From NCBI RefSeq assembly GCF_003730195.1, contig NZ_QWGG01000001.1, positions 806,001-870,000 of the forward strand: a stretch of 64,000 nt of DNA, in the 5' to 3' direction. This DNA comes from Halosimplex salinum (lineage in GTDB: Archaea > Halobacteriota > Halobacteria > Halobacteriales > Haloarculaceae). A program made the translations under genes and the position numbers. The first letter of the stretch is position 1. Each line of letters starts with the position of its first letter. A model generated the notes under the pieces. That model did no database searches, was not told where the DNA came from, and worked only from the letters and a program-made list of their open reading frames with translations. Positions 1 to 64,000 of the stretch are shown in pieces.

Positions 1-179
1 TCCGCGAGGACCCCCGCTCCGGCGAGCGCGAGCTCACCACGGAGTCCTACTCCGTCTACGTCGCCATCGACGACGACCGCGAGCCCGTCGCGGTCCCGGA
101 GCTGACCGTCGAGACGGACGAGGGCGAACGGCTCCGCGCCGAGGCACTCGACGGCGACAACAAGGGGAACACCGCCTGA
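1..179 (+). CDS. Acyl-CoA thioesterase, C-terminal fragment
   Basis: The gene is cut by the window edge. Codons begin at base 3 and run to TGA at 177-179, leaving 58 residues. The stretch GERELTTESYSVYVAID followed by a PVAVPEL segment and an acidic tail resembles the last strand and tail of YciA-like hotdog-fold acyl-CoA thioesterases, which usually carry a TTxxxxFVALD-type strand and a VPxL motif there. Such enzymes hydrolyse acyl-CoA to free acid and CoA in the cytoplasm. The catalytic part lies outside the window, so the family is inferred only from this tail. It is followed after 71 bases by an unrelated hypothetical gene on the same strand. Confidence 0.6.
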   Translation, partial: REDPRSGERELTTESYSVYVAIDDDREPVAVPELTVETDEGERLRAEALDGDNKGNTA

Positions 180-250
180 CGGCGCCCGCCAGCGAAGACG
201 CTCTCGCCCGTGTACGGGGACTTATCCGGTGACCCGCCGTACCCGGAGAC

Positions 251-712
251 ATGACTCTGGACGTCGACCCGCCCACCCCGCCCGAACTGGAGACGATCGA
301 CCCCAACGAGTACGACGACACGCAGGTCGTCGACGACACGGACTATCGTCGCGAGGAGATCGAATCGTATCTCCGAGACGGCGCGTGGGCCCAGGCCTTC
401 GAGACGTGGGCCGCGAGCACGGCGATGGACCCCGAGGATTTCGAGATCGTCGTCGACCTCGACCTGATAGCGCGGTTCGACTTCTTCTGGGACTCCTACG
501 CCGAGCGGGTGGGGTATCACGCGCCCGGGCTCCCGGAGGACTGGAAACAGCGGGACATTCACCCCGAACTCGACTCCTGGGGGACCGTCTCGGCGATCAA
601 CGCGGGACTGACGGAACTGGGTCAGGAGGTTTGTGACGTGCTCAAAGACGAGTACATCGAGTGGGAGACCGAGTACGAAGCGCCCGACGACCTCCCCGAC
701 TTCGACGAGTAG
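251..712 (+). CDS. Conserved haloarchaeal hypothetical protein
   Basis: The 153-residue protein is highly acidic, with no signal peptide, membrane segment or metal-binding cluster. Its middle (residues about 60-125) is rich in aromatic residues (WAQAFETWAA, FDFFWDSYAERVGYHAPGLPEDW), which suggests a small helical fold. I do not recognise a function. The ATG at 251 is the first start in a frame with strong haloarchaeal codon bias, and the long opposite-strand frames here lack that bias. It stands alone, and a small minus-strand zinc-ribbon gene ends 20 bases downstream. Confidence 0.75.
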   Translation: MTLDVDPPTPPELETIDPNEYDDTQVVDDTDYRREEIESYLRDGAWAQAFETWAASTAMDPEDFEIVVDLDLIARFDFFWDSYAERVGYHAPGLPEDWKQRDIHPELDSWGTVSAINAGLTELGQEVCDVLKDEYIEWETEYEAPDDLPDFDE

Positions 713-731
713 CCGCCTCGGGAGCGACCGC

Positions 732-875
732 TCACTCCCGCGGCACGGCCACGTTCTTCGTCCGACCGCCACACTCCGGGCAGGACCCGATCGTCCCGTC
801 TGTCGTCGTTCTGTGCAGACAATCGACACACTCGTACCGGGACTTTTCCGGCGTATACGGATCTTCGCGGAGCAT
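732..875 (-). CDS. Rubrerythrin-like zinc-ribbon small protein
   Basis: This 47-residue protein has four cysteines in two CxxC knuckles, CVDC near residue 16 and CPEC near residue 32, separated by a short TTTDGTIGS linker. That is the usual layout of the haloarchaeal 'rubrerythrin-like domain' small proteins (DUF7129 type), which probably bind one zinc or iron. The ATG is at 873-875 and the TGA at 732-734. An AT-rich TATA-like stretch (about 929-937, minus strand) lies roughly 57 bases upstream. A second relative with the same architecture is at 46770-46925. The family's cellular role is unknown. Confidence 0.75.
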   Translation of the reverse strand: MLREDPYTPEKSRYECVDCLHRTTTDGTIGSCPECGGRTKNVAVPRE

Positions 876-965
876 GTGATATAGATGGACACTCGTCTGC
901 AAAAGCGTTCCTTCAAGGTTCTTCTAGGAGTATAATTCCAAAAAACGACTACAACCGTCCAACGG

Positions 966-1565
966 CTACCGCTCGAACCGGCCCGTGAACGCGTATCCGT
1001 TCAGTACGTGTCCGTCGAGCGCCGATTCGAGCGGGCCGCGACCGGCGCCTGCTTCGAGGTCGAGCGTCGTGTCGACCGCGTAGGCCGAGAACCGGTAGGT
1101 GTGAGGGCCGTCGTCGGTGGGCGGGAGCGGACCGCGATATCCGATCTCGCCGAAGTCGTTGGTCCCCTGACGCGCGCCGTCGAGCGAGTCGACGGACTCG
1201 GTCCGCGGAATCTCCTCCGGGATCTCCGTCGTCTCGGCCGGGACGTTCCAGATCAGCCAGTGCAGGTAGTCGTCCGCGTCCGGGTCGTCCATCACGAGGG
1301 CGTACGTCTCCGCCGCCGCCGGTGCCGACTCCACCGTCAGCGGCGGCGACACGTCCTCGCCGACGCCCGTGTGTCGCTCCGGGATCGTCTCCCCGTCGTC
1401 GAACGCGTCCGAGGACACGACGAGCGGGTCTGTCTGCGCCGGGACGTCGGTGCCGTCGTCGTCCGTGGGGTCGTCTCTCGTTATCGTCAGGCCGTCGGAG
1501 TCGGAGCCACAGCCGGCGAGGAGGGCGGCCCCGGTGGCGACCAGGAACTTTCGTCTCGATGTCAT
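966..1565 (-). CDS. YbhB/YbcL-type (PEBP-like) lipoprotein
   Basis: The 199-residue protein starts with a twin-arginine and lipobox signal (TSRRKFLVATGAALLAGC), so it is predicted to be exported folded and lipid-anchored at Cys19. An acidic linker follows to about residue 45. The rest is a phosphatidylethanolamine-binding-protein fold of the Raf-kinase-inhibitor-like YbhB/YbcL family. Marks of the family are PDADDYLHWLIWNVP near residue 95 and the YRGPLPPTDDGPHTYRF segment near residue 150, which form the anion-binding pocket. Prokaryotic members have no settled substrate. The gene is monocistronic and divergent from the HEWD gene. Confidence 0.85.
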   Translation of the reverse strand: MTSRRKFLVATGAALLAGCGSDSDGLTITRDDPTDDDGTDVPAQTDPLVVSSDAFDDGETIPERHTGVGEDVSPPLTVESAPAAAETYALVMDDPDADDYLHWLIWNVPAETTEIPEEIPRTESVDSLDGARQGTNDFGEIGYRGPLPPTDDGPHTYRFSAYAVDTTLDLEAGAGRGPLESALDGHVLNGYAFTGRFER

Positions 1566-1624
1566 ACTCGGCGCTACGACCGGTCGGCCTTTCAGCGTGG
1601 GGGGTCTCGCCCCGAGCCCACGAG

Positions 1625-1632
1625 ATTAATTA
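1625..1632 (+). promoter_or_regulatory. TATA box of the HEWD gene
   Basis: ATTAATTA is centred about 27 bases before the ATG at 1656. That spacing fits a leaderless transcript starting at or next to the start codon. Confidence 0.5.
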
Positions 1633-1655
1633 CCCCCCGTCACAGAGACTGGTGT

Positions 1656-1844
1656 ATGACAACCATCGTCCCCCCGAGAGAGCGAGAGTGTGAGCGCTGC
1701 GGCCGGTGCGACGTCTGGGACGACGACACCGGGACCTGGACCGTCGCGACCGACGAGGACGGCGACCGACTCGCCGGCGACCGCTTCTGCCTCCACGAGT
1801 GGGACATCAACGGCACGTACAACCCGCTCGAAGGGGGCGCCTGA
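1656..1844 (+). CDS. HEWD family small protein
   Basis: The 62-residue protein has a CERCGRCDVWD zinc-knuckle-like start (residues about 10-22) and the signature FCLHEWDINGTYNPL near its C-terminus, which gives the haloarchaeal HEWD family its name. It is soluble, very acidic and probably binds one metal ion through its cysteines and histidine. The function is unknown. The start is placed at ATG 1656 because a TATA box lies 27 bases upstream and the longer frame has no coding character before it. Confidence 0.8.
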   Translation: MTTIVPPRERECERCGRCDVWDDDTGTWTVATDEDGDRLAGDRFCLHEWDINGTYNPLEGGA

Positions 1845-1956
1845 ACCCCGGTTCAGGTCAGTCGCAAGCCGAAATACGATCGCTCTCCCGTCGATTCGCA
1901 AACGTTCGCAGGTACAGTGTAGAGCAGTCGCTCCGAGCAGACGCTCACGTCCGTTC

Positions 1957-2010
1957 ACGGGTCACTCCGTTCCCCGTTCACACCGAGGCGCTCACTCCGT
2001 TCGCGCCTCG
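1957..2010. repeat. Two tandem hairpins with the same 11-base loop
   Basis: Stem ACGGG/CCCGT (1957-1961 with 1973-1977) and stem CGAGGCGC/GCGCCTCG (1984-1991 with 2003-2010) both enclose the identical loop TCACTCCGTTC. They lie between the HEWD gene and tRNA-Thr, just beyond the 3' end of the tRNA. Related hairpins occur at 60731-60757, 61954-61976 and 62038-62056. Confidence 0.7.
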
Positions 2011-2035
2011 CACCGTTCGCGACGACGCCGCAGGA

Positions 2036-2109
2036 AGCCAGGGCAGGGATTCGAACCCCGGGAGTCTCGATTACAAGTCGAGTGCTTGAACCACCCAAGC
2101 TCCCCTGGC
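2036..2109 (-). tRNA. tRNA-Thr (anticodon TGT), divergent D-arm
   Basis: Read on the minus strand, the acceptor GCCAGGG pairs with CCCTGGC, and the discriminator is T with no encoded CCA. The anticodon arm CTCGA-CTTGTAA-TCGAG gives anticodon TGT (threonine, codon ACA). The T-arm CGGGG-TTCGAAT-CCCTG is canonical, and there is no intron. The D-arm is odd. Position 8 is G instead of U, position 14 is G instead of A and position 21 is C instead of A, so the D-stem can extend to five pairs (GCTTG/CAAGC) with a seven-base loop. The usual 8-14-21 tertiary triple is therefore absent. It may be a functional variant or a drifting copy. Confidence 0.85.
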
Positions 2110-2120
2110 GCACTCGGCAG

Positions 2121-2603
2121 TTACTCCCCCTCCTTTGAGAGGTTATCGTTTTCCAGCGGTTTCTCCAGTTGCACCCTGTGAGAGTCGTACCCGTGACGCC
2201 GATAGAAGCGTCTGGCCTCGAGATTCTCGGCCATCGCCTCCAGAACGACCGTGTCTGCCCCCAGCCCGTCGAGCCGTCGCTCGGCGGTCTCCAGCAGCTC
2301 GCCGCCGACCCCCTCGTTGCGGTACTTCGGGACGACGTAGAGGTTTTCGACGACGCCCTGGGTCACGTCCATCTCGTAACTGCCGCGGTCGAGAGTGTAC
2401 ATGACGAATCCGACGATATCGCCGTCGGCGGTGGCGACGACGAGGCGGTCGGTGACTGCGTGGCGAGTCAGCTCGTCGGCGACCACGCTCTCGTTGCGCT
2501 CGGCGAGGACGTGCGAGTCGTACTGGGTCTGCTCGGCCGCGAGCGCGACCCACAGCTCCGTGACGCGCTCGGCCTGTTCGACCGTTGCCAGCTCGATCTC
2601 CAT
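2121..2603 (-). CDS. GNAT family N-acetyltransferase
   Basis: The 160-residue protein is a single GNAT domain, transferring acetyl from acetyl-CoA to an amine. The acetyl-CoA-binding motif A is seen as NLYVVPKYRNEGVGGELLE (residues about 87-105, R/QxxGxG/A core NEGVGG). The closing strand ARRFYRRHGYDSHRVQLEK is typical of motif B. The ATG at 2603 gives the normal family length. The substrate cannot be told from sequence; similar haloarchaeal proteins acetylate small molecules or protein N-termini. The gene is monocistronic beside tRNA-Thr. Confidence 0.9.
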   Translation of the reverse strand: MEIELATVEQAERVTELWVALAAEQTQYDSHVLAERNESVVADELTRHAVTDRLVVATADGDIVGFVMYTLDRGSYEMDVTQGVVENLYVVPKYRNEGVGGELLETAERRLDGLGADTVVLEAMAENLEARRFYRRHGYDSHRVQLEKPLENDNLSKEGE

Positions 2604-2971
2604 CTGGTTATCGGAGAGATACGGGGGACCGACAAATCACTTCGGTCGGCGCGTCGAAGAGTTTTATCCCCTCGGAGTCTCCACTCCCAGTGAGGAACAC
2701 GGAATGTTCGCCGATCACACGACAGGTCGCCGGGGCTCGAGGTGGACAGCGCGGGTGCGAGTGCGCCTGCCGCCGACACGAAGACCGCGACGGCCCGTAC
2801 GACCTACTGGAGGGGGAGAGAGGAGTTCGGGCTGGAGCGAGAGTGGGAGTCGGAGCGAGCCCGGACCGGCCCGGACGGCTCACGTCCCCTCGCGGGAACT
2901 CGGTTCCTGCCCGAGAACCACCGCGCTGACCGGCTTCGGCCGCGGCGCGACCGAATCGCCACCATCGAACC
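2604..2971. other. Intergenic region before livH
   Basis: No convincing gene is present. The open frames here lack haloarchaeal codon bias and have basic, Arg/Pro-rich translations typical of non-coding G+C-rich DNA. A TTTTAT motif near 2660 could be a TATA box for the liv operon, but it would give a leader of nearly 290 bases. I see no hairpin that would suggest a riboswitch. Confidence 0.5.
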
Positions 2972-4246
2972 ATGGCGACGACTGAACGAATCGCGGACGT
3001 ACGGCTGGCCGTCACCGAGCGACCGACGACGGCGCTCTTCGGCGCCTTCGTCGTCTTGCTCGCCCTCGACCTGGTGTTCAAACTCCTCGGCTTCGAGCTG
3101 ACCGCCGGCGGCGCGTCACTCCTCGGGGGGAGTCTGCGATTCGGTCGGCTGATCACGCTGGTCTGGAACGGGCTCGTCGTCGGACTGGGGATCGGTCTGG
3201 CCGGGATCGGACTCTCGATGACCTACAGCATCCTCAGCTTCGCGAACTTCGCCCACGGCGACTACATCACGAGCGGCGCCTTCGCCGGCTGGGCCGTCGC
3301 CTGGCTCGTCGCCGGCTTCGGCTCCGGCGCGCTCGACGGGAACGTTCTCTTTCTGGCGACGGTCGGGTTCGGTTCCGGGGGCCCGAGCGCGGGTGAGCTG
3401 TCCGTCAACGTGCTCCAGACGCCGTTCGCGATATTCAGCGGGCTCGTCGTCGCCATCCTGGCGACGGTCGCGGTCTCGCTCCTGCTCGACCGACTCGTCT
3501 TCGAACCGATGCGCGACCAGAGCGGGATCGCCCTCCTGATCGCGAGTATCGGCGTCGCGCTCGCGCTTCGATACGTCGTCGTCTTCGTCTTCGGGGCGCG
3601 CAACCGCGGGCTGACGGCGGGCGGCGCGAAGCTCATCCTCGCCGGCGTCGAGGGGAAGCTCGCGCTGGCGACGCAGCGGTCGACCATCATCCGCGCGCAG
3701 GGCGGCGACGTGCCGGCGGACGCCTTCTACACCGAGCTGCCGGTGCTCGACTTCGGTGGCTACTCCGCCGAACTGCTCACGGTCACGAGCGTGGAGCTGA
3801 CGCTCGTGGTCACGTCACTAGCGCTGATGTACGGCCTCCACGTCACCCTCCAGCGAACGAAACTCGGGAAGGCGATGCGGGCGATGGCCGACAACGAGGA
3901 CCTCGCCCGGGTCACAGGCATCCCGACCGAGCGCGTCGTCCGCGCGACGTGGATCATCGGCGGCGGCCTCGCGGGCGCGTCGGGATACCTCATCGCGCTC
4001 GAACGCGGGACGCTCGCTTTCAACCTCGGCTGGCTGCTCCTCCTGCTCATCTTCGCCGCGGTCATCCTCGGGGGGATCGGCTCTATCTACGGCGCCATCG
4101 TCGGTGGTATCCTCATCGGCCTCACCAACTCGGTGTCGCTGGTGTGGATCCCGTCGTCGTTCTCGACGGCCGCCGCGTTCGCGATCATGATCGTCGTGCT
4201 CGTGATACGGCCGGCGGGTCTCTACGGAGGGGTGACGACGGCATGA
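2972..4246 (+). CDS. livH: Branched-chain amino acid-type ABC transporter permease LivH
   Basis: The 424-residue membrane protein of the LivH family forms one half of the transmembrane channel of a HAAT importer. It has about nine hydrophobic segments, with the family hallmark SMTYSILSFANFAHGDYI near residues 75-92 and the EAA-loop-like region TKLGKAMRAMADNEDLARVTGIP near residues 295-320. It is longer than bacterial LivH (about 300) because of an N-terminal extension and soluble insertions around residues 118-140 and 230-265. It is the first gene of a four-gene operon, and its stop overlaps livM by ATGA. Confidence 0.92.
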   Translation: MATTERIADVRLAVTERPTTALFGAFVVLLALDLVFKLLGFELTAGGASLLGGSLRFGRLITLVWNGLVVGLGIGLAGIGLSMTYSILSFANFAHGDYITSGAFAGWAVAWLVAGFGSGALDGNVLFLATVGFGSGGPSAGELSVNVLQTPFAIFSGLVVAILATVAVSLLLDRLVFEPMRDQSGIALLIASIGVALALRYVVVFVFGARNRGLTAGGAKLILAGVEGKLALATQRSTIIRAQGGDVPADAFYTELPVLDFGGYSAELLTVTSVELTLVVTSLALMYGLHVTLQRTKLGKAMRAMADNEDLARVTGIPTERVVRATWIIGGGLAGASGYLIALERGTLAFNLGWLLLLLIFAAVILGGIGSIYGAIVGGILIGLTNSVSLVWIPSSFSTAAAFAIMIVVLVIRPAGLYGGVTTA

Positions 4247-5682
4247 GCGAGTCAGACACCGACCCGAGCGAGTCGGACGGCCCGCCGTCGGACGGGCGGA
4301 GCGCGGTCAGGCGGCTGGGCGCACAGCTACAGGACGGTGACGCCGGTCTGATCGCCCTCGTCATGGCCGGCATCTACGTGCTGTTCACGATCTTCGCGAT
4401 ACTCGGCCCCTCGCAGGGGTTCGAAGGGGTCGTCGCCGCGATCCAGACGGTGACGCTCTGGACGGCGCTGTACGCGATGCTCGTGCTCGCGCTGAACCTC
4501 CACTGGGGGTACGCCGGGCTGTTCAACATCGGCGTCGCCGGCTTCATGGCCGTCGGCGTCTACACGTTCGCGGCACTGACCGCACCTACCGGCGCGACGC
4601 CGCCGGGGCTCGGACTCCCGCTGTGGGTCGGCATCGTCGGCGGCATGCTGATGGCCGCGCTCGCCGGCGCGCTCGTCTCCCTGCCGGCGCTCAGGCTCCG
4701 CGCCGACTACCTCGCCATCGTCACCGTCGCCTTCTCGGAGATCGTGCGGCTCTCACTGCTGTCCACGACGTTCGAGGAGTTCACCCTGTTCTCCAGCGTC
4801 CCCTTCCTGCCCGACGTTCCGCTTGGAACCGGCGCGGGCCGCGGGATCAGTATGCCGATCAACCCGACGATCCCGGTCAAGTCGATCTACTACACGAACC
4901 CGCAGAACCCGGCGGCCGGCGACTTCACGGCCTTCGGTGAGACGGTGATCACGGCGTTCAGGGCAGTCGGAGTCAGACAGACCGTCGTCGTCTCGCTGAC
5001 CTACACGCTCGTGCTCCTCGGGTTCGTCGCCCTCTTCTACTGGCTGTTGCGCCGGATCGGGAACTCGCCGTTCGGGCGCGTCCTCAAGGCGATCCGCGAG
5101 GACGAACTCGTCGCCAACTCGCTGGGCAAGGACACCCGAATGTTCAAGATCAAGGTGTTCATGGTCGGGTGTGCGCTGATGGGGCTCGGCGGGATCCTCT
5201 GGGAGACCCAGCGGGGGTTCACCGACCCGACGTCGACCACCTTCCGGCCGATCCAGACGTTCTACATCTTCATCGCGCTGATCATCGGCGGCGCCGGGTC
5301 GAACACCGGGGGCGTCCTCGGCGGCGCGCTGTTCGCGGCGCTCCTCTTCCAGGGGCCGCTGTACGTCAGCCGCATCCTCTCGAAGTTCATCGCGACGGGC
5401 GACGCGCCCAGCACGTTCGCGGGCGCGCTCGCCCCCGTCGCCTCCCTGAATCTCACGCCGTTCGTCGCCTACACCCTCCAGAACGTCTCCTCGCTCCGGT
5501 TCGTCCTCGTCGGCGTCGTGTTGATCGTCCTGATGCACCGGAGACCGACCGGCCTGCTCGGCCACCGCAAGGAGGTCGCGTCGAGCATCGACCTGGGTAA
5601 GCGGACCTCCCGGACCGGACCGGGCGAGGGCCGTCCCGCGACGGACGGCGGGAACGACGTGGGGGGTGAGCGAGATGACTGA
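4243..5682 (+). CDS. livM: Branched-chain amino acid-type ABC transporter permease LivM
   Basis: The 479-residue protein is the second permease subunit. The acidic N-terminal tail (residues 1-30) is cytoplasmic. The membrane part begins near residue 37 and includes the family motif LNLHWGYAGLFNIGVAGFMAVG around residue 85 and the cytoplasmic coupling loop NSPFGRVLKAIREDELVANSLGKD around residue 270. A charged tail ends the protein. The ATG at 4243 overlaps the livH stop (ATGA). The upstream open frame is only livH read out of frame. It pairs with LivH to form the channel, and its end overlaps livG by a few bases. Confidence 0.92.
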   Translation: MSESDTDPSESDGPPSDGRSAVRRLGAQLQDGDAGLIALVMAGIYVLFTIFAILGPSQGFEGVVAAIQTVTLWTALYAMLVLALNLHWGYAGLFNIGVAGFMAVGVYTFAALTAPTGATPPGLGLPLWVGIVGGMLMAALAGALVSLPALRLRADYLAIVTVAFSEIVRLSLLSTTFEEFTLFSSVPFLPDVPLGTGAGRGISMPINPTIPVKSIYYTNPQNPAAGDFTAFGETVITAFRAVGVRQTVVVSLTYTLVLLGFVALFYWLLRRIGNSPFGRVLKAIREDELVANSLGKDTRMFKIKVFMVGCALMGLGGILWETQRGFTDPTSTTFRPIQTFYIFIALIIGGAGSNTGGVLGGALFAALLFQGPLYVSRILSKFIATGDAPSTFAGALAPVASLNLTPFVAYTLQNVSSLRFVLVGVVLIVLMHRRPTGLLGHRKEVASSIDLGKRTSRTGPGEGRPATDGGNDVGGERDD

Positions 5683-6565
5683 CGACGGCACGTCGGTCGA
5701 GGGCACGGCGGCGACCGAGAGCGACGCGGCCGCCGAGTCCGGGAACCGGGAATCGGCGACCGCGGAGCGGACGGCCGACCGCCTCGACGAGCCGGGCGAC
5801 GCGTCGCTCGTCGTCGACGACCTCTCGAAGTCGTTCGGCGGCATCGACGCGGTCGACGGGGTCTCCTTCTCCGTCGAACGAGGGTCGCTCACGGGACTCA
5901 TCGGCCCCAACGGCGCCGGCAAGTCGACGACGTTCAACCTGATCACGGGCGTCAACGAGCCAGACACCGGACGAGTCTCCTTCGAAGGGCAAGACATCAC
6001 GGGACTGCGGACGAGCGACATCGCGAACGAGGGGCTGGTTCGGACCTTCCAGATCGCCCGCGAACTCGAGGAGATGACCGTCCTCGAGAACCTGATGCTC
6101 GCGCCGCGGGGCCAGTCGGGCGAGAAGCTGGTCAACGCGGTCACGCCGGGACTGCGCGGCCGAGTGCGCGAGGAGGAACGTGCGTTGCGCGAGCGGGTCT
6201 GGGAGACGCTCGAACTGTTCGAGATCGACCACCTCGCCGAGGAGCACGCCGGCAACCTCAGCGGCGGCCAGCGGAAACTGCTGGAACTGGCGCGGGCGCT
6301 GATGCTCGACCCGTCGATGATGCTGCTCGACGAGCCGTTCGCGGGCGTCAACCCCACGCTGGAGGAGAAACTGCTCGACCGCGTGCACGAACTGCGCGAG
6401 GAGGGCCTGACCTTCCTGCTGGTCGAACACGACATGGACCTCATCATGGAACACTGCGAACACGTCATCGTCATGCATCAGGGACAGGTACTCGCGGAGG
6501 GCGAACCGGCCGATATCCGGTCGAACGACCGAGTCATCGACGCCTACCTGGGTGAGGACATATGA
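5675..6565 (+). CDS. livG: ABC transporter ATP-binding protein LivG
   Basis: The 296-residue ATPase energises the importer. An acidic tail of about 45 residues precedes the ABC domain. Visible motifs are Walker A GPNGAGKST, signature LSGGQRKLLELARAL, Walker B LLDEPFAG, and the H-loop EHDMD, and the C-terminus has the LivG-type QGQVLAEGEPADI segment. ATG 5675 is preferred over GTG 5666 because the purine-rich GGGGGGTGAG sits at Shine-Dalgarno distance just before it. It overlaps livM at its start and livF by ATGA at its end, so the operon is tightly coupled. Confidence 0.92.
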   Translation: MTDDGTSVEGTAATESDAAAESGNRESATAERTADRLDEPGDASLVVDDLSKSFGGIDAVDGVSFSVERGSLTGLIGPNGAGKSTTFNLITGVNEPDTGRVSFEGQDITGLRTSDIANEGLVRTFQIARELEEMTVLENLMLAPRGQSGEKLVNAVTPGLRGRVREEERALRERVWETLELFEIDHLAEEHAGNLSGGQRKLLELARALMLDPSMMLLDEPFAGVNPTLEEKLLDRVHELREEGLTFLLVEHDMDLIMEHCEHVIVMHQGQVLAEGEPADIRSNDRVIDAYLGEDI

Positions 6566-7359
6566 GCGACGCGACCGACCCCGACGACGGGTCCGCGGCG
6601 GACGAGGGCGGCGGCGTCACCGCGACGAGCGCCGGCGAGGCCGAGACGGCGGCCGACTCCCTGCTCTCGGTCCGGAACCTCGACGCGGGGTACGGCGACC
6701 TCCAGATCCTGAACGACGTGGACATGGACGTGGCCGACGGCGAGTACGTCACCATCGTCGGCCCCAACGGCGCCGGCAAGTCGACGGTGATGAAGTCGGT
6801 GTTCGGGTTGACCCGGGTCTTCGGCGGGACCGTCACCTTCGACGACGAGGACATCACCGGCGCCCCGCCCGACTCGCTGGTCCACCTCGGCCTCGGCTAC
6901 GTCCCGCAGAACGAGAACGTCTTCGCGGGCCTCTCGGTCCGCGAGAACCTCGAGATGGGCGCGTACATCCTCGAGGAGTTCCCCGACGGGCGACTCGCCG
7001 AGGTCTACGACCGGTTCCCGATCCTCGAAGAGCGCGAAGACCAGCGCGCGGGCACCCTCTCGGGCGGCCAACAGCAGATGCTGGCGATGGGGCGGGCGCT
7101 GATGCTCGACCCCGACCTGCTCCTGCTGGACGAACCCTCCGCGGGACTCGCGCCCGACCTCGTCGAGGACCTGTTCGACCGCATCGACGCGATCAACGAG
7201 GCGGGAACGGCTATCCTGATGGTCGAACAGAACGCGAAAGAGGCGCTTCGGCGCTGTGACCGGGGGTACGTCCTCGTGCAGGGCGAGAACCGATTCGTCG
7301 ACTCGGGCGACGCCCTGCTGGCGGACGAGAACGTCCGGCAGCAGTTCCTCGGCGGGTGA
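6562..7359 (+). CDS. livF: ABC transporter ATP-binding protein LivF
   Basis: The 265-residue protein is the second ATPase of the importer. Motifs are Walker A GPNGAGKST, the LivF-specific YVPQNENVFAGLSVREN Q-loop region, signature LSGGQQQMLAMGRAL and Walker B LLLDEPSAGLAP. An acidic, Ala/Gly-rich tail of about 30 residues starts the protein. The ATGA at 6562-6565 overlaps livG. This is the last gene of the operon. The binding-protein gene converges from the other strand 44 bases away. Confidence 0.92.
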   Translation: MSDATDPDDGSAADEGGGVTATSAGEAETAADSLLSVRNLDAGYGDLQILNDVDMDVADGEYVTIVGPNGAGKSTVMKSVFGLTRVFGGTVTFDDEDITGAPPDSLVHLGLGYVPQNENVFAGLSVRENLEMGAYILEEFPDGRLAEVYDRFPILEEREDQRAGTLSGGQQQMLAMGRALMLDPDLLLLDEPSAGLAPDLVEDLFDRIDAINEAGTAILMVEQNAKEALRRCDRGYVLVQGENRFVDSGDALLADENVRQQFLGG

Positions 7360-7379
7360 GGCGGAGTCCGAAGCGCGCG

Positions 7380-7386
7380 AAAAAAC
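7380..7386 (-). terminator. T-tract terminator of the binding-protein gene
   Basis: On the minus strand a run of six T follows a G+C-rich stretch about 20 bases beyond the stop at 7404. Archaeal RNA polymerase terminates at such oligo-T tracts. Confidence 0.45.
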
Positions 7387-7403
7387 GGCGGTTCTACGGC
7401 GAC

Positions 7404-8780
7404 TTACTGCGAGTACTCGATGTCCTCGATGACCTCGAACCCGTCCTCGTTGTAGCGGTAGAACTGGTAGGTCGCGGCGCCGATGTCGCCGTTGTCGTTG
7501 AACTGGATGTCGCTGGAGGCGCCCTGGTAGTTGATCTCCGTCCCCTCCGCTGCCATCTCCAGCCCCTCGACGAGGTTGTCGGGCGTGACCTCCTCGCCGC
7601 CGTCGTTGGCGACGTTCGCCATCTGGTCGCGGACGGCTTCGCCGTCGTTCTCGCCCGCGGCGGCGTTCGCGAGGAGCAGCACGGCGGCGGCGTCGAACGA
7701 CTGCGCCGTGAACGGGCTCCCCGCGGGGTCGCTGTCGTAGGCGTCCTGATAGATCGATTCGAACGCGTCGCGGCCGGGACCCGTCGAACTCGGCGCGGTG
7801 CCCCAGACGTTCCGCATCGAGTTGCCGACGTCGCCAGGGAGACTCCCGCTCTGGAGGCCGTCGGGGACGACGATGTCACAGAAGTCCTGTGAGTAGTCGC
7901 CGTAGAAGTCGCGGAAGATCTGGACGCCGCTCTCCGGGTAGCCGACGATCATCAAAACGTCGGGCTCGTCCTGCAGCGCGGAACTGAGCTGTGAGGTGTA
8001 CGACCCCTGGCCCGGCTCGAAGCTCACCTCGTTCTGGACGGTGCCGCCCGCGTCCTCCCAGGCCGAGGCGTACTCCTCGGCGAGGCCCTGCCCGTAGTCG
8101 TTGTTCAGCGAGAGGGTGGCCGTCGTCTCGCCGTCGAGGCGGTCCCGGCCGACCGTCGTCATCACCTCGGCCTGGAGTCCGTCGCCGGGAGTCGTCCGCC
8201 AGAGGTAGCCGTTGTCCTCCAGATCTGTGATCGCCGGCGAGGTGCTCGCCGGCGAACACTGGACGACGCCGTTCGGGACGGTCGAGTTGTTCGCCGTCTG
8301 GATGGTCACCGTCGAGGACAGCGCACCCGCGATCATCGGATAGTCGGCGTCGACCAGCGCGTTCGCGCCGGAGATGCCCGTGTTCGGGTCCGTCGCGGTG
8401 TCCTCGAAGTCGTATTCGACCGAGAACGTGTCGCTCTCCTCGTCGACGTACTCGGCCGCCACCTCCGCGGCCTGCCGGATCGGCGGCCCGAGCTCCGACA
8501 ACCCCCCGGTAACTCCCATGAGTATCCCCATCCTGATCGTTCGGGACGCATCGCCGCCCCCGTTTCCGTCACCGTCACCGTCTGTCCCGTCACCGTCTGT
8601 CCCGTCACCGTCTGTCCCGTCCCCGTCTGTCCCGTCGCCGTCCGCCCCGTCACCGCCGCCATCGGCCTCGTCTTCTTCGGTCGGGGTGTCGTCCCCCGCC
8701 TGTGCACACCCTGCGAGTCCGGCGACACCCGCGACACCGAGCCCCTTGAGCACCTTCCGTCGACGTATCTTGCGAGTCAT
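7404..8780 (-). CDS. Liv-type ABC transporter substrate-binding lipoprotein
   Basis: The 458-residue periplasmic-binding protein is of the LivJ/LivK (Peripla_BP_6) class. The ATG at 8780 starts a Tat signal (RRRKVLKGLGVAGVAGLAGC) ending in a lipobox, so it is exported folded and lipid-anchored outside the membrane. An upstream in-frame ATG would bury this signal and is rejected. Residues about 25-60 form an Asp/Gly/Thr linker encoded by five 15-base tandem repeats. The ligand domain begins with IRMGILMGVTGGLSELG. It presumably feeds LivHMGF encoded convergently at 2972-7359. The ligand (amino acid, amide or organic acid) cannot be read from sequence. Confidence 0.9.
   Translation of the reverse strand: MTRKIRRRKVLKGLGVAGVAGLAGCAQAGDDTPTEEDEADGGGDGADGDGTDGDGTDGDGTDGDGTDGDGDGNGGGDASRTIRMGILMGVTGGLSELGPPIRQAAEVAAEYVDEESDTFSVEYDFEDTATDPNTGISGANALVDADYPMIAGALSSTVTIQTANNSTVPNGVVQCSPASTSPAITDLEDNGYLWRTTPGDGLQAEVMTTVGRDRLDGETTATLSLNNDYGQGLAEEYASAWEDAGGTVQNEVSFEPGQGSYTSQLSSALQDEPDVLMIVGYPESGVQIFRDFYGDYSQDFCDIVVPDGLQSGSLPGDVGNSMRNVWGTAPSSTGPGRDAFESIYQDAYDSDPAGSPFTAQSFDAAAVLLLANAAAGENDGEAVRDQMANVANDGGEEVTPDNLVEGLEMAAEGTEINYQGASSDIQFNDNGDIGAATYQFYRYNEDGFEVIEDIEYSQ
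8581..8655. repeat. Five tandem 15-base repeats in the lipoprotein linker
   Basis: Units at 8581, 8596, 8611, 8626 and 8641 follow TCTGTCCCGTCACCG with few changes. On the minus strand they encode repeated Asp-Gly-Asp-Gly-Thr. The linker tethers the binding domain to the lipid anchor, and its length may vary between strains. Confidence 0.8.
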
Positions 8781-8807
8781 CTCGATCAACCTCTTCTCCT
8801 GCGACGA

Positions 8808-8816
8808 GTATAAAGC
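8808..8816 (-). promoter_or_regulatory. TATA box of the binding-protein gene
   Basis: CTTTATACT on the minus strand is centred about 31 bases before the ATG at 8780, implying a leaderless or near-leaderless mRNA. Confidence 0.55.
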
Positions 8817-9011
8817 TGTTCCACTTCCTGTCACGTTCTACGACTAATACGAACGGCTTGACCCGACGCGTGAGCTTTCGAACGACCGTCCAGACCGGAT
8901 GCTGGATACCGGGTGTCCAGTCCTACCAGAACGCGCTCATGTAACGAGCGCCTACTGTCCCGTCTCGGCCAGTCCGGGACCGACTGCGCCGAACGCGGCG
9001 GCCGGCGCCGA

Positions 9012-9590
9012 TCAGATGTCTCGGCAGTCCGCACAGAGTAGTTGTCCGTTGAACGGGGAGAGGTCACGGGCGAGCGAGCCGCAGGCCTCACACAGCGACT
9101 GGTCGGTGAAGCGACCTTCGCCCCCCGGTTCCGCGGCCGCTTCGCCGCGGCCGGCCGACACGCCGGCGACCTGCCGTTCGCCGCCGGGCACGTCCGGTCC
9201 GTTCGCGGTCTGTGCGAACGGCGATGCTGTCATCAGGTCGTGCTCGCTCAGGACGCCGAGGGGCTCGGCGCCCTCGGAGATCAGTACCCGCTGGGTCGAG
9301 TTGGCGGACATCTCGTCGGCCGCCTCCGCTATCGTCGTCTCGGGAGAGACCGTCGGCACCGATTCGGTCATCGCGTCCTGGACCCGAGGGGCGTCGCCGT
9401 CCGACCGGACGAACGTCTCCAGCGCGTCGCGCTCGGTCACGACCCCGACTGGGTCGCTCCCCCGCAGCACGACCACGCTGTCGACGGCCTCGTCCAGCAT
9501 CAACTCGGCCGTCTCCCTGAGGTCGTCCGACTCGCTGACCCCGACGAACTCGCGGTCCATCACCTCCTGGACACTCACGTCTCGTTCCAT
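9012..9590 (-). CDS. CBS-domain pair protein with C-terminal zinc ribbon
   Basis: The 192-residue protein has two CBS motifs. The first runs from VQEVMDREFVGVSESD to GVVTERDALE and the second from VQDAMTESVPTVSPET to GVLSEHDLMT, together forming a Bateman module that typically binds adenine nucleotides. After a Gly/Ala-rich linker it ends in a zinc ribbon with two knuckles, CEAC and CADC, separated by about 16 residues. The start is ATG 9590, because a TATA-like CTTTTAGA lies about 30 bases upstream and an alternative ATG 15 bases earlier is closer to it. The likely role is sensing energy state. The partner is unknown. Confidence 0.85.
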   Translation of the reverse strand: MERDVSVQEVMDREFVGVSESDDLRETAELMLDEAVDSVVVLRGSDPVGVVTERDALETFVRSDGDAPRVQDAMTESVPTVSPETTIAEAADEMSANSTQRVLISEGAEPLGVLSEHDLMTASPFAQTANGPDVPGGERQVAGVSAGRGEAAAEPGGEGRFTDQSLCEACGSLARDLSPFNGQLLCADCRDI

Positions 9591-9728
9591 GTGCGGACCT
9601 TTCACACACGGCGTCTAAAAGGTACCTGCACCATGCTTAAGGCCTGTCCGGGCGTACGTTACCGGTTGTTCAGGCCCCCGGTGAGGCGGTTTTCTCCCGT
9701 CCGATATCCCGCCCGGCCGTGCGCGGCA

Positions 9729-10517
9729 TCACCCGACCTGTGAGTCGTTCGTCCGCGACCAGCCGACGTGTACCTCCGCGCCCGTCGCGCGGCACTCCTC
9801 CAGCGCGTGTTTGGCCGCCATCCCGGCGTCCTGTGCGACCGCGCCGCGGCCGACGCCGACCTGGAGTTCCACGTCGACGGCGTCGCTGACGTGGTCGACG
9901 GCGTCCCGGTAGTCCGCGGCGTCCATCTCCGAACAGACCGCGATGACGTTGTCGCCGCCGACGAAGAAGGAGAGCGAGTCGTACGCCTCCCGCATGTAGC
10001 GCATCAGTTCGGCGTACCCCTGTTCGATCTGGATGAACGTGTCGAACTCGTTGAGCTGGTCGGTGTACTTGCCCGTCGCGTCGACGACGTCGAAGTGAGC
10101 GATCTGGAGGTCCTCGTCGGTTCGGAACTCCGCGTCGATCGTTCGCCCACGGAGGATCTCGCGGCGAGTCTTGTCCTGTGCGCTCCCGGCGGCCTGGAGC
10201 TGCTCGGTCGCCGTGCCGAGCGCCTCGGCCGGCGTCGTGCCGGTGGCGACGCTCAGGCTCATCGTCACCGGGTAGCGGTTGCCGACCGACTCCTGGACGA
10301 GCTGGTGGTCGGCCTCGTCTAACCCGTTGGTGACGGCGATCATGTTGTCGAACCGTGAGAAGAAGACGTAGCCGCCCCTGTTGCCGACGAGCTGGCACAG
10401 ATCGGCGTAGAGCCGCGACTGGAGCGTCTGGAGGTCGACTTCCCGGCGTGGCTCCGGGGTGACCGTCCACGGACCGTAGTTGTCGATCTGGACGTGCGTT
10501 ACCTGCGTGTTCGTCAC
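9729..10517 (-). CDS. gch3: GTP cyclohydrolase III (ArfA type)
   Basis: The 262-residue protein matches archaeal GTP cyclohydrolase III (MJ0145 type) over its full length. The enzyme converts GTP to 2-amino-5-formylamino-6-ribosylamino-pyrimidinone phosphate, the first step of archaeal riboflavin and F420 synthesis. Two ferredoxin-like, adenylyl-cyclase-like halves are visible, each with an aspartate-bearing strand: GGYVFFSRFDNMIAVTNG near residue 48 and LSFFVGGDNVIAVCSEMD near residue 185. These hold the GGDN/SRFDN metal-binding motifs. The start is GTG at 10515-10517 (TNTQVTHVQIDNYGPW), and no better start lies upstream. It is monocistronic. Confidence 0.9.
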   Translation of the reverse strand: MTNTQVTHVQIDNYGPWTVTPEPRREVDLQTLQSRLYADLCQLVGNRGGYVFFSRFDNMIAVTNGLDEADHQLVQESVGNRYPVTMSLSVATGTTPAEALGTATEQLQAAGSAQDKTRREILRGRTIDAEFRTDEDLQIAHFDVVDATGKYTDQLNEFDTFIQIEQGYAELMRYMREAYDSLSFFVGGDNVIAVCSEMDAADYRDAVDHVSDAVDVELQVGVGRGAVAQDAGMAAKHALEECRATGAEVHVGWSRTNDSQVG

Positions 10518-10588
10518 AGTACCGGCTCGTTAGAAAGCTGCCTGTATTGCTCTTTCCGTTTCGGATACTCTCGTGCACTCGGTCGGCG

Positions 10589-10990
10589 TCAGTCGGGGCC
10601 GGCCGCGACACCGCCGAGTAACCGACCGTCGTCCGTAGAGAGCGCGACGGTCCCGACCTGTGAGTCGTACCGGACCACCTCCGTCGCGGTCAGCTTCGGC
10701 AGGTGCCGCTGGAACAGGTCCCTGCGGACGGTGTCGACGACATCGTCGGGGATCTCCGCCCGCGGCTCGTCGCGCTCGCGCGCCGCGACCGCCCGCGCCA
10801 GATCCGACACGGGGAGGGGGTCGTCGCGTGAGTCGAGACACTCCAGTGCGTGACACCGCCGCTCGCTCGCCCGCAGGTCCGCGACGACCGACTCCGGGAG
10901 CGCGGCCCGGTCGTCACGCACCGTCTCGCCGCCGTCGGCGAACGCTCGTGCGCGCTCGACGCCCCGTCCGCCGTCGTCGGTCGAGTTCAT
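10589..10990 (-). CDS. DUF7344-type winged-helix regulator
   Basis: The 133-residue protein has a helical winged-helix core at residues about 35-110. Typical phrases of the haloarchaeal DUF7344 family are RRCHALECLDS, LPVSDLARAVAARE and RDLFQRHLPKLTATEVVRYDSQVGTV. Such proteins are presumed DNA-binding regulators with no known ligand. No sensor domain or membrane segment is present. A TATA-like TACTAATG lies about 37 bases upstream. It is divergent from the nucleotidyltransferase gene, which it might regulate, but that is only inference from position. Confidence 0.75.
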   Translation of the reverse strand: MNSTDDGGRGVERARAFADGGETVRDDRAALPESVVADLRASERRCHALECLDSRDDPLPVSDLARAVAARERDEPRAEIPDDVVDTVRRDLFQRHLPKLTATEVVRYDSQVGTVALSTDDGRLLGGVAAGPD

Positions 10991-11127
10991 GGTGATCGAT
11001 CCACTCGGTACGGCCCGGCCGCATTAGTATGTGTCGCGGTATCACACACCGCCGCCGTCCGCGACTGTCACACGTCACCGACTCCCGTGGCGGTACCTCT
11101 TTGGAGCGTCCGCGTCACCACGGAGAC

Positions 11128-12312
11128 ATGCAAGTCGTGTTGCTGACGGCCGGGGAGGGAACCCGGATGCGTCCGCTGACCGAGTCGCTACCGAAGCCGA
11201 TGCTGCCCGTCGCCGACCGGCCGCTGGTCGCCCACGGCGCGGACGCCGCCGTGGACGCCGGCGCGTCCGAACTGATCCTCGTCGTCGGCTACGAGGCCGA
11301 GGCGGTGCGGGAGTACTTCGGCGACGAGTACCGGGGCGTCCCGGTCGAGTACGCGGTCCAGGAGGAACAGCTCGGTACCGCTCACGCGGTCGACTGCGCG
11401 ACCGAGCACCTCGACGGACCGTTCGTTGTCCTCAACGGCGACGACCTCTACGACCGTCCGAGCATCGACGCGCTGCTCTCCGCCGACGGTCCCGCGGTCG
11501 GCACCTACCGCGTCGACGACCCGACGAGTTACGGCGTGTTCGAGGTCGAGGACGGCGTCGTCACCGGCATCGTCGAGAAGCCGTTGGACCCCCCGACGGA
11601 CCTCGTGAACGTCGGCGCGTACCGCTTCCCCGCCGAGGCCCGCGAGTGGCTCGACGTGCCCGTGAGCGAACGGGGCGAACACGAGATCACGGACGTGCTC
11701 TCGAGGACCATCGCGGAGCAGTCCGTCAGCACGGTCGCCGTCGAGCGCTGGCTCGGCTGTGGCCGCCCGTGGGAGCTCCTGGAGGCCAACGAGTGGAAAC
11801 TGGCCGAACTCGACCGCGACGTGCGGGGCGAGGTTCACGAGACGGCGGACCTCCGCGGCGCGGTCGTCGTCGAGGACGGAGCGACGGTCGACGCCGGCGT
11901 CGTCGTCGAGGGGCCGGCGCTGATCCGCTCGGGCGCAGACGTCGGTCCGAACGCGTACGTCAGGGGCGCGACGCTGCTGGCCGAGGACACGCACGTCGGC
12001 AACGGCGTCGAGATCAAGAACAGCGTCGTCATGCGCGGGACGCACGTCCCCCACCTCTCGTACGTCGGCGACAGCGTCCTCGGGCGAGACGTGAACTTCG
12101 GCGCGGGGACGAACGTCGCGAACCTCAGACACGACGGCGCCGACGTGCAGTTCACCGTCAAGGGCGAGCGCGTCTCGACGGGTCGCAGGAAGTTCGGCGT
12201 CGTCGCGGGCGACGGCGCGAAGACCGGCATCAACACGAGTCTCTCTCCCGGTCTCAGGCTCTCGGCCGGTGCGACGACGACGCCCGGCGAGTCCGTGACG
12301 CGGGACCGGTGA
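11128..12312 (+). CDS. GlmU-like sugar-1-phosphate nucleotidyltransferase
   Basis: The 394-residue, two-domain enzyme has an N-terminal nucleotidyltransferase (residues 1-230) with the pyrophosphorylase signature LTAGEGTRMRPLTESLPKPMLP at its start and the metal-site LNGDDLYD near residue 105. The C-terminal part (about 240-385) has hexapeptide left-handed beta-helix repeats such as GATVDAGVVVEGPALIRSGADVGPNAYVRG. Archaeal relatives make UDP-GlcNAc or dTDP/UDP-glucose for surface glycans. The exact sugar is not determined. The ATG at 11128 coincides with the start of the nucleotide-binding motif, so the longer frame is rejected. Confidence 0.88.
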   Translation: MQVVLLTAGEGTRMRPLTESLPKPMLPVADRPLVAHGADAAVDAGASELILVVGYEAEAVREYFGDEYRGVPVEYAVQEEQLGTAHAVDCATEHLDGPFVVLNGDDLYDRPSIDALLSADGPAVGTYRVDDPTSYGVFEVEDGVVTGIVEKPLDPPTDLVNVGAYRFPAEAREWLDVPVSERGEHEITDVLSRTIAEQSVSTVAVERWLGCGRPWELLEANEWKLAELDRDVRGEVHETADLRGAVVVEDGATVDAGVVVEGPALIRSGADVGPNAYVRGATLLAEDTHVGNGVEIKNSVVMRGTHVPHLSYVGDSVLGRDVNFGAGTNVANLRHDGADVQFTVKGERVSTGRRKFGVVAGDGAKTGINTSLSPGLRLSAGATTTPGESVTRDR

Positions 12313-12420
12313 CCGGCCGGGCGCCGGTGCGGGCGGGTCGTCGCGGCGGGGCGGAGCGCACACGTTCGTCCGCCGTCGATGTATGCGGTTAAGTGGGTCC
12401 GTCTACACGGGTGTGACAAG

Positions 12421-12603
12421 ATGGTCGACCCGACCTCAGATCTCAACGAAGACGTCTCCGAGGACGACGCGCCGACGTGCGCCGTCTGCGGCGACGCGCT
12501 CGTGCAGGACCCCGACCACCGGGTTGTCACCCGAGTCCGGGACGGCGAAGTGCAGACGACTCACTTCTGTAGCGACGCTCACCGCGACGAGTGGACGGAC
12601 TGA
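12421..12603 (+). CDS. Small zinc-finger protein (DUF7576 type)
   Basis: The 60-residue protein has an acidic start and a metal-binding pattern CAVCGDAL...HFCSDAHRDEW, resembling TRASH-like or DUF7576 haloarchaeal zinc fingers. The start is ATG 12421. A TATA-like GGTTAAGTGG lies about 28 bases upstream, and the longer in-frame ATG at 12379 overlaps that element. A response regulator gene follows 74 bases later on the same strand with its own promoter. The function is unknown. Confidence 0.75.
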   Translation: MVDPTSDLNEDVSEDDAPTCAVCGDALVQDPDHRVVTRVRDGEVQTTHFCSDAHRDEWTD

Positions 12604-12635
12604 CCGGGCCGCTCCGAACCCGAACGTGTCAGATT

Positions 12636-12647
12636 CTATTATAAAAC
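12636..12647 (+). promoter_or_regulatory. TATA box of the HalX response regulator
   Basis: A strong ATTATAAAAC core lies about 34 bases before ATG 12678, so the mRNA has only a few leader bases. Confidence 0.55.
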
Positions 12648-12677
12648 CCTAAATCGGGTACCCGCCAACACAACCCC

Positions 12678-13226
12678 ATGGTACGAGGGGGGGTAGCGAC
12701 CGTATTGGTCGTCGACGACAACGAGGCCGTCGCGGACGTGTACGCGAGTCAACTGGGGGAGTCGTACGAAGTGCTGACGGCGTACGATGGACACACAGCA
12801 CTCGAACTGGTGACGGAGGACGTCGACGTCGTCTTGCTCGACCGGCGAATGCACGGACTCTCGGGACAGGAAGTCCTCGAGCGCATCCGGAAGCGCGACC
12901 TGACGTGCGGGGTCGTGATGGTGACGGCGGTCGATCCGGGCTTCGACATCGTCGACATGGGGTTCGACGACTACCTGCTGAAGCCAGTCAAGGGGGCGGA
13001 GCTCCAGTCGGTCGTCGCGGAGACGGTCAATCGACTCGACAAGCGGACGGTCGTCCGGGAGTATCACGCGCTCGCGGCGAAAGTCGCGACGCTCCGCGTC
13101 GAGAAGAACCCGGCCGAACTCGCCGAGAGCGACGAGTACGACGAACTGGTCGAGCGACTCGACCGACTGGAGGCACAGATAGAGGCCGAGGAGGCCGAGG
13201 AGGCCGACGCGGCGGTCGACGACTGA
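12678..13226 (+). CDS. HalX-domain response regulator
   Basis: The 182-residue protein has a receiver domain (residues 8-120) with the acidic pair D13-D14, the phospho-acceptor D55 in LLDRRMHG, a Thr in VVMVTAVD, and Lys in LLKPVKG. It is followed by a HalX domain (about 125-160: REYHALAAKVATLRVEKNPAELAESDEY) and an acidic coiled tail. HalX regulators are typical haloarchaeal outputs of histidine kinases. No cognate kinase lies nearby, so it is an orphan. The gene is monocistronic with a TATA box close upstream. Confidence 0.92.
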   Translation: MVRGGVATVLVVDDNEAVADVYASQLGESYEVLTAYDGHTALELVTEDVDVVLLDRRMHGLSGQEVLERIRKRDLTCGVVMVTAVDPGFDIVDMGFDDYLLKPVKGAELQSVVAETVNRLDKRTVVREYHALAAKVATLRVEKNPAELAESDEYDELVERLDRLEAQIEAEEAEEADAAVDD

Positions 13227-13339
13227 CCGTTTCTCGGCGCCGTCGCGTTCGGCTCCGACCCGCCGGTCGCGACGGATCGGGGGTCGAATCCGGGCCGCCG
13301 TTCCGAAGAGGCGAACGCGGCGATCGGATTCATCCAGAC

Positions 13340-13347
13340 TTTAGTAT
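13340..13347 (+). promoter_or_regulatory. TATA box of the sugar-acid dehydratase gene
   Basis: TTTAGTAT is centred about 25 bases before ATG 13368, consistent with a leaderless transcript. Confidence 0.5.
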
Positions 13348-13367
13348 TGCCCACAAGTAGCGCCGGT

Positions 13368-14609
13368 ATGGGACGTAACTACAGGGATCTCCACGATCCC
13401 AACGCGGAGTACACGATGCGAGAACTGTCGGCCGAGACCATGGGCGCCGGCGCCAAGCGCGGAGGCGGCCGAGACGTGGCGATCACCGACGTACAGTGTA
13501 CGATGGTCGACGGCAACTTCCCGTGGACGCTCGTTCGGATCTACACGGACGCGGGCATCGTCGGCACCGGCGAGGCGTACTGGGGCGCGGGCATCCCGGA
13601 GCTGATCGAGCGGATGACGCCGTTCCTCATCGGCGAAAACCCGCTCGACATCGACCGCCTGTACGAACACCTGATCCAGAAGATGTCCGGCGAGGGCTCC
13701 GTCGAGGGCGTCACCGTCAGCGCCATCTCCGGCATCGACGTCGCGCTCCACGACCTCGCCGGCAAGATCATCGAGGTGCCCGCCTACCAGCTGCTCGGCG
13801 GCAAGTACCGCGACCGGATGCGCGTCTACTGTGACTGCCACACCGAGGAGGAGGCAGACCCCGACGCCTGCGCGGACGAGGCCGAGCGCGTCGTCGAGGA
13901 ACTGGGCTACGACGCCCTGAAGTTCGACCTCGACGTCCCCTCCGGCCACGAGAAGGACCGCGCCAATCGCCACCTCCGCCCGGGCGAGATCCGTCACAAG
14001 GCCGAGATCGTCGAGAAAGTCACCGAGCGCGTCAAGGACCGCGCCGACGTGGCCTTCGACTGCCACTGGACGTTCTCCGCCAACTCCGCCGAGCGCCTGG
14101 CCGAAGCCATCGACGACTACGACGTGTGGTGGCTCGAGGACCCCGTCCCGCCGGAGAACCTCGAAGTGCAGGAGAAGGTGACCGACTCCACGACGACGCC
14201 GATCACCGTCGGCGAGAACCGCTACCGGGTCACCGAGCACCGCCGACTCATCGAGAGTCAGGCGGTCGACATCGTCGCCCCGGACATGCCGAAGATCGGC
14301 GGCATGCGCGAGACGCGGAAGATCGCGGACGTGGCGAACCAGTACTACATCCCCGTCGCGATGCACAACGTCTCCTCGCCGGTCGGCACCGTCGCCAGCG
14401 CCCACGTCGGCGCCGCGGTGCCCAACTCGCTGGCCGTCGAGTACCACTCCTACGAACTCGACTGGTGGGAGGACCTCGTGCAGGAGGACGGCCTCATCGA
14501 GGACGGCTACATGGACGTGCCCGAGGAACCCGGTCTCGGCGTGACGCTCGACCTCGACACCGTCGAGGAGCACATGGTCTCCGGCGAGACCCTCTTCGAC
14601 GAGGCATAG
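13368..14609 (+). CDS. Enolase-superfamily sugar-acid dehydratase (gluconate/xylonate type)
   Basis: The 413-residue enzyme is of the mandelate-racemase branch of the enolase superfamily. It removes water from an aldonate to give a 2-keto-3-deoxy acid. Marks are an N-terminal capping domain, the KFDLDVPSG segment holding the general-base Lys region (about residue 185), metal ligands in AFDCHW, WWLEDPVPPEN and TVGENRY, and the catalytic-His-type phrase VAMHNVSSP. It is close to the enzyme at 59479-60717 along its whole length. With KDG kinase and pyruvate kinase also present, a D-gluconate dehydratase role is likely, but xylonate cannot be excluded. A hairpin follows the stop codon. Confidence 0.88.
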   Translation: MGRNYRDLHDPNAEYTMRELSAETMGAGAKRGGGRDVAITDVQCTMVDGNFPWTLVRIYTDAGIVGTGEAYWGAGIPELIERMTPFLIGENPLDIDRLYEHLIQKMSGEGSVEGVTVSAISGIDVALHDLAGKIIEVPAYQLLGGKYRDRMRVYCDCHTEEEADPDACADEAERVVEELGYDALKFDLDVPSGHEKDRANRHLRPGEIRHKAEIVEKVTERVKDRADVAFDCHWTFSANSAERLAEAIDDYDVWWLEDPVPPENLEVQEKVTDSTTTPITVGENRYRVTEHRRLIESQAVDIVAPDMPKIGGMRETRKIADVANQYYIPVAMHNVSSPVGTVASAHVGAAVPNSLAVEYHSYELDWWEDLVQEDGLIEDGYMDVPEEPGLGVTLDLDTVEEHMVSGETLFDEA

Positions 14610-14622
14610 CCGAAGTCGCGCT

Positions 14623-14649
14623 CGACAGACGAGCGAAGGTGGTCTGTCG
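14623..14649. repeat. Stem-loop just downstream of the dehydratase gene
   Basis: Stem CGACAGAC/GTCTGTCG with an 11-base loop GAGCGAAGGTG starts 14 bases after the stop codon. The paralogous gene at 59479-60717 carries the same structure at the same place (60731-60757), with an A-to-G change that still allows G-U pairing in RNA. Confidence 0.7.
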
Positions 14650-14715
14650 GTGTTCGACGAAGCGTACGCGTCGCCGAACTGGGACCGTTCGAGCAATTCG
14701 CCCGCCAGACCGCGT

Positions 14716-14934
14716 TCATCGCCTCGCTCGTCGCCGCCGGTACACGCCGCTCATCGACGCGACGACGGCGAGAGCGACCACACCGACCGCGGCGGAGTAG
14801 ACGGTAACGGCATCGAACGTTTCCACGAGGAGCCAGGCGGTACCGAACACGTACATCCCTGCGAGCAACCACGAGACGAGCGTGAGCCGTCGCTCGATCG
14901 CGTCGAGCCGACTCCGGAGGGTCGAGTCGTCCAT
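14716..14934 (-). CDS. Small two-segment membrane protein
   Basis: The 72-residue protein has an N-terminal amphipathic stretch with charged heptads (LRSRLDAIERRLTLVSW), two hydrophobic segments at about residues 20-38 and 45-63, and a basic tail YRRRRARR that should face the cytoplasm. It has no recognised domain; the shape is that of haloarchaeal small membrane proteins of unknown function. It is convergent with the dehydratase gene. Confidence 0.65.
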   Translation of the reverse strand: MDDSTLRSRLDAIERRLTLVSWLLAGMYVFGTAWLLVETFDAVTVYSAAVGVVALAVVASMSGVYRRRRARR

Positions 14935-15050
14935 ACGGGACCGAGACGCCGGCTGTCGTAAATATCTTCAGGTGGTCTGGCAAGGATCGGCGGCGTCCCC
15001 GGGAGAACCGCCGTTTCGGCCGGTGTCCCGGTCACCTCGTCGGCTCTGGG

Positions 15051-15689
15051 CTACCGCTCGACGAAGAACCGGACGAGGGCATCGTGGCCCGGCGCTACGT
15101 CGTCGGGGACGTGTTCGAACCAGTCGAGATTCGAGGCCGCGTCGACGCCGCTGGGTCCGGGTGCGCCGCCGCTACCGCCCGCACCGCCCGGCGGGCCACC
15201 GGGCGGCGCGCCGGCGCCGCTGTCGTCGGGACCGACGCCGGGTGGCGGACCACCGCCGACCGCGCCGCCGGGCCCCATCGCACCGCTGTCTTCCATCCCC
15301 GGAACGAGCGAGGCACCGAACGCGACGGTGTAGCCGACGACGCCCTCACCGCCGCTCTCGGGGCGGGTCTCGGTGCGGATCACCAGTTCCGGCGTCCCGA
15401 TCTGGACGGGGAAGCCGAGCGCGTCCTCGCTCCAGCGGTCGGCGGCGATGGCCCAGTCCTCGTCGACGCCGACCGGGCCGTTGGGGAGCGTCCAGCCGTC
15501 GACCCACTCCGAGTCCACGAGCAGGAGCTCGCCGTCCTCGTTCTCGACGCCGACGACGACGAGGCCGCTCTGGTCCTCCGCGCCCTCCATCGCCGTCTCG
15601 AACTCCTCGTCGCCGACGACGCGTTCCTGTTCGCGGAAGTCGACGCCGGGGTCGTCGCGTAGCGTCTCCGGGTCCGTGATCCGGTCCAT
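15051..15689 (-). CDS. Nudix-fold protein with degenerate Nudix box
   Basis: The 212-residue protein resembles Nudix hydrolases in residues about 35-120 (VVVGVENEDGELLLVDSEWVDGWTLPNGPV). The catalytic box is degraded. After G-x5-E and the Arg, the expected REUxEE is read as RWSEDA, so the metal-binding glutamates are missing. Residues about 135-180 are a Gly/Pro-rich insertion (GGGPPPGVGP, GGPPGGAGGSGG), then the fold closes with a WFEHVPDDVAPGHDALVRFF tail. It may bind nucleotides without hydrolysing them. The start is ATG 15689; the longer open frame upstream overlaps the neighbouring gene and is rejected. Confidence 0.75.
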   Translation of the reverse strand: MDRITDPETLRDDPGVDFREQERVVGDEEFETAMEGAEDQSGLVVVGVENEDGELLLVDSEWVDGWTLPNGPVGVDEDWAIAADRWSEDALGFPVQIGTPELVIRTETRPESGGEGVVGYTVAFGASLVPGMEDSGAMGPGGAVGGGPPPGVGPDDSGAGAPPGGPPGGAGGSGGAPGPSGVDAASNLDWFEHVPDDVAPGHDALVRFFVER

Positions 15690-15742
15690 GTCGGAACAGT
15701 GGCCGGTGCGGATATAAAGACTGGCGGCAGCGGTCCTCTCGA

Positions 15743-16639
15743 TCACGCGTCGACGACGTCGAACTCGTAGCCGACCCTGTCGCGAACGATCTCGATCCCC
15801 TCGGCCGCGCGGTCGAACGACGCTTCGTCGGCGAAGGCGAGTCGCCGCGGCGGCGACTCCGTGTCGGTCACCCGCGAGAGCGTCCACGTGAAGGCGCGAA
15901 GCACCGTCCGCAGGACGCGACTCGGCTCGCGTTCGACGCGCTCGCGGAGGGGCTCCCAGTCGACGACCAGTTCGCGTCGGTCCCGGTCGACCGCGACGCG
16001 TCGCACGTGACGGAGCGAGACGCCCGACCCCGTCTCGAACCGGAGACTCCGGTGGTCGAGTTCGCCGCCGTCCTCCCAGGTGGCGACCGGTCCCGTGGGC
16101 ACGACGGCACACGGCAGCTCCGCGAGCCGTTCGGTCGCCCGTTCGACGAGTCCGGGAGCCCCCTCGCCGTCGAGTTCCATCTGGGAGTGGTGCGGGACCG
16201 ACCGGTAGATCCACTCGTCGTCGCGGCGGACTTCGACGGTTTCGACGTCCCACACCCGCCAGCGCGCGTCGCCGAGGGGATCGCCGTCCGACTCCTCGGT
16301 GTCGACCGTGAGCCCACGCCGGAGCGCGTCGGCGTCACCCGGGAGCGTCGCTCGCCACGTCGGACCGTCACCTCGGAGTCCGGCGCCGTCGGGCAGTCGC
16401 TCCAGTTCGTCGTCGAGGACTCGCTGGGTGTGCGGACTCCGGTCGAGCAGGTCGTCGCTCGTCGTCGCGAGGAGCGCCTCGTCGCCGAACTCGCAGCCGA
16501 CGGACACGAGTCGGGTGTCGGCGGCGACCGCGTCCGCCGGGTCGCCGCGACAGACGACCTCGTGCGTCGCCTCGCTGCCGCCGGTCTCGCGGCTCGGGCC
16601 GCCGACGTTCTCGCGGCTCGGGCCTCCGGCGTTCGTCAT
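15743..16639 (-). CDS. Conserved haloarchaeal hypothetical protein
   Basis: The 298-residue soluble, acidic protein has no membrane segment and no motif that I can assign. Its first 15 residues contain a short duplicated unit (GGPSRE repeated), which looks like a flexible tag and leaves the true start uncertain. It lies 53 bases upstream of the degenerate Nudix gene on the same strand, so the two may be co-transcribed. Confidence 0.7.
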   Translation of the reverse strand: MTNAGGPSRENVGGPSRETGGSEATHEVVCRGDPADAVAADTRLVSVGCEFGDEALLATTSDDLLDRSPHTQRVLDDELERLPDGAGLRGDGPTWRATLPGDADALRRGLTVDTEESDGDPLGDARWRVWDVETVEVRRDDEWIYRSVPHHSQMELDGEGAPGLVERATERLAELPCAVVPTGPVATWEDGGELDHRSLRFETGSGVSLRHVRRVAVDRDRRELVVDWEPLRERVEREPSRVLRTVLRAFTWTLSRVTDTESPPRRLAFADEASFDRAAEGIEIVRDRVGYEFDVVDA

Positions 16640-16779
16640 CGTCCGTCGATTTTCCCGGCGCTCTCAAGTGCGTTCCGGGGACGTGGGACCGACCCGCAGC
16701 GTCGTCGCACCGGTGCGGGCGCGTCGACCGACGGGGGCTCACCGAAACGCTCTCGTCGGTCGGGGACGCGCTCCCTCGC

Positions 16780-17520
16780 ATGCGAACCATCGACGAAGTC
16801 CACGTCGTGCCGCTGGGGTACGAGCACGACCGGATCCTCCAGCCCGTCCGCAAGCACGACGCGGACGTGGTCTACCTGCTCGCGGCCGACGGCGAGCACA
16901 CGCCGCTGACCCCCTACCAGGAAGCCCTGGTCGAGGAACTCGAAGCCGACGGACGGACCATCCGCTTCCGGGAGACCGATCTGAGCGACCTCTACGACGT
17001 GCTGGCGGTCGTGACGACCGTCGCGGCCTACCACTCCGACGACGTGGTCCGGGTGAACGTCTCCAGCGGCGGCAAACTCGCGGCCATCGGGAGCGCCATC
17101 GCCTGCATGGCCACGGACGCGACGGCCTACTACGTCCGCGTCGAGGAACACGTCCCCGACCTGGAGACCAACCCGCGAACGCGGGGGATGCGCGGCGACG
17201 AAGTGCTCCCGTCGTACCCCATCGAGGCGGTCTCCCGCGACCAGGTCGCGATACTCGACTACCTGGAAGCGACCAACGACGACACGTACACCGCGAAGAA
17301 ATCGGATCTCATCGACTACGCGGAGACCGCCGAACTCTCCTTCATCGCCGACGCCGACCCCGCCAACGACAAGGCGAAGTTCGCCCTCCTGAACGCGAAC
17401 ATCGTCGACCCGCTGGTCGACGACGGCTACGTCGAGGTCGAACGCGTCGGCCGACAGAAACAGATCCGCCTGACCGACACCGGCGAGAACGTCCTCCACG
17501 CGTTCCGTCACAAGCTCTGA
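16780..17520 (+). CDS. HFX_2341-family regulator: CARF-like sensor plus winged helix
   Basis: The 246-residue protein has an N-terminal alpha/beta domain (residues 1-140) with the Rossmann-like start EVHVVPLGYEHDRILQP and the ligand-loop phrase VNVSSGGKLAAIGSAIA. This is the pattern of DUF6293/HFX_2341 proteins, which belong to the CARF ligand-sensing superfamily. The C-terminal part (about 160-246) is a winged helix ending DDGYVEVERVGRQKQIRLTDTGENVLHAF. CARF domains often bind cyclic oligonucleotides in CRISPR systems, but no CRISPR array or cas gene is present in this window. The ligand and targets are unknown. It is monocistronic. Confidence 0.85.
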   Translation: MRTIDEVHVVPLGYEHDRILQPVRKHDADVVYLLAADGEHTPLTPYQEALVEELEADGRTIRFRETDLSDLYDVLAVVTTVAAYHSDDVVRVNVSSGGKLAAIGSAIACMATDATAYYVRVEEHVPDLETNPRTRGMRGDEVLPSYPIEAVSRDQVAILDYLEATNDDTYTAKKSDLIDYAETAELSFIADADPANDKAKFALLNANIVDPLVDDGYVEVERVGRQKQIRLTDTGENVLHAFRHKL

Positions 17521-17979
17521 GCCGTCGCTGGCCCGTTCTCCCTGGCCCGTTCAGTCCCCGTTCCGCAAACAGTTCAGATAGTTCGTATAGTATGAACGGT
17601 GTCGACACAATAGATAGTACTCGGGTAGTAATTACATACCGACGGCGGCTACCTGCTAGTGCGCGCAGTTCGGTGGGTGGGGCGGCATCCGAGCCACCCT
17701 GTCAGGTCCCCGCGCTTCGGCCCTCCGCCGGTCTCCTCACCGGACTGCGCCGCTGGTGTATCGCGTGGCAACTGACTCACCTGTGCCTCTGACGGGGCGA
17801 CCGGTCGCCCGGTCGCTCCGCTCTTTCGTCGACGTCGTCTCCAGTGGAGCGTCTCTCGAAACTGGGCTCGACGGATCCACCTCCACGGCGAGAACGAGGG
17901 GATCATCGGCCGGCAAGCGGACGTGCCACTGAAACCGGGTATCAGCGGAATTATGCCGGTCGTCCCAGAAGTGCTGGCG
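17521..17979. other. Intergenic region with a 16-base palindrome
   Basis: No gene could be supported. The first third is AT-rich (around 17575-17640, with repeated TAGT/TATAGT motifs) and the rest is G+C-rich. A perfect 16-base palindrome GGGCGACCGGTCGCCC lies at 17795-17810. The minus-strand frame through the G+C-rich part has no start with a promoter. Confidence 0.5.
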
Positions 17980-18216
17980 ATGCCCTCCGAGACAGTCGCG
18001 TTGCTCAGGTCGATCCGCCGCTGGTTGATGAGTCTCGTGTTCGTACTCGGCGTCGGTGTGGTGACGCTCGCGAACACCGGGTACGTGGTCTCCGGCTATC
18101 AGGACGGTCTCCTGTTCGCGCTCGCCGGGGTAGCTGGAGGGACCGTCGCTCTCGCGAGCGCTCTGACCTGGGTCGGTGATTTCGCATCACAGGAGGCGGG
18201 GAGTCGCGACTCGTAG
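17980..18216 (+). CDS. Small membrane protein
   Basis: The 78-residue protein has two hydrophobic stretches (about residues 14-33 and 42-63) and a charged tail. The start is uncertain; ATG 17980 (MPSETVALLRSIRRW) is chosen because the segment before it has no coding bias, while an ATG at 17923 is also possible. There is no recognised family and no partner on the same strand. It is convergent with xacA, 35 bases away. Confidence 0.5.
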   Translation: MPSETVALLRSIRRWLMSLVFVLGVGVVTLANTGYVVSGYQDGLLFALAGVAGGTVALASALTWVGDFASQEAGSRDS

Positions 18217-18251
18217 CGACGTCTCGAGCCACAGAAACGCTCGGTGGACCG

Positions 18252-19319
18252 TTACAGTTCGACGCGCTCGCCCTCGTCGGCCGCCTCGTAGACGGCGTCG
18301 ATGGCCTGCTGGTCGACGAGACCGTGTTCGCCGTCGCCGAGGATCGGGGTGTCGGTCAGGACGTGGTCGGCGAAGTACTCCAGCGAGCGTTTGGTCTCCT
18401 GGATCTGGTCGAACTCGGTGGTGATGGTGGTGTCGCCGCGGGTGACCGTCAGGACGCGCTCGTCGCCGAGGAAGGCGTCTTCGAGGAGGAGTTCGCCCTT
18501 CGTGCCGACGACGCGGAGGCTGCTGGCGTACTGGGCGTTCTGGCTGGCGGTGCAGGAGGCGAGGACGCCGTCCTCGAACTCGACGGTGAAGGCGGCCCGC
18601 TCGTCGGGCACCTCGTCGAAGGCGTCGTGTTCGGACCACGTGGCGCCGGAGACGGCGACGGGGTCCCTGTCGAGGACGAACCGCGAGGTGTTGATCGAGT
18701 AGACGCCCAGATCGGTGACGGACGCCCCGGCACCGGCGAGGGACGGGTTGAGCCGCCACTGGTCCTCGTTGTCGTTGATCTCGAGGAGGAGCTGGGACAT
18801 GTTGCCGTGGACGAGCGTCGGGTCGCCGATGAACCCGCTGTCGATCAGCTCTCGCATCATCCGCACGGCCGGCTGGACGTGCATCCGGTACTCGACGCCG
18901 AGCGTCACGTCGCTGGCGGCCGCGACGACCTTCTCCGCGCGCTCGGTGTTGGCTTCGAGGGGCTTCTCGCAGAGGATGTCCTTGCCGAACTCCGCCGCCG
19001 CCTCGACGTAGGGGAGGTGGAGGGCGTTCGGCGTGGCGATGTAGACGGCGTCGTAGGCGTCGGTGGCCACGCCGTCCTGGAACTCGTCGTAGGTGAGTCC
19101 GTGTTCGATCGTCTCGTGGTCCTCGGCGACGCCCTCGGCCTTCTCGGTCGAGGAGGAGACGACGACCGTCGTCTCCAGGTGCTCCAGATCGTTGGTCGCC
19201 GGGATGGCGTGGTCGAGGGTCCACCAGCCGAGCCCCACCATCGCGAAGCGTACCGTCCCCTCGTCCGCCTGGGGCCAGTCACGTGTCGTGAACTCGTCGA
19301 AGTACTCGTGCAGATCCAT
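18252..19319 (-). CDS. xacA: D-xylose 1-dehydrogenase (Gfo/Idh/MocA family)
   Basis: The 355-residue NAD(P)-dependent enzyme oxidises D-xylose to xylonolactone, the first step of the haloarchaeal oxidative pentose pathway. The start EYFDEFTTRDWPQADEGTVRFAMVGLGWW and the phrase THDAYDAVYIATPNALHLPYVEAA-like segment near residue 95 follow the characterised haloarchaeal xylose dehydrogenases. The Rossmann motif VGLGWW and the catalytic-site CEKPLEA are visible. ATG 19319 is chosen because a TATA-like ATCACTTATG lies about 29 bases upstream. The rest of the pathway is 38 kb away at 57.9-61.9 kb. Confidence 0.88.
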   Translation of the reverse strand: MDLHEYFDEFTTRDWPQADEGTVRFAMVGLGWWTLDHAIPATNDLEHLETTVVVSSSTEKAEGVAEDHETIEHGLTYDEFQDGVATDAYDAVYIATPNALHLPYVEAAAEFGKDILCEKPLEANTERAEKVVAAASDVTLGVEYRMHVQPAVRMMRELIDSGFIGDPTLVHGNMSQLLLEINDNEDQWRLNPSLAGAGASVTDLGVYSINTSRFVLDRDPVAVSGATWSEHDAFDEVPDERAAFTVEFEDGVLASCTASQNAQYASSLRVVGTKGELLLEDAFLGDERVLTVTRGDTTITTEFDQIQETKRSLEYFADHVLTDTPILGDGEHGLVDQQAIDAVYEAADEGERVEL

Positions 19320-19343
19320 GAGCGAGTGGGCGCACGCGACCGG

Positions 19344-19353
19344 CATAAGTGAT
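19344..19353 (-). promoter_or_regulatory. TATA box of xacA
   Basis: ATCACTTATG on the minus strand is centred about 29 bases before ATG 19319, predicting a leaderless mRNA. Confidence 0.5.
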
Positions 19354-19433
19354 ACGAAGCCACTCAAGATTCACCGGCCAGCGCCGTCAGATTCCGCATG
19401 ATCGGACGAGAACCGGCTCCGTTCAATGCGGGG

Positions 19434-20450
19434 TCAGCCCCGCCACTCCAGCACTGTGGCCGCCCAGGTGTAGCCGGTGCCCGCCGCGAGATAGAGCACC
19501 ACGTCACCGCGGTCGAGCCACCCGCGCGAGCGCGCTTCCTCAGTGGCGAGCGCCTGGTCGACGCTCTGGACGTGCCCGTAGTCGTCGAGGTAGTAGTGAC
19601 CCCGGTCGTCGAGCCCGAGTTCGTCGCAGAGGTAGGCGTGGAACGAGCGCTTCATGTGGGTGATCGCCCCGAAGTCGAGCGCCGAGCGGTCGTAGCCCGA
19701 CCGGTCCAGCGCCGTGTCGGCCACCTCGAGGAAGTTCGGGAGACTCACCTCGGCGAGGCGCTCCTTCATCTCAGCGTGGTCGCGCACCCGGAGCGCGTGC
19801 ATCCCCGAGTCGACCGTCTCGCGGGACGCCGGATGGCGTGTGCCGCCGCCGGGGACGATCACGTCACGGGAGAAACTGCCGTCCGTGACGGCCGCGCTCT
19901 CGTGGACGGTCGCCAGCGCGCGCTCGTGCGTGTCCCGCTCCAGGACCATCGCCGAAGCGCCGCTCCCGAAGTTGAACGTGAAAGAGGTGTCGGGGTCCTC
20001 GTAGTCGACCAGGTCCTCCTCGCGACTGGCCGCGACGAGCAGTATCTTGTCGGGGGCGTCGGCCTCGATCTGGGCCTTCGACTCGCGGATCGCGACCGGC
20101 GCGCCGGCACAGAGGGCGTAGCTCTCGGTGGCGTAGGCGTCGGTCGCGCCGATCCGGTCGGCCACGTCGGCGGCGAGGCTCCAGACGACGTGGTCCTTGT
20201 ACTCGCTGCCGTGATAGCAGACGACGTCGAGGTCGGCGGGGTCCCAGTCGGCGTCGGCGAGCGCGGCCGCCGCCGCTTCGACGCACATGTCGCTCGGCTG
20301 TTCGTCCCCGTTCCGGCAGACGTGTTTCCGGCGGATACCCATCTTCTCGACGACCACGTCTCTCGGAATCCCGCTCCGTTCGGCGATGTCTGCGCCGCCG
20401 ATGGTCTCGTCGGGTAGCGTCGTCCCGACGCCGGTGAGGTGGACCGTCAC
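19434..20450 (-). CDS. KAS III-like (FabH-fold) condensing enzyme
   Basis: The 338-residue thiolase-fold protein resembles 3-oxoacyl-ACP synthase III and archaeal HMG-CoA-synthase relatives. The nucleophile Cys is in ALCAGAPVAI (about residue 115) and a histidine in AITHMKRSFH (about residue 260). The position of the third triad residue, usually Asn in YGNTSAAS, reads YGHVQSVDQ here. It is the last gene of the second liv operon, and its ATG overlaps the livM stop by ATGA. Haloarchaea make isoprenoid lipids, so a fatty-acid role is unlikely. Together with the acyl-CoA ligase nearby it may act on imported acyl groups, which is inference. Confidence 0.8.
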   Translation of the reverse strand: MTVHLTGVGTTLPDETIGGADIAERSGIPRDVVVEKMGIRRKHVCRNGDEQPSDMCVEAAAAALADADWDPADLDVVCYHGSEYKDHVVWSLAADVADRIGATDAYATESYALCAGAPVAIRESKAQIEADAPDKILLVAASREEDLVDYEDPDTSFTFNFGSGASAMVLERDTHERALATVHESAAVTDGSFSRDVIVPGGGTRHPASRETVDSGMHALRVRDHAEMKERLAEVSLPNFLEVADTALDRSGYDRSALDFGAITHMKRSFHAYLCDELGLDDRGHYYLDDYGHVQSVDQALATEEARSRGWLDRGDVVLYLAAGTGYTWAATVLEWRG

Positions 20451-21643
20451 CGGTCACCCCACACTCGGGCGGGCAGGGTCTCGGAGAGCTTGCCGCCGAG
20501 TCGACTCCGCACCGTCCCGAGGATGCCGCTCGGGACGTAGAGGACGACCAGGACGAAGACGATGCCGACGTAGAGGCTGGCGTGGCCGTTCAGCGCCGCC
20601 TGGATGAACCCCTGGACGCTGATCCCGCCGGGGAGTTGCGTCGTGAGCAGTCCCTCGCTCAGCGTCTCCTGCAGGTACGGCAGGAGCCCGCCGCCCTGGC
20701 CGCGGTTCGAGAGGAACTCGCGGACGCCGTGGTCGAACAGGTGGCCGTACAGCGGGCCGGCCAGGGTGCCGAACCCGCCGATGATGCTCGCGAGCAGGGC
20801 GTCACCGGTCACCAGGAAGTAGAACGTGTTCTCGGGCGTGACCGAGCGCCTGAACCCCGCGAAGAGCGCGCCGGCGACGCCGCCGAAGAAGGCGCTCATC
20901 ACGAACGCTCCCAGCTTGTAGCGGAACGTGTCGTACCCGATCGCCTCCGCTCGCTCCTCGTTCTCCCTGATGGCGATCATCACCCGGCCGAAGGGGGAGT
21001 GGATCACCCGCTGCATCGCGAAATAGGAGAGCAGGACGACCAGCCCGACCATGTAGAAGGAGACGGTGTACGTCCCGAGTTCGTGGCCGAGTAGCGTCAC
21101 CGTGTCGCCGGTGAAACTCCCGATAGCGAGGTTCAACTGGTCGACGAAGGGGATCCCGATCCCGAAGCCCTCGGCGTGCGTCGACCCCACGGCGGGGCCG
21201 TCGCGGGGATTGCTCGCCACGTAGTCCCAGCCGCGGACGAAGACGTACATGACCTGCGCGAACCCGAGCGTGATCATCGCGAAGTACACGCCCGTCAGCC
21301 GGAAGGAGACGAGGCCGATGACGACGGCCAGTAGCGCGGCGAGGACCGCTGCGATCAACAGCGACACCACGAACGGCGTTCCCGGCGGGAGCAGCGGGAC
21401 CTTGCCGTTGGCGATCAGGATGACGACGTACGCGCCGGTGCCGTAGAAGGCGGCGTGGCCGAACGAGAGGTAGCCGGTGTAGCCGCTGATGAAGTCGAAC
21501 GACATCGCGAACAGCGCGAAGTACAGCACGGCGACCATCGAGTCCATCCGCGGGAGGACGGCGACGGCGAGGTTCGCGACCGGCGAGTTCGTCAGCAGGT
21601 GGTACACGGCCGGATAGGCGACGAGCGCGAGGATCACCAGCAT
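20447..21643 (-). CDS. livM: ABC transporter permease LivM (second system)
   Basis: The 398-residue permease has the family motif FDFISGYTGYLSFGHAAFYG near residue 50 and the coupling loop HSPFGRVMIAIRENEERAEAIGYD near residue 215. ATG 21643 is the only conventional start. The frame stays open upstream through a plausible cytoplasmic segment (RWAEERGVSWPLDHLRSQQ) as far as an ATT codon that overlaps the livH stop, so translation might begin there at a rare start codon. Downstream it overlaps the condensing enzyme by ATGA. Confidence 0.9.
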   Translation of the reverse strand: MLVILALVAYPAVYHLLTNSPVANLAVAVLPRMDSMVAVLYFALFAMSFDFISGYTGYLSFGHAAFYGTGAYVVILIANGKVPLLPPGTPFVVSLLIAAVLAALLAVVIGLVSFRLTGVYFAMITLGFAQVMYVFVRGWDYVASNPRDGPAVGSTHAEGFGIGIPFVDQLNLAIGSFTGDTVTLLGHELGTYTVSFYMVGLVVLLSYFAMQRVIHSPFGRVMIAIRENEERAEAIGYDTFRYKLGAFVMSAFFGGVAGALFAGFRRSVTPENTFYFLVTGDALLASIIGGFGTLAGPLYGHLFDHGVREFLSNRGQGGGLLPYLQETLSEGLLTTQLPGGISVQGFIQAALNGHASLYVGIVFVLVVLYVPSGILGTVRSRLGGKLSETLPARVWGDR

Positions 21644-21716
21644 GTGGACCTGCTGGCTCCGCAGGTGGTCGAGGGGCCAGGAGACGCCACGCTCCTCGGC
21701 CCAGCGGGTGACGGAG

Positions 21717-22757
21717 CTAATGGCCCCCCACCTCCTCGACGCCGTAGAGCCCCTGCGGTTTCACGACGAGCATCCCGACGAGGATGAGGAACACGGCCAT
21801 CTCGGGGAGCCACGTCCACGTGACGACGTTCTGGAACCACCAGGTCGTGGTCGCGTCGGCCATGCCGACGACAAGCGCGCCCGCGACGGTGCCGCGGAAG
21901 GTACCGAGGCCGCCGATGATGACGACGACGAACGCCGGCAGGAGCGTCTCCGCCGCGAGCGGCACGCTCGCGCCCCAGACGGGGTCCCACATCAGGAGCG
22001 CGCCGGCGACGCCGGCGATACCCGCACCGAGCGCGAACACCACCGTGAAGACGCGCCGCACGTCGATGCCGAGAGCCTCGGCCATCTCGGCGTCCTCGCT
22101 GCCGGCGCGGATGTACAGGCCGTACCGGGTCCGGGTGAGGAACGCCCAGATGGCGGCGACCGTCGCGACGCCGAGCAGTATCTCGAACACCGCCAGCCCG
22201 CGAATCGAGAGCGGTCCGAGCGACTGGTCGGTCGCGAGGAACGCCGGCTTCGTGCCGAGGGCGCCCTGCCACTCGGAGATAGGCTGGAGCCCGTAGAACT
22301 GGACGACGATCCGGACGACCTCCTCGAGGACGAGCGTCAGCCCGAACGTCAGGAGGATCTGGTAGATCGGCGGCCGGTCGTACAGTTCGCGGATCAGTCC
22401 GACCTCCATGATACCGCCGAGGAGCGAGAGCGCGGCGAACACGACCACGAGCGCGCCGAAGAAGTACGCGAGCCGCGTCCACTGCCCGGTCGCGCTCCCG
22501 ACGAGGACGACCATGACGACGCCCGCCAGGTACGCGCCGATCATCGTCAGCGACCCGTGGGCGAAGTTGAGCACGCCCATGAGTCCGAATATCAGCGTGA
22601 GGCCGCTGGCTATCATCACGTAGATGGCCGACTTCGCCAGCCCCTCGACGAGCACGCTCACCAGATTGGTGGGGCGGAGGAACTGGCCCAGTCCGTCGAC
22701 GAAGCCCGTCTGGAGGGCGAACGCGGCCAGTTCCGGCAGGAGCAGGGGTACCGTCAT
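21717..22757 (-). CDS. livH: ABC transporter permease LivH (second system)
   Basis: The 346-residue LivH-family permease has eight to nine membrane segments. Its hallmark GLTLIFGLMGVLNFAHGSLTMIGAY lies near residue 50 and the coupling loop TRYGLYIRAGSEDAEMAEALGID near residue 210. The start at 22757 overlaps the livF stop by ATGA. The long frame running further upstream is livF read out of phase. It forms the channel with LivM. Confidence 0.92.
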   Translation of the reverse strand: MTVPLLLPELAAFALQTGFVDGLGQFLRPTNLVSVLVEGLAKSAIYVMIASGLTLIFGLMGVLNFAHGSLTMIGAYLAGVVMVVLVGSATGQWTRLAYFFGALVVVFAALSLLGGIMEVGLIRELYDRPPIYQILLTFGLTLVLEEVVRIVVQFYGLQPISEWQGALGTKPAFLATDQSLGPLSIRGLAVFEILLGVATVAAIWAFLTRTRYGLYIRAGSEDAEMAEALGIDVRRVFTVVFALGAGIAGVAGALLMWDPVWGASVPLAAETLLPAFVVVIIGGLGTFRGTVAGALVVGMADATTTWWFQNVVTWTWLPEMAVFLILVGMLVVKPQGLYGVEEVGGH

Positions 22758-23452
22758 GCCGAGAGATACCTCCTGAGTCGTTCGTCGTCCGCCGTGACTT
22801 CCGCGGTGTCGCCGTCGTCGACGACCCGGCCCTTGTCGAGCACGTAGAACCGATCCGCCAGATCGAGCGCCAGCGGGAGGTTCTGCTCGACGACGAGCAG
22901 GGTCGTCTCGCGGGCGGCGTCGTTCAGCGCCTCGGCCACGTCCGCCACGATCTGCGGCGCGAGCCCCTCGCTCGGTTCGTCCACGAGGAGGAGGTCGTTC
23001 TCGCCGACGAGGCCCCGCGCGAGCGCGAGCATCTGCTGTTGCCCGCCCGAGAGCGTGCCGGCCTCCTGGTCGCGTCGCTCTTCGAGGATCGGGAACGTGT
23101 CGAAGGCGATCGCGAGCGCCTCGCCCGTGTCCGCGTCGTCGGGGATCGCCACCCGGACGTTCTCGCCGACGGTGAGTTGCGAGAAGATCCGGCGGTCCTC
23201 GGGGATCCACCCGACGCCGCGGTCGGCCACCTCGTGCGTCTCGAGGTCGACGAGCTGTTCGCCGCGGTACTCGATGCTGCCCTCCCGTGGCGGTGTCAAC
23301 TGGAGAATCGAGCGGAGCGTCGTCGTCTTGCCGACGCCGTTTCGCCCGACGAGCGCCACCACCTCGCCCTCGTCGACGGAGAGTGTGACGCCCTCCAGCA
23401 CGTGGCTCTCGCCGTAGTAGGTCTCGACGCCGTCGAGTTCGAGGAGGGTCAC
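22754..23452 (-). CDS. livF: ABC transporter ATP-binding protein LivF (second system)
   Basis: The 232-residue ATPase has Walker A GRNGVGKTT, signature LSGGQQQMLALARGL, Walker B LLLVDEPSEGLAP and the LivF-type IPEDRRIFSQLTVGEN region. The start is a GTG at 23450-23452. Its first bases are part of GTGA, where the TGA closes a 25-codon micro-ORF made of tandem repeats (23449-23526). The LivF frame itself is open through the repeats but has no start codon there, so initiation at GTG by coupling is the likely mode. Confidence 0.92.
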   Translation of the reverse strand: MTLLELDGVETYYGESHVLEGVTLSVDEGEVVALVGRNGVGKTTTLRSILQLTPPREGSIEYRGEQLVDLETHEVADRGVGWIPEDRRIFSQLTVGENVRVAIPDDADTGEALAIAFDTFPILEERRDQEAGTLSGGQQQMLALARGLVGENDLLLVDEPSEGLAPQIVADVAEALNDAARETTLLVVEQNLPLALDLADRFYVLDKGRVVDDGDTAEVTADDERLRRYLSA

Positions 23453-23526
23453 GCCGACGACCCCCCGTTCATGCGACGCCTCCCGTTCATGCGACGCCTC
23501 CCGTTCATGCGACGCCTCCCGTTCAT
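23449..23526 (-). CDS. Candidate 25-codon micro-ORF linking livG and livF
   Basis: The ORF starts with ATGA that contains the livG stop (23523-23525) and ends with TGA inside the GTGA start of livF. Its translation is four near-identical MNGRRR-type hexads and a GSSA-like end. Each 18-base unit carries a GGAGG purine core 5 bases before an ATG. The peptide may have no role of its own; passing ribosomes from livG to livF would be enough. It is read directly from the sequence, but expression is unproven. Confidence 0.4.
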   Translation of the reverse strand: MNGRRRMNGRRRMNGRRRMNGGSSA

Positions 23527-23537
23527 GCGACGCCTCC
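23466..23537. repeat. Four tandem 18-base repeats at the livG-livF junction
   Basis: Units starting at 23466, 23484, 23502 and 23520 are identical: CGTTCATGCGACGCCTCC on the plus strand. Read on the minus strand each contains GGAGG, five spacer bases and ATGA. The most upstream unit (in gene direction) holds the livG stop. This is a multiplied translation-initiation cassette. Confidence 0.9.
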
Positions 23538-24347
23538 CGAGTCGGTGTCGCGGCCCGCTCCCGACTCGTCGGCGTTCCGGTCCTCGAGGTCGCCGGGTTC
23601 GTAGCCGCCCAGATAGGCTTCCTGCACGGCCGGGTTCTCGCGGACGGCGCTCGGTTCGTCGTCGGCGATGACCGCGCCCTGGTTGAGCACGACGACTCGA
23701 TCCGAGACCTCCATGACGATGTCCATGTTGTGCTCGACCAGCAGGACGGCGTGGTCCTCGGCCACGTCCTCGATGAGGTCGACGATGTCGCCGACGCTCT
23801 CGGAGGAGACGCCGGCGTTTGGTTCGTCGAGCAGGAGTACGTCCGGGTCGCCCGCGAGCGCGACGGCGACCTCTAGCTGGCGACTCGCCCCGTGACTGAG
23901 GTTCTGCGCGACGTCGTCGGCGCGGTCGGCGAGGCCGACCCGTTCGAGGACCGCGCGGGCCTCGGCGACGTACTCGTCGTAGGCGTCGACGTTGCGCCAG
24001 AACGTCGCGGCGTCGTCGCCGTGGGCCTGCGCGGCCACGCGGACGTTCTCCAGCACCGTGAGCGTCGGGAAGACGTTCGTGATCTGGTAGGAGCGGTGGA
24101 CGCCCATCGCGGCCGTCTCGTCGGGCGAGGCGTCGGTCACGTCGACCCAGTCGCCGTCGCGTCGCAACTCGATCGACCCGGCGGTCGGTTCGAGGACCCC
24201 GGTCAGGAGGTCGAAGAACGTCGTCTTGCCGGCGCCGTTGGGGCCGATGAGCGAGCAGAGCTCCGTACCGAGTTCGAAGTCCACCTCGTCGACGGCGGTG
24301 AGGCCGCCGAACCGCTTCGTGAGTCCTGTCGTCCGCAGCATGCTCAC
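23523..24347 (-). CDS. livG: ABC transporter ATP-binding protein LivG (second system)
   Basis: The 274-residue ATPase has Walker A GPNGAGKTT, Q-loop SYQITNVFPTLTVLEN, a signature written LSHGASRQLEVAVAL (LSHG rather than LSGG, a known variant in Liv/Urt ATPases), Walker B LLLDEPNAG and the H-loop EHNMD. The GTG at 24345-24347 overlaps the binding-protein stop as GTGA, with an ATG two codons later. Its last codons lie in the first 18-base repeat, and its stop forms ATGA with the micro-ORF. Confidence 0.9.
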   Translation of the reverse strand: MSMLRTTGLTKRFGGLTAVDEVDFELGTELCSLIGPNGAGKTTFFDLLTGVLEPTAGSIELRRDGDWVDVTDASPDETAAMGVHRSYQITNVFPTLTVLENVRVAAQAHGDDAATFWRNVDAYDEYVAEARAVLERVGLADRADDVAQNLSHGASRQLEVAVALAGDPDVLLLDEPNAGVSSESVGDIVDLIEDVAEDHAVLLVEHNMDIVMEVSDRVVVLNQGAVIADDEPSAVRENPAVQEAYLGGYEPGDLEDRNADESGAGRDTDSGGVA

Positions 24348-25810
24348 AGCGAACAGTCCATGTCCGGGCTGTCGGCCGGGATGGTCGCGTCGTCACCCGA
24401 GATGCGCGCTTTCGGCTCGCCGGGCTGGATGTCCGCGGCCCAGCTTTCCGCCCACTCGTCCTGCGTCGGGATGGGGTCGGCGACGGTCATCTCCGACCGA
24501 GCCTGGTTGTTGTACTCCTGGAACGTGTAGGCGTCCTCGCCCTTCGGGGTGTCCGCGACCGTCATCCCCTTGAGCGCACCGGCGACGTCGGCGCCTTCGG
24601 TCGAGCCCGACGACTGCACGGCCTGGTGGATGGCCGATGCGGCGGTGAACGTCCCTGAGGTGAACAGATCCGGGACCACGCCGTAGGCGTTCGTGTACGT
24701 CTCGACGAACGAGTCGTTGATCTCGTTGTCGTACTGGTTCCAGTGGTAGCGCGTGGTGAACGGTCCGAGCTGGGAGCTCTGGATCTTCTCCTGGGTCAGC
24801 GGCTCGCCGAGGACGTTCTTCATCGTGTTGCCGACCACGGCGTTGGTGATCCGGGTGGCGAACCCACCGAACGCTCGGTAGGAGTAGTCGCCCGAGAGGA
24901 ACGAACTGAACAGGTTCGGCAGGGTCGCGACGGTGAACCCGCCGACGATACCCTCGGCGCCGGCCTCCTCGGCGTTGTCCAGCAGGCCGTCCCACTCGGC
25001 GTAGCCGCGTTCGACGAACCGCTCGCCGACGATCTCGACGCCCTCGGCCTCCAGAACCGTCCGGTAGTTGTTGACCACCGCACGCCCGAAGCTGTAGTCC
25101 GCGCCGAACAGGTACACCGTCGACACGTCGGTCTCGTTGGCGACGTACCGCCCGCCGGAGCGGGCGTCCATCGCCGTGTTCTCGCTGGCCCGGTACACCA
25201 TGTCGCTACAGCTCTCGCCGTCGGAGGTGATCGCCGCCGACGCCGCCGGCCCGGCCATGTACGGGACTTGCGAGGGGGTGACGACCTGCCCGATCACTCG
25301 CTGGGCCGCGCTCGAGGAGGAACAGCCGAAGAGCATGTCTACCTCGTCCTCCCGGACCAGCGTCGTCGCCGCCGACTGCGCGCCGTCCGCGGTGAATCCC
25401 GTGTCGCGGACCAGCAGACGATAGTCCACGTCGCCGACGGACACGGTGGTCTCGCCGGTCCCGGGGTCCTCGGGCGGGTCCTCGCCGGCCTTGTACGCCA
25501 GCCCGGAGAGGAAGCCCCAGACGCTCTGCTGGCCGTAGTACGAGAGGTCTCCCGACATCGGCTGGAGGACGCCGATGGTCATCTCTCCCGATACGTCGCT
25601 CGGCGTGCCCGTCGGTGTCCCGTTCATCGTGGAATCTCCGTCCGTGTCGCCGTCTCCGCCGTCGCCGCCGGTGTCACCGGTGTCACCGTCACCGTCCCCG
25701 CCGTCGCCGTCGGTCGGTGTCCCGTCACTCTCCGAACAGCCGGCCAGCGCCACCGCACCGGCCACGCCCATCGACTTCAGCGCCCGTCTCCGCGTGATAT
25801 GCTCTCGCAT
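24344..25810 (-). CDS. Liv-type substrate-binding lipoprotein (second system)
   Basis: The 488-residue secreted binding protein begins at ATG 25810 with a Tat signal and lipobox (TRRRALKSMGVAGAVALAGC). An Asp/Gly/Thr-rich tether follows (residues about 28-60), then a LivK-type domain beginning MTIGVLQPMSGDLSYYG. Resemblance to amide/urea-binding members (YFGADYSFGRAVVNNY, GVVPDLFTSGTFTAASA) is general, so the ligand is unknown. It is the first gene of the operon with livG, livF, livH, livM and a condensing enzyme, and it is overlapped by livG. Confidence 0.9.
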   Translation of the reverse strand: MREHITRRRALKSMGVAGAVALAGCSESDGTPTDGDGGDGDGDTGDTGGDGGDGDTDGDSTMNGTPTGTPSDVSGEMTIGVLQPMSGDLSYYGQQSVWGFLSGLAYKAGEDPPEDPGTGETTVSVGDVDYRLLVRDTGFTADGAQSAATTLVREDEVDMLFGCSSSSAAQRVIGQVVTPSQVPYMAGPAASAAITSDGESCSDMVYRASENTAMDARSGGRYVANETDVSTVYLFGADYSFGRAVVNNYRTVLEAEGVEIVGERFVERGYAEWDGLLDNAEEAGAEGIVGGFTVATLPNLFSSFLSGDYSYRAFGGFATRITNAVVGNTMKNVLGEPLTQEKIQSSQLGPFTTRYHWNQYDNEINDSFVETYTNAYGVVPDLFTSGTFTAASAIHQAVQSSGSTEGADVAGALKGMTVADTPKGEDAYTFQEYNNQARSEMTVADPIPTQDEWAESWAADIQPGEPKARISGDDATIPADSPDMDCSL

Positions 25811-25890
25811 GATGTCTATAATATGCGCAGTAGACTCCATATCCCCTCGGGTTCACATGTTAACGAACGAGTTCGGGAGTGCGAAACGGC

Positions 25891-25950
25891 GGTCCGGTCG
25901 GTAGGAGTGCGGTTCGGTCGGTAGGAGTGCGGTCCGGTCGATAGAAGTTC
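25891..25950. repeat. Three tandem 20-base repeats upstream of the second liv operon
   Basis: Units at 25891, 25911 and 25931 follow GGTCCGGTCGGTAGGAGTGC with one to four changes. They lie 81-140 bases before the binding-protein start and end 32 bases before the HTH regulator's stop. A period of 20 bases is close to two helical turns, as expected of a multi-site operator. Confidence 0.75.
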
Positions 25951-25981
25951 GGCGGAGGGAGAAGCGGTCGCGTGCGGGCAG

Positions 25982-26683
25982 TCACTCCAGGTCGTCGAGC
26001 GCGTCGACGACTCGCTGGATCATCTTGCGCTGGCCCCGGCGGAGGTTCTTGGAGACGGCGGGTTTGGACACGTCGAACTCGTCGGCGAGCGTGCCGAGCG
26101 TCGCGTCACGGGGGGACTCGAAGTAGCCAGAGGAGACGGCGGTCTCCAGCGTCTCGCGTTCGGTCTCCGAGAGGTCCTCGCAGCCCTGGATGAGCGTCAT
26201 CGCGGCGCCGGCGTTCTGGACGAGGTCCTGCATGTCCGGGAGGGCGGTGTTCGTCCGCTCGACGACCTCGAACTCGTTGTCGCGGTCGAGTTCCGAGAGC
26301 GTGTCGTCGGCCTGTCGGGGGCGGTCGAAGCCGACGTGCCACACCTCGCTACCGTCCTCGATGTAGAAGGGACCGGTGATGTAGCCGTCGTTGCCCCGGA
26401 TCGTCTGCATCGCCGCGGTCTCGTCGATGACCGTCTTGATGTGGGCCACGTCGTCGCGCCGGCTCAGGAGCGAGTAATCGTGCATGTTGTCGTGACCACG
26501 GAGCGCGTCGAGCCCGTTCGAGAGCTGGTCGCGGTCGCCGCCCTCGACCACCATCCGCGTCTCCAGTTCCCGCCGCGACCGGTCGAAGTCCCAGTGGATC
26601 GCCGAGAAGGCGACCCCGTGGTCCGCCGTCGTGTCGATGAACGGGCAGTCGTACTGCTCCATGTCCATCGCGATATCGATCAT
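25982..26683 (-). CDS. Bacterio-opsin-activator-type HTH regulator
   Basis: The 233-residue protein has an N-terminal sensor-like region (residues 1-155) and a C-terminal HTH_10 domain (about 170-230). Hallmarks are LSETERETLETAVSSGYFESPRD and LADEFDVSKPAVSKNLRRGQRKM. Such proteins are common haloarchaeal one-component regulators. It lies between the liv operon and the acyl-CoA ligase gene on the same strand and faces the repeats upstream of the liv operon, so it is the prime candidate regulator of this cluster (inference). Confidence 0.85.
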   Translation of the reverse strand: MIDIAMDMEQYDCPFIDTTADHGVAFSAIHWDFDRSRRELETRMVVEGGDRDQLSNGLDALRGHDNMHDYSLLSRRDDVAHIKTVIDETAAMQTIRGNDGYITGPFYIEDGSEVWHVGFDRPRQADDTLSELDRDNEFEVVERTNTALPDMQDLVQNAGAAMTLIQGCEDLSETERETLETAVSSGYFESPRDATLGTLADEFDVSKPAVSKNLRRGQRKMIQRVVDALDDLE

Positions 26684-26801
26684 ACGCGGGGCACCCTACT
26701 CTCGGACCACATCCCTCACGAACATAAATGATTCTACCCTCGTGGGTATTATGGGGTATAGGGGGCTCTTACCGGGCGGGGGTTGCCGGGTTCTAAGCCT
26801 C

Positions 26802-28391
26802 CTACTCCCCGAACTCGGCTTCGACGGCGTCGCGGTCTATCTTCGAGGGACCACTTGTCGGAAGTTCCTCCACGAACGCGAGCGACCGGGGATGTTTGAA
26901 CCGGGCGAGGCGGCCGTCGAGGAACTCCCTGAGTTCGTCAAGCGCCAGCGGCGGGTCCACGGCGGGGTCGGCGCCGCTCTCCGCCGAGGGTTCGACGACG
27001 GCCTTCCCGACCTGCCCCCACTGCTCGTCGGAGACGGGGACGACGACCACGTCGGCGACCGCCGCATGGTCAGCAATCGCGTCCTCGACTTCGGCGGGGT
27101 AGACGTTCTCGCCGCCGCTGACGAACATATTCTTCTTGCGGCCCTCGATGGAGACGTAGCCGTCGGCGTCGACGCGAGCGAGATCACCGGTCGATACCCA
27201 CTCGCCAAAGGTCTCGGCGGTCTCCTCGGGCGCGCCCCAGTAGCCGTCGGCGGCGTGGGGCGACCGAAGTTCGAGTTCGCCGATCTCACCGGGCGACAAC
27301 TCCGCGCCGTCGTCGTCCACCACGCGCGCGTCGACGTGCATGTTCGCGACGCCCACCGTATGCGCCTTCTCGCGCGGCCAGTCGTCCGGCATCGCGAAGT
27401 TGTTGGGACCACACTCGGTGAGGCCGTACCCCTGCGAGAGGTCGACGTCGCGGTCCCACCACGCGTCCATGACGGACTCGCGACAGGGGCCGCCGCCGGA
27501 CTTGACGAACCGGAGCGAGGAGAGGTCGGTCTCGTCCCAGCGGTCGTGTTCGACCATCATCCGCAGGACGGCGGGGACGGCGACGAGGACGCTCGCCGCC
27601 CGCTCCTCGACGCTCCGGAGGATCTGCCCGGGGTCGAACTCGCGGTCGATCACGACCTGTCCGCCCATGTGGACCAGCGGAATCGTCAGCACGTTCCACC
27701 CGCCGGTGTGGAACATCGGGAACACCATCGGCGTCACGTCGTCGTCGCGCAGGCCCCACGCCGTGATCGTGTTCACGGAGTTCCAGACGATGGCCTCGTG
27801 AGAGATGACGGTCTCCTTCGGCGTCCCGGTCGACCCGCCGGTGTGCAGGAACAGGTGCGGATCGCCCGGCGCGACGGCGGGCCCGTCGAAGGACGAATCG
27901 TCGTCGGGGAGGGCCGACTCGTAGTCGGTCCACGTCCCCGCGCCGTCGACGGGGAGCGAGAGGGTCGGGCAGTCGGCGTCCCACGTCTCGGTGTCCGCGG
28001 CCGCCCCGACGAGGTCGGCGAACGGTTCCTCGACGACGACCAGCGCGGGGTCCACGCTGTCGAGCAGTTCGGCCAGCTCCGGCGCGGCCAGCCGGTGAGA
28101 GAGCGGCGCGAGCACGCCGCCGGTCTTCGCCGTCGCGAAGAACAGGTCGACGTACTCCGGGCGGTTGCGAGAGACGACGGCGACGCGCCCGCCCGCCTCG
28201 TCGGTGGCACCGTCGCCCGCTCGGGTGACGCCGTGGTCGGCAAGCAACCGGGCACAGCGGTTCGCCCGGCGGTCGAGCGCGGCGTAGGTGTACTCCGTCC
28301 CGGTGGCGGCGTCCACGAGCCCGACGCGGTCGGGCGAGAGCGCCGCTCGCTTGCCGCTCCAGTCGCCGACCCACCCCTGCGGGCTACGCAT
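26802..28391 (-). CDS. Acyl-CoA ligase (AMP-forming)
   Basis: The 529-residue adenylate-forming enzyme activates a carboxylic acid with ATP and CoA. Motifs are the P-loop LHTGGSTGTPKE (about residue 175), GYGLTECGP near residue 325, the hinge STGDLARVDADGYVSIEGRKKNM near residue 395 and the C-terminal lysine in SKIDRDAVE. The class (medium/long-chain, aromatic or branched) cannot be fixed. The start overlaps the stop of the alpha/beta hydrolase by 8 bases, so the two are co-translated. With the ABC importer nearby this suggests uptake and activation of an organic acid. Confidence 0.88.
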   Translation of the reverse strand: MRSPQGWVGDWSGKRAALSPDRVGLVDAATGTEYTYAALDRRANRCARLLADHGVTRAGDGATDEAGGRVAVVSRNRPEYVDLFFATAKTGGVLAPLSHRLAAPELAELLDSVDPALVVVEEPFADLVGAAADTETWDADCPTLSLPVDGAGTWTDYESALPDDDSSFDGPAVAPGDPHLFLHTGGSTGTPKETVISHEAIVWNSVNTITAWGLRDDDVTPMVFPMFHTGGWNVLTIPLVHMGGQVVIDREFDPGQILRSVEERAASVLVAVPAVLRMMVEHDRWDETDLSSLRFVKSGGGPCRESVMDAWWDRDVDLSQGYGLTECGPNNFAMPDDWPREKAHTVGVANMHVDARVVDDDGAELSPGEIGELELRSPHAADGYWGAPEETAETFGEWVSTGDLARVDADGYVSIEGRKKNMFVSGGENVYPAEVEDAIADHAAVADVVVVPVSDEQWGQVGKAVVEPSAESGADPAVDPPLALDELREFLDGRLARFKHPRSLAFVEELPTSGPSKIDRDAVEAEFGE

Positions 28392-29211
28392 CGGTCAGGA
28401 ACTCCCGGAGCGCGTCGTTCACGCGGTCGGCCCGTTCGATGAAGAAGAGGTGGCCCCCGTCCTCGACCTCGGCGAACTCCGCACCCGGGATCCCGTCGCT
28501 GAGGAGTCGCCCGTTCTCGACGGGGAGGACGCGGTCGTCGGTCCCGTGGAGCACGAGCGTCGGCAGGTCGATCTCGTCGAGCCGGTCGCTCGCGTCGAAG
28601 GTGACGGCGGCCCCGCTCTGCCACTGGTAGGCCCGGTCGGAGGGGTCGGTGTCGAGGCGCCAGTCGACGATGCTGTCGACGACTTCGGGGTGCTCCGCCC
28701 AGAACGCCTCGGTGAACGCGGGGCGCATCTTGTAGCGGATGGTCTCAGCGGGTCCGTACTCCCCGGGGACGTTCAGCATGCGCTCCTGTGTCTCCTCGGG
28801 GATCGGGACCGCCTCGTCACCGCCGTGCATGGTACAGAGGAGCGCCAGCGACTCGGCCCGGTCGTAGTCGAGCGCGTAGCGCTGTGCGATCATCCCGCCG
28901 AGGCTCGCGCCGACGAGGTGGGTTCGCTCCACTCCGGCGTCGTCGAGGACGGCCTCCAGGTCGGCCGCCATGTCGGCGACGGTGTACGGCCCCTCCGGCT
29001 CGTCGGAGTCGCCGGTCCCCCGATTGTCCCAGACGAGCGTCCGGTACTCCGTCAGTGCCTCGCGTTGCCAGTTCCACATCCAGGTCCCGTAGCTCAGCCC
29101 CTCGACGAAGGTCACCGTCTCGGCCCCCGATGGCCCGTCGAGTTCGTAGGCGAGCCGCGCCCCGTCGTTCCTCGCGTACGGCATGTCGATCACGTCGTAC
29201 TCGCTCCCCAT
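28384..29211 (-). CDS. Alpha/beta hydrolase
   Basis: The 275-residue enzyme is of the alpha/beta-hydrolase fold. Oxyanion region VEGLSYGTWMW, nucleophile elbow GASLGG (about residue 98), acid in LHGTDDRVLP (about residue 220) and His in VEDGGHLFF (about residue 248) form a complete Ser-Asp-His set. The start is ATG 29211; a TTG one codon earlier is less likely. It lies directly upstream of and overlaps the acyl-CoA ligase gene. Lactone, ester or ring-cleavage-product hydrolysis giving an acid for the ligase is a reasonable inference. Confidence 0.85.
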   Translation of the reverse strand: MGSEYDVIDMPYARNDGARLAYELDGPSGAETVTFVEGLSYGTWMWNWQREALTEYRTLVWDNRGTGDSDEPEGPYTVADMAADLEAVLDDAGVERTHLVGASLGGMIAQRYALDYDRAESLALLCTMHGGDEAVPIPEETQERMLNVPGEYGPAETIRYKMRPAFTEAFWAEHPEVVDSIVDWRLDTDPSDRAYQWQSGAAVTFDASDRLDEIDLPTLVLHGTDDRVLPVENGRLLSDGIPGAEFAEVEDGGHLFFIERADRVNDALREFLTDA

Positions 29212-29447
29212 CAACCCGGACGTTCACGTGTGAACCCCGCGTCGTCGTTCCGAACACGCTCTCCCGGAATTAGCGCAGCCAGATCGCCATTCGACGGTAA
29301 ATTCACGGCACACATACCGCATACACGGACATTCGGATAGCATGAATGTGGATCCTGTCACCTCTGGCCCGTCCGAACGGCTCGTCACGGCGCGCCGCCG
29401 TCGCTCGATCCCGCATACACGTCCCTGATAGATTTCGAATTCCGCTA

Positions 29448-29456
29448 CAATTATAC
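29448..29456 (+). promoter_or_regulatory. TATA box of ppc
   Basis: CAATTATAC is centred about 28 bases before ATG 29480, predicting a leaderless mRNA for PEP carboxylase. Confidence 0.55.
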
Positions 29457-29479
29457 GAGTCCCCCGTTGACGGACTGTT

Positions 29480-32176
29480 ATGGAATTACATGCCAGAGAG
29501 GTCAACCAGGACGTCCGGGAGCTGGGCGAGCTCCTCGGGGAGATCATCGTCGAGCAGAGCTCCGAATCTGCGTTCGACATCGTCGAACAGATTCGGACCG
29601 CGGCGGTCGCCTACCGGCGCGGTGACGCGGCTGACCGAACGGAGATACACGAGACGCTCGACGGGCTCTCGGCGGAGGAGCAGGACGTCGTCGCGCGGGC
29701 GTTCACGACGTACTTCGAGCTGATCAACCTCGCGGAGGAGCGCCAGCGGGTCCGCGAGATCCGCGAGGGGAGCCACGAGGGGACGCTGGAGGACAGCGTC
29801 CGCGACGCGGTCGAGGAACTCGCCGAGCGGGACCTGAGCGCGGAGACCGTCGAGTCGGTCCTCGAAGACGTGCTCATCCAGCCGACGTTCACGGCCCACC
29901 CGACGGAGGCGCGGCGCAAGACCGTCAAGGCGAAGCTCCGGTCGGTGTCCAACCACCTGGAGACGCTCGACGAACGGCGACTGACGAACGACGAGGAGCG
30001 CCACGTTGAGCGCGACCTCGAGGCCGAGGTGACGAGCCTCTGGCAGACGCCGCAGGTCCGCGAGCGGCGTCCCGAGGTGACCGACGAGGCGCTGAACGTC
30101 CAGTGGTACCTCGAGAACGTCCTCTTCGAGGTCATCAGCGAGGTGTACGACGCCCTCGAACGCGCCGTCGAGGCGGAGTTCGACGGCGAGGTGGACGTGC
30201 CGAAGCTCTACGAGTTCCGCTCGTGGGCCGGCAGCGACCGCGACGGCAACCCGTTCGTCACCCCGGAGGTCACCGAGGAGACGCTCGACCGACAGCAGTC
30301 GGTCGCGCTCCCGCTCTACCGGGACCGACTGAAAGCCCTGTCCGGCGTTCTCAGTCAGGACGCCGACCAGATCGACACGGGCGAGCGCTTCGACGAACGC
30401 CTCGAAGCCCACCGCGACCGCCTGCCCGCCGTCGCCGACGAGGCCGCGGAGCGCTATCCCGACGAGCCCTACCGCCAGAAGCTCAAGCTCATGCGCGAGA
30501 GCGTCCTCCGGGTCAACGACGTCCGCTCGGGCGGCTACGAGCACGTCGACGAGTTCCTCGCTGACATCGAATCGATCGCGGAGAGCCTGCGGGCCAACGG
30601 CGCCGACGTCGTCGCCGAGTCGCACGTCGACCCGCTGTACCGCACCGTCGACACGTTCGGGTTCAACCTCGCCAGCCTCGACCTGCGCGACCACCGCGCG
30701 AAACACACGAACGCCATCGCCGAGGCGGTCGACCCCGAGGGCATCGACTACGAGTCCATGTCCGAGGACGAGCGCGTGGAGTTCCTCACCGAAGCGATCC
30801 TGCAGGACAGCACGGTGATCGACCTCGAAGACCGCGAGGGGCTCTCCGACGAGGCCCAGCGCGTCCTCCGCCTGTTCGCGGAGACCGCCGAGTGGCAGCG
30901 CGACTACGGCGTCGACGCCATCGACACGTACGCCATCAGCTGGTGCGAGGAGCCCTCGCACGTCCTCGAAGTGCTGTTCCTCGCCGACCAGGCGGGCATC
31001 GTCGACCTCCCCGGCTACTGCGGACTGGACGTCGTCCCGCTCCTCGAGTCCAAGTACGCCCTCGACGGCGCGCGCCGGATCATGGGAACGCTGTTCGAAA
31101 ACGAGGCCTACCAGCAGGCGCTGGACGCGCGCAACGGCGTCCAGGAGATCATGCTCGGCTACTCCGACTCCAACAAGGAGAACGGCTTCCTCGCGGCGAA
31201 CTGGAGCCTCTTCCGCAACCAGCGCCGCCTCGCGGCGATCACCGACGACTACGACGTGGAGATGCGCCTGTTCCACGGGCGCGGCGGCTCTATCTCCCGC
31301 GGCGGCGGCCCGATGAACGACGCGATGCTCGCCCTGCCCAACGAGACCGTCTCCGGGCAGATCAAGTTCACCGAGCAGGGCGAGACCATCTCCGAGAAGT
31401 ACGCCAACCGCAAGATCGCGGAGCGCAACCTCGAACAGATGCTCAACGCCCAGATCCGGGCGCGCCACAACGCCATCGAGGACCCGGTCGAGGACGTCCC
31501 CGACGAGTGGGCGGAAGCGATGGAGACGGCCGCCGAGGCCGCTCGCGAGGAGTACGTCGACCTGCTGGAGACCGACGGGTTCGTCGAGTTCTTCGAGACG
31601 GCGACGCCGATCACCGTCATCGAGAACCTCAACCTCGGCTCGCGCCCGGCCTCCCGCTCCGAGGACCGGAGCGTCGACGACCTGCGGGCGATCCCGTGGG
31701 TGTTCTCGTGGACGCAGGCCCGCTGTATCCTCCCGGGCTGGTACTCGCTGGCGACCGGGCTCGAGGCGTACCTGGACTCGGGCGGCGACGTGGAGACCCT
31801 GCAGGAGATGTACGACGAGTGGCTGTTCTTCCAGACGACGCTCGACAACGCGTCGCTCGCGCTCGCTCGCTCGGAGATGGAGATCGCGGAGCAGTACGCC
31901 GACCTCGCGCCGGACGACCTCCGCGAGGACCTGTTCCCGCGCATCCGCTCCGAGTACGAGGAGAGCGTCGAGATGATCCAGGAGATCACCGGTCGCGACA
32001 GCCTCCTGCGGCGCGAGTGGCTCGAGGAGAACCTCGCACGGCGCAACCCCTACGTCGACCCGCTCAACCTCCTGCAGGTACGCCTGCTCTCGCAGTCCCA
32101 CCTCACCGAGGCCGAGACCCGCACGCTCCGGCTCACCGTGCAGGGCATCGCCGCCGGGATGAAGAACACCGGATAG
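29480..32176 (+). CDS. ppc: Phosphoenolpyruvate carboxylase
   Basis: The 898-residue full-length bacterial-type enzyme makes oxaloacetate from PEP and bicarbonate, refilling the TCA cycle. Catalytic landmarks are present: the His motif FTAHPTEARR (about residue 136), GYSDSNKENGF (about 555), the loop FHGRGGSISRGGGP (about 595) and the C-terminal end GIAAGMKNTG. No regulatory Ser phosphorylation site is expected in an archaeon. The ATG at 29480 follows a TATA box at leaderless distance. It is a single gene, followed after 81 bases by a universal stress protein. Confidence 0.96.
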   Translation: MELHAREVNQDVRELGELLGEIIVEQSSESAFDIVEQIRTAAVAYRRGDAADRTEIHETLDGLSAEEQDVVARAFTTYFELINLAEERQRVREIREGSHEGTLEDSVRDAVEELAERDLSAETVESVLEDVLIQPTFTAHPTEARRKTVKAKLRSVSNHLETLDERRLTNDEERHVERDLEAEVTSLWQTPQVRERRPEVTDEALNVQWYLENVLFEVISEVYDALERAVEAEFDGEVDVPKLYEFRSWAGSDRDGNPFVTPEVTEETLDRQQSVALPLYRDRLKALSGVLSQDADQIDTGERFDERLEAHRDRLPAVADEAAERYPDEPYRQKLKLMRESVLRVNDVRSGGYEHVDEFLADIESIAESLRANGADVVAESHVDPLYRTVDTFGFNLASLDLRDHRAKHTNAIAEAVDPEGIDYESMSEDERVEFLTEAILQDSTVIDLEDREGLSDEAQRVLRLFAETAEWQRDYGVDAIDTYAISWCEEPSHVLEVLFLADQAGIVDLPGYCGLDVVPLLESKYALDGARRIMGTLFENEAYQQALDARNGVQEIMLGYSDSNKENGFLAANWSLFRNQRRLAAITDDYDVEMRLFHGRGGSISRGGGPMNDAMLALPNETVSGQIKFTEQGETISEKYANRKIAERNLEQMLNAQIRARHNAIEDPVEDVPDEWAEAMETAAEAAREEYVDLLETDGFVEFFETATPITVIENLNLGSRPASRSEDRSVDDLRAIPWVFSWTQARCILPGWYSLATGLEAYLDSGGDVETLQEMYDEWLFFQTTLDNASLALARSEMEIAEQYADLAPDDLREDLFPRIRSEYEESVEMIQEITGRDSLLRREWLEENLARRNPYVDPLNLLQVRLLSQSHLTEAETRTLRLTVQGIAAGMKNTG

Positions 32177-32257
32177 GATCCCCTTACTCCGGGCTCGGGC
32201 CTCCGAGCGCTCGTGAACCGACGAAAGGCGCTTGCGGCGAGGACGCCAACTCCTCAC

Positions 32258-32701
32258 ATGGCACTCGACTCCGTTCTTGTGGCCGTCGGGCCGGGCGACG
32301 CCGACCGCGCGGACCCCGTCGTGACCGCCGTGAGCGACGTGGCCGGACCTGCCGACGCGACCGTCGTGCTCGGGCACGTGTTCTCTCCGACCCGGTTCGA
32401 GGAGATGGGCGACCGCCTCGGGTTCGGTGACGACGCCGTCCCCGACGCCGTCGCAGCGCGTCAGGCGACCGTCATGGAGTTCCGGGACCGCTTCACAGAG
32501 GCGGGCCTCGACGTGCGAATCCGCGGCCAGGTCGGCGACGTCGGGAAAGGGATCGTCGCCCTCGTGGAGGAGACCGACGCCGACCTCGTGTTCGTCGGCG
32601 GCCGCAGGCGCCGCCCCTCCGGTAAGGCCGTCTTCGGGTCCGTGGCACAGACCGTCCTGCTCGAAGCGCCCTGTCCGGTGACGTTCGTCAGGAGCGGGTG
32701 A
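32258..32701 (+). CDS. Universal stress protein UspA family
   Basis: The 147-residue single Usp domain starts ALDSVLVAVGPGD. The C-terminal nucleotide-site region is VFVGGRRRRPSGKAVFGSVAQTVLLEAPCPVTFV, retaining the G-x9-GS pattern for ATP binding. ATG 32258 is used because the preceding in-frame codons fall in non-coding sequence after ppc. The cytoplasmic role is stress-related but unspecified. It is convergent with glpC. Confidence 0.88.
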   Translation: MALDSVLVAVGPGDADRADPVVTAVSDVAGPADATVVLGHVFSPTRFEEMGDRLGFGDDAVPDAVAARQATVMEFRDRFTEAGLDVRIRGQVGDVGKGIVALVEETDADLVFVGGRRRRPSGKAVFGSVAQTVLLEAPCPVTFVRSG

Positions 32702-32753
32702 ATCGGCGACGGGCGGCGACCGTGATGGTCCGGGGCGGTCGCGCTGCCGGGCT

Positions 32754-34151
32754 CTATGCCCGGTCGACCAGCGCGGCTTCCAGCACCTCGAGCGGGTGGC
32801 GGACCTCGTAGCCCGACCCGTGTTCCATCTGCATCGCGCAGGTCGGACACTCCGTCATGCCGGTCTCGCCCTCCGCGTGCTCCATGTGCTCGAACATCTC
32901 CTCGCCGATAGCCATCGACTTCTCGTACTTCTCCTCCTTCCAGCCGTAGGTGCCCGAGATGCCCGAACAGGAGTCGCCCACGTCCTCCACGTCGACGCCG
33001 TCCAGTTCCCTGAATAGCTCGACCGCCTGCCTGTCCAGTCCCTGATTGCGGGCGTGACACGGCGCGTGGTAGGCGAACTCCTCGGCGAGTTCGCCGGCCA
33101 CGTCGGCCTCGGCGACGGCGCCCGAGAGGTCCTCGTGGATCCGGAGGTACTCGACGGCCTCGTAGGTGTGAGCCGCCACGTCTGCCGTCCCCTCGAAGTC
33201 GAACAGTTCGGGGTACTCCTGGCGGAGCGACATCGAGCAGGACGTACACGAGCAGATCGCGTCGAAGCCCTGATCGACCAGATCCGAGAGCGAGGAGACG
33301 TTGACTTCCGCGTCGCGGCGGGCGTCGTCCAGCATGCCGTTCGCGAACATCGGCGTGCCCGAACAGCCCTGCTCCGGGACGACGATCTCGTAGCCGAACC
33401 GCTCGAACAGTCGGACCATGGCCTTCCCCACCTCCGGGGTGTTGTAGTTGGCGTAGCAGCCGTGGAAGTACGCGACCTTCTTGTCGGCGGCGGGGTCCTC
33501 GCCGCGCCGTTTCCGGTGCTCGCGGGCGCGGGCTCTCGACCCCGCCGCGGCCCCCTCGCTGGCCCACCAGTCGCGGAACGTCTCCGTCGCGAACGCCGGG
33601 AACTCCCGCTCGCTGGTGACGCCGAGGGTCTTCTCCATGACCCACCGGGCCGGACCGAAGTTCATCGCGACGTTCGCGAGGCGCGGGACTTTGCTCGCGA
33701 CGAACGCGGAGATGCGGTAGTTGGCGAGGATCCGGTTGCGCCAGTACTCCGTCGAGAGCTTGCTCATCTGCTCGTCGACGTAGCGCCCGCGGGTGGTGTT
33801 GTGCATCTGTGAGAGGGGGACGCCCGACGGGCAGGCGTCGTCACAGCGCATGCAGTTCGAGCAGTCCATCACCGAGTCGTCGACCTCGAAGTCCTCGTCG
33901 GTCTGGGTGAGCCGCCACTGCTCGGGCCCCTGGAACTTCGGGCCGGGGAAGTCGTCGTCGACCTCCGCGACGGGGCAACTGGTGTCGCAGGAGGTGCACT
34001 TGTAACAGGAGTCGGCGCCGGGCCGGAGGTCGAACTCCCTGGCGTCGCCGAAGACGTCGACGGTCTCGTGTTCCTCGTTCGGGTTCGGTTCCACCGGGTC
34101 GAAGTCCGTCGTGGGTTCTGTGTCGCTCATCGTGTCTTCCGTGTCGCTCAT
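32754..34151 (-). CDS. glpC: Anaerobic-type glycerol-3-phosphate dehydrogenase subunit C
   Basis: The 465-residue iron-sulfur subunit delivers electrons from GlpAB to the membrane. Two 4Fe-4S motifs lie in the N-terminal part (CYKCTSCDTSCPVAE near residue 45 and CSNCMRCDDACPSGVP near residue 90). Two CCG domains follow, with GCYANYNTP, GCSGTPMFANGM, CTSCSMSLRQEYPELF and CSGISGTYGWK. It starts with a short duplicated MSDTE unit, so either ATG 34151 or 34130 could be used. ATG 34151 overlaps the stop of a 15-codon micro-ORF lying between it and glpB. Confidence 0.94.
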   Translation of the reverse strand: MSDTEDTMSDTEPTTDFDPVEPNPNEEHETVDVFGDAREFDLRPGADSCYKCTSCDTSCPVAEVDDDFPGPKFQGPEQWRLTQTDEDFEVDDSVMDCSNCMRCDDACPSGVPLSQMHNTTRGRYVDEQMSKLSTEYWRNRILANYRISAFVASKVPRLANVAMNFGPARWVMEKTLGVTSEREFPAFATETFRDWWASEGAAAGSRARAREHRKRRGEDPAADKKVAYFHGCYANYNTPEVGKAMVRLFERFGYEIVVPEQGCSGTPMFANGMLDDARRDAEVNVSSLSDLVDQGFDAICSCTSCSMSLRQEYPELFDFEGTADVAAHTYEAVEYLRIHEDLSGAVAEADVAGELAEEFAYHAPCHARNQGLDRQAVELFRELDGVDVEDVGDSCSGISGTYGWKEEKYEKSMAIGEEMFEHMEHAEGETGMTECPTCAMQMEHGSGYEVRHPLEVLEAALVDRA

Positions 34152-34195
34152 CGGACCGCCTCCGCGTCACTCGCCGCGTCGTCCGTGCCGCTCAT
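34148..34195 (-). CDS. Candidate 15-codon micro-ORF between glpB and glpC
   Basis: ATG at 34193-34195 overlaps the glpB stop as ATGA, and its own TGA (34148-34150) overlaps the glpC ATG as ATGA. The peptide [15 protein letters not shown] resembles the start of GlpC (MSDTEDT). The sequence before both ATGAs is nearly the same (GCGGAGGCGG then two to three bases and CGATGA), indicating duplication of the glpB-glpC junction. A coupling role is inferred. Confidence 0.4.
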   Translation of the reverse strand: MSGTDDAASDAEAVR

Positions 34196-35466
34196 CGTGC
34201 CGCCTCCGCGGCGCTCACGCCGGCCGCGCGCCCGGTCGCGATAGAGACGCCGCTCCCCGACTTCTCCGCCGCGAAGTCCGCGCCGCCGAGTACGGACCCC
34301 GCGGCCCGCAGGTTCTCGAACTCGACATCGCCCCCGGCGTCGAGGGGTCGCAACGTCTCGTCGGTCGGCACGCCGAACCGGGCGAAGGAGTGGTCGCCGA
34401 ACGCCTCGTGGTCGAACCACTCGTAGCGGTCGTCGGCGTGCGGGACGTGACAGTCGAAGATCGGCTCTCTGACGCCCTCGCGGTCGGAGTCGATGCCTTT
34501 GCCGACGAGGCCGCCCGTCGCGAGGACGAACTGGTCGGCCGCGAAGGGGATCTTCGCGCCGTTTCGGTCGACGACGACACGCGTCACGCGTTCCTCGTCC
34601 TCGTAGTCGACGACGGGGTTGCCCGTCTCCATGCTCACGCCCGCCTCGTCGAGCGCGGCGTAGAGGTCGTCTTCGAGGCGAAGCCCCGGGAGCGAGGGCG
34701 GTCCCATCGGTACCTCGAACACGGGGACGCCGAGAGCGGATTCGAGGGACGCCCGCACGGCTGCGGGGTCGTCGTCGCCCAGGACCGCCGGGAAGCCGAC
34801 CCGTTCGGCGCCGTCGAGGTGCGGTTCGACGGTCGCGGCCAGCGCGGCGCGGGCGGTGCGAGTGCTCCCGCCGACGGGCACCTCGGCGTCGGCGTCGAGC
34901 AGTTTCGCGTAGCGAGTCACCTTCGCGTCGGCGTTCAGGTCGCCGGGGAAGGTGATCGAGACCCCGCGCACGTCGAAGGGGACGCCGGCGTTGCGCAGGT
35001 GGTCGGCGGCGTGTGGCGCGTCGAAGTCGACGAGCGCGTCGAACCCCACGAGGAGGGCGTCGCGTTCGTCGCTGGCCACGCCCGCGGCAGCGCCGGAGGG
35101 GTACCGGGCGGTCGGTTTGACCGTCCCGCCGTGGGTCGGGAGCATGGCGTTCCGGTCGGTGTGGTCGCCGCGGTATCGGCCCGCAACCTCGTCGAACAGC
35201 GCCATCCCCGCGCGGACGCCGTCCACGCCGACCGTCGCGTAGGGGTGGTCTTCGGGGAGGTCCGGGATAGCGTCGTACGGGTCGACGACCGGCCCGTCGC
35301 CGCCGGGCGCGTACCCGAGCACGTCGACCAGGCCCGACGCCTGCGCGAGCGTGCTCTGTTTGTAAGAGACCAGACGTACGTCCGCGCCCTCGCGTGCGGC
35401 GGCGAGCGCCGAGAACGCGCCGGCGAGCCCGCCGCCGACGACGACCACCTCGGACTCAATCGCCAT
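34192..35466 (-). CDS. glpB: Anaerobic-type glycerol-3-phosphate dehydrogenase subunit B
   Basis: The 424-residue flavoprotein subunit has the dinucleotide-binding start [19 protein letters not shown] and the second FAD segment [13 protein letters not shown] near residue 320. GlpB partners GlpA and GlpC in oxidising glycerol-3-phosphate to dihydroxyacetone phosphate at the membrane. ATG 35466 overlaps the end of glpA by 11 bases. The longer upstream frame is glpA out of phase. Its stop forms ATGA with the micro-ORF. Confidence 0.94.
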
Positions 35467-37195
35467 CGCGCCCTCCGTCGGTCGCGACGCCGGCGTCCGT
35501 CGCGGGACCGGTCCCGGTGTCGGCGCCCGACCCGTCGTCGAAGGCGGCGAAGTCCACGGCCTCGGCGCTGTCGGCGGGGTCGCGGTCGCGGTTCTGGGTG
35601 GTCGCGTGCAGCGCGTAGTTGAGCATCGCCTGCGAGAGCTGCTGGCCCCAGAGGGCGTGGCGCTGGCCCTTCCAGCGCTCCTGGAGGAGTTCGTCCCACG
35701 CCGCACGCACCGTCGGCTCGTCGTAGCTGTCCTGCAGTTCGCCCGCGAGCCGGTGGGCGCAGAAGCCGCCCTGACAGTTGCCCATCGAGGCGCGCGTGCG
35801 GATGCGCACCGCGTTCAGGTCCGATCCGGAACTCTCGATGGCGTCCTGTACCTCCGCGCGGGTGACGGCCTCACAGCCGCAGATCGTCGGATTGGGGCCG
35901 TCGACGTCGAGCACTTCCTCGGCACGAGAACCGAGGCGCTCGACGCTCCGGCGGCCGATCGGCGACTGGAGACCGAACTCGTCCATGTAGTCCCGGAGGA
36001 CGGTGAAGTCCTCGCTGCCGGGGAGGGGGACGTCGGCGGTCCGGCAGTCGGCGTCGACGCCGAAGCGGTCGCAGACGTGGTCGGCGATATCCTCGGCCAT
36101 CATCCGGTAGGTGGTGAACTTCCCGCCGACGATGCTGGTCATGCCCGGCAGGCCGTCGCGCTCGTCGTGGTCGAGCAGGAAGAAGTCGCGCGTGATGTCC
36201 GTCGGGTCCTCGCTGCCCACGTCCGGCGGCTCGTACAGCGGGCGGACGCCCCAGAACGAGCGGATCGTCCGTGCCTCCTCGAGCATCGGGATCAGCTCCG
36301 AGAGCGTCTCGATCATCATGTCGACCTCCCACTGCTCCTCGGGGTAGTCCTCGGGGTCAGAGACCTCCTCGTCCGTGGTCCCGAGGATCGCGGTGGTCTC
36401 GTGGGGGACGACGATGTCCGCGTCGCCTTTCGGCCGACAGCGGTTGATCACGGTGTCGACCTGCCGGACGTTCATGATCGTCATCACGCCCTTGGAGGGG
36501 CGGACCTCGATGTCGAGACCCGCCATGTCGCCGATCCGGCCCGCCCAGGCGCCGGTCGCGTTGACGACGTGGTCTGCACGGATCGTCTCCCGACCGCCCT
36601 CGGTGCCGTGGACGCGGACCCCGGGGCCGGAGCTGTGGTCGACTTCGAGGCCGACGACCTCGCCGTCCTCGACGAGGAGGTCGGTGACCTTCGAGTGCGT
36701 CTCGACGCGTGCGCCGTGTTCGACGGCGCTGGCGGCGTTCGCGACGACCAGTCGGAACGGGTCGACGGCGCCGTCCGGGACGGAGATCGCCTTCTCGACG
36801 TCGGTCGCGAGGTGGGGTTCCATGGCGCGGGCTTCGGCGCCGGAGACGACCTCGGCGGGGATCCCGCAGGCCTCACAGCCCGCGAGCTTCTCCTGGAAGT
36901 ACTCCTCGGAGTCCTCGGGGCGCTTGACGAACAGCCCGCCCGTGAGCTCGACGCAGTGACTCGCGATGTCCCGGAGGACGCGGTTCTCCTCGATACACTC
37001 GGTCGCGCTGGCCTGGTCGGAGACCGCGTAGCGACCGCCGCTGTGGAGCAACCCGTGCATGCGTCCGGTGGTCCCGTGCGTGAGGTTCCCCTGCTCGACG
37101 AGCGTCACGTCGAACCCACGCATCGCGAGGTCGCGCGCGACGCCCGTTCCCGTCGAACCGCCCCCGACGACCGCGATATGGGGTGTCGATGCCAT
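35456..37195 (-). CDS. glpA: Anaerobic-type glycerol-3-phosphate dehydrogenase subunit A
   Basis: The 579-residue catalytic FAD subunit begins [23 protein letters not shown] and continues with [19 protein letters not shown], typical of GlpA/GlpD. The C-terminal part has the BFD-like 2Fe-2S region [15 protein letters not shown] and [19 protein letters not shown], with four cysteines. It is the first gene of glpABC. A TATA box at 37251-37259 gives a leader of about 35 bases. It is divergent from glpK across a 376-base region. Confidence 0.96.
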
Positions 37196-37571
37196 CTATC
37201 CGCCCACTTCGGAGTCCACCCACTTTACTTCACCGGCGCCCCGATATCGTCGATAAATACTACGATTGTACACGACCGATCACCGATCGCGACCGCGACC
37301 GCTTCGCCCCTGTGTCACGGACTGCGTCTACAGAGTTGGATCGGCAGACTGACTAAAACACACTTAGAGACGATTAACGGCCGCTTACTCGGATAACCGG
37401 TTCAGCGAAAACGGCGGAGTCGAGTTCCCTCGTCACGCTGTGAGCGAGCGTGCGCGGTTTAGTTTACTGAACCTTCCATAACCGTCAGTAACTTTTATAA
37501 TGATTCACTATATTGTTTACTACCGAGGCGGGAGTCAGGATAAACTGTCCGCCGGATGGAGACAATCCACT
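37196..37571. promoter_or_regulatory. Divergent glpA-glpK control region
   Basis: It has a minus-strand TATA box GTATTTATC (37251-37259) for glpABC and a plus-strand TATA box CTTTTATAAT (37492-37501) for glpK. A perfect inverted repeat TTACTGA/TCAGTAA (37464-37470, 37485-37491) sits directly upstream of the glpK TATA box, where an archaeal activator or repressor would bind. An ACCGGT-centred palindrome AACCGGTT lies near 37395. No gene is present. Confidence 0.6.
37464..37491. promoter_or_regulatory. Candidate operator of glpK
   Basis: Seven-base perfect arms TTACTGA and TCAGTAA are separated by 14 bases. The downstream arm ends one base before the TATA-element region of glpK, overlapping the expected BRE. 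The binding protein is unknown; a GlpR- or TrmB-type regulator is possible but not encoded here. Confidence 0.45.
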
Positions 37572-39104
37572 ATGTCAGACACGTACATCGGTGCGATCGA
37601 CCAGGGAACGACAGGCACGCGGTTCATGGTGTTCGACCACGAGGGGCAGGTCGTCGCCAACGCCTACGAACAGCACGAGCAGATCTACCCCGAGCCCGGC
37701 TGGGTCGAGCACGACCCCGTCGAGATCTGGGAGAACACGCAGGAAGTCGTGACGCGGGGGCTCGACGACGCCGACCTCGACCCCTCGCAGCTGGAGGCCC
37801 TCGGGATCACGAACCAGCGCGAGACGACGCTCGTCTGGGACGAGGAGTCCGGGAAGCCGATCCACAACGCGCTCGTCTGGCAGGACCGGCGGACGACCGA
37901 CCGCGTCGAGGAACTCGAGTCCGAGGACAAGGTCGAGTGGATCCGCGAGAAGACGGGGCTCGAGGCCGACGCGTACTTCTCGGCCACCAAGACCGAGTGG
38001 ATCCTCGACAACGCCGAGCCCCTGAAGCTCTCGAGTTCGCGCACCGAGAACCTGCGAGACCGCGCCGAGGCCGGGGAGCTCCTGATGGGGACGATCGACT
38101 CCTGGTTGATCTACAACCTCACCGGGAACCACATCACGGACGTGACCAACGCCTCCCGGACCATGCTCTACGACATCGAGGGGATGTCCTGGGACCCCGA
38201 ACTCCTCGACGAGTTCGGAGTTCCCGAGTCGATGCTGCCGGAGGTCCGCCCCTCCTCGGACGAGGCGACCTACGGCACCACGGACCCCGACGGCTTCCTC
38301 GGCGCAGAGGTTCCCGTCGCCGGCGCGCTCGGTGACCAGCAGGCCGCGCTGTTCGGCCAGACCTGTTTCGACGAGGGCGACGCCAAGAACACATACGGGA
38401 CGGGGTCGTTCTACCTCATGAACACGGGCGAGGAGGCGGTCTCCTCCGAACACGGGCTGCTCACCACGATCGGCTTCCAGATGTCCGGTGAACCCGTCCA
38501 GTACGCCCTCGAAGGGTCGATATTCATCACCGGCGCGGCCATCGAGTGGCTCGAAGACGTCGACCTGATCAACAACGCGGCCCAGACCGCCGAACTGGCC
38601 CGCTCTGTGGACTCTACCGACGGCGTGTACATGGTACCCGCCTTCACCGGCCTCGGGGCTCCCCACTGGGACGGCCGCGCCCGCGGGACCATCGTCGGGA
38701 TGACCCGCGGTACCCGGAAGGAGCACATCGTCCGGGCGACCCTGGAGTCCATCGCCTACCAGACCCGCGACGTGGCCGAGGCTATGGAGGCCGACTCGGG
38801 CATCGAGACGACGAGCCTGCGCGTCGACGGGGGTGCGGTCAAGAACAACTTCCTCTGTCAACTGCAGTCCGACATCATCCAGACGGAGATCGTCCGTCCG
38901 CAGGTCGACGAGACCACGGCGCTGGGGTCGGCCTACGCGGCCGGCCTCGCGGTGGGCTACTGGGACACGGTCGACGAACTCCGCGACAACTGGCAGGTCG
39001 ACCGCGAGTTCGAACCGGAGATGGACGCGAGCGAGGCCGACCGGATGTACAGCCGCTGGGACGACGCCGTCGAGCGCTCGCTCGACTGGGCGCAGGAGGA
39101 GTGA
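37572..39104 (+). CDS. glpK: Glycerol kinase (first copy)
   Basis: The 510-residue FGGY kinase phosphorylates glycerol to glycerol-3-phosphate for GlpABC. Motifs are DQGTTGTRF at the phosphate-binding loop, the glycerol-site NQRETT and LVWQDRRT, GTIDSWLIYNLTG, GDQQAALFGQ with the catalytic Asp, NTYGTGSF and TGLGAPHWD. ATG 37572 matches the family start; the longer frame includes the leader. It is transcribed from a TATA box about 75 bases upstream. A membrane protein gene follows after 3 bases. Confidence 0.96.
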   Translation: MSDTYIGAIDQGTTGTRFMVFDHEGQVVANAYEQHEQIYPEPGWVEHDPVEIWENTQEVVTRGLDDADLDPSQLEALGITNQRETTLVWDEESGKPIHNALVWQDRRTTDRVEELESEDKVEWIREKTGLEADAYFSATKTEWILDNAEPLKLSSSRTENLRDRAEAGELLMGTIDSWLIYNLTGNHITDVTNASRTMLYDIEGMSWDPELLDEFGVPESMLPEVRPSSDEATYGTTDPDGFLGAEVPVAGALGDQQAALFGQTCFDEGDAKNTYGTGSFYLMNTGEEAVSSEHGLLTTIGFQMSGEPVQYALEGSIFITGAAIEWLEDVDLINNAAQTAELARSVDSTDGVYMVPAFTGLGAPHWDGRARGTIVGMTRGTRKEHIVRATLESIAYQTRDVAEAMEADSGIETTSLRVDGGAVKNNFLCQLQSDIIQTEIVRPQVDETTALGSAYAAGLAVGYWDTVDELRDNWQVDREFEPEMDASEADRMYSRWDDAVERSLDWAQEE

Positions 39105-39107
39105 CCC

Positions 39108-40202
39108 ATGTACGAGACGCTCCTCCAGGTGCCGGTCATCGGCATGGAGTGGGAACAGTTTCTCCTGTTGCTCATCACGGCTCTCGCGGGCGGTGCCTTC
39201 GGCGCCGCCATCGGCGCGCTCCCCGCGTTCATCTTCACCGGCTTCGTCGTCTTCCTCGGCGAGGGGCTGGCCATCCTCCAGCGTGAGGTCGGCGCGGCCG
39301 TCCCCGACGTGGGCTCCGGCGAACTCGCCACCGGCGTCACCGGCGTCATCGGGTTCGGGGCGATCACCGGCCCGCACATCGCCTTCGCGGGCGGCGTGGC
39401 CGCCACAGCCTACGCCGGCAAGAAGTACCCCGAGATGGAGCCCGACGGCTGGGACTACCACTTCGGGAAGAACATCCTGTACGCGTTCGGCACGAAGCCG
39501 GACATCCTCGCGGTCGGTGCGGTCTTCGGCGTCCTCGGGATGCTCATCAACCAGTTCGGTGCCGCCGTCCTCACGGTCGGCGGGACCGGGCTCACCGACA
39601 GCATCGCGCTGTCGGTCGTCGCGACCGCGTTCATCGCGCGGATCGTCTTCGGCTACCCGATCGTGGGCAAGTCGGCGGGCGACGGCCTGCTCGACATGAC
39701 GCCGTTCGAGCGCGAGGAACCGCGCATGGCGACCGACGGCGGCGAAGTCCCCCAGGAACACGCCGGCCGACTCGCGACCGAACCGTGGCTCCCCCACCAG
39801 TACAAGTGGGCGGGCGTCACGACGATCGGCCTCGTCGGCGGTATCCTCGGCGGATACATCTGGATCCAGACCGGGAGCATCTTCATGGGCTACGCCATCT
39901 CCGCGATGAGCCTGCTGTTCCTCGAACTCGGCGTGGAGAAGATCCCGGTGACCCACCACATCACGCTCATCGGCGCGGTCGGTGCGGTGGTCATGATGCC
40001 CGTCGCCGGCGCCGTGCCCGCGCTGCTGGCGGCCGGCGTCTTCGGCGCAGTCAGCGGCCTCTTCGGAGAGATCACCCAGCGCATGTTCTACGCGCACTCC
40101 GGGACGCACGTCGACCCGCCCGCGATGGCGATCGCGCTCGCCATGGCGATCGTGGCGGTCCTCGCGATCCTCGGGATCCTGCCCAACGCCGGGTACGTCT
40201 GA
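39108..40202 (+). CDS. DUF7973-type membrane protein, candidate glycerol uptake
   Basis: The 364-residue protein has about eight to nine hydrophobic segments, Gly/Ala-rich helices and paired half-repeats (GALPAFIFTGFVVFLGEG, GFGAITGPHIAFAGGVAA in the first half; VGAVVMMPVAGAVPALLAAGVFGAVSG in the second). It has no aquaporin NPA motif and no GlpT/MFS pattern. In other haloarchaea a protein of this type is encoded next to glpK and is suspected of importing glycerol. Here it is 3 bases behind glpK and clearly co-transcribed. Transport of glycerol is inference from linkage. Confidence 0.8.
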   Translation: MYETLLQVPVIGMEWEQFLLLLITALAGGAFGAAIGALPAFIFTGFVVFLGEGLAILQREVGAAVPDVGSGELATGVTGVIGFGAITGPHIAFAGGVAATAYAGKKYPEMEPDGWDYHFGKNILYAFGTKPDILAVGAVFGVLGMLINQFGAAVLTVGGTGLTDSIALSVVATAFIARIVFGYPIVGKSAGDGLLDMTPFEREEPRMATDGGEVPQEHAGRLATEPWLPHQYKWAGVTTIGLVGGILGGYIWIQTGSIFMGYAISAMSLLFLELGVEKIPVTHHITLIGAVGAVVMMPVAGAVPALLAAGVFGAVSGLFGEITQRMFYAHSGTHVDPPAMAIALAMAIVAVLAILGILPNAGYV

Positions 40203-40311
40203 ACCCGTCGTCGGGTGACGGTCCCGACACCGCTTCGGCCCGACCGAACCATCGCGGTTCTTTTGTACTGCAGGACGGAACTGACCCCCAACGAACTCAT
40301 CCGGTGCTCTC

Positions 40312-41487
40312 ATGGACATTGACGCGAGAATCAAACGGCGACAACGTCGCACGGACGGCCCTCGTCTCGTCGAGGACTACGAGTCGCTGTCGCCGGTCGC
40401 ACACATCGACGAACCGTCGGACCGCGGGCCGGTGCTCGAACGACTGCTCGACCATCTCGACCCGGTCTTCGACGGACAGCTCCCGCCGAACGCCTACGTC
40501 TCCGGCCCGTTCGGCTCCGGGAAGTCCGCCATCGTCACGGCGCTGTTTCGCCATCTCGACCAGCTCTCGACGGAGACCCGGTCTATCATCCACACGAGCA
40601 CGCGGGCGGCGACCCCCACCGCGCCGGGGTTCGTGTACGTCGACATGCGCGAGACCACGAGCGAGTTCGCGTTCTACCACCGCGTCCTCGACGAGCTCGT
40701 CGACGAACCCGTCCCCGACCACGGGATCAGCACCGACGACCTCCGGAACCGCCTGCACGACCTGCTCGGCCAGTCCCGGACGGGCATCGTCGTCGCCGTC
40801 GACCACGTCTGCGGCCCCCACGACACCGACGCGGACGAACTCGTCGACATGTTCGCGGGCCTCCCGAGCAACGTCAGCTGGCTCGCGGTCGGCCGCGACG
40901 ACCCCGACGAGACGCCGCTCACCGAGTACACGGCCACGTCGATCCGCGTCGACCGCTACCGCCGACAGATGCTCGTCGACGTGCTGATGACCAGGGCCTC
41001 CGTCGGGCTCACTCAGCAGGCGCTCGACCACGAACTCGCCCGCCGGATCGCGGACTGGGCCGACGGCAACGCCCACGACGCGCTGGCGGCGCTGTTCGTC
41101 GCCACCGACCGGGCGACCAGGGACGAGCGGACCCGCCTCACCGACTCCGACGTGAACGCGGCGATCGAGGAGATCCCGTCGCCGTCGGTGTCGCTCGGCC
41201 GCGTGCTGGCGCTCCCGGCAAACAAACAGCTCGTCCTCCGCGAACTCGTCGACCTGGACCCCGAGGAGCGCACCTCGGTCACGGAGACGACCGAGGCGAT
41301 CAGTTCCAGCCCGTCGGTCGACCTCTCGACGGGGACGGTCAAGCGATTCCTCTACGAGATGGCCGAGGTCGGCGTCGTCGAACGCGTCCAGTCCGAGACC
41401 AGCAACGACAAGGGACGGCCGCCGAGCCGCGTCGAACTGCGGTTCCCGCCGACCGCGTTCCGCCGACTGTACGACCTCCGACAGTAG
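40312..41487 (+). CDS. Orc1/Cdc6-like AAA+ protein with degenerate ATPase motifs
   Basis: The 391-residue protein has an Orc1/Cdc6 layout: N-terminal patch, AAA+ core (residues about 40-250), and winged helix (about 300-391, ending RVELRFPPTAFRRLYDL). Walker A GPFGSGKS is intact. The Walker B strand reads IVVAVDHVCG, with His where the catalytic Glu belongs, and the sensor-1 strand SWLAVGRDD lacks the usual Asn. ATP may be bound but poorly hydrolysed. No origin-type repeats flank it. It lies between two glycerol kinase genes, so a regulatory role there is possible. Confidence 0.8.
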   Translation: MDIDARIKRRQRRTDGPRLVEDYESLSPVAHIDEPSDRGPVLERLLDHLDPVFDGQLPPNAYVSGPFGSGKSAIVTALFRHLDQLSTETRSIIHTSTRAATPTAPGFVYVDMRETTSEFAFYHRVLDELVDEPVPDHGISTDDLRNRLHDLLGQSRTGIVVAVDHVCGPHDTDADELVDMFAGLPSNVSWLAVGRDDPDETPLTEYTATSIRVDRYRRQMLVDVLMTRASVGLTQQALDHELARRIADWADGNAHDALAALFVATDRATRDERTRLTDSDVNAAIEEIPSPSVSLGRVLALPANKQLVLRELVDLDPEERTSVTETTEAISSSPSVDLSTGTVKRFLYEMAEVGVVERVQSETSNDKGRPPSRVELRFPPTAFRRLYDLRQ

Positions 41488-41499
41488 CGCCCGGGGGAA

Positions 41500-41508
41500 T
41501 TCTTATCC
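41500..41508 (+). promoter_or_regulatory. TATA box of the second glycerol kinase
   Basis: TTCTTATCC about 55 bases before ATG 41560 predicts a leader of roughly 30 bases. Confidence 0.4.
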
Positions 41509-41559
41509 TCGCGGGACGGGTCTGTTGCGATCTGAGAGGACTGCGACGACCGAGAGACA

Positions 41560-43092
41560 ATGCCAGACACGTACATCGGCGCGATCGATCAGGGGACGGC
41601 CGGCACGCGCTTCATGGTGTTCGACCGCGAGGGGCGGGTCGTCGCCAACGCCTACGAGCGACACGAGCAGATCTACCCCGAACCCGGCTGGGTCGAGCAC
41701 GACCCCGTCGAGATCTGGGAAGCTGCCCAGCGCGCCGTGACCACCGCCCTCTCGCGGGCGACGCTCGACCCGACGCAACTGGCGGCGCTCGGGATCGCCA
41801 ACCAGCGCGAGACGACCGTCGTCTGGGACGAGGACACCGGAAAGCCGGTCCACAACGCGCTCGTCTGGCAGGACCGCCGCACGACGGACAGGGTCGACGA
41901 CCTCGAAGCCGACGCGACTGTCGAGCGGATCCGCGAGACGACCGGCCTCGAACCCGACGCCTACTTCTCCGCCACCAAGACCGAGTGGATCCTCGACCAC
42001 GCGGACCCGATAGAGACGAACCGAGCGCGTTCCGAGGATCTGCGAGACCGCGCCGAAGCCGGGGAGCTCCTGACGGGGACGATCGACTCCTGGTTGATCT
42101 ACAACCTCACCGGCGAGCACGTCACGGACGTGACCAACGCCTCCCGGACCATGCTCTACGACGTCCACGCGGGCGAGTGGGACGACGCGCTCCTCGAGGA
42201 GTTCGGGGTTCCCGAGTCGATGCTGCCGGAGGTCCGTCCCTCCTCGGACGAGGCGACCTACGGCTCCACCGACCCAGATGGATTTCTCGGCGCGGAAGTC
42301 CCCGTCGCCGGCGCGCTCGGAGACCAGCAGGCCGCGCTGTTCGGCCAGACCTGCTTCGACGAGGGCGACGCCAAGAACACCTATGGGACGGGGTCGTTCC
42401 TCCTGATGAACACCGGCGAGGAGGCGGTCTCCTCCGAACACGGCCTCCTGACGACCATCGGCTTCCAGCGCTCCGGCGAGCCAGTCCAGTACGCCCTCGA
42501 AGGGTCGATATTCGCCACCGGCGCGGCCATCGAGTGGCTCGAAGACGTCGACCTCGTCGACGATCCGCGCGAGACCGCACGCCTCGCCCGCTCGGTCGAC
42601 TCGACGGACGGCGTCTACGTCGTCCCGGCGTTCACCGGCCTCGGGGCGCCCCACTGGGACGGCCGAGCGCGGGGGACTATCGTCGGGATGACTCTGGGGA
42701 CCGGCCGGGCGCACATCGTCAGGGCCACGCTGGAATCGATCGCCTACCAGACTCGCGACGTGGTGGCGGCGATGGAAGCCGACGCCGACGTCGAGATGGG
42801 GCGGCTCCGGGTCGACGGCGGCGCGGTGAAAAACGACTTCCTCTGTCAGCTACAGACCGACGTCCTTCAGACCGGGATCGTTCGGCCCAGAGTCGACGAG
42901 ACGACCGCGCTCGGGGCGGCGTACGCGGCCGGCCTCGCGGTCGGCTACTGGGACTCGCTCGAGGAACTCCGCTCGAACTGGCAGGTCGACCGCGAGTTCG
43001 ACCCCGAGATGGACCCCGAGACCGCGAACGCGCGATACGACCGCTGGAGCGACGCCGTCGAGCGGTCGCTGGACTGGGCACGGACGGAGTGA
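41560..43092 (+). CDS. glpK: Glycerol kinase (second copy)
   Basis: The 510-residue paralogue of the kinase at 37572-39104 has the same length, collinear throughout, with long stretches of near-identical DNA. The glycerol- and catalytic-site motifs are retained (NQRETT, LVWQDRRT, GDQQAALFGQ, TGLGAPHWD). The phosphate loop reads DQGTAGTRF, with Ala replacing the second Thr of the usual GTT, which may alter ATP handling. It ends with a 27-base tandem duplication covering the last codons and stop. It has its own promoter and is probably differently regulated. Confidence 0.94.
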   Translation: MPDTYIGAIDQGTAGTRFMVFDREGRVVANAYERHEQIYPEPGWVEHDPVEIWEAAQRAVTTALSRATLDPTQLAALGIANQRETTVVWDEDTGKPVHNALVWQDRRTTDRVDDLEADATVERIRETTGLEPDAYFSATKTEWILDHADPIETNRARSEDLRDRAEAGELLTGTIDSWLIYNLTGEHVTDVTNASRTMLYDVHAGEWDDALLEEFGVPESMLPEVRPSSDEATYGSTDPDGFLGAEVPVAGALGDQQAALFGQTCFDEGDAKNTYGTGSFLLMNTGEEAVSSEHGLLTTIGFQRSGEPVQYALEGSIFATGAAIEWLEDVDLVDDPRETARLARSVDSTDGVYVVPAFTGLGAPHWDGRARGTIVGMTLGTGRAHIVRATLESIAYQTRDVVAAMEADADVEMGRLRVDGGAVKNDFLCQLQTDVLQTGIVRPRVDETTALGAAYAAGLAVGYWDSLEELRSNWQVDREFDPEMDPETANARYDRWSDAVERSLDWARTE

Positions 43093-43122
43093 GAACCGAG
43101 GTCGGCGCGGACGGAGTGAGAA
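43081..43122. repeat. Direct repeat at the end of the second glpK
   Basis: CGGACGGAGTGAGAA occurs at 43081-43095 and 43108-43122, 27 bases apart. The first copy holds the stop codon, and the second repeats the last codons and stop in the same phase. Confidence 0.7.
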
Positions 43123-43151
43123 GCGGTACAAACGTGGACGGCCGTCGACTA

Positions 43152-44129
43152 CTATCGTCGCACGCGCGAACGATCGCCCGTGCCGCCCGTGAGCGCGCTC
43201 GCGAGCGCGCCTTTCACGACGACGTCGTCGCCGAGCGTCGTCAGCTGCACGTCGGGGACGTTCGAGAAGACGATGTCGTCGAGCCGTTCGCGAAGGGGGT
43301 CGAGTATCCAGTCGGGGTTGTTGAGCGTGACGGCGCCGCCGACGTAGATGACCAGCGGCGCGAAGCTGTGGACCATGTTGGCGACGGCGATGGCGTTCCA
43401 CTCGTTGACCTGATCGATGACGTACTCGGCGAACTCGTCGCCCTCGTTGGCGTGGGCGAAGACGTCGGCGGAGTCGAAATCGGCGCTGTCCAGCGGCATC
43501 GACGTGTCGACGGGGTCCTCGTCGTGGAGCCGGCGAGCGTAGCGGAAGATGTTGTTGCCCGAGCAGTACGCCTCCCAGTGGCCGTCGATGCCGCACCCGC
43601 AGGTCATGAAGCCGTTGGGGTCGACGGTCGTGTGGCCCACTTCACCGGCGTTACCGTCCCACCCGGTGATGACGTTGCCGTCGACGCAGACGCCGGCGCC
43701 GATGCCGCTCGAGATAGTCAGGTAGGCCATGTCGTCGGGGTTGCGGTCGGAGTAGAAGCGCTCGCCGATCACACCCGCGGCCGTGTCGTTGTGGAGGTAG
43801 ACGCTGTCGCTGTCGACGAGTTCGCCGATAGGACCGGTCAGCGGGATCAGGTCGATCGTGTCGGGGAGGTTCGCCGGGTTGTCGATCAGCCCTTCCGCGA
43901 GGTCGAACGGACCGATCGAGCCGATGCCGACGGCGGCGATGGCGGTCGGGTCGACGCCCGCCTCCTCGCAGGCGTCCCGAAGCGTGTCCAGGACCGCCTC
44001 GGTGACGGCGATGCCGTTCGGCCCCTGGGGCGTCGCCGCCCGCTTTGAGGCCATGACGTGCCCCGACTCGTCCCCGACGACGGCGCGTATGTTCGTCGCG
44101 CCGAGGTCGACACCAGCGTACGTGGCCAT
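43152..44129 (-). CDS. ROK-family sugar kinase (glucokinase type)
   Basis: The 325-residue kinase begins TYAGVDLGATNIRAVV (phosphate loop). The sugar-binding HNDTAAGVIGE lies near residue 110, followed by AYLTISSGIGAGVCVDG and the ROK zinc-binding segment GHTTVDPNGFMTCGCGIDGHWEAYCSG near residues 160-190. Glucose is the likeliest substrate, but ROK kinases also take fructose or N-acetyl sugars. The TATA box at 44155-44162 is about 30 bases upstream, implying a leaderless mRNA. It is monocistronic, divergent from pyk's direction only in position. Confidence 0.88.
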   Translation of the reverse strand: MATYAGVDLGATNIRAVVGDESGHVMASKRAATPQGPNGIAVTEAVLDTLRDACEEAGVDPTAIAAVGIGSIGPFDLAEGLIDNPANLPDTIDLIPLTGPIGELVDSDSVYLHNDTAAGVIGERFYSDRNPDDMAYLTISSGIGAGVCVDGNVITGWDGNAGEVGHTTVDPNGFMTCGCGIDGHWEAYCSGNNIFRYARRLHDEDPVDTSMPLDSADFDSADVFAHANEGDEFAEYVIDQVNEWNAIAVANMVHSFAPLVIYVGGAVTLNNPDWILDPLRERLDDIVFSNVPDVQLTTLGDDVVVKGALASALTGGTGDRSRVRR

Positions 44130-44154
44130 GGTGATAGATGGGTGGACCCTCCGC

Positions 44155-44162
44155 TACTTAAC
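44155..44162 (-). promoter_or_regulatory. TATA box of the ROK kinase gene
   Basis: GTTAAGTA on the minus strand is centred about 30 bases before ATG 44129. Confidence 0.5.
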
Positions 44163-44216
44163 TGCACATATTCACCCGCCACCGAGTAGTAAATCGGTCG
44201 CCCTGGCGGCGACCAG

Positions 44217-45992
44217 TTAGAGGTCGCTCCGCTCGGCGGCCCGCTCGCGAGCCCGGCTCTGGATCGCCTCGTCGTAGACGATGCCGCGCTCGGCGTCGAG
44301 CGTCACGACGGTCCCGGACGCGACGTCACGCGAGAGCGACGCGTTGGATACCATCGGCAGGTCGAGTTCGCGGGCGACGATGGCCGCGTAGCTCGTCATG
44401 CCGCCGTGTCGGTCGACGATCCCGCCGAGTTTCTCGACGCCCCCCTCGAACTCGCCCTCGAAGTTCTCGGGAACGGCGAGGACCGCGCCCTCGGGCACCT
44501 CGGAGAGGTCGCCGTCGTCCGTCCAGTGGAGTTCGCCGGAGACCAGTCCCTCGACGACCGACCGGCCGGACGCTATCGTCTCGGAGGCGACGTGGACCTT
44601 GAGCATGTTCGCCGTGTTGACGCCCTCGAGTTCGGTCATCATCCCCGAGAGGACGACGACCGTGTCGCCGCTGTCGGCGGCGCCCGTGTCGAGCGCCGAC
44701 TGGACGGCGTTGTTGATGACCGCGTCGGCGCCGTCGGCCGTGTACGGCGAACTTTTCGGGATGATCCCCCAGGAGAGCGCGAGGCGGCGACGCACCTCGT
44801 CGCCCGGCACGGAGGCGACGATGGGGATCGACGGGCGGAACTTCGCGGCCTTGAGCGCGGTGTACCCGGACTCGCTGGCCGCGACGATGGCGCTCGCGTC
44901 GATGTCGCGCGCGAGGAAGCGCGCCGACCGGGCGAGCGCGTCGGTACGCGTCTCGTCGGCCGCCGGCACCCGCTGCTCGCGGTTCTCGGCGTACTCGGGC
45001 GACTCCTCGACGTCCTTGACGATCCGGTTCATCGTGTCGACGACTCTGACGGGGTGGTCGCCGATGGCCGTCTCCCCCGAGAGCATCACCGCGTCCGTGC
45101 CGTCGAGGACGGCGTTGGCCACGTCTGAGGCCTCCGCGCGGGTCGGGCGGCGTGCGGTGACCATCGAGTCGAGCATCTCCGTCGCCGTGATGACCGGGAC
45201 GCCCTCCTCGTGACACCGCCGGATGATCCGCTTCTGGATCATCGGGACGTCTTCGAGGGGGCACTCCACGCCGAGGTCGCCCCGGGCGACCATCACGCCG
45301 TAGGACGCGTCGATGATTCCCGGCAGGCTCTCGACGGCGACCTCGCGTTCGATCTTCGCGATGATCGGGATGTCGGCGCCGAGTTCGTCCAGCGCGTCCC
45401 TGATCTCGTAGATGTCCTCGCCGTTGCGGATGAAACTCGCCGCGACGAAGTCGACCTCCTTGTCGGCGGCCACTCGCAACTCCTCGCGGTCCTGCTCGGT
45501 GATGACCGGGAGGTCTAGGTCGACACCGGGGACGTTGACGCCCTTGCGCGCGCCGAGGGCGCCGCCGTTCTCGACGGTTGCAGTGACGACGCCGTCCTCG
45601 ACGGACTCGACCGTCGTCTCGATGCGCCCGTCGTCCAGCAGCACCGTATCGCCCGGCGACACCGCCGAGATGTCGTACGAGACGCCGATCTCCTCGGGCG
45701 TCGCCTCGTCCCCCTCGGCGAACGTGACCGTCGACCCGGCCTCGAGCGTGATCTCCTCGGGGATCGGCGCGGTTCGGACCTCGGGACCCGGCAGGTCGAG
45801 CATCGCCGCGACCGGCCGGTCTATCCGCCTGTCGACCGTTCGGATGTTGTCGACGATCTCCCTGCGGTGTTCGGGCGTGCCGTGACTCGCGTTCATCCGC
45901 GCGACCGACATCCCCGCCCGCGCGAGGCTCTCGATCATCTCCTCGGACTGGCTGGCCGGTCCGAGCGTGCAAACGATCTTCGCGCTACGCAT
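44217..45992 (-). CDS. pyk: Pyruvate kinase with C-terminal PEP-utiliser-like domain
   Basis: The 591-residue enzyme makes ATP and pyruvate from PEP and ADP. The core begins SAKIVCTLGPASQSEEMI and contains MVARGDLGVECPLEDVPMIQKRI and TATEMLDSM. The last 110 residues form an extra swivelling domain like that of PEP-utilising enzymes (GGIVDRHGGMTSYAAIVARELDLPMV). The usual catalytic His of TSH is Tyr here, so the domain is structural. The start at 45992 gives the normal N-terminus. A promoter with a 16-base palindrome lies upstream. Confidence 0.95.
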   Translation of the reverse strand: MRSAKIVCTLGPASQSEEMIESLARAGMSVARMNASHGTPEHRREIVDNIRTVDRRIDRPVAAMLDLPGPEVRTAPIPEEITLEAGSTVTFAEGDEATPEEIGVSYDISAVSPGDTVLLDDGRIETTVESVEDGVVTATVENGGALGARKGVNVPGVDLDLPVITEQDREELRVAADKEVDFVAASFIRNGEDIYEIRDALDELGADIPIIAKIEREVAVESLPGIIDASYGVMVARGDLGVECPLEDVPMIQKRIIRRCHEEGVPVITATEMLDSMVTARRPTRAEASDVANAVLDGTDAVMLSGETAIGDHPVRVVDTMNRIVKDVEESPEYAENREQRVPAADETRTDALARSARFLARDIDASAIVAASESGYTALKAAKFRPSIPIVASVPGDEVRRRLALSWGIIPKSSPYTADGADAVINNAVQSALDTGAADSGDTVVVLSGMMTELEGVNTANMLKVHVASETIASGRSVVEGLVSGELHWTDDGDLSEVPEGAVLAVPENFEGEFEGGVEKLGGIVDRHGGMTSYAAIVARELDLPMVSNASLSRDVASGTVVTLDAERGIVYDEAIQSRARERAAERSDL

Positions 45993-46024
45993 GGCGGCGA
46001 GATACCCCCGTTGTGATGCGTGTT

Positions 46025-46063
46025 CCGTTCATGTGAACGGCTTCCCCCGGCAGGGATAAAGGG
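46025..46063 (-). promoter_or_regulatory. pyk promoter with palindromic operator
   Basis: The minus-strand TATA box CCCTTTATCCC is at 46053-46063. The palindrome CCGTTCATGTGAACGG (46025-46040, arms of seven) falls about 26 bases downstream of the TATA box, at the expected transcription start, so a bound protein would block initiation. The leader would be about 40 bases. Confidence 0.5.
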
Positions 46064-46285
46064 TTTGTCTACCGTTCTTTACGGCTGGTGGGTGTTCGTG
46101 GCCGCTCCGGGGGCGTGTGGCTGCCCGTCGAGAGGAAACGGCGGTGAAAACTTCCGTCCCGTCAGTTCGCTCCTGGTCCGTGCGCTCGGCGCTCACCCGG
46201 TCGGCGCCATACCGGTCGCGACGGCCTCGAAACCGCGTGGCCGGAACCGCAACGCTCTGGTTACTGGACGGGGATCCCCGAGAGG

Positions 46286-46549
46286 ATGCCCTCCACGAGA
46301 CCGTTCGTCGACCCGACAACCGGGGAACTGGACACCGGACAGATACTCTCGGAAGCGGTCCCGCTCGCCAAACTCGTCGTGCTGTTCGTCGGGATCGCGC
46401 TCGTCCCGTTCGGACTCGTGTTCCTGGCGCTCGGCAACTCGGCGGTCGGCGCGATACTGGCGCTGCTCGGACAGTTCGTCCTCGCTGTCGGGGCCGGTGT
46501 CGTCCTCCTGTACGTCGTCGCCCGCGGGATCCAGCTGTCCGAGCAGTGA
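46286..46549 (+). CDS. Small two-segment membrane protein
   Basis: The 87-residue protein has a polar N-terminus (about 25 residues), then two hydrophobic segments at about 28-50 and 55-78 rich in Leu/Val/Gly, and a short polar tail. There is no recognised family. ATG 46286 is the only start before the membrane part. It is monocistronic between pyk and the zinc-ribbon/gdh pair. The sequence from 45993 to 46285 before it holds only the pyk promoter. Confidence 0.65.
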   Translation: MPSTRPFVDPTTGELDTGQILSEAVPLAKLVVLFVGIALVPFGLVFLALGNSAVGAILALLGQFVLAVGAGVVLLYVVARGIQLSEQ

Positions 46550-46736
46550 CCGCTAATGGGCCATCCGGTGTCGGACGATCCCGCCACACAGTCGTTGCTG
46601 GTGGCTATCGAAGCGCTCTCGAGAGCGCGCCGCACGTCACGCCGGAAGCGACCGATCGTAGATCGAATGCGGTCACACGTGCTCGAAACGGACTGAGTGC
46701 GGCCAGTATTAATATGCACTTATATTCCTATAACGG

Positions 46737-46744
46737 TTAATACT
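46737..46744 (+). promoter_or_regulatory. TATA box of the zinc-ribbon/gdh unit
   Basis: TTAATACT is centred about 30 bases before ATG 46770, with further AT-rich sequence from 46706. It probably drives both the small protein and gdh. Confidence 0.5.
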
Positions 46745-46769
46745 TACTCGCGGAGGCCGAAACCGAGCT

Positions 46770-46925
46770 ATGCCTCACGGCCAGGACGTCGAACACGATA
46801 ACGATCCGACCGAGTCGTCCAAGTACGAGTGCCTGCAGTGCGGGGACATCGTCGAATCCGAGTCCCACCCCGGGAGCTGTGACTGTGGCGGCCAGTTCCA
46901 GAACCGGGCGAAATCGCTCGAATAG
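46770..46925 (+). CDS. Rubrerythrin-like zinc-ribbon small protein
   Basis: The 51-residue acidic protein has cysteines in YECLQCGDI (near residue 20) and SCDCGGQF (near residue 38), forming one zinc ribbon of the haloarchaeal rubrerythrin-like (DUF7129) type. It lies 21 bases upstream of glutamate dehydrogenase on the same strand with a shared TATA box, so the two are probably co-transcribed. The relative at 732-875 stands alone. Confidence 0.75.
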   Translation: MPHGQDVEHDNDPTESSKYECLQCGDIVESESHPGSCDCGGQFQNRAKSLE

Positions 46926-46946
46926 ACCTCCGAGGAGCACCCTATT

Positions 46947-48242
<1,296 letters not shown>

Positions 48243-48294
48243 CGGCCGGACGATTTCGACTACCGCTCCGCGAAAGAGACAGTAACCGGTCGAG

Positions 48295-49251
48295 TTACCG
48301 CGAGATCCCGCTCTGTTCGCCCTGCTCGACGACGCGCTCGACCTCTTCGGGGGTGACGAGGGCGATGTCGCCCGGGATCGTTCGCTTCAGCGACGCGGTC
48401 GCGGCCCCGTACTCGAGCGCGTCGGGGACGGCCGCGCCGTCGAGCCACGAGGCGAGGAATCCGCCGACGAAGGCGTCGCCGGTGCCGACGGTGTCGTACT
48501 CGTCGGCCTCGAAGACGCCCTGTTCGAACACCTCTCCCTCGTGGAGCGCGAGCGACCCGTCGCCGCCGCGGGTGACGAGCGTCAGCTCGAAGTCGAACTC
48601 CGCGGCGAGTTCGCGGGCGATGGCCTCGGCGTCGCCCTCGCGGTCGAGGACGTTCCGGGCGTCGCGCACGGCGACGACGAGCACGTCGACCTCGGGGAAG
48701 AGCTCCTCGAGCGTCTCGCGTGCGTCCGCGGGCGGCCAGAGCTTCGAGCGGTAGTTCACGTCGAACACGGTCGTCGTGTCGTGCTCGCCGGCCAGCGTGA
48801 GCAGGTCCTCGGTCGTCTCCAGCAGCGTCTCCGAGAGCGCAGGCGTGATGCCCGTGATGTGGAAGGCGTCGGCGTCGGCGAACCGGTCGGTGGGGAGTTC
48901 GTCGGTGCTGGCGGTGGTGACCGCCGAGTCGGCGCGGTCGTAGATGACGTTCGTCCCGCGGGGCTTGCCGGCCATCTCGACGTAGTAGGTCCCCATCCGC
49001 GCGTCGTCGTCCCAGACGATGTCGGAGTCGACGCCGTGGTTGCCGAGCGCGCTCGTGACGCGACGACCCAGCGGCGAGTCGGGGAGTTTCGAGACCCAGG
49101 CGGCGTCGAGGCCGAGGCGCTGGGCGGCGACTGCGACGTTGCTCTCCGCGCCCGCGACGTGGACGTCAAGTTCGTCGATCGCTTCCAGGCGCTGCTGTCC
49201 CGGGGGAGAGAGCCTGAGCATCGACTCACCGAACGTAACGAGATCTGTCAT
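48295..49251 (-). CDS. kdgK: 2-keto-3-deoxygluconate kinase (PfkB family)
   Basis: The 318-residue ribokinase-fold enzyme begins [20 protein letters not shown], the usual KDG kinase N-terminus. It has [15 protein letters not shown] near residue 33 and the catalytic [13 protein letters not shown] near residue 250. It phosphorylates 2-keto-3-deoxygluconate to KDPG in the semiphosphorylative Entner-Doudoroff route, downstream of gluconate dehydratase. The TATA box is at leaderless distance. It is convergent with gdhB. Confidence 0.9.
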
Positions 49252-49273
49252 ACGTCTGGCTGCGATGGGGCCG

Positions 49274-49283
49274 GGCTTAAATC
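49274..49283 (-). promoter_or_regulatory. TATA box of kdgK
   Basis: GATTTAAGCC on the minus strand is centred about 27 bases before ATG 49251. Confidence 0.5.
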
Positions 49284-49437
49284 TGGAGGGATCCGTTCCA
49301 CCACACGTGCGCGTGCGTTCGATCCTTTACTCTCGCCCCTATAGCGTACGAAATCGACCGGTTACGTCCCAGAAACGGGCGAGAACAGCTGGAGTACGTG
49401 CCGGAAACTCGTCGGTGAGGCCCACCGTACTCCAAAA

Positions 49438-49447
49438 CTATATATGA
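49438..49447 (+). promoter_or_regulatory. TATA box before the transducer leader ORF
   Basis: ACTATATATG is centred about 27 bases before ATG 49469, but 140 bases before the transducer ATG 49582. This places the transcript start at the small upstream ORF. Confidence 0.55.
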
Positions 49448-49468
49448 TATGATCGGACATGGCATCCT

Positions 49469-49585
49469 ATGGGCAACTGGGGCACAGCCGATTCATCGAG
49501 TCAGGATTCCGGGAGCGTTTCCCGGGGTGGAGCTGACTCGTTCGCTGGTACCGACCGACGAGTAACCGTGGGAGACGACACATGA
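49469..49585 (+). CDS. Candidate 38-residue leader ORF coupled to the transducer
   Basis: ATG 49469 opens a 38-codon frame (MGNWGTADSSSQDSGS...) whose TGA at 49583-49585 overlaps the transducer's ATG as ATGA. A strong TATA box sits at leaderless distance before it, so ribosomes loading on the mRNA 5' end would translate this ORF first. The peptide is Ser/Gly/Asp-rich and resembles no known family. It could be a regulatory leader or only a coupling device. Confidence 0.45.
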   Translation: MGNWGTADSSSQDSGSVSRGGADSFAGTDRRVTVGDDT

Positions 49586-51495
49586 GTGGTGACGACAGCG
49601 GAAGTAGCGGTGGGACAGGCATCGGCATCGTTCGGACTATCGTTCCGGACTTCGTCAGGAAGCGCTTCGCACTGAAGTTCCTCATCGTCTTGCTGGTGAT
49701 GGGGCTGGGCATCGCGGCCGTCGGGTACGTCGGGACCCAGCAGTTCAGTGATCACACGCGCAACCAGACCGAAGGCGAGTATCGCGGACTCGCGGCGCAG
49801 GAGTCGAACCTCGTCAGCCAGTGGGTGGAGACGAACCGCCTCTCGACCCGACTGGCGTCGAGCGAACCCGCCTACACGGGGGACGACGGCCAGAAGATGG
49901 CGAACACGTTGCGCAACCGCATGAGCGAGGAGATGCCGAGCGACGTGAACGCGATGCACCTCGTCGATCAGTCCTCCGGGGACTGGGAACACGTCGCCAG
50001 CACGAACGTCCCGCCGGGGACGCCCGTGGAAAGTGGTAACCGCGACTGGATCGTCGACGAGACGTTCGCTGGCACGGCCGACGTCCAGATATCCAGCGTG
50101 TACCGAACGTCGGCCGGGATCCCGGTCGTCGGCTTCGCGAGTCGGGTCAACGGGACCGAATCCCGATATCTGGTCGTCGAGGTGACGACGAACGACATCG
50201 GGGGTCAGCTTCAGGGTGCTGACCGCGCCGAGGACGGGTTCACGACGGTCGTCAACGAGAGCGGCACCATCCTCATCGACGAGCGGGCGGAAACCGCCGA
50301 GATGAGTGGGGGCGACGCGACGCTCGAAAACTACGGTGACGACGAAATCGTCGATCGAGCGATCAATCTCGAGATCTCGAGTGACGTCGTCTCGGACCGG
50401 ACGAATCAGAACGTGATGGACGAAGAGTACGCCGTCGGGTTCGCACCCGTGCTCGTCTCGGGAGGTAACGACTGGGCCGTGCTCGTTCACGCACCGACGA
50501 GCGTCCTCTTCGAAGACGTCGAGTCGGTCACGCAGTCCGGGATGATCGCGACCGGTATGGCCGTCCTGCTGATGCTCCTCATCGGCGCCGTGCTCGGGTA
50601 CAACACCTCTTCCTCGATGAACCGCCTGAAAGGCAAGGCACAGGAGATGGAGGAGGGGAACCTCGACGTCGACATCCAGTCGGGCCGCATCGACAGCATC
50701 GGCCAGCTCTACGCCGGCTTCGGTTCGATGCGCGACTCGCTCAAAGAACAGATCGACGAGGCAGAGCGCGCCCGGAAGGAAGCGGAGGTCTCCAGGGCCG
50801 AGGCCATGGAGATGAGCAACTACCTCCAGGAGAAGGCCGAGGAGTACTCCGAGACGATGCAGGCCTGCGCTCGGGGTGACCTCACCCAGCGGATGGAGCC
50901 CGAGGGCGAGAACGAGGCGATGGACCAGATCGCACAGAACTTCAACGAGATGCTGACCGAACTCGAGATGACGACCGGTCAGCTCAAGACCTTCGCCGTC
51001 GAGGTCGAGGAGAGCGGGCGCTCGGTGCAGCAGAGCGCCGAGACGGTTCGTGACGCGAGCGAACAGGTCGCGGACTCCATCCAGATGATCTCCGACGACG
51101 CCTACGACCAGAAGGAACGACTCCAGAACATCTCCGAGGAGATGGACGGCGTCGCAGGTCAGCTCGAGGACTTCGCCGACGACAACCCCGACGTCGACTT
51201 CGGCGACTCGCTCGACAGCATCCGCGAAGTCGCGAGCATGATCGAAGAGGCCGCGGACCTCGCCGAGGACACGATGTCCGAGAGCGAGAACGTCGCGGGC
51301 GCGGCCGAGGAACAGGCCGCAGAGCTGAACGAAGTCTCCTCGCGCGCCGAGGAGCTCACCCGCTACGCCCAGTACCTGGGCGACGGGCTGGGCAACTTCG
51401 AGACCGAAGAGGAACACGAGTTCGTCTTCCAGACCGGCGCAGGCTCGCCCGGTCCCGACGACGCCGACGACACGAACGAACCCGCCGAGGAGTAA
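49582..51495 (+). CDS. Methyl-accepting-type transducer lacking the signalling tip
   Basis: The 637-residue membrane receptor has TM1 at about residues 31-50, a large extracellular dCache-like sensor (about 55-315), TM2 at about 318-338, and two HAMP segments (about 340-390 and 425-465). A coiled coil follows. The N-terminal helix of the methyl-accepting domain is recognisable (SAETVRDASEQVADSIQMISDDAYDQ) and so is the C-terminal helix (DTMSESENVAGAAEEQAAEL). The hairpin tip that binds CheA/CheW, normally about 190 residues, is replaced by a short FADDNPDVDFGDS linker. The frame is intact, so the loss is clean. It may signal by other means. Confidence 0.82.
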   Translation: MSGDDSGSSGGTGIGIVRTIVPDFVRKRFALKFLIVLLVMGLGIAAVGYVGTQQFSDHTRNQTEGEYRGLAAQESNLVSQWVETNRLSTRLASSEPAYTGDDGQKMANTLRNRMSEEMPSDVNAMHLVDQSSGDWEHVASTNVPPGTPVESGNRDWIVDETFAGTADVQISSVYRTSAGIPVVGFASRVNGTESRYLVVEVTTNDIGGQLQGADRAEDGFTTVVNESGTILIDERAETAEMSGGDATLENYGDDEIVDRAINLEISSDVVSDRTNQNVMDEEYAVGFAPVLVSGGNDWAVLVHAPTSVLFEDVESVTQSGMIATGMAVLLMLLIGAVLGYNTSSSMNRLKGKAQEMEEGNLDVDIQSGRIDSIGQLYAGFGSMRDSLKEQIDEAERARKEAEVSRAEAMEMSNYLQEKAEEYSETMQACARGDLTQRMEPEGENEAMDQIAQNFNEMLTELEMTTGQLKTFAVEVEESGRSVQQSAETVRDASEQVADSIQMISDDAYDQKERLQNISEEMDGVAGQLEDFADDNPDVDFGDSLDSIREVASMIEEAADLAEDTMSESENVAGAAEEQAAELNEVSSRAEELTRYAQYLGDGLGNFETEEEHEFVFQTGAGSPGPDDADDTNEPAEE

Positions 51496-54111
51496 GGCGG
51501 CCTTACTCCGTCCGTTCTTTTCGACGTGCTGTTCAGGTAGAGCGCTTCCCGAGCGTTCGCCACGTCCCTGACGCCGACCAACGGTCGATACCTGCCTGCC
51601 GAACGAACTCACTGTGTTCCCGTCGCGACGGGGACTCCGAAATCGGACCGGCCCGTGTCGCGCTACAGTGCCGCGTTCGACCGCTGGCGTCCCCTCATCT
51701 GTGCAGATGACGGGTGGGTATTGCTCGACCGACCGCGGAAACCGAATCGAGACTTCAGTCGATCTCCTCTGTTCGATAGCCGCTCCTCCGTGCCAGCCGA
51801 CTTTCACAGTAGCCTCGTCCGCTACGTGGACCATCCGAGAAGCAGTCCGTCGTCGGACGTGGTCGAGCAGACGCTGAATCCTTACAGCTGTGTCGCCGCA
51901 CAGTCTCCCCAGGAGTTAGCTACCGGGAAGCGCGGTTGCTGAGAACTGTCCGGCCGAGTGGCTCCTTTTCCGGCTTATCGGTGTTCACGCCTGTTCGATC
52001 GCTCATCCGATGTGAGATCCCCCGGATTGGCGATTCGAGCAGACGGTCGAATCGGCAGTCCGAGAGGCACCGCCCATTCGAAACAGGAGCCGCGAGACAG
52101 AGACTCCGGTTCCGTCCTGATCGATTGCGGGTCCTCGGTCCCGTCGACGAGACTCCGTCGCCGTCCGGTCGGAGTATCGATCGAAGGCTGTGCAGCTATC
52201 GACCGGTCTTCCCTCCGACAAAAATGGTGAATCAGGCCCAGAACAGCCATCTCAGTCCGATTTCGAACAATCCGTGTCCATCCGGTCGTTCGACGATTAC
52301 ATATAGCGATATGTCGTTTACGAGTTTGAAATAGAATGGGTTCGGACCCTGTATCATACAAATACTGATATTAATACGACGCCGATCCAGCGAAAGCACC
52401 GCGCGAGAGGGGTGGTGCAGCCCGAATCCACGCCCAGAAGACGGAGAGACAGCTCCAGGCCGCTGAGGCACCGGGAGGCGCCAGGTGATCTCGGCCGCGG
52501 ACCCGTACGAGACGGTGAATGGCGGCTCGAAAGTCAGGGCCCGAGTGGCACAGTGCGATTGGCGGCCATTGCGTTGCAGGAACGCTGTGGACAGTGAGAG
52601 AGATCCGAAAGGCCGGGGAAATTATCGATGTAGACGGGATCGACGAGGGTGCGAGCGCCCGATTTCGTCGCTCGGCGGGGGGAGCTCGACTTCAGGTCGC
52701 TGGACCCTACGGTGGGCAGGTCGCTCTCCGAGACCAACGTGAACCGCCGCGTTCCCCCTCCGATGGTGCCAGGGGCCGGTACCGGTCCGAAGCGTTCCTC
52801 CCCGATGAGCGCCCGCTCAGCTGGTCTAACCGATCTCTGAAACTCGGAGCGGGATCCCCTGGATAGCCCCATTTACCGTAGAAACCCGGCCATCCGAAGT
52901 GCACCGAGCACCCATCGGACTCGATCGGATCGCATTCTGGCCGCTCTCGGTGGATTGTTCGAGTCGTTCCGGTCGAGTCCCCTCCCTTCTCCCCTCTTCA
53001 TTCCACCCCCTGCTCGCCGACCGCTGCAATGACTACGACACCTCCCACCAGGGGGCACGAGAATGGGATCCGGTGCGCCGAACTTTTTATTTGTGGGTAG
53101 ATGGCCACAGCGACGATCTGTGAGTCAGATTCACACCTAAAGACTATTCCCGGGGCACCAATCAATGTCTGCTGGCACAAATAAGGGTCTTTATCCGTGA
53201 ACGTAGGGATGATCAGTGCGACACACCGTTCGTGGTGTCCACGGGCTCCTGTCTGACTGGTGGCGTGCCGGCACGATCGTCGATGCGATGGTTCGTCTCC
53301 TAATTCGGGGAGAGTCGCACACCCCATCTCGGACTCCGGCCACAGGATGCCCGGACCTGGTATGTGTACGAGGATTCGCTCCCAAAGTACGGGTCGTGAA
53401 GAGGGGGTGTCTCACGGGCCTGACCCCCTGGGTTCGCGTCGACGTGAGCCGAAAGACGCGGTTGCGATATTCGGGGTGGCAAACGCGAACGTTCGAAATG
53501 ACTGGTCGATACGAGAAGGAGCGTATCTGGCGGCGGGAACGTTCGTCGCGGATCTACTCCCCAGGGTTTCGAGCTCTTCATGTGGCAGGACGATTCTTCG
53601 ACGGAGCTACTTTTCGATACGTCCCACCCCGTGACTCGGTCCGACGCCCCACAATCGCTGCTCGTTCGGCAGCGAGCAGGAATCCGATCGAAACTTGGAC
53701 ATCCTCCAGCGTTGGGTTCGCCTCTGACCAGCAGTACCCGTTCGTCCGACGACGGCGGCCCTCTCAAACCAGAAGAATACTGGATATCAGTCGATACACA
53801 GCGCCTGAACGCCGGATCCGGTCACGAAGCGGCGCCTGCCGTAAATCGTATGTCGATATAGATAACCGAACTGGCCCGGACTGCCTCGAAGCGCTGAACC
53901 GGAGCGATCTACGCGGGATGGGACCCCTGCACTCGAGTACCGGAGAACTGCCAGAGAGTCATATCCGGTCACTCGGCGCCTCTAGCGGTAGTATGTACCA
54001 CGTAAGTGAATAACGATAATTGCTTTACGTCCACTCCTCGTAGCTTTTTCTTGGATACGGTAGGCGCTCGATCGTTCGATCAGATTCGACCACAAATTTG
54101 GAATGATGTGA
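51496..54111. other. Gene-poor tract, 2.6 kb
   Basis: I see no gene. Open frames on both strands are short, change phase, and lack the acidic composition and third-position G+C of neighbouring genes. Local A+T content is raised (52290-52380, 53080-53190). A nine-base inverted repeat TTATTTGTG/CACAAATAA lies at 53087-53095 and 53176-53184. The sequence may be decayed genes or mobile-element debris, but no transposase remnant could be identified. Confidence 0.5.
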
Positions 54112-54978
54112 ATGGCACATACGGTCTGTACAGCGTCAGGCAGTGAAGAATCGACTTATTTCCACGAGCTGTGGAATCTACTGTTAGATCCCGACCTGGA
54201 TATGGGGAGCAAACTCGAACGTCTGTTCGACACTGAAACCGAGGAGTTCGGTCTGGAATACGCGTTTCTCTCCCGTATCGACCGAGACGTCCAGTCGAAG
54301 CAGTTCGAAGTCGTTCACGCGCCCAACGACGCCATCGAGGCCGGGGAAAGCATCCCGCTCTCGGCCAGCTACTGCCAGAAAACGATCGAGGACCCCACCG
54401 GGACGCTGGTGATCGACGACGCGCTGGCAGAGGGGTGGGCGAACGACCCCGCCTACGAACGGTTCGGCCTCAGGAGCTACGTCGGAACGACCGTCACCGT
54501 CGAGGACGAACTCTACGGGACGCTCTGCTTCGCGGACACCATTCCGCGTGAGCCCCCGATCGTCGACGAAGAGATCGTTCTCCTCGAAGTTATCGGACTG
54601 TGGGCGACGTACGAGGTGAACCAGTGGACTGGTCCGCCCACTGACGAGACGATCTCCCGAAACCTGGGCGAGCAGGAGCCCCCGCGTTCCTCACAGGTCG
54701 ACTCCATGATGGAAACACTCGGCGAACGGGCGAGACGATTCGTCCTCCAGACGCTCCTCGACGACACCTCCGAAGACGGGGTCGCCATCCTCGAACGAGC
54801 GAACGACCTCGAAGACGACAGGGTCCAGTTACACCACGTCCACATCCCGACGCTAGAGTCGGACGGCTACGTCGACTGGGACCGCGACGCGAACACGGTG
54901 TTCCGGGGTCCGAACTACTCTCGGATCGAACCCTTCGTTCGACTGCTGAACGAATACACCGACGAGTTCTCCGAGTAG
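54112..54978 (+). CDS. GAF-domain sensor with C-terminal DUF7344-like winged helix
   Basis: The 288-residue soluble protein has a GAF domain (residues about 20-175), seen in LERLFDTETEEFGLEYAFLSRID, the SYCQKTIEDPTGTLVIDDA segment and SYVGTTVTVEDELYGTLCFAD. A C-terminal helical domain (about 200-285) reads RARRFVLQTLLDD and VQLHHVHIPTLESDGYVDWD, as in haloarchaeal DUF7344-type regulators. It is probably a one-component regulator sensing a small molecule or redox state. It stands alone in a gene-poor tract. Upstream AT-rich sequence is near 54090. Confidence 0.82.
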   Translation: MAHTVCTASGSEESTYFHELWNLLLDPDLDMGSKLERLFDTETEEFGLEYAFLSRIDRDVQSKQFEVVHAPNDAIEAGESIPLSASYCQKTIEDPTGTLVIDDALAEGWANDPAYERFGLRSYVGTTVTVEDELYGTLCFADTIPREPPIVDEEIVLLEVIGLWATYEVNQWTGPPTDETISRNLGEQEPPRSSQVDSMMETLGERARRFVLQTLLDDTSEDGVAILERANDLEDDRVQLHHVHIPTLESDGYVDWDRDANTVFRGPNYSRIEPFVRLLNEYTDEFSE

Positions 54979-55794
54979 TTCCGAGACTTCACTGCCAGAG
55001 CTCGAGGGCGCGATCCGGTCTCGACTGGTTAACACTGTATTCGTCGCTCTCGAACCAGCCGCTGCCCAGATGGCGTCGGATAGGATGGGGGTACCGTCGC
55101 CAAATCCGATGTTTCCACGGAGGACTCGACGATCAACCCGGTCACTGTTCGCATCTTCTGCGGTCGTGCCAAATACGCGTCCGGTTCGCCGTTCCGTCAG
55201 CACCGCTACTTCGTCTAAGCGACTGTTCGAGTATCGACACCGCGTCTCTCATCGCCCGGACGGTACGGAGGCGCCGAAGATGACGGACGGCTTCGACGTC
55301 CGGGACTCCGTCGTGTTCGGTCGCGTGCCCTCACCGCGATATACTTCCGCGTTCGGAATCGAGTCGCAGCCGGATCTCTCGGGAGCGATCTCTGCCCTTG
55401 CCAGTCTCGTGCCTGGGCTAGGTCGGACGACGACGTCGCTACCACCCCCGTGTGTATTCCATCGGACGGTGACGGGTAGACCAGGTGGTGGCACTCGTCG
55501 CTCCTGCCGGCGAATGCCTGTTCAATCTGTGTTCGCGAATGACAATATTCCGACACAAGGGCACCGGCTGGAGGGACACCCTCTCCAGCGGAGAATGAAT
55601 CGCTCTCGACGACCGATGGCTCCGGCCCGAAAACCACGTTCACGGATAAATGATGTTATTTGGATCCAAAGGGCCATTTTTGGGTCGTCGATTTGCGGCT
55701 CTATCGGCGCTAAAACGTGCGTATCTTCGGGGTCAGAATTTTATCCTGATATCTAGCGATAGATTGATTGTGGTGGGATGTAATCCGTTTCACG
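54979..55794. other. Gene-poor tract before the recombinase pair
   Basis: No gene is supported; open frames are basic and Arg/Ser-rich. A 12-base palindrome TTTGGATCCAAA lies at 55659-55670. A TATA-like AATTTTATCC near 55736-55745 probably serves the DUF5805 gene, with a leader of about 30 bases. Confidence 0.5.
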
Positions 55795-56229
55795 ATGGCA
55801 GAGTCCGACGTCGACACGTCGCGGGTCTCGGTACGGACCTACGTCCCGGCCTATCAGCGTGAAGAGTGGGACGCCCACGCCGAGGACCTCGGGATGAGTC
55901 GAAGCGAGTTCGTCAGAACGATGGTCCAGGCCGGGCGCCGCGGATTCGGTGGCGATACCGACACCTCGGGCCCCGAACGCTCCGAACAAGAGTCGTCGAC
56001 CGAGAAATCCGGTGAAGCCCCGTCTTCGGACGACGACCCCCAGGGTTCGGACCTGGAAGACAGGGTCGTCGAAGCTCTCCGGTCGGCGGAGTATCTCTCC
56101 TGGGAGGAGTTGCTCGACGCGGTGACCGACGACATCGAGGCGAGCCTCGAAGAGACCCTCCAGGACCTCCAGTCGAACGGTCGAGTAACCTACAGCGGGC
56201 GCAACGGAGGATACACGGTCGATGAGTAG
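55795..56229 (+). CDS. DUF5805-type protein upstream of a recombinase
   Basis: The 144-residue protein has an N-terminal ribbon-helix-helix-like segment (VSVRTYVPAYQREEWDAHAEDLGMSRSEFVRTMVQAGRR, residues about 9-50), a polar Ser/Glu linker, and a C-terminal winged-helix-like part (VVEALRSAEYLSWEELLDAV...NGRVTYSGRNGGYTVDE). Haloarchaeal DUF5805 proteins are often encoded directly before a tyrosine recombinase. Here the stop overlaps the recombinase ATG by 8 bases, so they are co-translated. A role as DNA-binding partner of the recombinase is inferred. Confidence 0.82.
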   Translation: MAESDVDTSRVSVRTYVPAYQREEWDAHAEDLGMSRSEFVRTMVQAGRRGFGGDTDTSGPERSEQESSTEKSGEAPSSDDDPQGSDLEDRVVEALRSAEYLSWEELLDAVTDDIEASLEETLQDLQSNGRVTYSGRNGGYTVDE

Positions 56230-57247
56230 CGCGGACCGCGGGACTGCTCCAGCCGAGGACCCGGTGTCGTACTTTCTCGACGACATCACGTTCCAGGGGA
56301 AGACCCAGCGGACGCGGGACGCCTACGAACGGGTTCTTCGGGAGTTCGAGGCGTACCTCACCGAACGCGGGCTGGAACTGGCCGAAGCGAACCACCGAGA
56401 CTGTATGGCCTGGATCCACCGATTGCGTGGGGCAGTGGGCGAGAGTACGGTCGCGACGTACGCGTCGTATCTCCACCGGTTTTACAGCTACATGACCGAA
56501 GTTGGGACGTTCGAGGAGAATCCCATGGCGCTCGTCCTCGAGGAGATCGACGAGTCGATCAACGTCGATCCCGACCGACGCGACATCTCCGTCCCGGCGA
56601 TGCGCTCGTTCGTCGCCGACGTGACTCACCCTCTGGACCGCGCAGTGATCGTCACGTTGCTGAAAACCGGTATGCGAGCGGGCGAGCTGTGTAATCTGGA
56701 TCGCCGGGACCTGTCTCTCACCGGCGGTCCGTTCGAGTCGCCGCACCGGCCACAGCTGGACGGGAAACCGGATTCGGTGTACGTCGACGACGTGCCTGCG
56801 AACGAGCAGGAGTACAACGGGGAGGTTCGTACGGCCTCGAACAAGCGCAAGCGGGCGACGACGATCCCGGTCGACGAGGAACTGACCAGCGTGATCGTCG
56901 ACTGGCTGGCGGTTCGCCCCGATCCCCGTTCGCCGGCTGACCCCGTGTTCGTGAGCACAGCCGACGAGTGGGGGAAACGGCTCACGCCCGACATGGTCCA
57001 TCACATCGTCGAAACGCACGCACGCGAGCAGGGCTGGTATCGCGCCGGCGGCGGCGCCGCGGAGAACGTCACGCCCCACTACTTCCGACACTTCTTCACG
57101 ACGCACTTGCGGGACCGGACCGGAGACCGCGGTATCGTGAAGTACCTCCGGGGTGACGTCGCCCAGGACGTCATCGACACTTACACGCACGACTGGGGCG
57201 ACCGCGTCCGCGAGGTGTACGTGGACCACATCTACCGCCTCCTCTAG
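56222..57247 (+). CDS. Tyrosine recombinase (XerC/D-like integrase)
   Basis: The 341-residue protein has a SAM-like N-terminal core-binding domain (residues about 15-110) and a catalytic domain (about 125-341). Visible catalytic residues are Arg in KTGMRAGELCNLD (about 150), HxxR in TPHYFRHFF (about 286) and the nucleophile Tyr in IDTYTHDW (about 320). The position usually His/Trp nine residues before the Tyr is Asp (LRGDVAQDV). The frame is complete, so the enzyme is probably active. It is co-translated with the DUF5805 protein. No attachment site could be proven. Confidence 0.88.
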   Translation: MSSADRGTAPAEDPVSYFLDDITFQGKTQRTRDAYERVLREFEAYLTERGLELAEANHRDCMAWIHRLRGAVGESTVATYASYLHRFYSYMTEVGTFEENPMALVLEEIDESINVDPDRRDISVPAMRSFVADVTHPLDRAVIVTLLKTGMRAGELCNLDRRDLSLTGGPFESPHRPQLDGKPDSVYVDDVPANEQEYNGEVRTASNKRKRATTIPVDEELTSVIVDWLAVRPDPRSPADPVFVSTADEWGKRLTPDMVHHIVETHAREQGWYRAGGGAAENVTPHYFRHFFTTHLRDRTGDRGIVKYLRGDVAQDVIDTYTHDWGDRVREVYVDHIYRLL

Positions 57248-57890
57248 CGCGTTCGAAGTTCAGCCGTCTGAAAACTCTCGTAGTCTCTCACGACTCGACG
57301 CCCACACGGCGTCTCGGTTCGAACTCATAAATCATATATCGATATATCGAATTGGAGGTGTGTCGCCGTATCCGGGCCGGCGGGACCTCGCGTACACAGT
57401 CGCTCTTAGGCCCACAATCCGAGGATCTGGTCGTGTGGACCAACACAGTCGCTCGGCCTCGCCAACGGGCTGCTCACAGCTAGTTTACAGGTTGGACGGT
57501 ACAGATTACACCCGTAGTACTGTCATGGCTGTTAGTCGACCTCACACATGGGAGTGGCCCGAGGAACGAATCGAATTGTCGTTCTGTATTTCGGAACGAG
57601 AGTTGCGATAATCGAGACGGGAGTTCGTCGCTCATTGTTCGGGTGAGCCGGGAGTCGATAGAGCAGCCGTCGTCCTGACACGGAGTATAGGAAAGGTTAC
57701 TTACAGAACTCTGTTCAGAATATCGGAACGGACTTACAGTCACGAAATCGACCCGTGTTCGAATTATCGAGGGAGGAGCGGTCTCGTGTCGAACGGGGAA
57801 TCCAGCGGCCGAGGGGCTATCCGTAGGAAGTGAACGGCAGGTGTGTCCGAGTTACCGCCGCACCCGGACGGTCGAAAGAATCGGGCGGGT
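57248..57890. other. Intergenic tract downstream of the recombinase
   Basis: No gene is supported. A perfect 14-base palindrome ATATATCGATATAT lies at 57334-57347, about 90 bases beyond the recombinase stop. AT-rich patches near 57325-57350 and 57690-57730 contrast with the G+C-rich surroundings. Confidence 0.5.
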
Positions 57891-59342
57891 CTACGTGTTG
57901 AGGTAGACCGTCTTGATCTCGGTGAAGAAGTCGAGACCAGCGTCGCCCTGCTCGCGGTAGGTGTTCGTCGAGGAGTCCTTCACGCCGCCGAAGGGGACGT
58001 GCAGTTCGAGACCGGTCGTCTTCTCGTTGACCTTCGCGACGCCCGCTTCGGTCCGCTCGATGAACTCGTGGGCCTCGTTCAGGTCGGTCGTGACGATCGA
58101 GGAGGAGAGACCGAACTCGCTGTCGTTGGCGGTCTCGATGGCGTCCTCGAAGTCCTCGACCTCGGTGACGGCGAGGACCGGACCGAAGACCTCCTCCTGG
58201 AAGATGCGCATGTCACGCTCGACGTCGGAGAAGACGGCCGGGGTGACGTAGTACCCGTCGTCGTACTCGTCGCCCTCGAGTCGCTCGCCGCCGGTCTCGT
58301 GGGTCGCGCCCTCGTTGGCGGCGACGTCGACGTATTCGAGCGTGGATTCGAGTTCGCTCTGGGTGACGTGGGGACCCATGCCGGGGTCGTCGCGGCCGTC
58401 GCTGATGTCGATGGACTCGGCGTACTCGACGATACCCTCGACGAACTCGTCGTAGACGTCCGTGTGGACGATGGCGCGGGAGCAAGCCGTACAGGCCTGA
58501 CCCGTCACGCCGAACGCGCCGGCGCCGACGATGTCGACCGCCTCGTCGACGTCCGCGCTGTCCGTGATGATGGCGGGGTTCTTGCCGCCCATCTCGGCCT
58601 GCGCGCGGGCCATGTTGTCGGTGGCCGCGTCGTAGACGTGGTGACCGACCTCGGAGCTCCCGGTGAACGAGACGGCGTCGATGCCGTCGTTCGAGGTTAG
58701 CTCGGCGCCGACGTCGCTGCCGGAGCCGGGGACGAAGTTGATGACGCCGTCCGGGATGCCTGCCTCTTCGAGCGCCTGCACGATGCTGGCGGCCGGGCCG
58801 GGCGCGGCCGAGGCGGGCTTGAGGACGATCGTGTTGCCCGTCGCCAGCGCCGGGGCGATCTTCCAGGCCGGGATGGCGATGGGGTAGTTCCACGGCGTGA
58901 CGAGGCCGGCGACGCCGAGGGCCTCTCGCTTCGTGTAGACGGACGTGCGACCGCCGCTCGGGCCTTTGCGCTTGCCGGCGTTGTCGGCGGCCTTCTCGGC
59001 GTAGTAGTAGAAGATGTCGATGGCCCGCTGTACCTCGGGGCTGGCCTCCGACAGCGTCTTGCCTTCCTCGTGGGAGAGCTGCTCGGTCAGTTCCTCTTTC
59101 TGCGCTTCCAGCAGCTTGGCCGTCTCGCGGAGGATGTCGCCGCGGTCCGGGGCCGGCATCGCTTCCCAGTCGCTCTGGGCTTCGTTCGCGGCGTCGATGG
59201 CCGTCTGGGCGTCCTCGGTGGAGCCCTTCGCGTACTCGGCCACAGTCTCTGTCGCGTCCGCGGGGTTCTCGACCGCGAAGGTGTCCCCGCTCTCGGCCGG
59301 GACCCATTCGCCGTCGATGTACAGGTTCGTGGTGTCTGTCAT
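57891..59342 (-). CDS. xacF: 2-oxoglutarate semialdehyde dehydrogenase (XacF-like)
   Basis: The 483-residue aldehyde dehydrogenase has the catalytic Cys region GQACTACSRAIV (about residue 285), the Glu motif AEMGGKNPAI near residue 255, and the NAD-site TPWNYPIAIPAWKIAPALATGNT near residue 150. It oxidises an aldehyde to acid with NAD(P). Divergent from the xylonate dehydratase gene and near an IclR regulator, it fits the last step of the xylose pathway, giving 2-oxoglutarate. ATG 59342 is used; a start nine codons earlier would overlap the operator-like repeat. Confidence 0.88.
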   Translation of the reverse strand: MTDTTNLYIDGEWVPAESGDTFAVENPADATETVAEYAKGSTEDAQTAIDAANEAQSDWEAMPAPDRGDILRETAKLLEAQKEELTEQLSHEEGKTLSEASPEVQRAIDIFYYYAEKAADNAGKRKGPSGGRTSVYTKREALGVAGLVTPWNYPIAIPAWKIAPALATGNTIVLKPASAAPGPAASIVQALEEAGIPDGVINFVPGSGSDVGAELTSNDGIDAVSFTGSSEVGHHVYDAATDNMARAQAEMGGKNPAIITDSADVDEAVDIVGAGAFGVTGQACTACSRAIVHTDVYDEFVEGIVEYAESIDISDGRDDPGMGPHVTQSELESTLEYVDVAANEGATHETGGERLEGDEYDDGYYVTPAVFSDVERDMRIFQEEVFGPVLAVTEVEDFEDAIETANDSEFGLSSSIVTTDLNEAHEFIERTEAGVAKVNEKTTGLELHVPFGGVKDSSTNTYREQGDAGLDFFTEIKTVYLNT

Positions 59343-59361
59343 ACGATCTAACGGTCGTATG
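59340..59361. promoter_or_regulatory. Candidate operator between xacF and xacD
   Basis: The perfect inverted repeat CATACGA/TCGTATG (59340-59346, 59355-59361, spacer 8) overlaps the xacF start codon, and a further GTATGG/CCATAC pair (59357-59362, 59380-59385) adjoins it. The site is suited to an IclR dimer such as the XacR-like protein at 61098. Confidence 0.45.
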
Positions 59362-59478
59362 GCGTCCACTTACGAGTTTCCATACAGGATATGCAGGGGC
59401 CGTATCTCGATCACCGAGCGCCGACTCCGAGCGGATGTGGGAAACTTTAAGCGAGTTACGTATAGAGCATTACTCGTT

Positions 59479-60717
59479 ATGGTCGATTACGACAAGATCA
59501 GCGACCCGAACGCTGAGTATACGATGCGCGACCTCTCCGCGGAGACGATGGGCGTCTCCAACGAGCGCGGTGGCATTCGAGACGCAGAGATCACGGACGT
59601 ACAGACGACGATGGTCGACGGGAACTACCCGTGGATCCTCGTCCGCGTCTACACGGACGCCGGCGTCGTGGGCACGGGCGAGTCCTACTGGGGCGGTGGG
59701 GACACGGCCATCATCGAGCGGATGAAGCCGTTCATCGTCGGCGAGAACCCCCTCGACATCGACCGGCTCTACGAGCACATGATCCAGAAGATGTCCGGCG
59801 AGGGCTCCATCTCCGGCAAGGTCATCTCCGCTATCTCCGGCATCGAGATCGCACTCCACGACGTCGCTGGCAAGCTCGTCGACCTCCCCGCCTACCAGCT
59901 CCTCGGCGGCAAGTACCGCGACGAGGTCCGCATCTACTGCGACCTGCACACCGAGGACGAGGCCAACCCGCAGGCCTGCGCCGAAGAGGCCGACCGCGTC
60001 GTCTCCGACCTCGGCTACGACGCCATCAAGTTCGACCTCGACGTCCCCTCCGGCCACGAGAAAGACCGCGCGAACCGCCACATGCGCGCCCCGGAGATCG
60101 AGCACAAGGCGGAGATCGTCGAGGCGACGACCGAGGCCGTCGGCGACCGCGCAGACGTCGCCTTCGACTGCCACTGGTCGTACGCCACCGGCAGCGCCAA
60201 GCGACTCGCCAAACGCCTCGAGGAGTACGACGTCTGGTGGCTCGAGGACGCCGTCCCGCCGGAAAACCACGACGCCCAGCGCGAGGTCACGCAGTCGACC
60301 GCCACGCCGACCGCGACCGGCGAGAACGTCTACCGCACCCACGGCAACCGCGACCTCATCGAGAAGGAAGCCATCGACATCATCGCCCCCGACATCCCGC
60401 GCGTCGGCGGCATGCGCGAGGGCCAGAAGATCGCCAACATGGCCGACATGTACTACATCCCCGTCGCCATGCACAACGTCTCCTCGCCCATCGGGACGAT
60501 GGCCTCCGCGCAGCTCGCGGCCGCCATCCCGAACTCCCTCGCCGTCGAGTACCACTCCTACGAACTCGGCTGGTGGGAGGACCTGGTCGACCAGAACGAC
60601 CTCATCGAGGACGGCTACATGGAGATCCCCGAAGAGCCCGGCCTCGGCCTGACCCTCGACTTCGACACCGTCGAGGAGAACATGGTCGAAGGCGAGACCC
60701 TCTTCGACGAGGCGTAA
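59479..60717 (+). CDS. xacD: D-xylonate dehydratase (XacD-like)
   Basis: The 412-residue enolase-superfamily dehydratase converts xylonate to 2-keto-3-deoxyxylonate. It shares KFDLDVPSG, AFDCHW, WWLEDAVPPEN, TGENVYRT and VAMHNVSSP with the paralogue at 13368-14609, but the first reads AVPPEN where the other has PVPPEN, and many substrate-loop residues differ. Divergence from an XacF-like dehydrogenase and a downstream IclR regulator mark it as the xylose-pathway copy. ATG 59479 is preceded by AT-rich sequence (CTTTAAGCGAG, TACGTATAG). A hairpin follows the stop codon. Confidence 0.88.
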   Translation: MVDYDKISDPNAEYTMRDLSAETMGVSNERGGIRDAEITDVQTTMVDGNYPWILVRVYTDAGVVGTGESYWGGGDTAIIERMKPFIVGENPLDIDRLYEHMIQKMSGEGSISGKVISAISGIEIALHDVAGKLVDLPAYQLLGGKYRDEVRIYCDLHTEDEANPQACAEEADRVVSDLGYDAIKFDLDVPSGHEKDRANRHMRAPEIEHKAEIVEATTEAVGDRADVAFDCHWSYATGSAKRLAKRLEEYDVWWLEDAVPPENHDAQREVTQSTATPTATGENVYRTHGNRDLIEKEAIDIIAPDIPRVGGMREGQKIANMADMYYIPVAMHNVSSPIGTMASAQLAAAIPNSLAVEYHSYELGWWEDLVDQNDLIEDGYMEIPEEPGLGLTLDFDTVEENMVEGETLFDEA

Positions 60718-60730
60718 ACTTCGTCGCGCT

Positions 60731-60757
60731 CGACGGACGAGCGAAGCGAGTCTGTCG
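60731..60757. repeat. Stem-loop just downstream of xacD
   Basis: Stem CGACGGAC/GTCTGTCG (one G-U pair in RNA) with loop GAGCGAAGCGA starts 13 bases after the stop codon. It matches the stem-loop after the paralogous gene (14623-14649). Confidence 0.7.
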
Positions 60758-61097
60758 CTGTTGACGATGCGCTAGCCACGACGGGCGCGCGGACCGTCTA
60801 CTTCCGCGTCGCCCGATCCGACGAATCATCTTCTTCACTCGTTCGTCGCCCGCACACCCGACCAGACTCACGTTCGACCTCGTTCGGGCGGGCTCTCCCG
60901 ATCCAGGTCGTTTGCGAGGAGCAAAACCGCCGACACCTCCCGCCGCGCGTTCGTCGTTATGAAACGTCCGACACGCCCGTCGGCCTTCGTTGGCCGCGGA
61001 CTCGGGGCACGTGGCGACGAGTTGCACCGGTCGAACGGATAGAGAACGCAGTTCCGCCGAGCAGAACAGGTAAGTGGTCGGCCGCGAACGGTATGGT
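60758..61097. other. Intergenic region before the IclR gene
   Basis: No gene is seen. A weak TATA-like GGTAAGTGG about 26-30 bases before ATG 61098 could drive the regulator. The rest is G+C-rich without coding bias. Confidence 0.45.
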
Positions 61098-61859
61098 ATG
61101 GACGAGCCGAAACACCCGGTCACGACGGTCGACCGGACGCTCCAGATCGTCGAGATCATCCAGGAGCTCGACGGCGCGGGCGTCTCGGAGATCGCGGCAC
61201 AGGTCGACGTGGGCAAGAGCGCAGTCCACAACCACCTCAACACGCTCGCCAACCGCGGGTACGTCCTCAAGGAGGGCGACGAGTACCAGGTCGGACTGGC
61301 CTTCCTCGGCCTCGGCGCCTACGCCCGCAAGCGAAACGAGATCTTCGACGCCGCCCACGCGCAGGTGGACACGCTCGCGGAGGAGACGGGCGAACTCGTC
61401 AACCTCCTCGTCGAGAAGAACGGCATGGGCATCTACCTCTACCAGGCGCAGGGCGAGAACGCCGTCGAACTCGACACCTACGAGGGCAAGCAGGTTCGCC
61501 TCCACTGCACGGGCCTCGGCAAGGCCATTCTCGGTTTCCGCCCCCGAGAGGAGGTCGCCGATATCCTCGCCGAACACGGGATGCCCGCCGAGACGGAGCA
61601 CACGATCACCGACGAGGAGCCGTTCTTCGACGAACTCGACGAGATCCGCGAGCAGGGCTACGCCATCGACGAGGAAGAGCGCCTCAACGGCCTGCGCTGT
61701 GTCGCCGCGCCCGTCACCGACGACGACGACCGTGCCATCGCCGCGATCAGCGTCTCCTGTCCCGTCCACCGCGTCGACGACGACCGCTTCTACGAGGACC
61801 TCCAGCAGGCCGTTCTCGGCGCCGCCAACGTCGTCGAACTTGAACATAATTACTCCTAA
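61098..61859 (+). CDS. xacR: IclR-family regulator (XacR-like)
   Basis: The 253-residue protein has an N-terminal winged helix (residues about 8-70: TTVDRTLQIVEIIQELDGAGVSEIAAQVDVGKSAVHNHLNTL) and an IclR effector-binding domain (about 80-250: LHCTGLGKAILGFRPREEV, RCVAAPVTDDDDRAIAAISVSCP). In Haloferax the neighbour of xacF is an IclR activator of xylose genes, which fits the context here. ATG 61098 is chosen over an earlier start because it begins at the expected family N-terminus. Confidence 0.88.
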   Translation: MDEPKHPVTTVDRTLQIVEIIQELDGAGVSEIAAQVDVGKSAVHNHLNTLANRGYVLKEGDEYQVGLAFLGLGAYARKRNEIFDAAHAQVDTLAEETGELVNLLVEKNGMGIYLYQAQGENAVELDTYEGKQVRLHCTGLGKAILGFRPREEVADILAEHGMPAETEHTITDEEPFFDELDEIREQGYAIDEEERLNGLRCVAAPVTDDDDRAIAAISVSCPVHRVDDDRFYEDLQQAVLGAANVVELEHNYS

Positions 61860-62174
61860 CCATCTTTTTCGCCGGGGGGTCGCCGCAGGCGACCCCCCGG
61901 CCAAAAACATGGGTGAAAAAGGCCGGACGCTCCCTGCGGTCGCGTCCGGTGAACCGCGCTCACTTCGTTCGCGCGGACGTTCTATTTCTACTATTGCGGT
62001 AACGTCGTTTCTGAATCACAGAATAGGTGTCTAGCATCCGCGAGCGGAGCGAGCGGTTCACCGCATCGAGGCCGGAGGCCGAGATGCGGCCTTTTTCACC
62101 CATGTTTTTGCCGCGAGAGGTACCCGGAGGCGCGCGGAGCGCGCCGAGGATACCCGAGCGGCAAAAAGATGGTC
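61860..62174. repeat. Nested inverted-repeat island between xacR and the thermosome
   Basis: Both convergent genes run into ACCATCTTTTT. The left hairpin (61865-61907) has a perfect 14-base stem flanked by T5/A5. The right half (62105-62165) forms a similar but imperfect long hairpin. A 23-base perfect inverted repeat (61903-61925 with 62087-62109) joins the two arms. Inside are stems CCGGACGC/GCGTCCGG (61923-61949), CCGCGC/GCGCGG (61954-61976), CCGC/GCGG (62038-62056) and CCGCATC/GATGCGG (62061-62089). The AT-rich centre is 61981-62035. A bidirectional terminator is the simplest reading. Confidence 0.8.
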
Positions 62175-63869
62175 TTACATCATGCCGCCCATGCCGCCGC
62201 CCATCCCGCCCATGCCGCCGGGCGGGCCGCCTGCGCCGCCGTCTTCCTCTTCGTCGTCGCCGACGGAAAGGTCGCCCGCAGAGATCACGTCGTCGATGCG
62301 GAGGATCATCGTCGCCGCGTCGACGGCGGAGTCGACGGCCGTCGTCTTCACGCGGAGGGGTTCGACGACGCCGTCCTCGAACATGTCGACGAGGTCGGCC
62401 GTGTCGGCGTCGATACCGACGTTGACGTCGCCCGCGTCGTGGCGGGCGGTCATGTCGACCAGCGCGTCGATGGCGTCGTGGCCCGCGTTCTCGGCGAGCG
62501 TTCGGGGTCCGTCCTCGAACGACTCGGCGAACGCTTCGACGGCCAGCTGTTCGCGACCCTCGACGGAGTCGGCCTCCTCGCGGAGCGCGAGCGAGGCTTC
62601 GATCTCCGGGGCACCGCCGCCCGGGAGGACTGCGCCGTCCTCGACTGCGGCGGAGACCACGCCGATGCTGTCGACGACTGCGCGCTCGACCTCGTCGAGG
62701 ACGTGTTCGGTACCGCCTCGGAGGAGGATCGTGCCGACGCCCTCGGTCGGGAGGTCGCCGAACACCGTCGTGCTCTCGTGGTCCGCCTGCCGACGGACGG
62801 TCATGTCGCGGATGACTCGCTCGGAGACGCTACCGGCGTAGCCGAGGTGGTCGGCGGTGAGCAGGTCGAGGTCGCCGACGCGCTCGGCGCCCGTCGCCTG
62901 GGCGAGCCGCTGGCGCTTCTCGTCTTCGACGCGGCGGTAGGCGGTGACGCCCGCCTCGGCCAGCAGGTCGGCCGCGTACTCGTCGATGCCGCCGTCGGCG
63001 ACGACGACGTCCGCACCGGCGTCGAGGATCTTGTCGATCTTGTCGGAGAGTTCGGACTGCTCTCGCTCGACGAAGCCCTGGAGGTCGTCCATGCTCCCGA
63101 CCGTGGCCTCTGCGCCGACGTTCGTCTTCGAGACCTCGATGTCGCCCTCGTAGATGAGGACGTCCGCGTCCTCGCGCGAACGCGGCATGTTCTGGTTGAC
63201 CGGTTCGATGTCGAAGAGGACGCCGTCGACGAACTCCGAGTCGTCGATGGAACCGCCGTAGAACTGGCGGACGACGACGGAGTCCTGGTCGACGGTGCCG
63301 TCGTCGCGGACGGCGGCCTGGACGGCCGAGACGACCATCGAAGAGAGGAGATCCTTGGCGGTCTCGGCGCCCTTGCCCGTCATCGCCGTGCCCGCGATCT
63401 GTTCGAGCACGTCGATGTCGTCCGGTTCGACCTCGGTCGCCATGTCCTCGAAGACGTCGATGACCGTCTCCGCGGCGTGGCGGTAGCCCGCCACGATGGA
63501 GGTGGGGTGGATGTCGTCGTCGAGCAGGTCCTCCGCGTTCGAGAGGAGCGCGCCCGCCAGGATGACGGCGGAGGTCGTCCCGTCGCCGACTTCGGCTTCC
63601 TGTGTCGTCGCGACGTCGATGACCATGTCCGCCGCCGGGTGGTCGACGTCCATCTCTTCGAGGAGGGTCACGCCGTCGTTCGTGATGACGACGTTCCCGC
63701 CCTGGTCGACGAGCATCTTGTCCATCCCGCGCGGACCGAGCGTCGTCCGGATCGTCTCCGCCACTGCGCGACCTGCCTCGAGGTTCATGGACCTGGCGTC
63801 CTCGCCCGACGTCCGCTGCGATTCGTCGGAGAGGACCACCATCGGTCCGTCCGCCATTTGTCGTGCCAT
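62175..63869 (-). CDS. Thermosome subunit (group II chaperonin)
   Basis: The 564-residue chaperonin subunit folds proteins with ATP in a double-ring complex. The start [17 protein letters not shown] is followed by the nucleotide motifs [25 protein letters not shown] and GGGAPEIE, and the C-terminus has the Gly-Met repeat [14 protein letters not shown] typical of haloarchaeal subunits. ATG 63869 has a TATA box 29 bases upstream; the start four codons earlier lies between them. Other subunits lie outside the window. Heat induction is expected from the family. Confidence 0.96.
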
Positions 63870-63893
63870 GTGTACGCACAACCGCGTCTGGCG

Positions 63894-63902
63894 GAAATAA
63901 GA
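63894..63902 (-). promoter_or_regulatory. TATA box of the thermosome gene
   Basis: TCTTATTTC on the minus strand is centred about 29 bases before ATG 63869, predicting a leaderless mRNA. CGGAAAGC-type sequence precedes it, as in haloarchaeal cct promoters. Confidence 0.55.
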
Positions 63903-64000
63903 TTTGCTTTCCGAACGCAGTCGGTCCGCGTTCGGACGCCCCGAGGTCGACGGCGGGAGAGACGACTACCGGCGGTGGGCGTCCGGTAGGATCACCGGCC
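63903..64000. other. Window edge upstream of the thermosome
   Basis: This is non-coding upstream sequence with no start codon or complete gene. It contains the region expected to hold heat-shock control elements, but none can be proven. Confidence 0.4.

Follow-up and report, generated by a model that had tools for sequence, protein, structure and literature searches.

The livG-like and livF-like genes of the haloarchaeon Halosimplex salinum are separated by a short tandem array that we think acts as a translational relay, keeping the two genes coupled across the spacer between them. Judged from the sequence of this and related junctions, we give this reading a probability of about 0.8. The array lies in a 64,000-nucleotide stretch of DNA, referred to here as the window, that comes from a 5.07-Mb draft assembly of 28 contigs (G000). 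A preliminary description of the same DNA had already likened the array to a coupling device, and the comparisons reported below support that likeness.

The livG-like protein ends in ...GGVA, and its TGA (23525-23523) lies within an ATGA (23526-23523) that also contains the start codon of a mini-ORF (Table 1). The stop codon of the mini-ORF in turn overlaps the start codon of the livF-like gene in a GTGA (23452-23449). Along the minus strand the order is the livG-like gene (24347-23523), three copies of ATGAACGGGAGGCGTCGC, one copy of ATGAACGGGGGGTCGTCGGC, and the livF-like gene beginning GTGACC (23452). This agrees with the preliminary description, which reported four perfect 18-base repeats with ATGA, a livG stop inside the first of them, and a 25-codon ORF of MNGRRR repeats (23526-23449) ending in the livF GTGA. 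The repeats were confirmed on the minus strand both by their coordinates and by TRF, for which this was the top-scoring array of the window (23455-23539, period 18, 4.7 copies, score 154). A GGAGG motif is located six nucleotides, not the five given earlier, upstream of each of the four in-phase ATGs of the mini-ORF (23526, 23508, 23490, and 23472). The livF GTG is preceded only by GGGGGG, 8 nt before it. Because 18 is divisible by three, the four ATGs share one frame and open a single mini-ORF rather than four. The array is closed by a degenerate unit, GGGGGTCGTCGGCGTGA, which together with the preceding ATGAAC is the counterpart of the 20-nt single-relay spacer found in a sister genome (G007).

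The distance between livG and livF is 70 nt, and RTGA overlaps connect the two genes only by way of the mini-ORF. The best NCBIfam matches of the two proteins are UrtD/LivG and UrtE/LivF, respectively; both fall under the curated cut-offs, so naming should stop at 'liv-like'. A longer livF with an upstream start was ruled out, as the livF frame contains no ATG, GTG, or TTG upstream of 23452 within the array. We also ruled out that the array is a dispersed repeat, since the 18-mer GGAGGCGTCGCATGAACG is unique within the genome, with no copy beyond this junction. The stability of RNA structure predicted for the array was not above that of shuffled sequence (z = +1.1), leaving a structural mode of control without support.

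Table 1. Features of the livG-livF junction in the window and of other relays. Locations without a prefix refer to the window, except for L088.
Feature	Location	Strand	Remarks
livG-like ATP-binding subunit, HAAT (branched-chain-amino-acid/urea-type) ABC transporter	23523-24347	-	NCBIfam hits
Four perfect tandem 18-bp units, GGAGGCGTCGCATGAACG	23520-23537, 23502-23519, 23484-23501, 23466-23483	-	
Relay mini-ORF, 25 codons	23449-23526	-	MNGRRRMNGRRRMNGRRRMNGGSSA, then stop
Degenerate terminal unit, GGGGGTCGTCGGCGTGA	23449-23465	-	contains livF start
livF-like ATP-binding subunit	22754-23452	-	begins GTGACC (GTG 23452-23450)
Second relay mini-ORF, between glpB and glpC	34148-34195	-	an RTGA overlap with a preceding GGAGG at each end
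Third relay in the source genome (L196)	G000:C7:21015-21055		MTGAPGGVR, then stop; between ABC permease and ABC ATPase genes
livG-livF junction of an uncultured Halobacteria MAG (L088)	2637-2766		three serial 14-codon mini-ORFs, 41-bp units
20-bp array in G418			acyl-CoA ligase-like gene to next gene; VTDGGDS, then stop, twice
44-bp array in G337			cheY-like to histidine-phosphotransfer/CheA-like gene; three mini-ORFs
Halosimplex relay ORFs at livG-livF			7/12/12/12/25 codons
Other small relay ORFs at livG-livF			L045, 8 codons; L087 (Halobacterium bonnevillei), 13; L076, 15; L256, 45
Halorussus-type relay ORFs at livG-livF			106-161 codons; L055, L057, L063, L066, L079, L082

The proposed course of translation is as follows. 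A ribosome would end livG at its TGA and reinitiate at the overlapping ATG or at any of the three in-phase SD-ATGs beyond it, translate up to 25 codons of the mini-ORF, terminate at the TGA that overlaps the livF GTG, and reinitiate there. We infer both reinitiation itself and the use of each ATG from this layout. Termination-reinitiation coupling at ATGA/GTGA overlaps has been described in Haloferax volcanii and E. coli (Huber 2019, PMC6728339; Huber 2023, PMC10666635). In H. volcanii, which belongs to a related genus, coupling was substantially reduced at a distance of 13-14 nt and was near zero at 22-23 nt (PMC10666635). Given this strong distance dependence, genes 70 nt apart would not be expected to couple unless bridged, and the translated mini-ORF is the likely bridge. 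Like known RTGA coupling, the junction combines an SD with 4-nt RTGA overlaps between unidirectional genes, which are often those for subunits of one complex. The systems studied by Huber are direct gene-to-gene overlaps, whereas the window uses a bridging mini-ORF; a text search of PMC10666635 yielded no mention of mini-ORFs as bridges or of overlaps that had been duplicated.

Comparison of 103 distinct haloarchaeal livG-livF junctions showed a plain 4-nt RTGA overlap in 65, with an SD-like purine stretch ahead of it (e.g. GGAGGTGTCGCGTGA). In a further 17, livF starts at the same RTGA and has an N-terminal extension. As judged from these junctions, the ancestral livG-livF state is a 4-nt RTGA overlap. 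A spacer between two RTGA sites can have one of three phases. In the livF frame it is an N-terminal extension, in the relay phase the first ORF terminates upon reaching the livF RTGA, and off phase the first ORF crosses the livF start out of frame. All 16 out-of-frame livG-livF spacers are in the relay phase and open; they consist of 7 to 161 codons or, in one case, of a chain, and no off-phase spacer was present among the 103 distinct junctions. Junctions that were mis-called or not RTGA were set aside (L078, L084, and the TAG-c-GTG Halomicrobium junctions L038, L116, and L117). The three mini-ORFs in the uncultured Halobacteria MAG encode similar peptides (VTTHSDAPQGGGVS, VTTRSDTSRGGDVS, and VITRGDTPQGGGVS), and each ORF ends in the GTGA of the next one. 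One Halorussus-type spacer (L079) contains 27-bp repeats. The Halorussus-type spacers also carry a G+C-rich inverted-repeat element, AAAGGGGC...GGGGGCTTTC; an Rfam search with five of these loci returned no match.

The same-genus genomes matched were those of H. pelagicum, H. carlsbadense, and the MAG QS_9_67_15. A single seven-codon relay (MNARETP) is present in the sister genome G007, and relays of 12 codons are found in each of H. carlsbadense, G003, and G004. H. pelagicum has a plain overlap, yet it is nested among relay bearers on a LivG+LivF tree. The relay thus appears to have been lost in this species, which suggests that it is not essential. The Halosimplex livG-livF junctions contain 1, 2, 2, 2, 2, and 5 SD-RTGA units; of the five in the window, the last, which lies at livF, is degenerate. 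Of the sister species G208 and G304, the former has one more SD unit at two homologous junctions: 3 versus 2 where the flanking proteins are 93% and 96% identical, and 4 versus 3 where they are 97% and 95% identical. These comparisons bear out the earlier suggestions that the cassette was amplified and that its unit number is evolutionarily unstable. An identical, fixed copy number in many genera, named in the preliminary description as evidence that would count against it, was not what we found, given the range of 1 to 5 within Halosimplex.

These sequences indicate that the window array is a recent expansion of a pre-existing relay. In the first change, the ancestral 4-nt RTGA overlap would have been altered to leave a short relay ORF, as in the 7-12 codons of other Halosimplex. 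Three 18-bp units would have followed through slippage between two GGG(A/G)GG blocks of similar sequence; because these units extend the mini-ORF without a change of frame, the relay stays intact. We infer the order and mechanism of these duplications from the junctions of present-day species.

A counterpoint to the relay is that the GGGGGG before the livF GTG is a weak SD, from which livF could initiate independently. It could then be argued that the array is a neutral minisatellite, which slippage produced in an intergenic gap next to a self-initiating livF, with the in-phase ORF being incidental. Consistent with this, the array occurs in this genome only, the sister G007 has one unit, and the frame is kept simply by the arithmetic of 18-bp steps. 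However, the single-unit relay phase is older than the array and common to most Halosimplex. Neutrality also predicts something other than the relay phase that we observed in every out-of-frame livG-livF spacer and in 57 of the 58 junctions from the class-wide scans described below, making this explanation unlikely. An error of assembly in the copy number of the array is extremely improbable. Although the assembly is a draft, the 72-bp array is shorter than an ordinary short read, and independent arrays of like kind are present in G418, G337, G208, and G431.

A tunable rheostat, in which slippage-varied numbers of SD-ATG units set the fraction of ribosomes reaching livF and hence the LivF:LivG ratio, would be in keeping with the variation among related species here and at two other junctions, and with the four in-phase SD-ATG entry points that feed one terminal TGA/GTGA. 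We nonetheless regard it as doubtful, since extra units would add little if the first ATGA already allows efficient reinitiation, and in the serial chains seen elsewhere added units could reduce output. Similarly improbable is the broader proposal that SD-ATG copy number is a slippage-driven, heritable, and reversible dial on archaeal hand-over, with this array as one case of haloarchaea-wide evolvable relays. If this were true, the in-phase array would provide several ribosome entry points that set the LivF:LivG ratio; any such dosage effect is conjectural.

To place the relay in a wider setting, we scanned 391 Halobacteria genomes, allowing two SD spacings (6 and 7) and motifs 3 to 33 nt apart. 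As a junction filter, in place of gene calls, we required an open frame of 80 codons or more on each side, and neither the scan pattern nor this filter refers to phase. A three-unit pattern matched only the window, G418, G337, and a low-complexity coding sequence in G199. In the two-unit scan with SD spacing 6, real junctions seemed to have a spacing of 2 mod 3. Most of the spacing-6 matches with d = 0 mod 3 (e.g. the E/D-rich G199) were excluded because they are away from gene junctions and resemble in-frame coding repeats. The scan with SD spacing 7 was made as a check on the phase rule suggested by the first scan. It yielded 48 junction-like chains purely in the relay phase, one mixed in-phase-plus-relay chain (L302) of the same build as the window array, one off phase (L267), and one in frame, and a reversed control pattern gave far fewer matches than the true pattern. 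The pooled scans contain 57 pure relay chains versus 1 off phase, with 51 distinct downstream N-termini (binomial p about 2e-16; a conservative 44:1 gives 1e-12), although sequences within a genus are related and independent events are fewer than these junction counts. Some of the relay junctions have 2-4 tandem units.

The flanking genes that we sampled belong to real families, including cobalamin TP-methylase/CbiA, RsmB-F/DUF7122, MoeA/MoeA, ABC ATPase/ABC-2 permease, solute-binding protein, and glpB/glpC. The sole off-phase junction found, L267, has lost 1 nt from a relay that the sister species (L266 and L268) retain intact, providing a natural test for loss of coupling. The device that had been seen as a single case is one member of a broad haloarchaeal class, overlooked earlier, in which the usual unit length is 2 mod 3. 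A 24-bp array at L315 (G260:C1:949429-949492) has three GGAGG-7-RTGA units in phase like those of the window; its upstream frame is not open.

The relays owe their origin at least partly to tandem duplication of the overlap. A duplication of 2 mod 3 gives a relay, one of 0 mod 3 an in-frame extension, and one of 1 mod 3 an off-phase spacer, and the near absence of off-phase spacers is most simply read as selection. The 18-bp unit of the window (0 mod 3) is the rarer form. Because this step falls inside an existing relay, each unit adds six codons and one in-phase SD-ATG and no chain results. At L193 the mini-ORF encodes MNTETTAADGGDL, in which the start of gene B (MNTETTAA) is joined to the end of gene A (TTAADGGDL), a plain case of duplication. 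The mini-ORFs at L276, L182, L298, and L311 look similar. Spacer identity between first and last units was 0.58 against 0.32 across loci. First and last units are at least 75% alike overall in only 2 of the 57 relays; this ruled out that all relays are recent duplications and indicates that many are old or were formed by other changes.

The peptides themselves vary. The mini-ORF of the window has an SD and a start, and its strongly basic MNGRRR repeats are unusual among haloarchaeal products, as might be expected if it encoded a functional basic peptide. This is very improbable given that livG-livF relay peptides have no clear shared sequence between genera, that Halosimplex species also differ (MNARETP, VSAPRSPRRWPR, VSARRPSGRCAT, and VSVPRPLGRWFA), and that several relay peptides elsewhere resemble chimeras of B's start and A's end.

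Mycobacterial MIRUs, the closest known analogue, contain repeat-borne ORFs that are described as coupled at -4 nt (Brown and Wade 2025, PMC12548453, citing Supply 1997). The window repeat ORF resembles a MIRU in its -4 nt spacing to the flanking genes, and in spacing only. MIRUs are a dispersed, apparently mobile bacterial repeat family, whereas the haloarchaeal units are locus-specific; the 18-mer occurs at this junction only, and the other haloarchaeal relays are unrelated in sequence. MIRU copy number varies between strains, which is used in MIRU-VNTR typing. At the livG-livF junction, the differences in repeat number are those between species. Short upstream ORFs that deliver a ribosome are reported for synthetic bicistronic designs (PMC12548453) and for the iraD uORF (PMC5574718). 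Like these, the relay mini-ORF is a short ORF that perhaps serves only to pass a ribosome onward; the uORFs and bicistronic designs precede the first gene or are engineered, whereas the relay would take its ribosome from an upstream gene and pass it to the next.

No account of archaeal relay mini-ORFs or of chains of them came up in the open literature searched, which does not prove that none exists. The preliminary description, which likewise named no such archaeal device, overlooked the bacterial analogue. Haloarchaeal relays are apparently a new and widespread archaeal variant of termination-reinitiation coupling, the component parts of which, archaeal RTGA coupling and MIRU ORFs coupled at -4 nt, are already known. 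For specialists, the most useful part is the general phase rule. In both archaea and bacteria it is still debated whether a ribosome, after termination, scans across a gap or has to encounter a start immediately. Because wrong-phase spacers are almost never kept, the 57:1 rule, which spans many genera and gene pairs, provides evolutionary evidence that haloarchaeal ribosomes do restart at the first RTG that overlaps. Relays also offer coupled operons a simple route to tolerate duplications at gene junctions, provide natural test constructs by the dozen, among them chains of 2-3 mini-ORFs, and reveal a class of easily overlooked ORFs with only 7 to 16 codons.

The source genome contains other relays in addition to the one at livG-livF (Table 1). 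Near the second of these, the start of glpC has a 21-bp in-frame duplication (TRF 34109-34153). Elsewhere in the window, a 20-bp tandem repeat of 3.2 copies (25889-25952) is located just upstream of the start of a substrate-binding protein gene (25840, minus strand) and is possibly regulatory.
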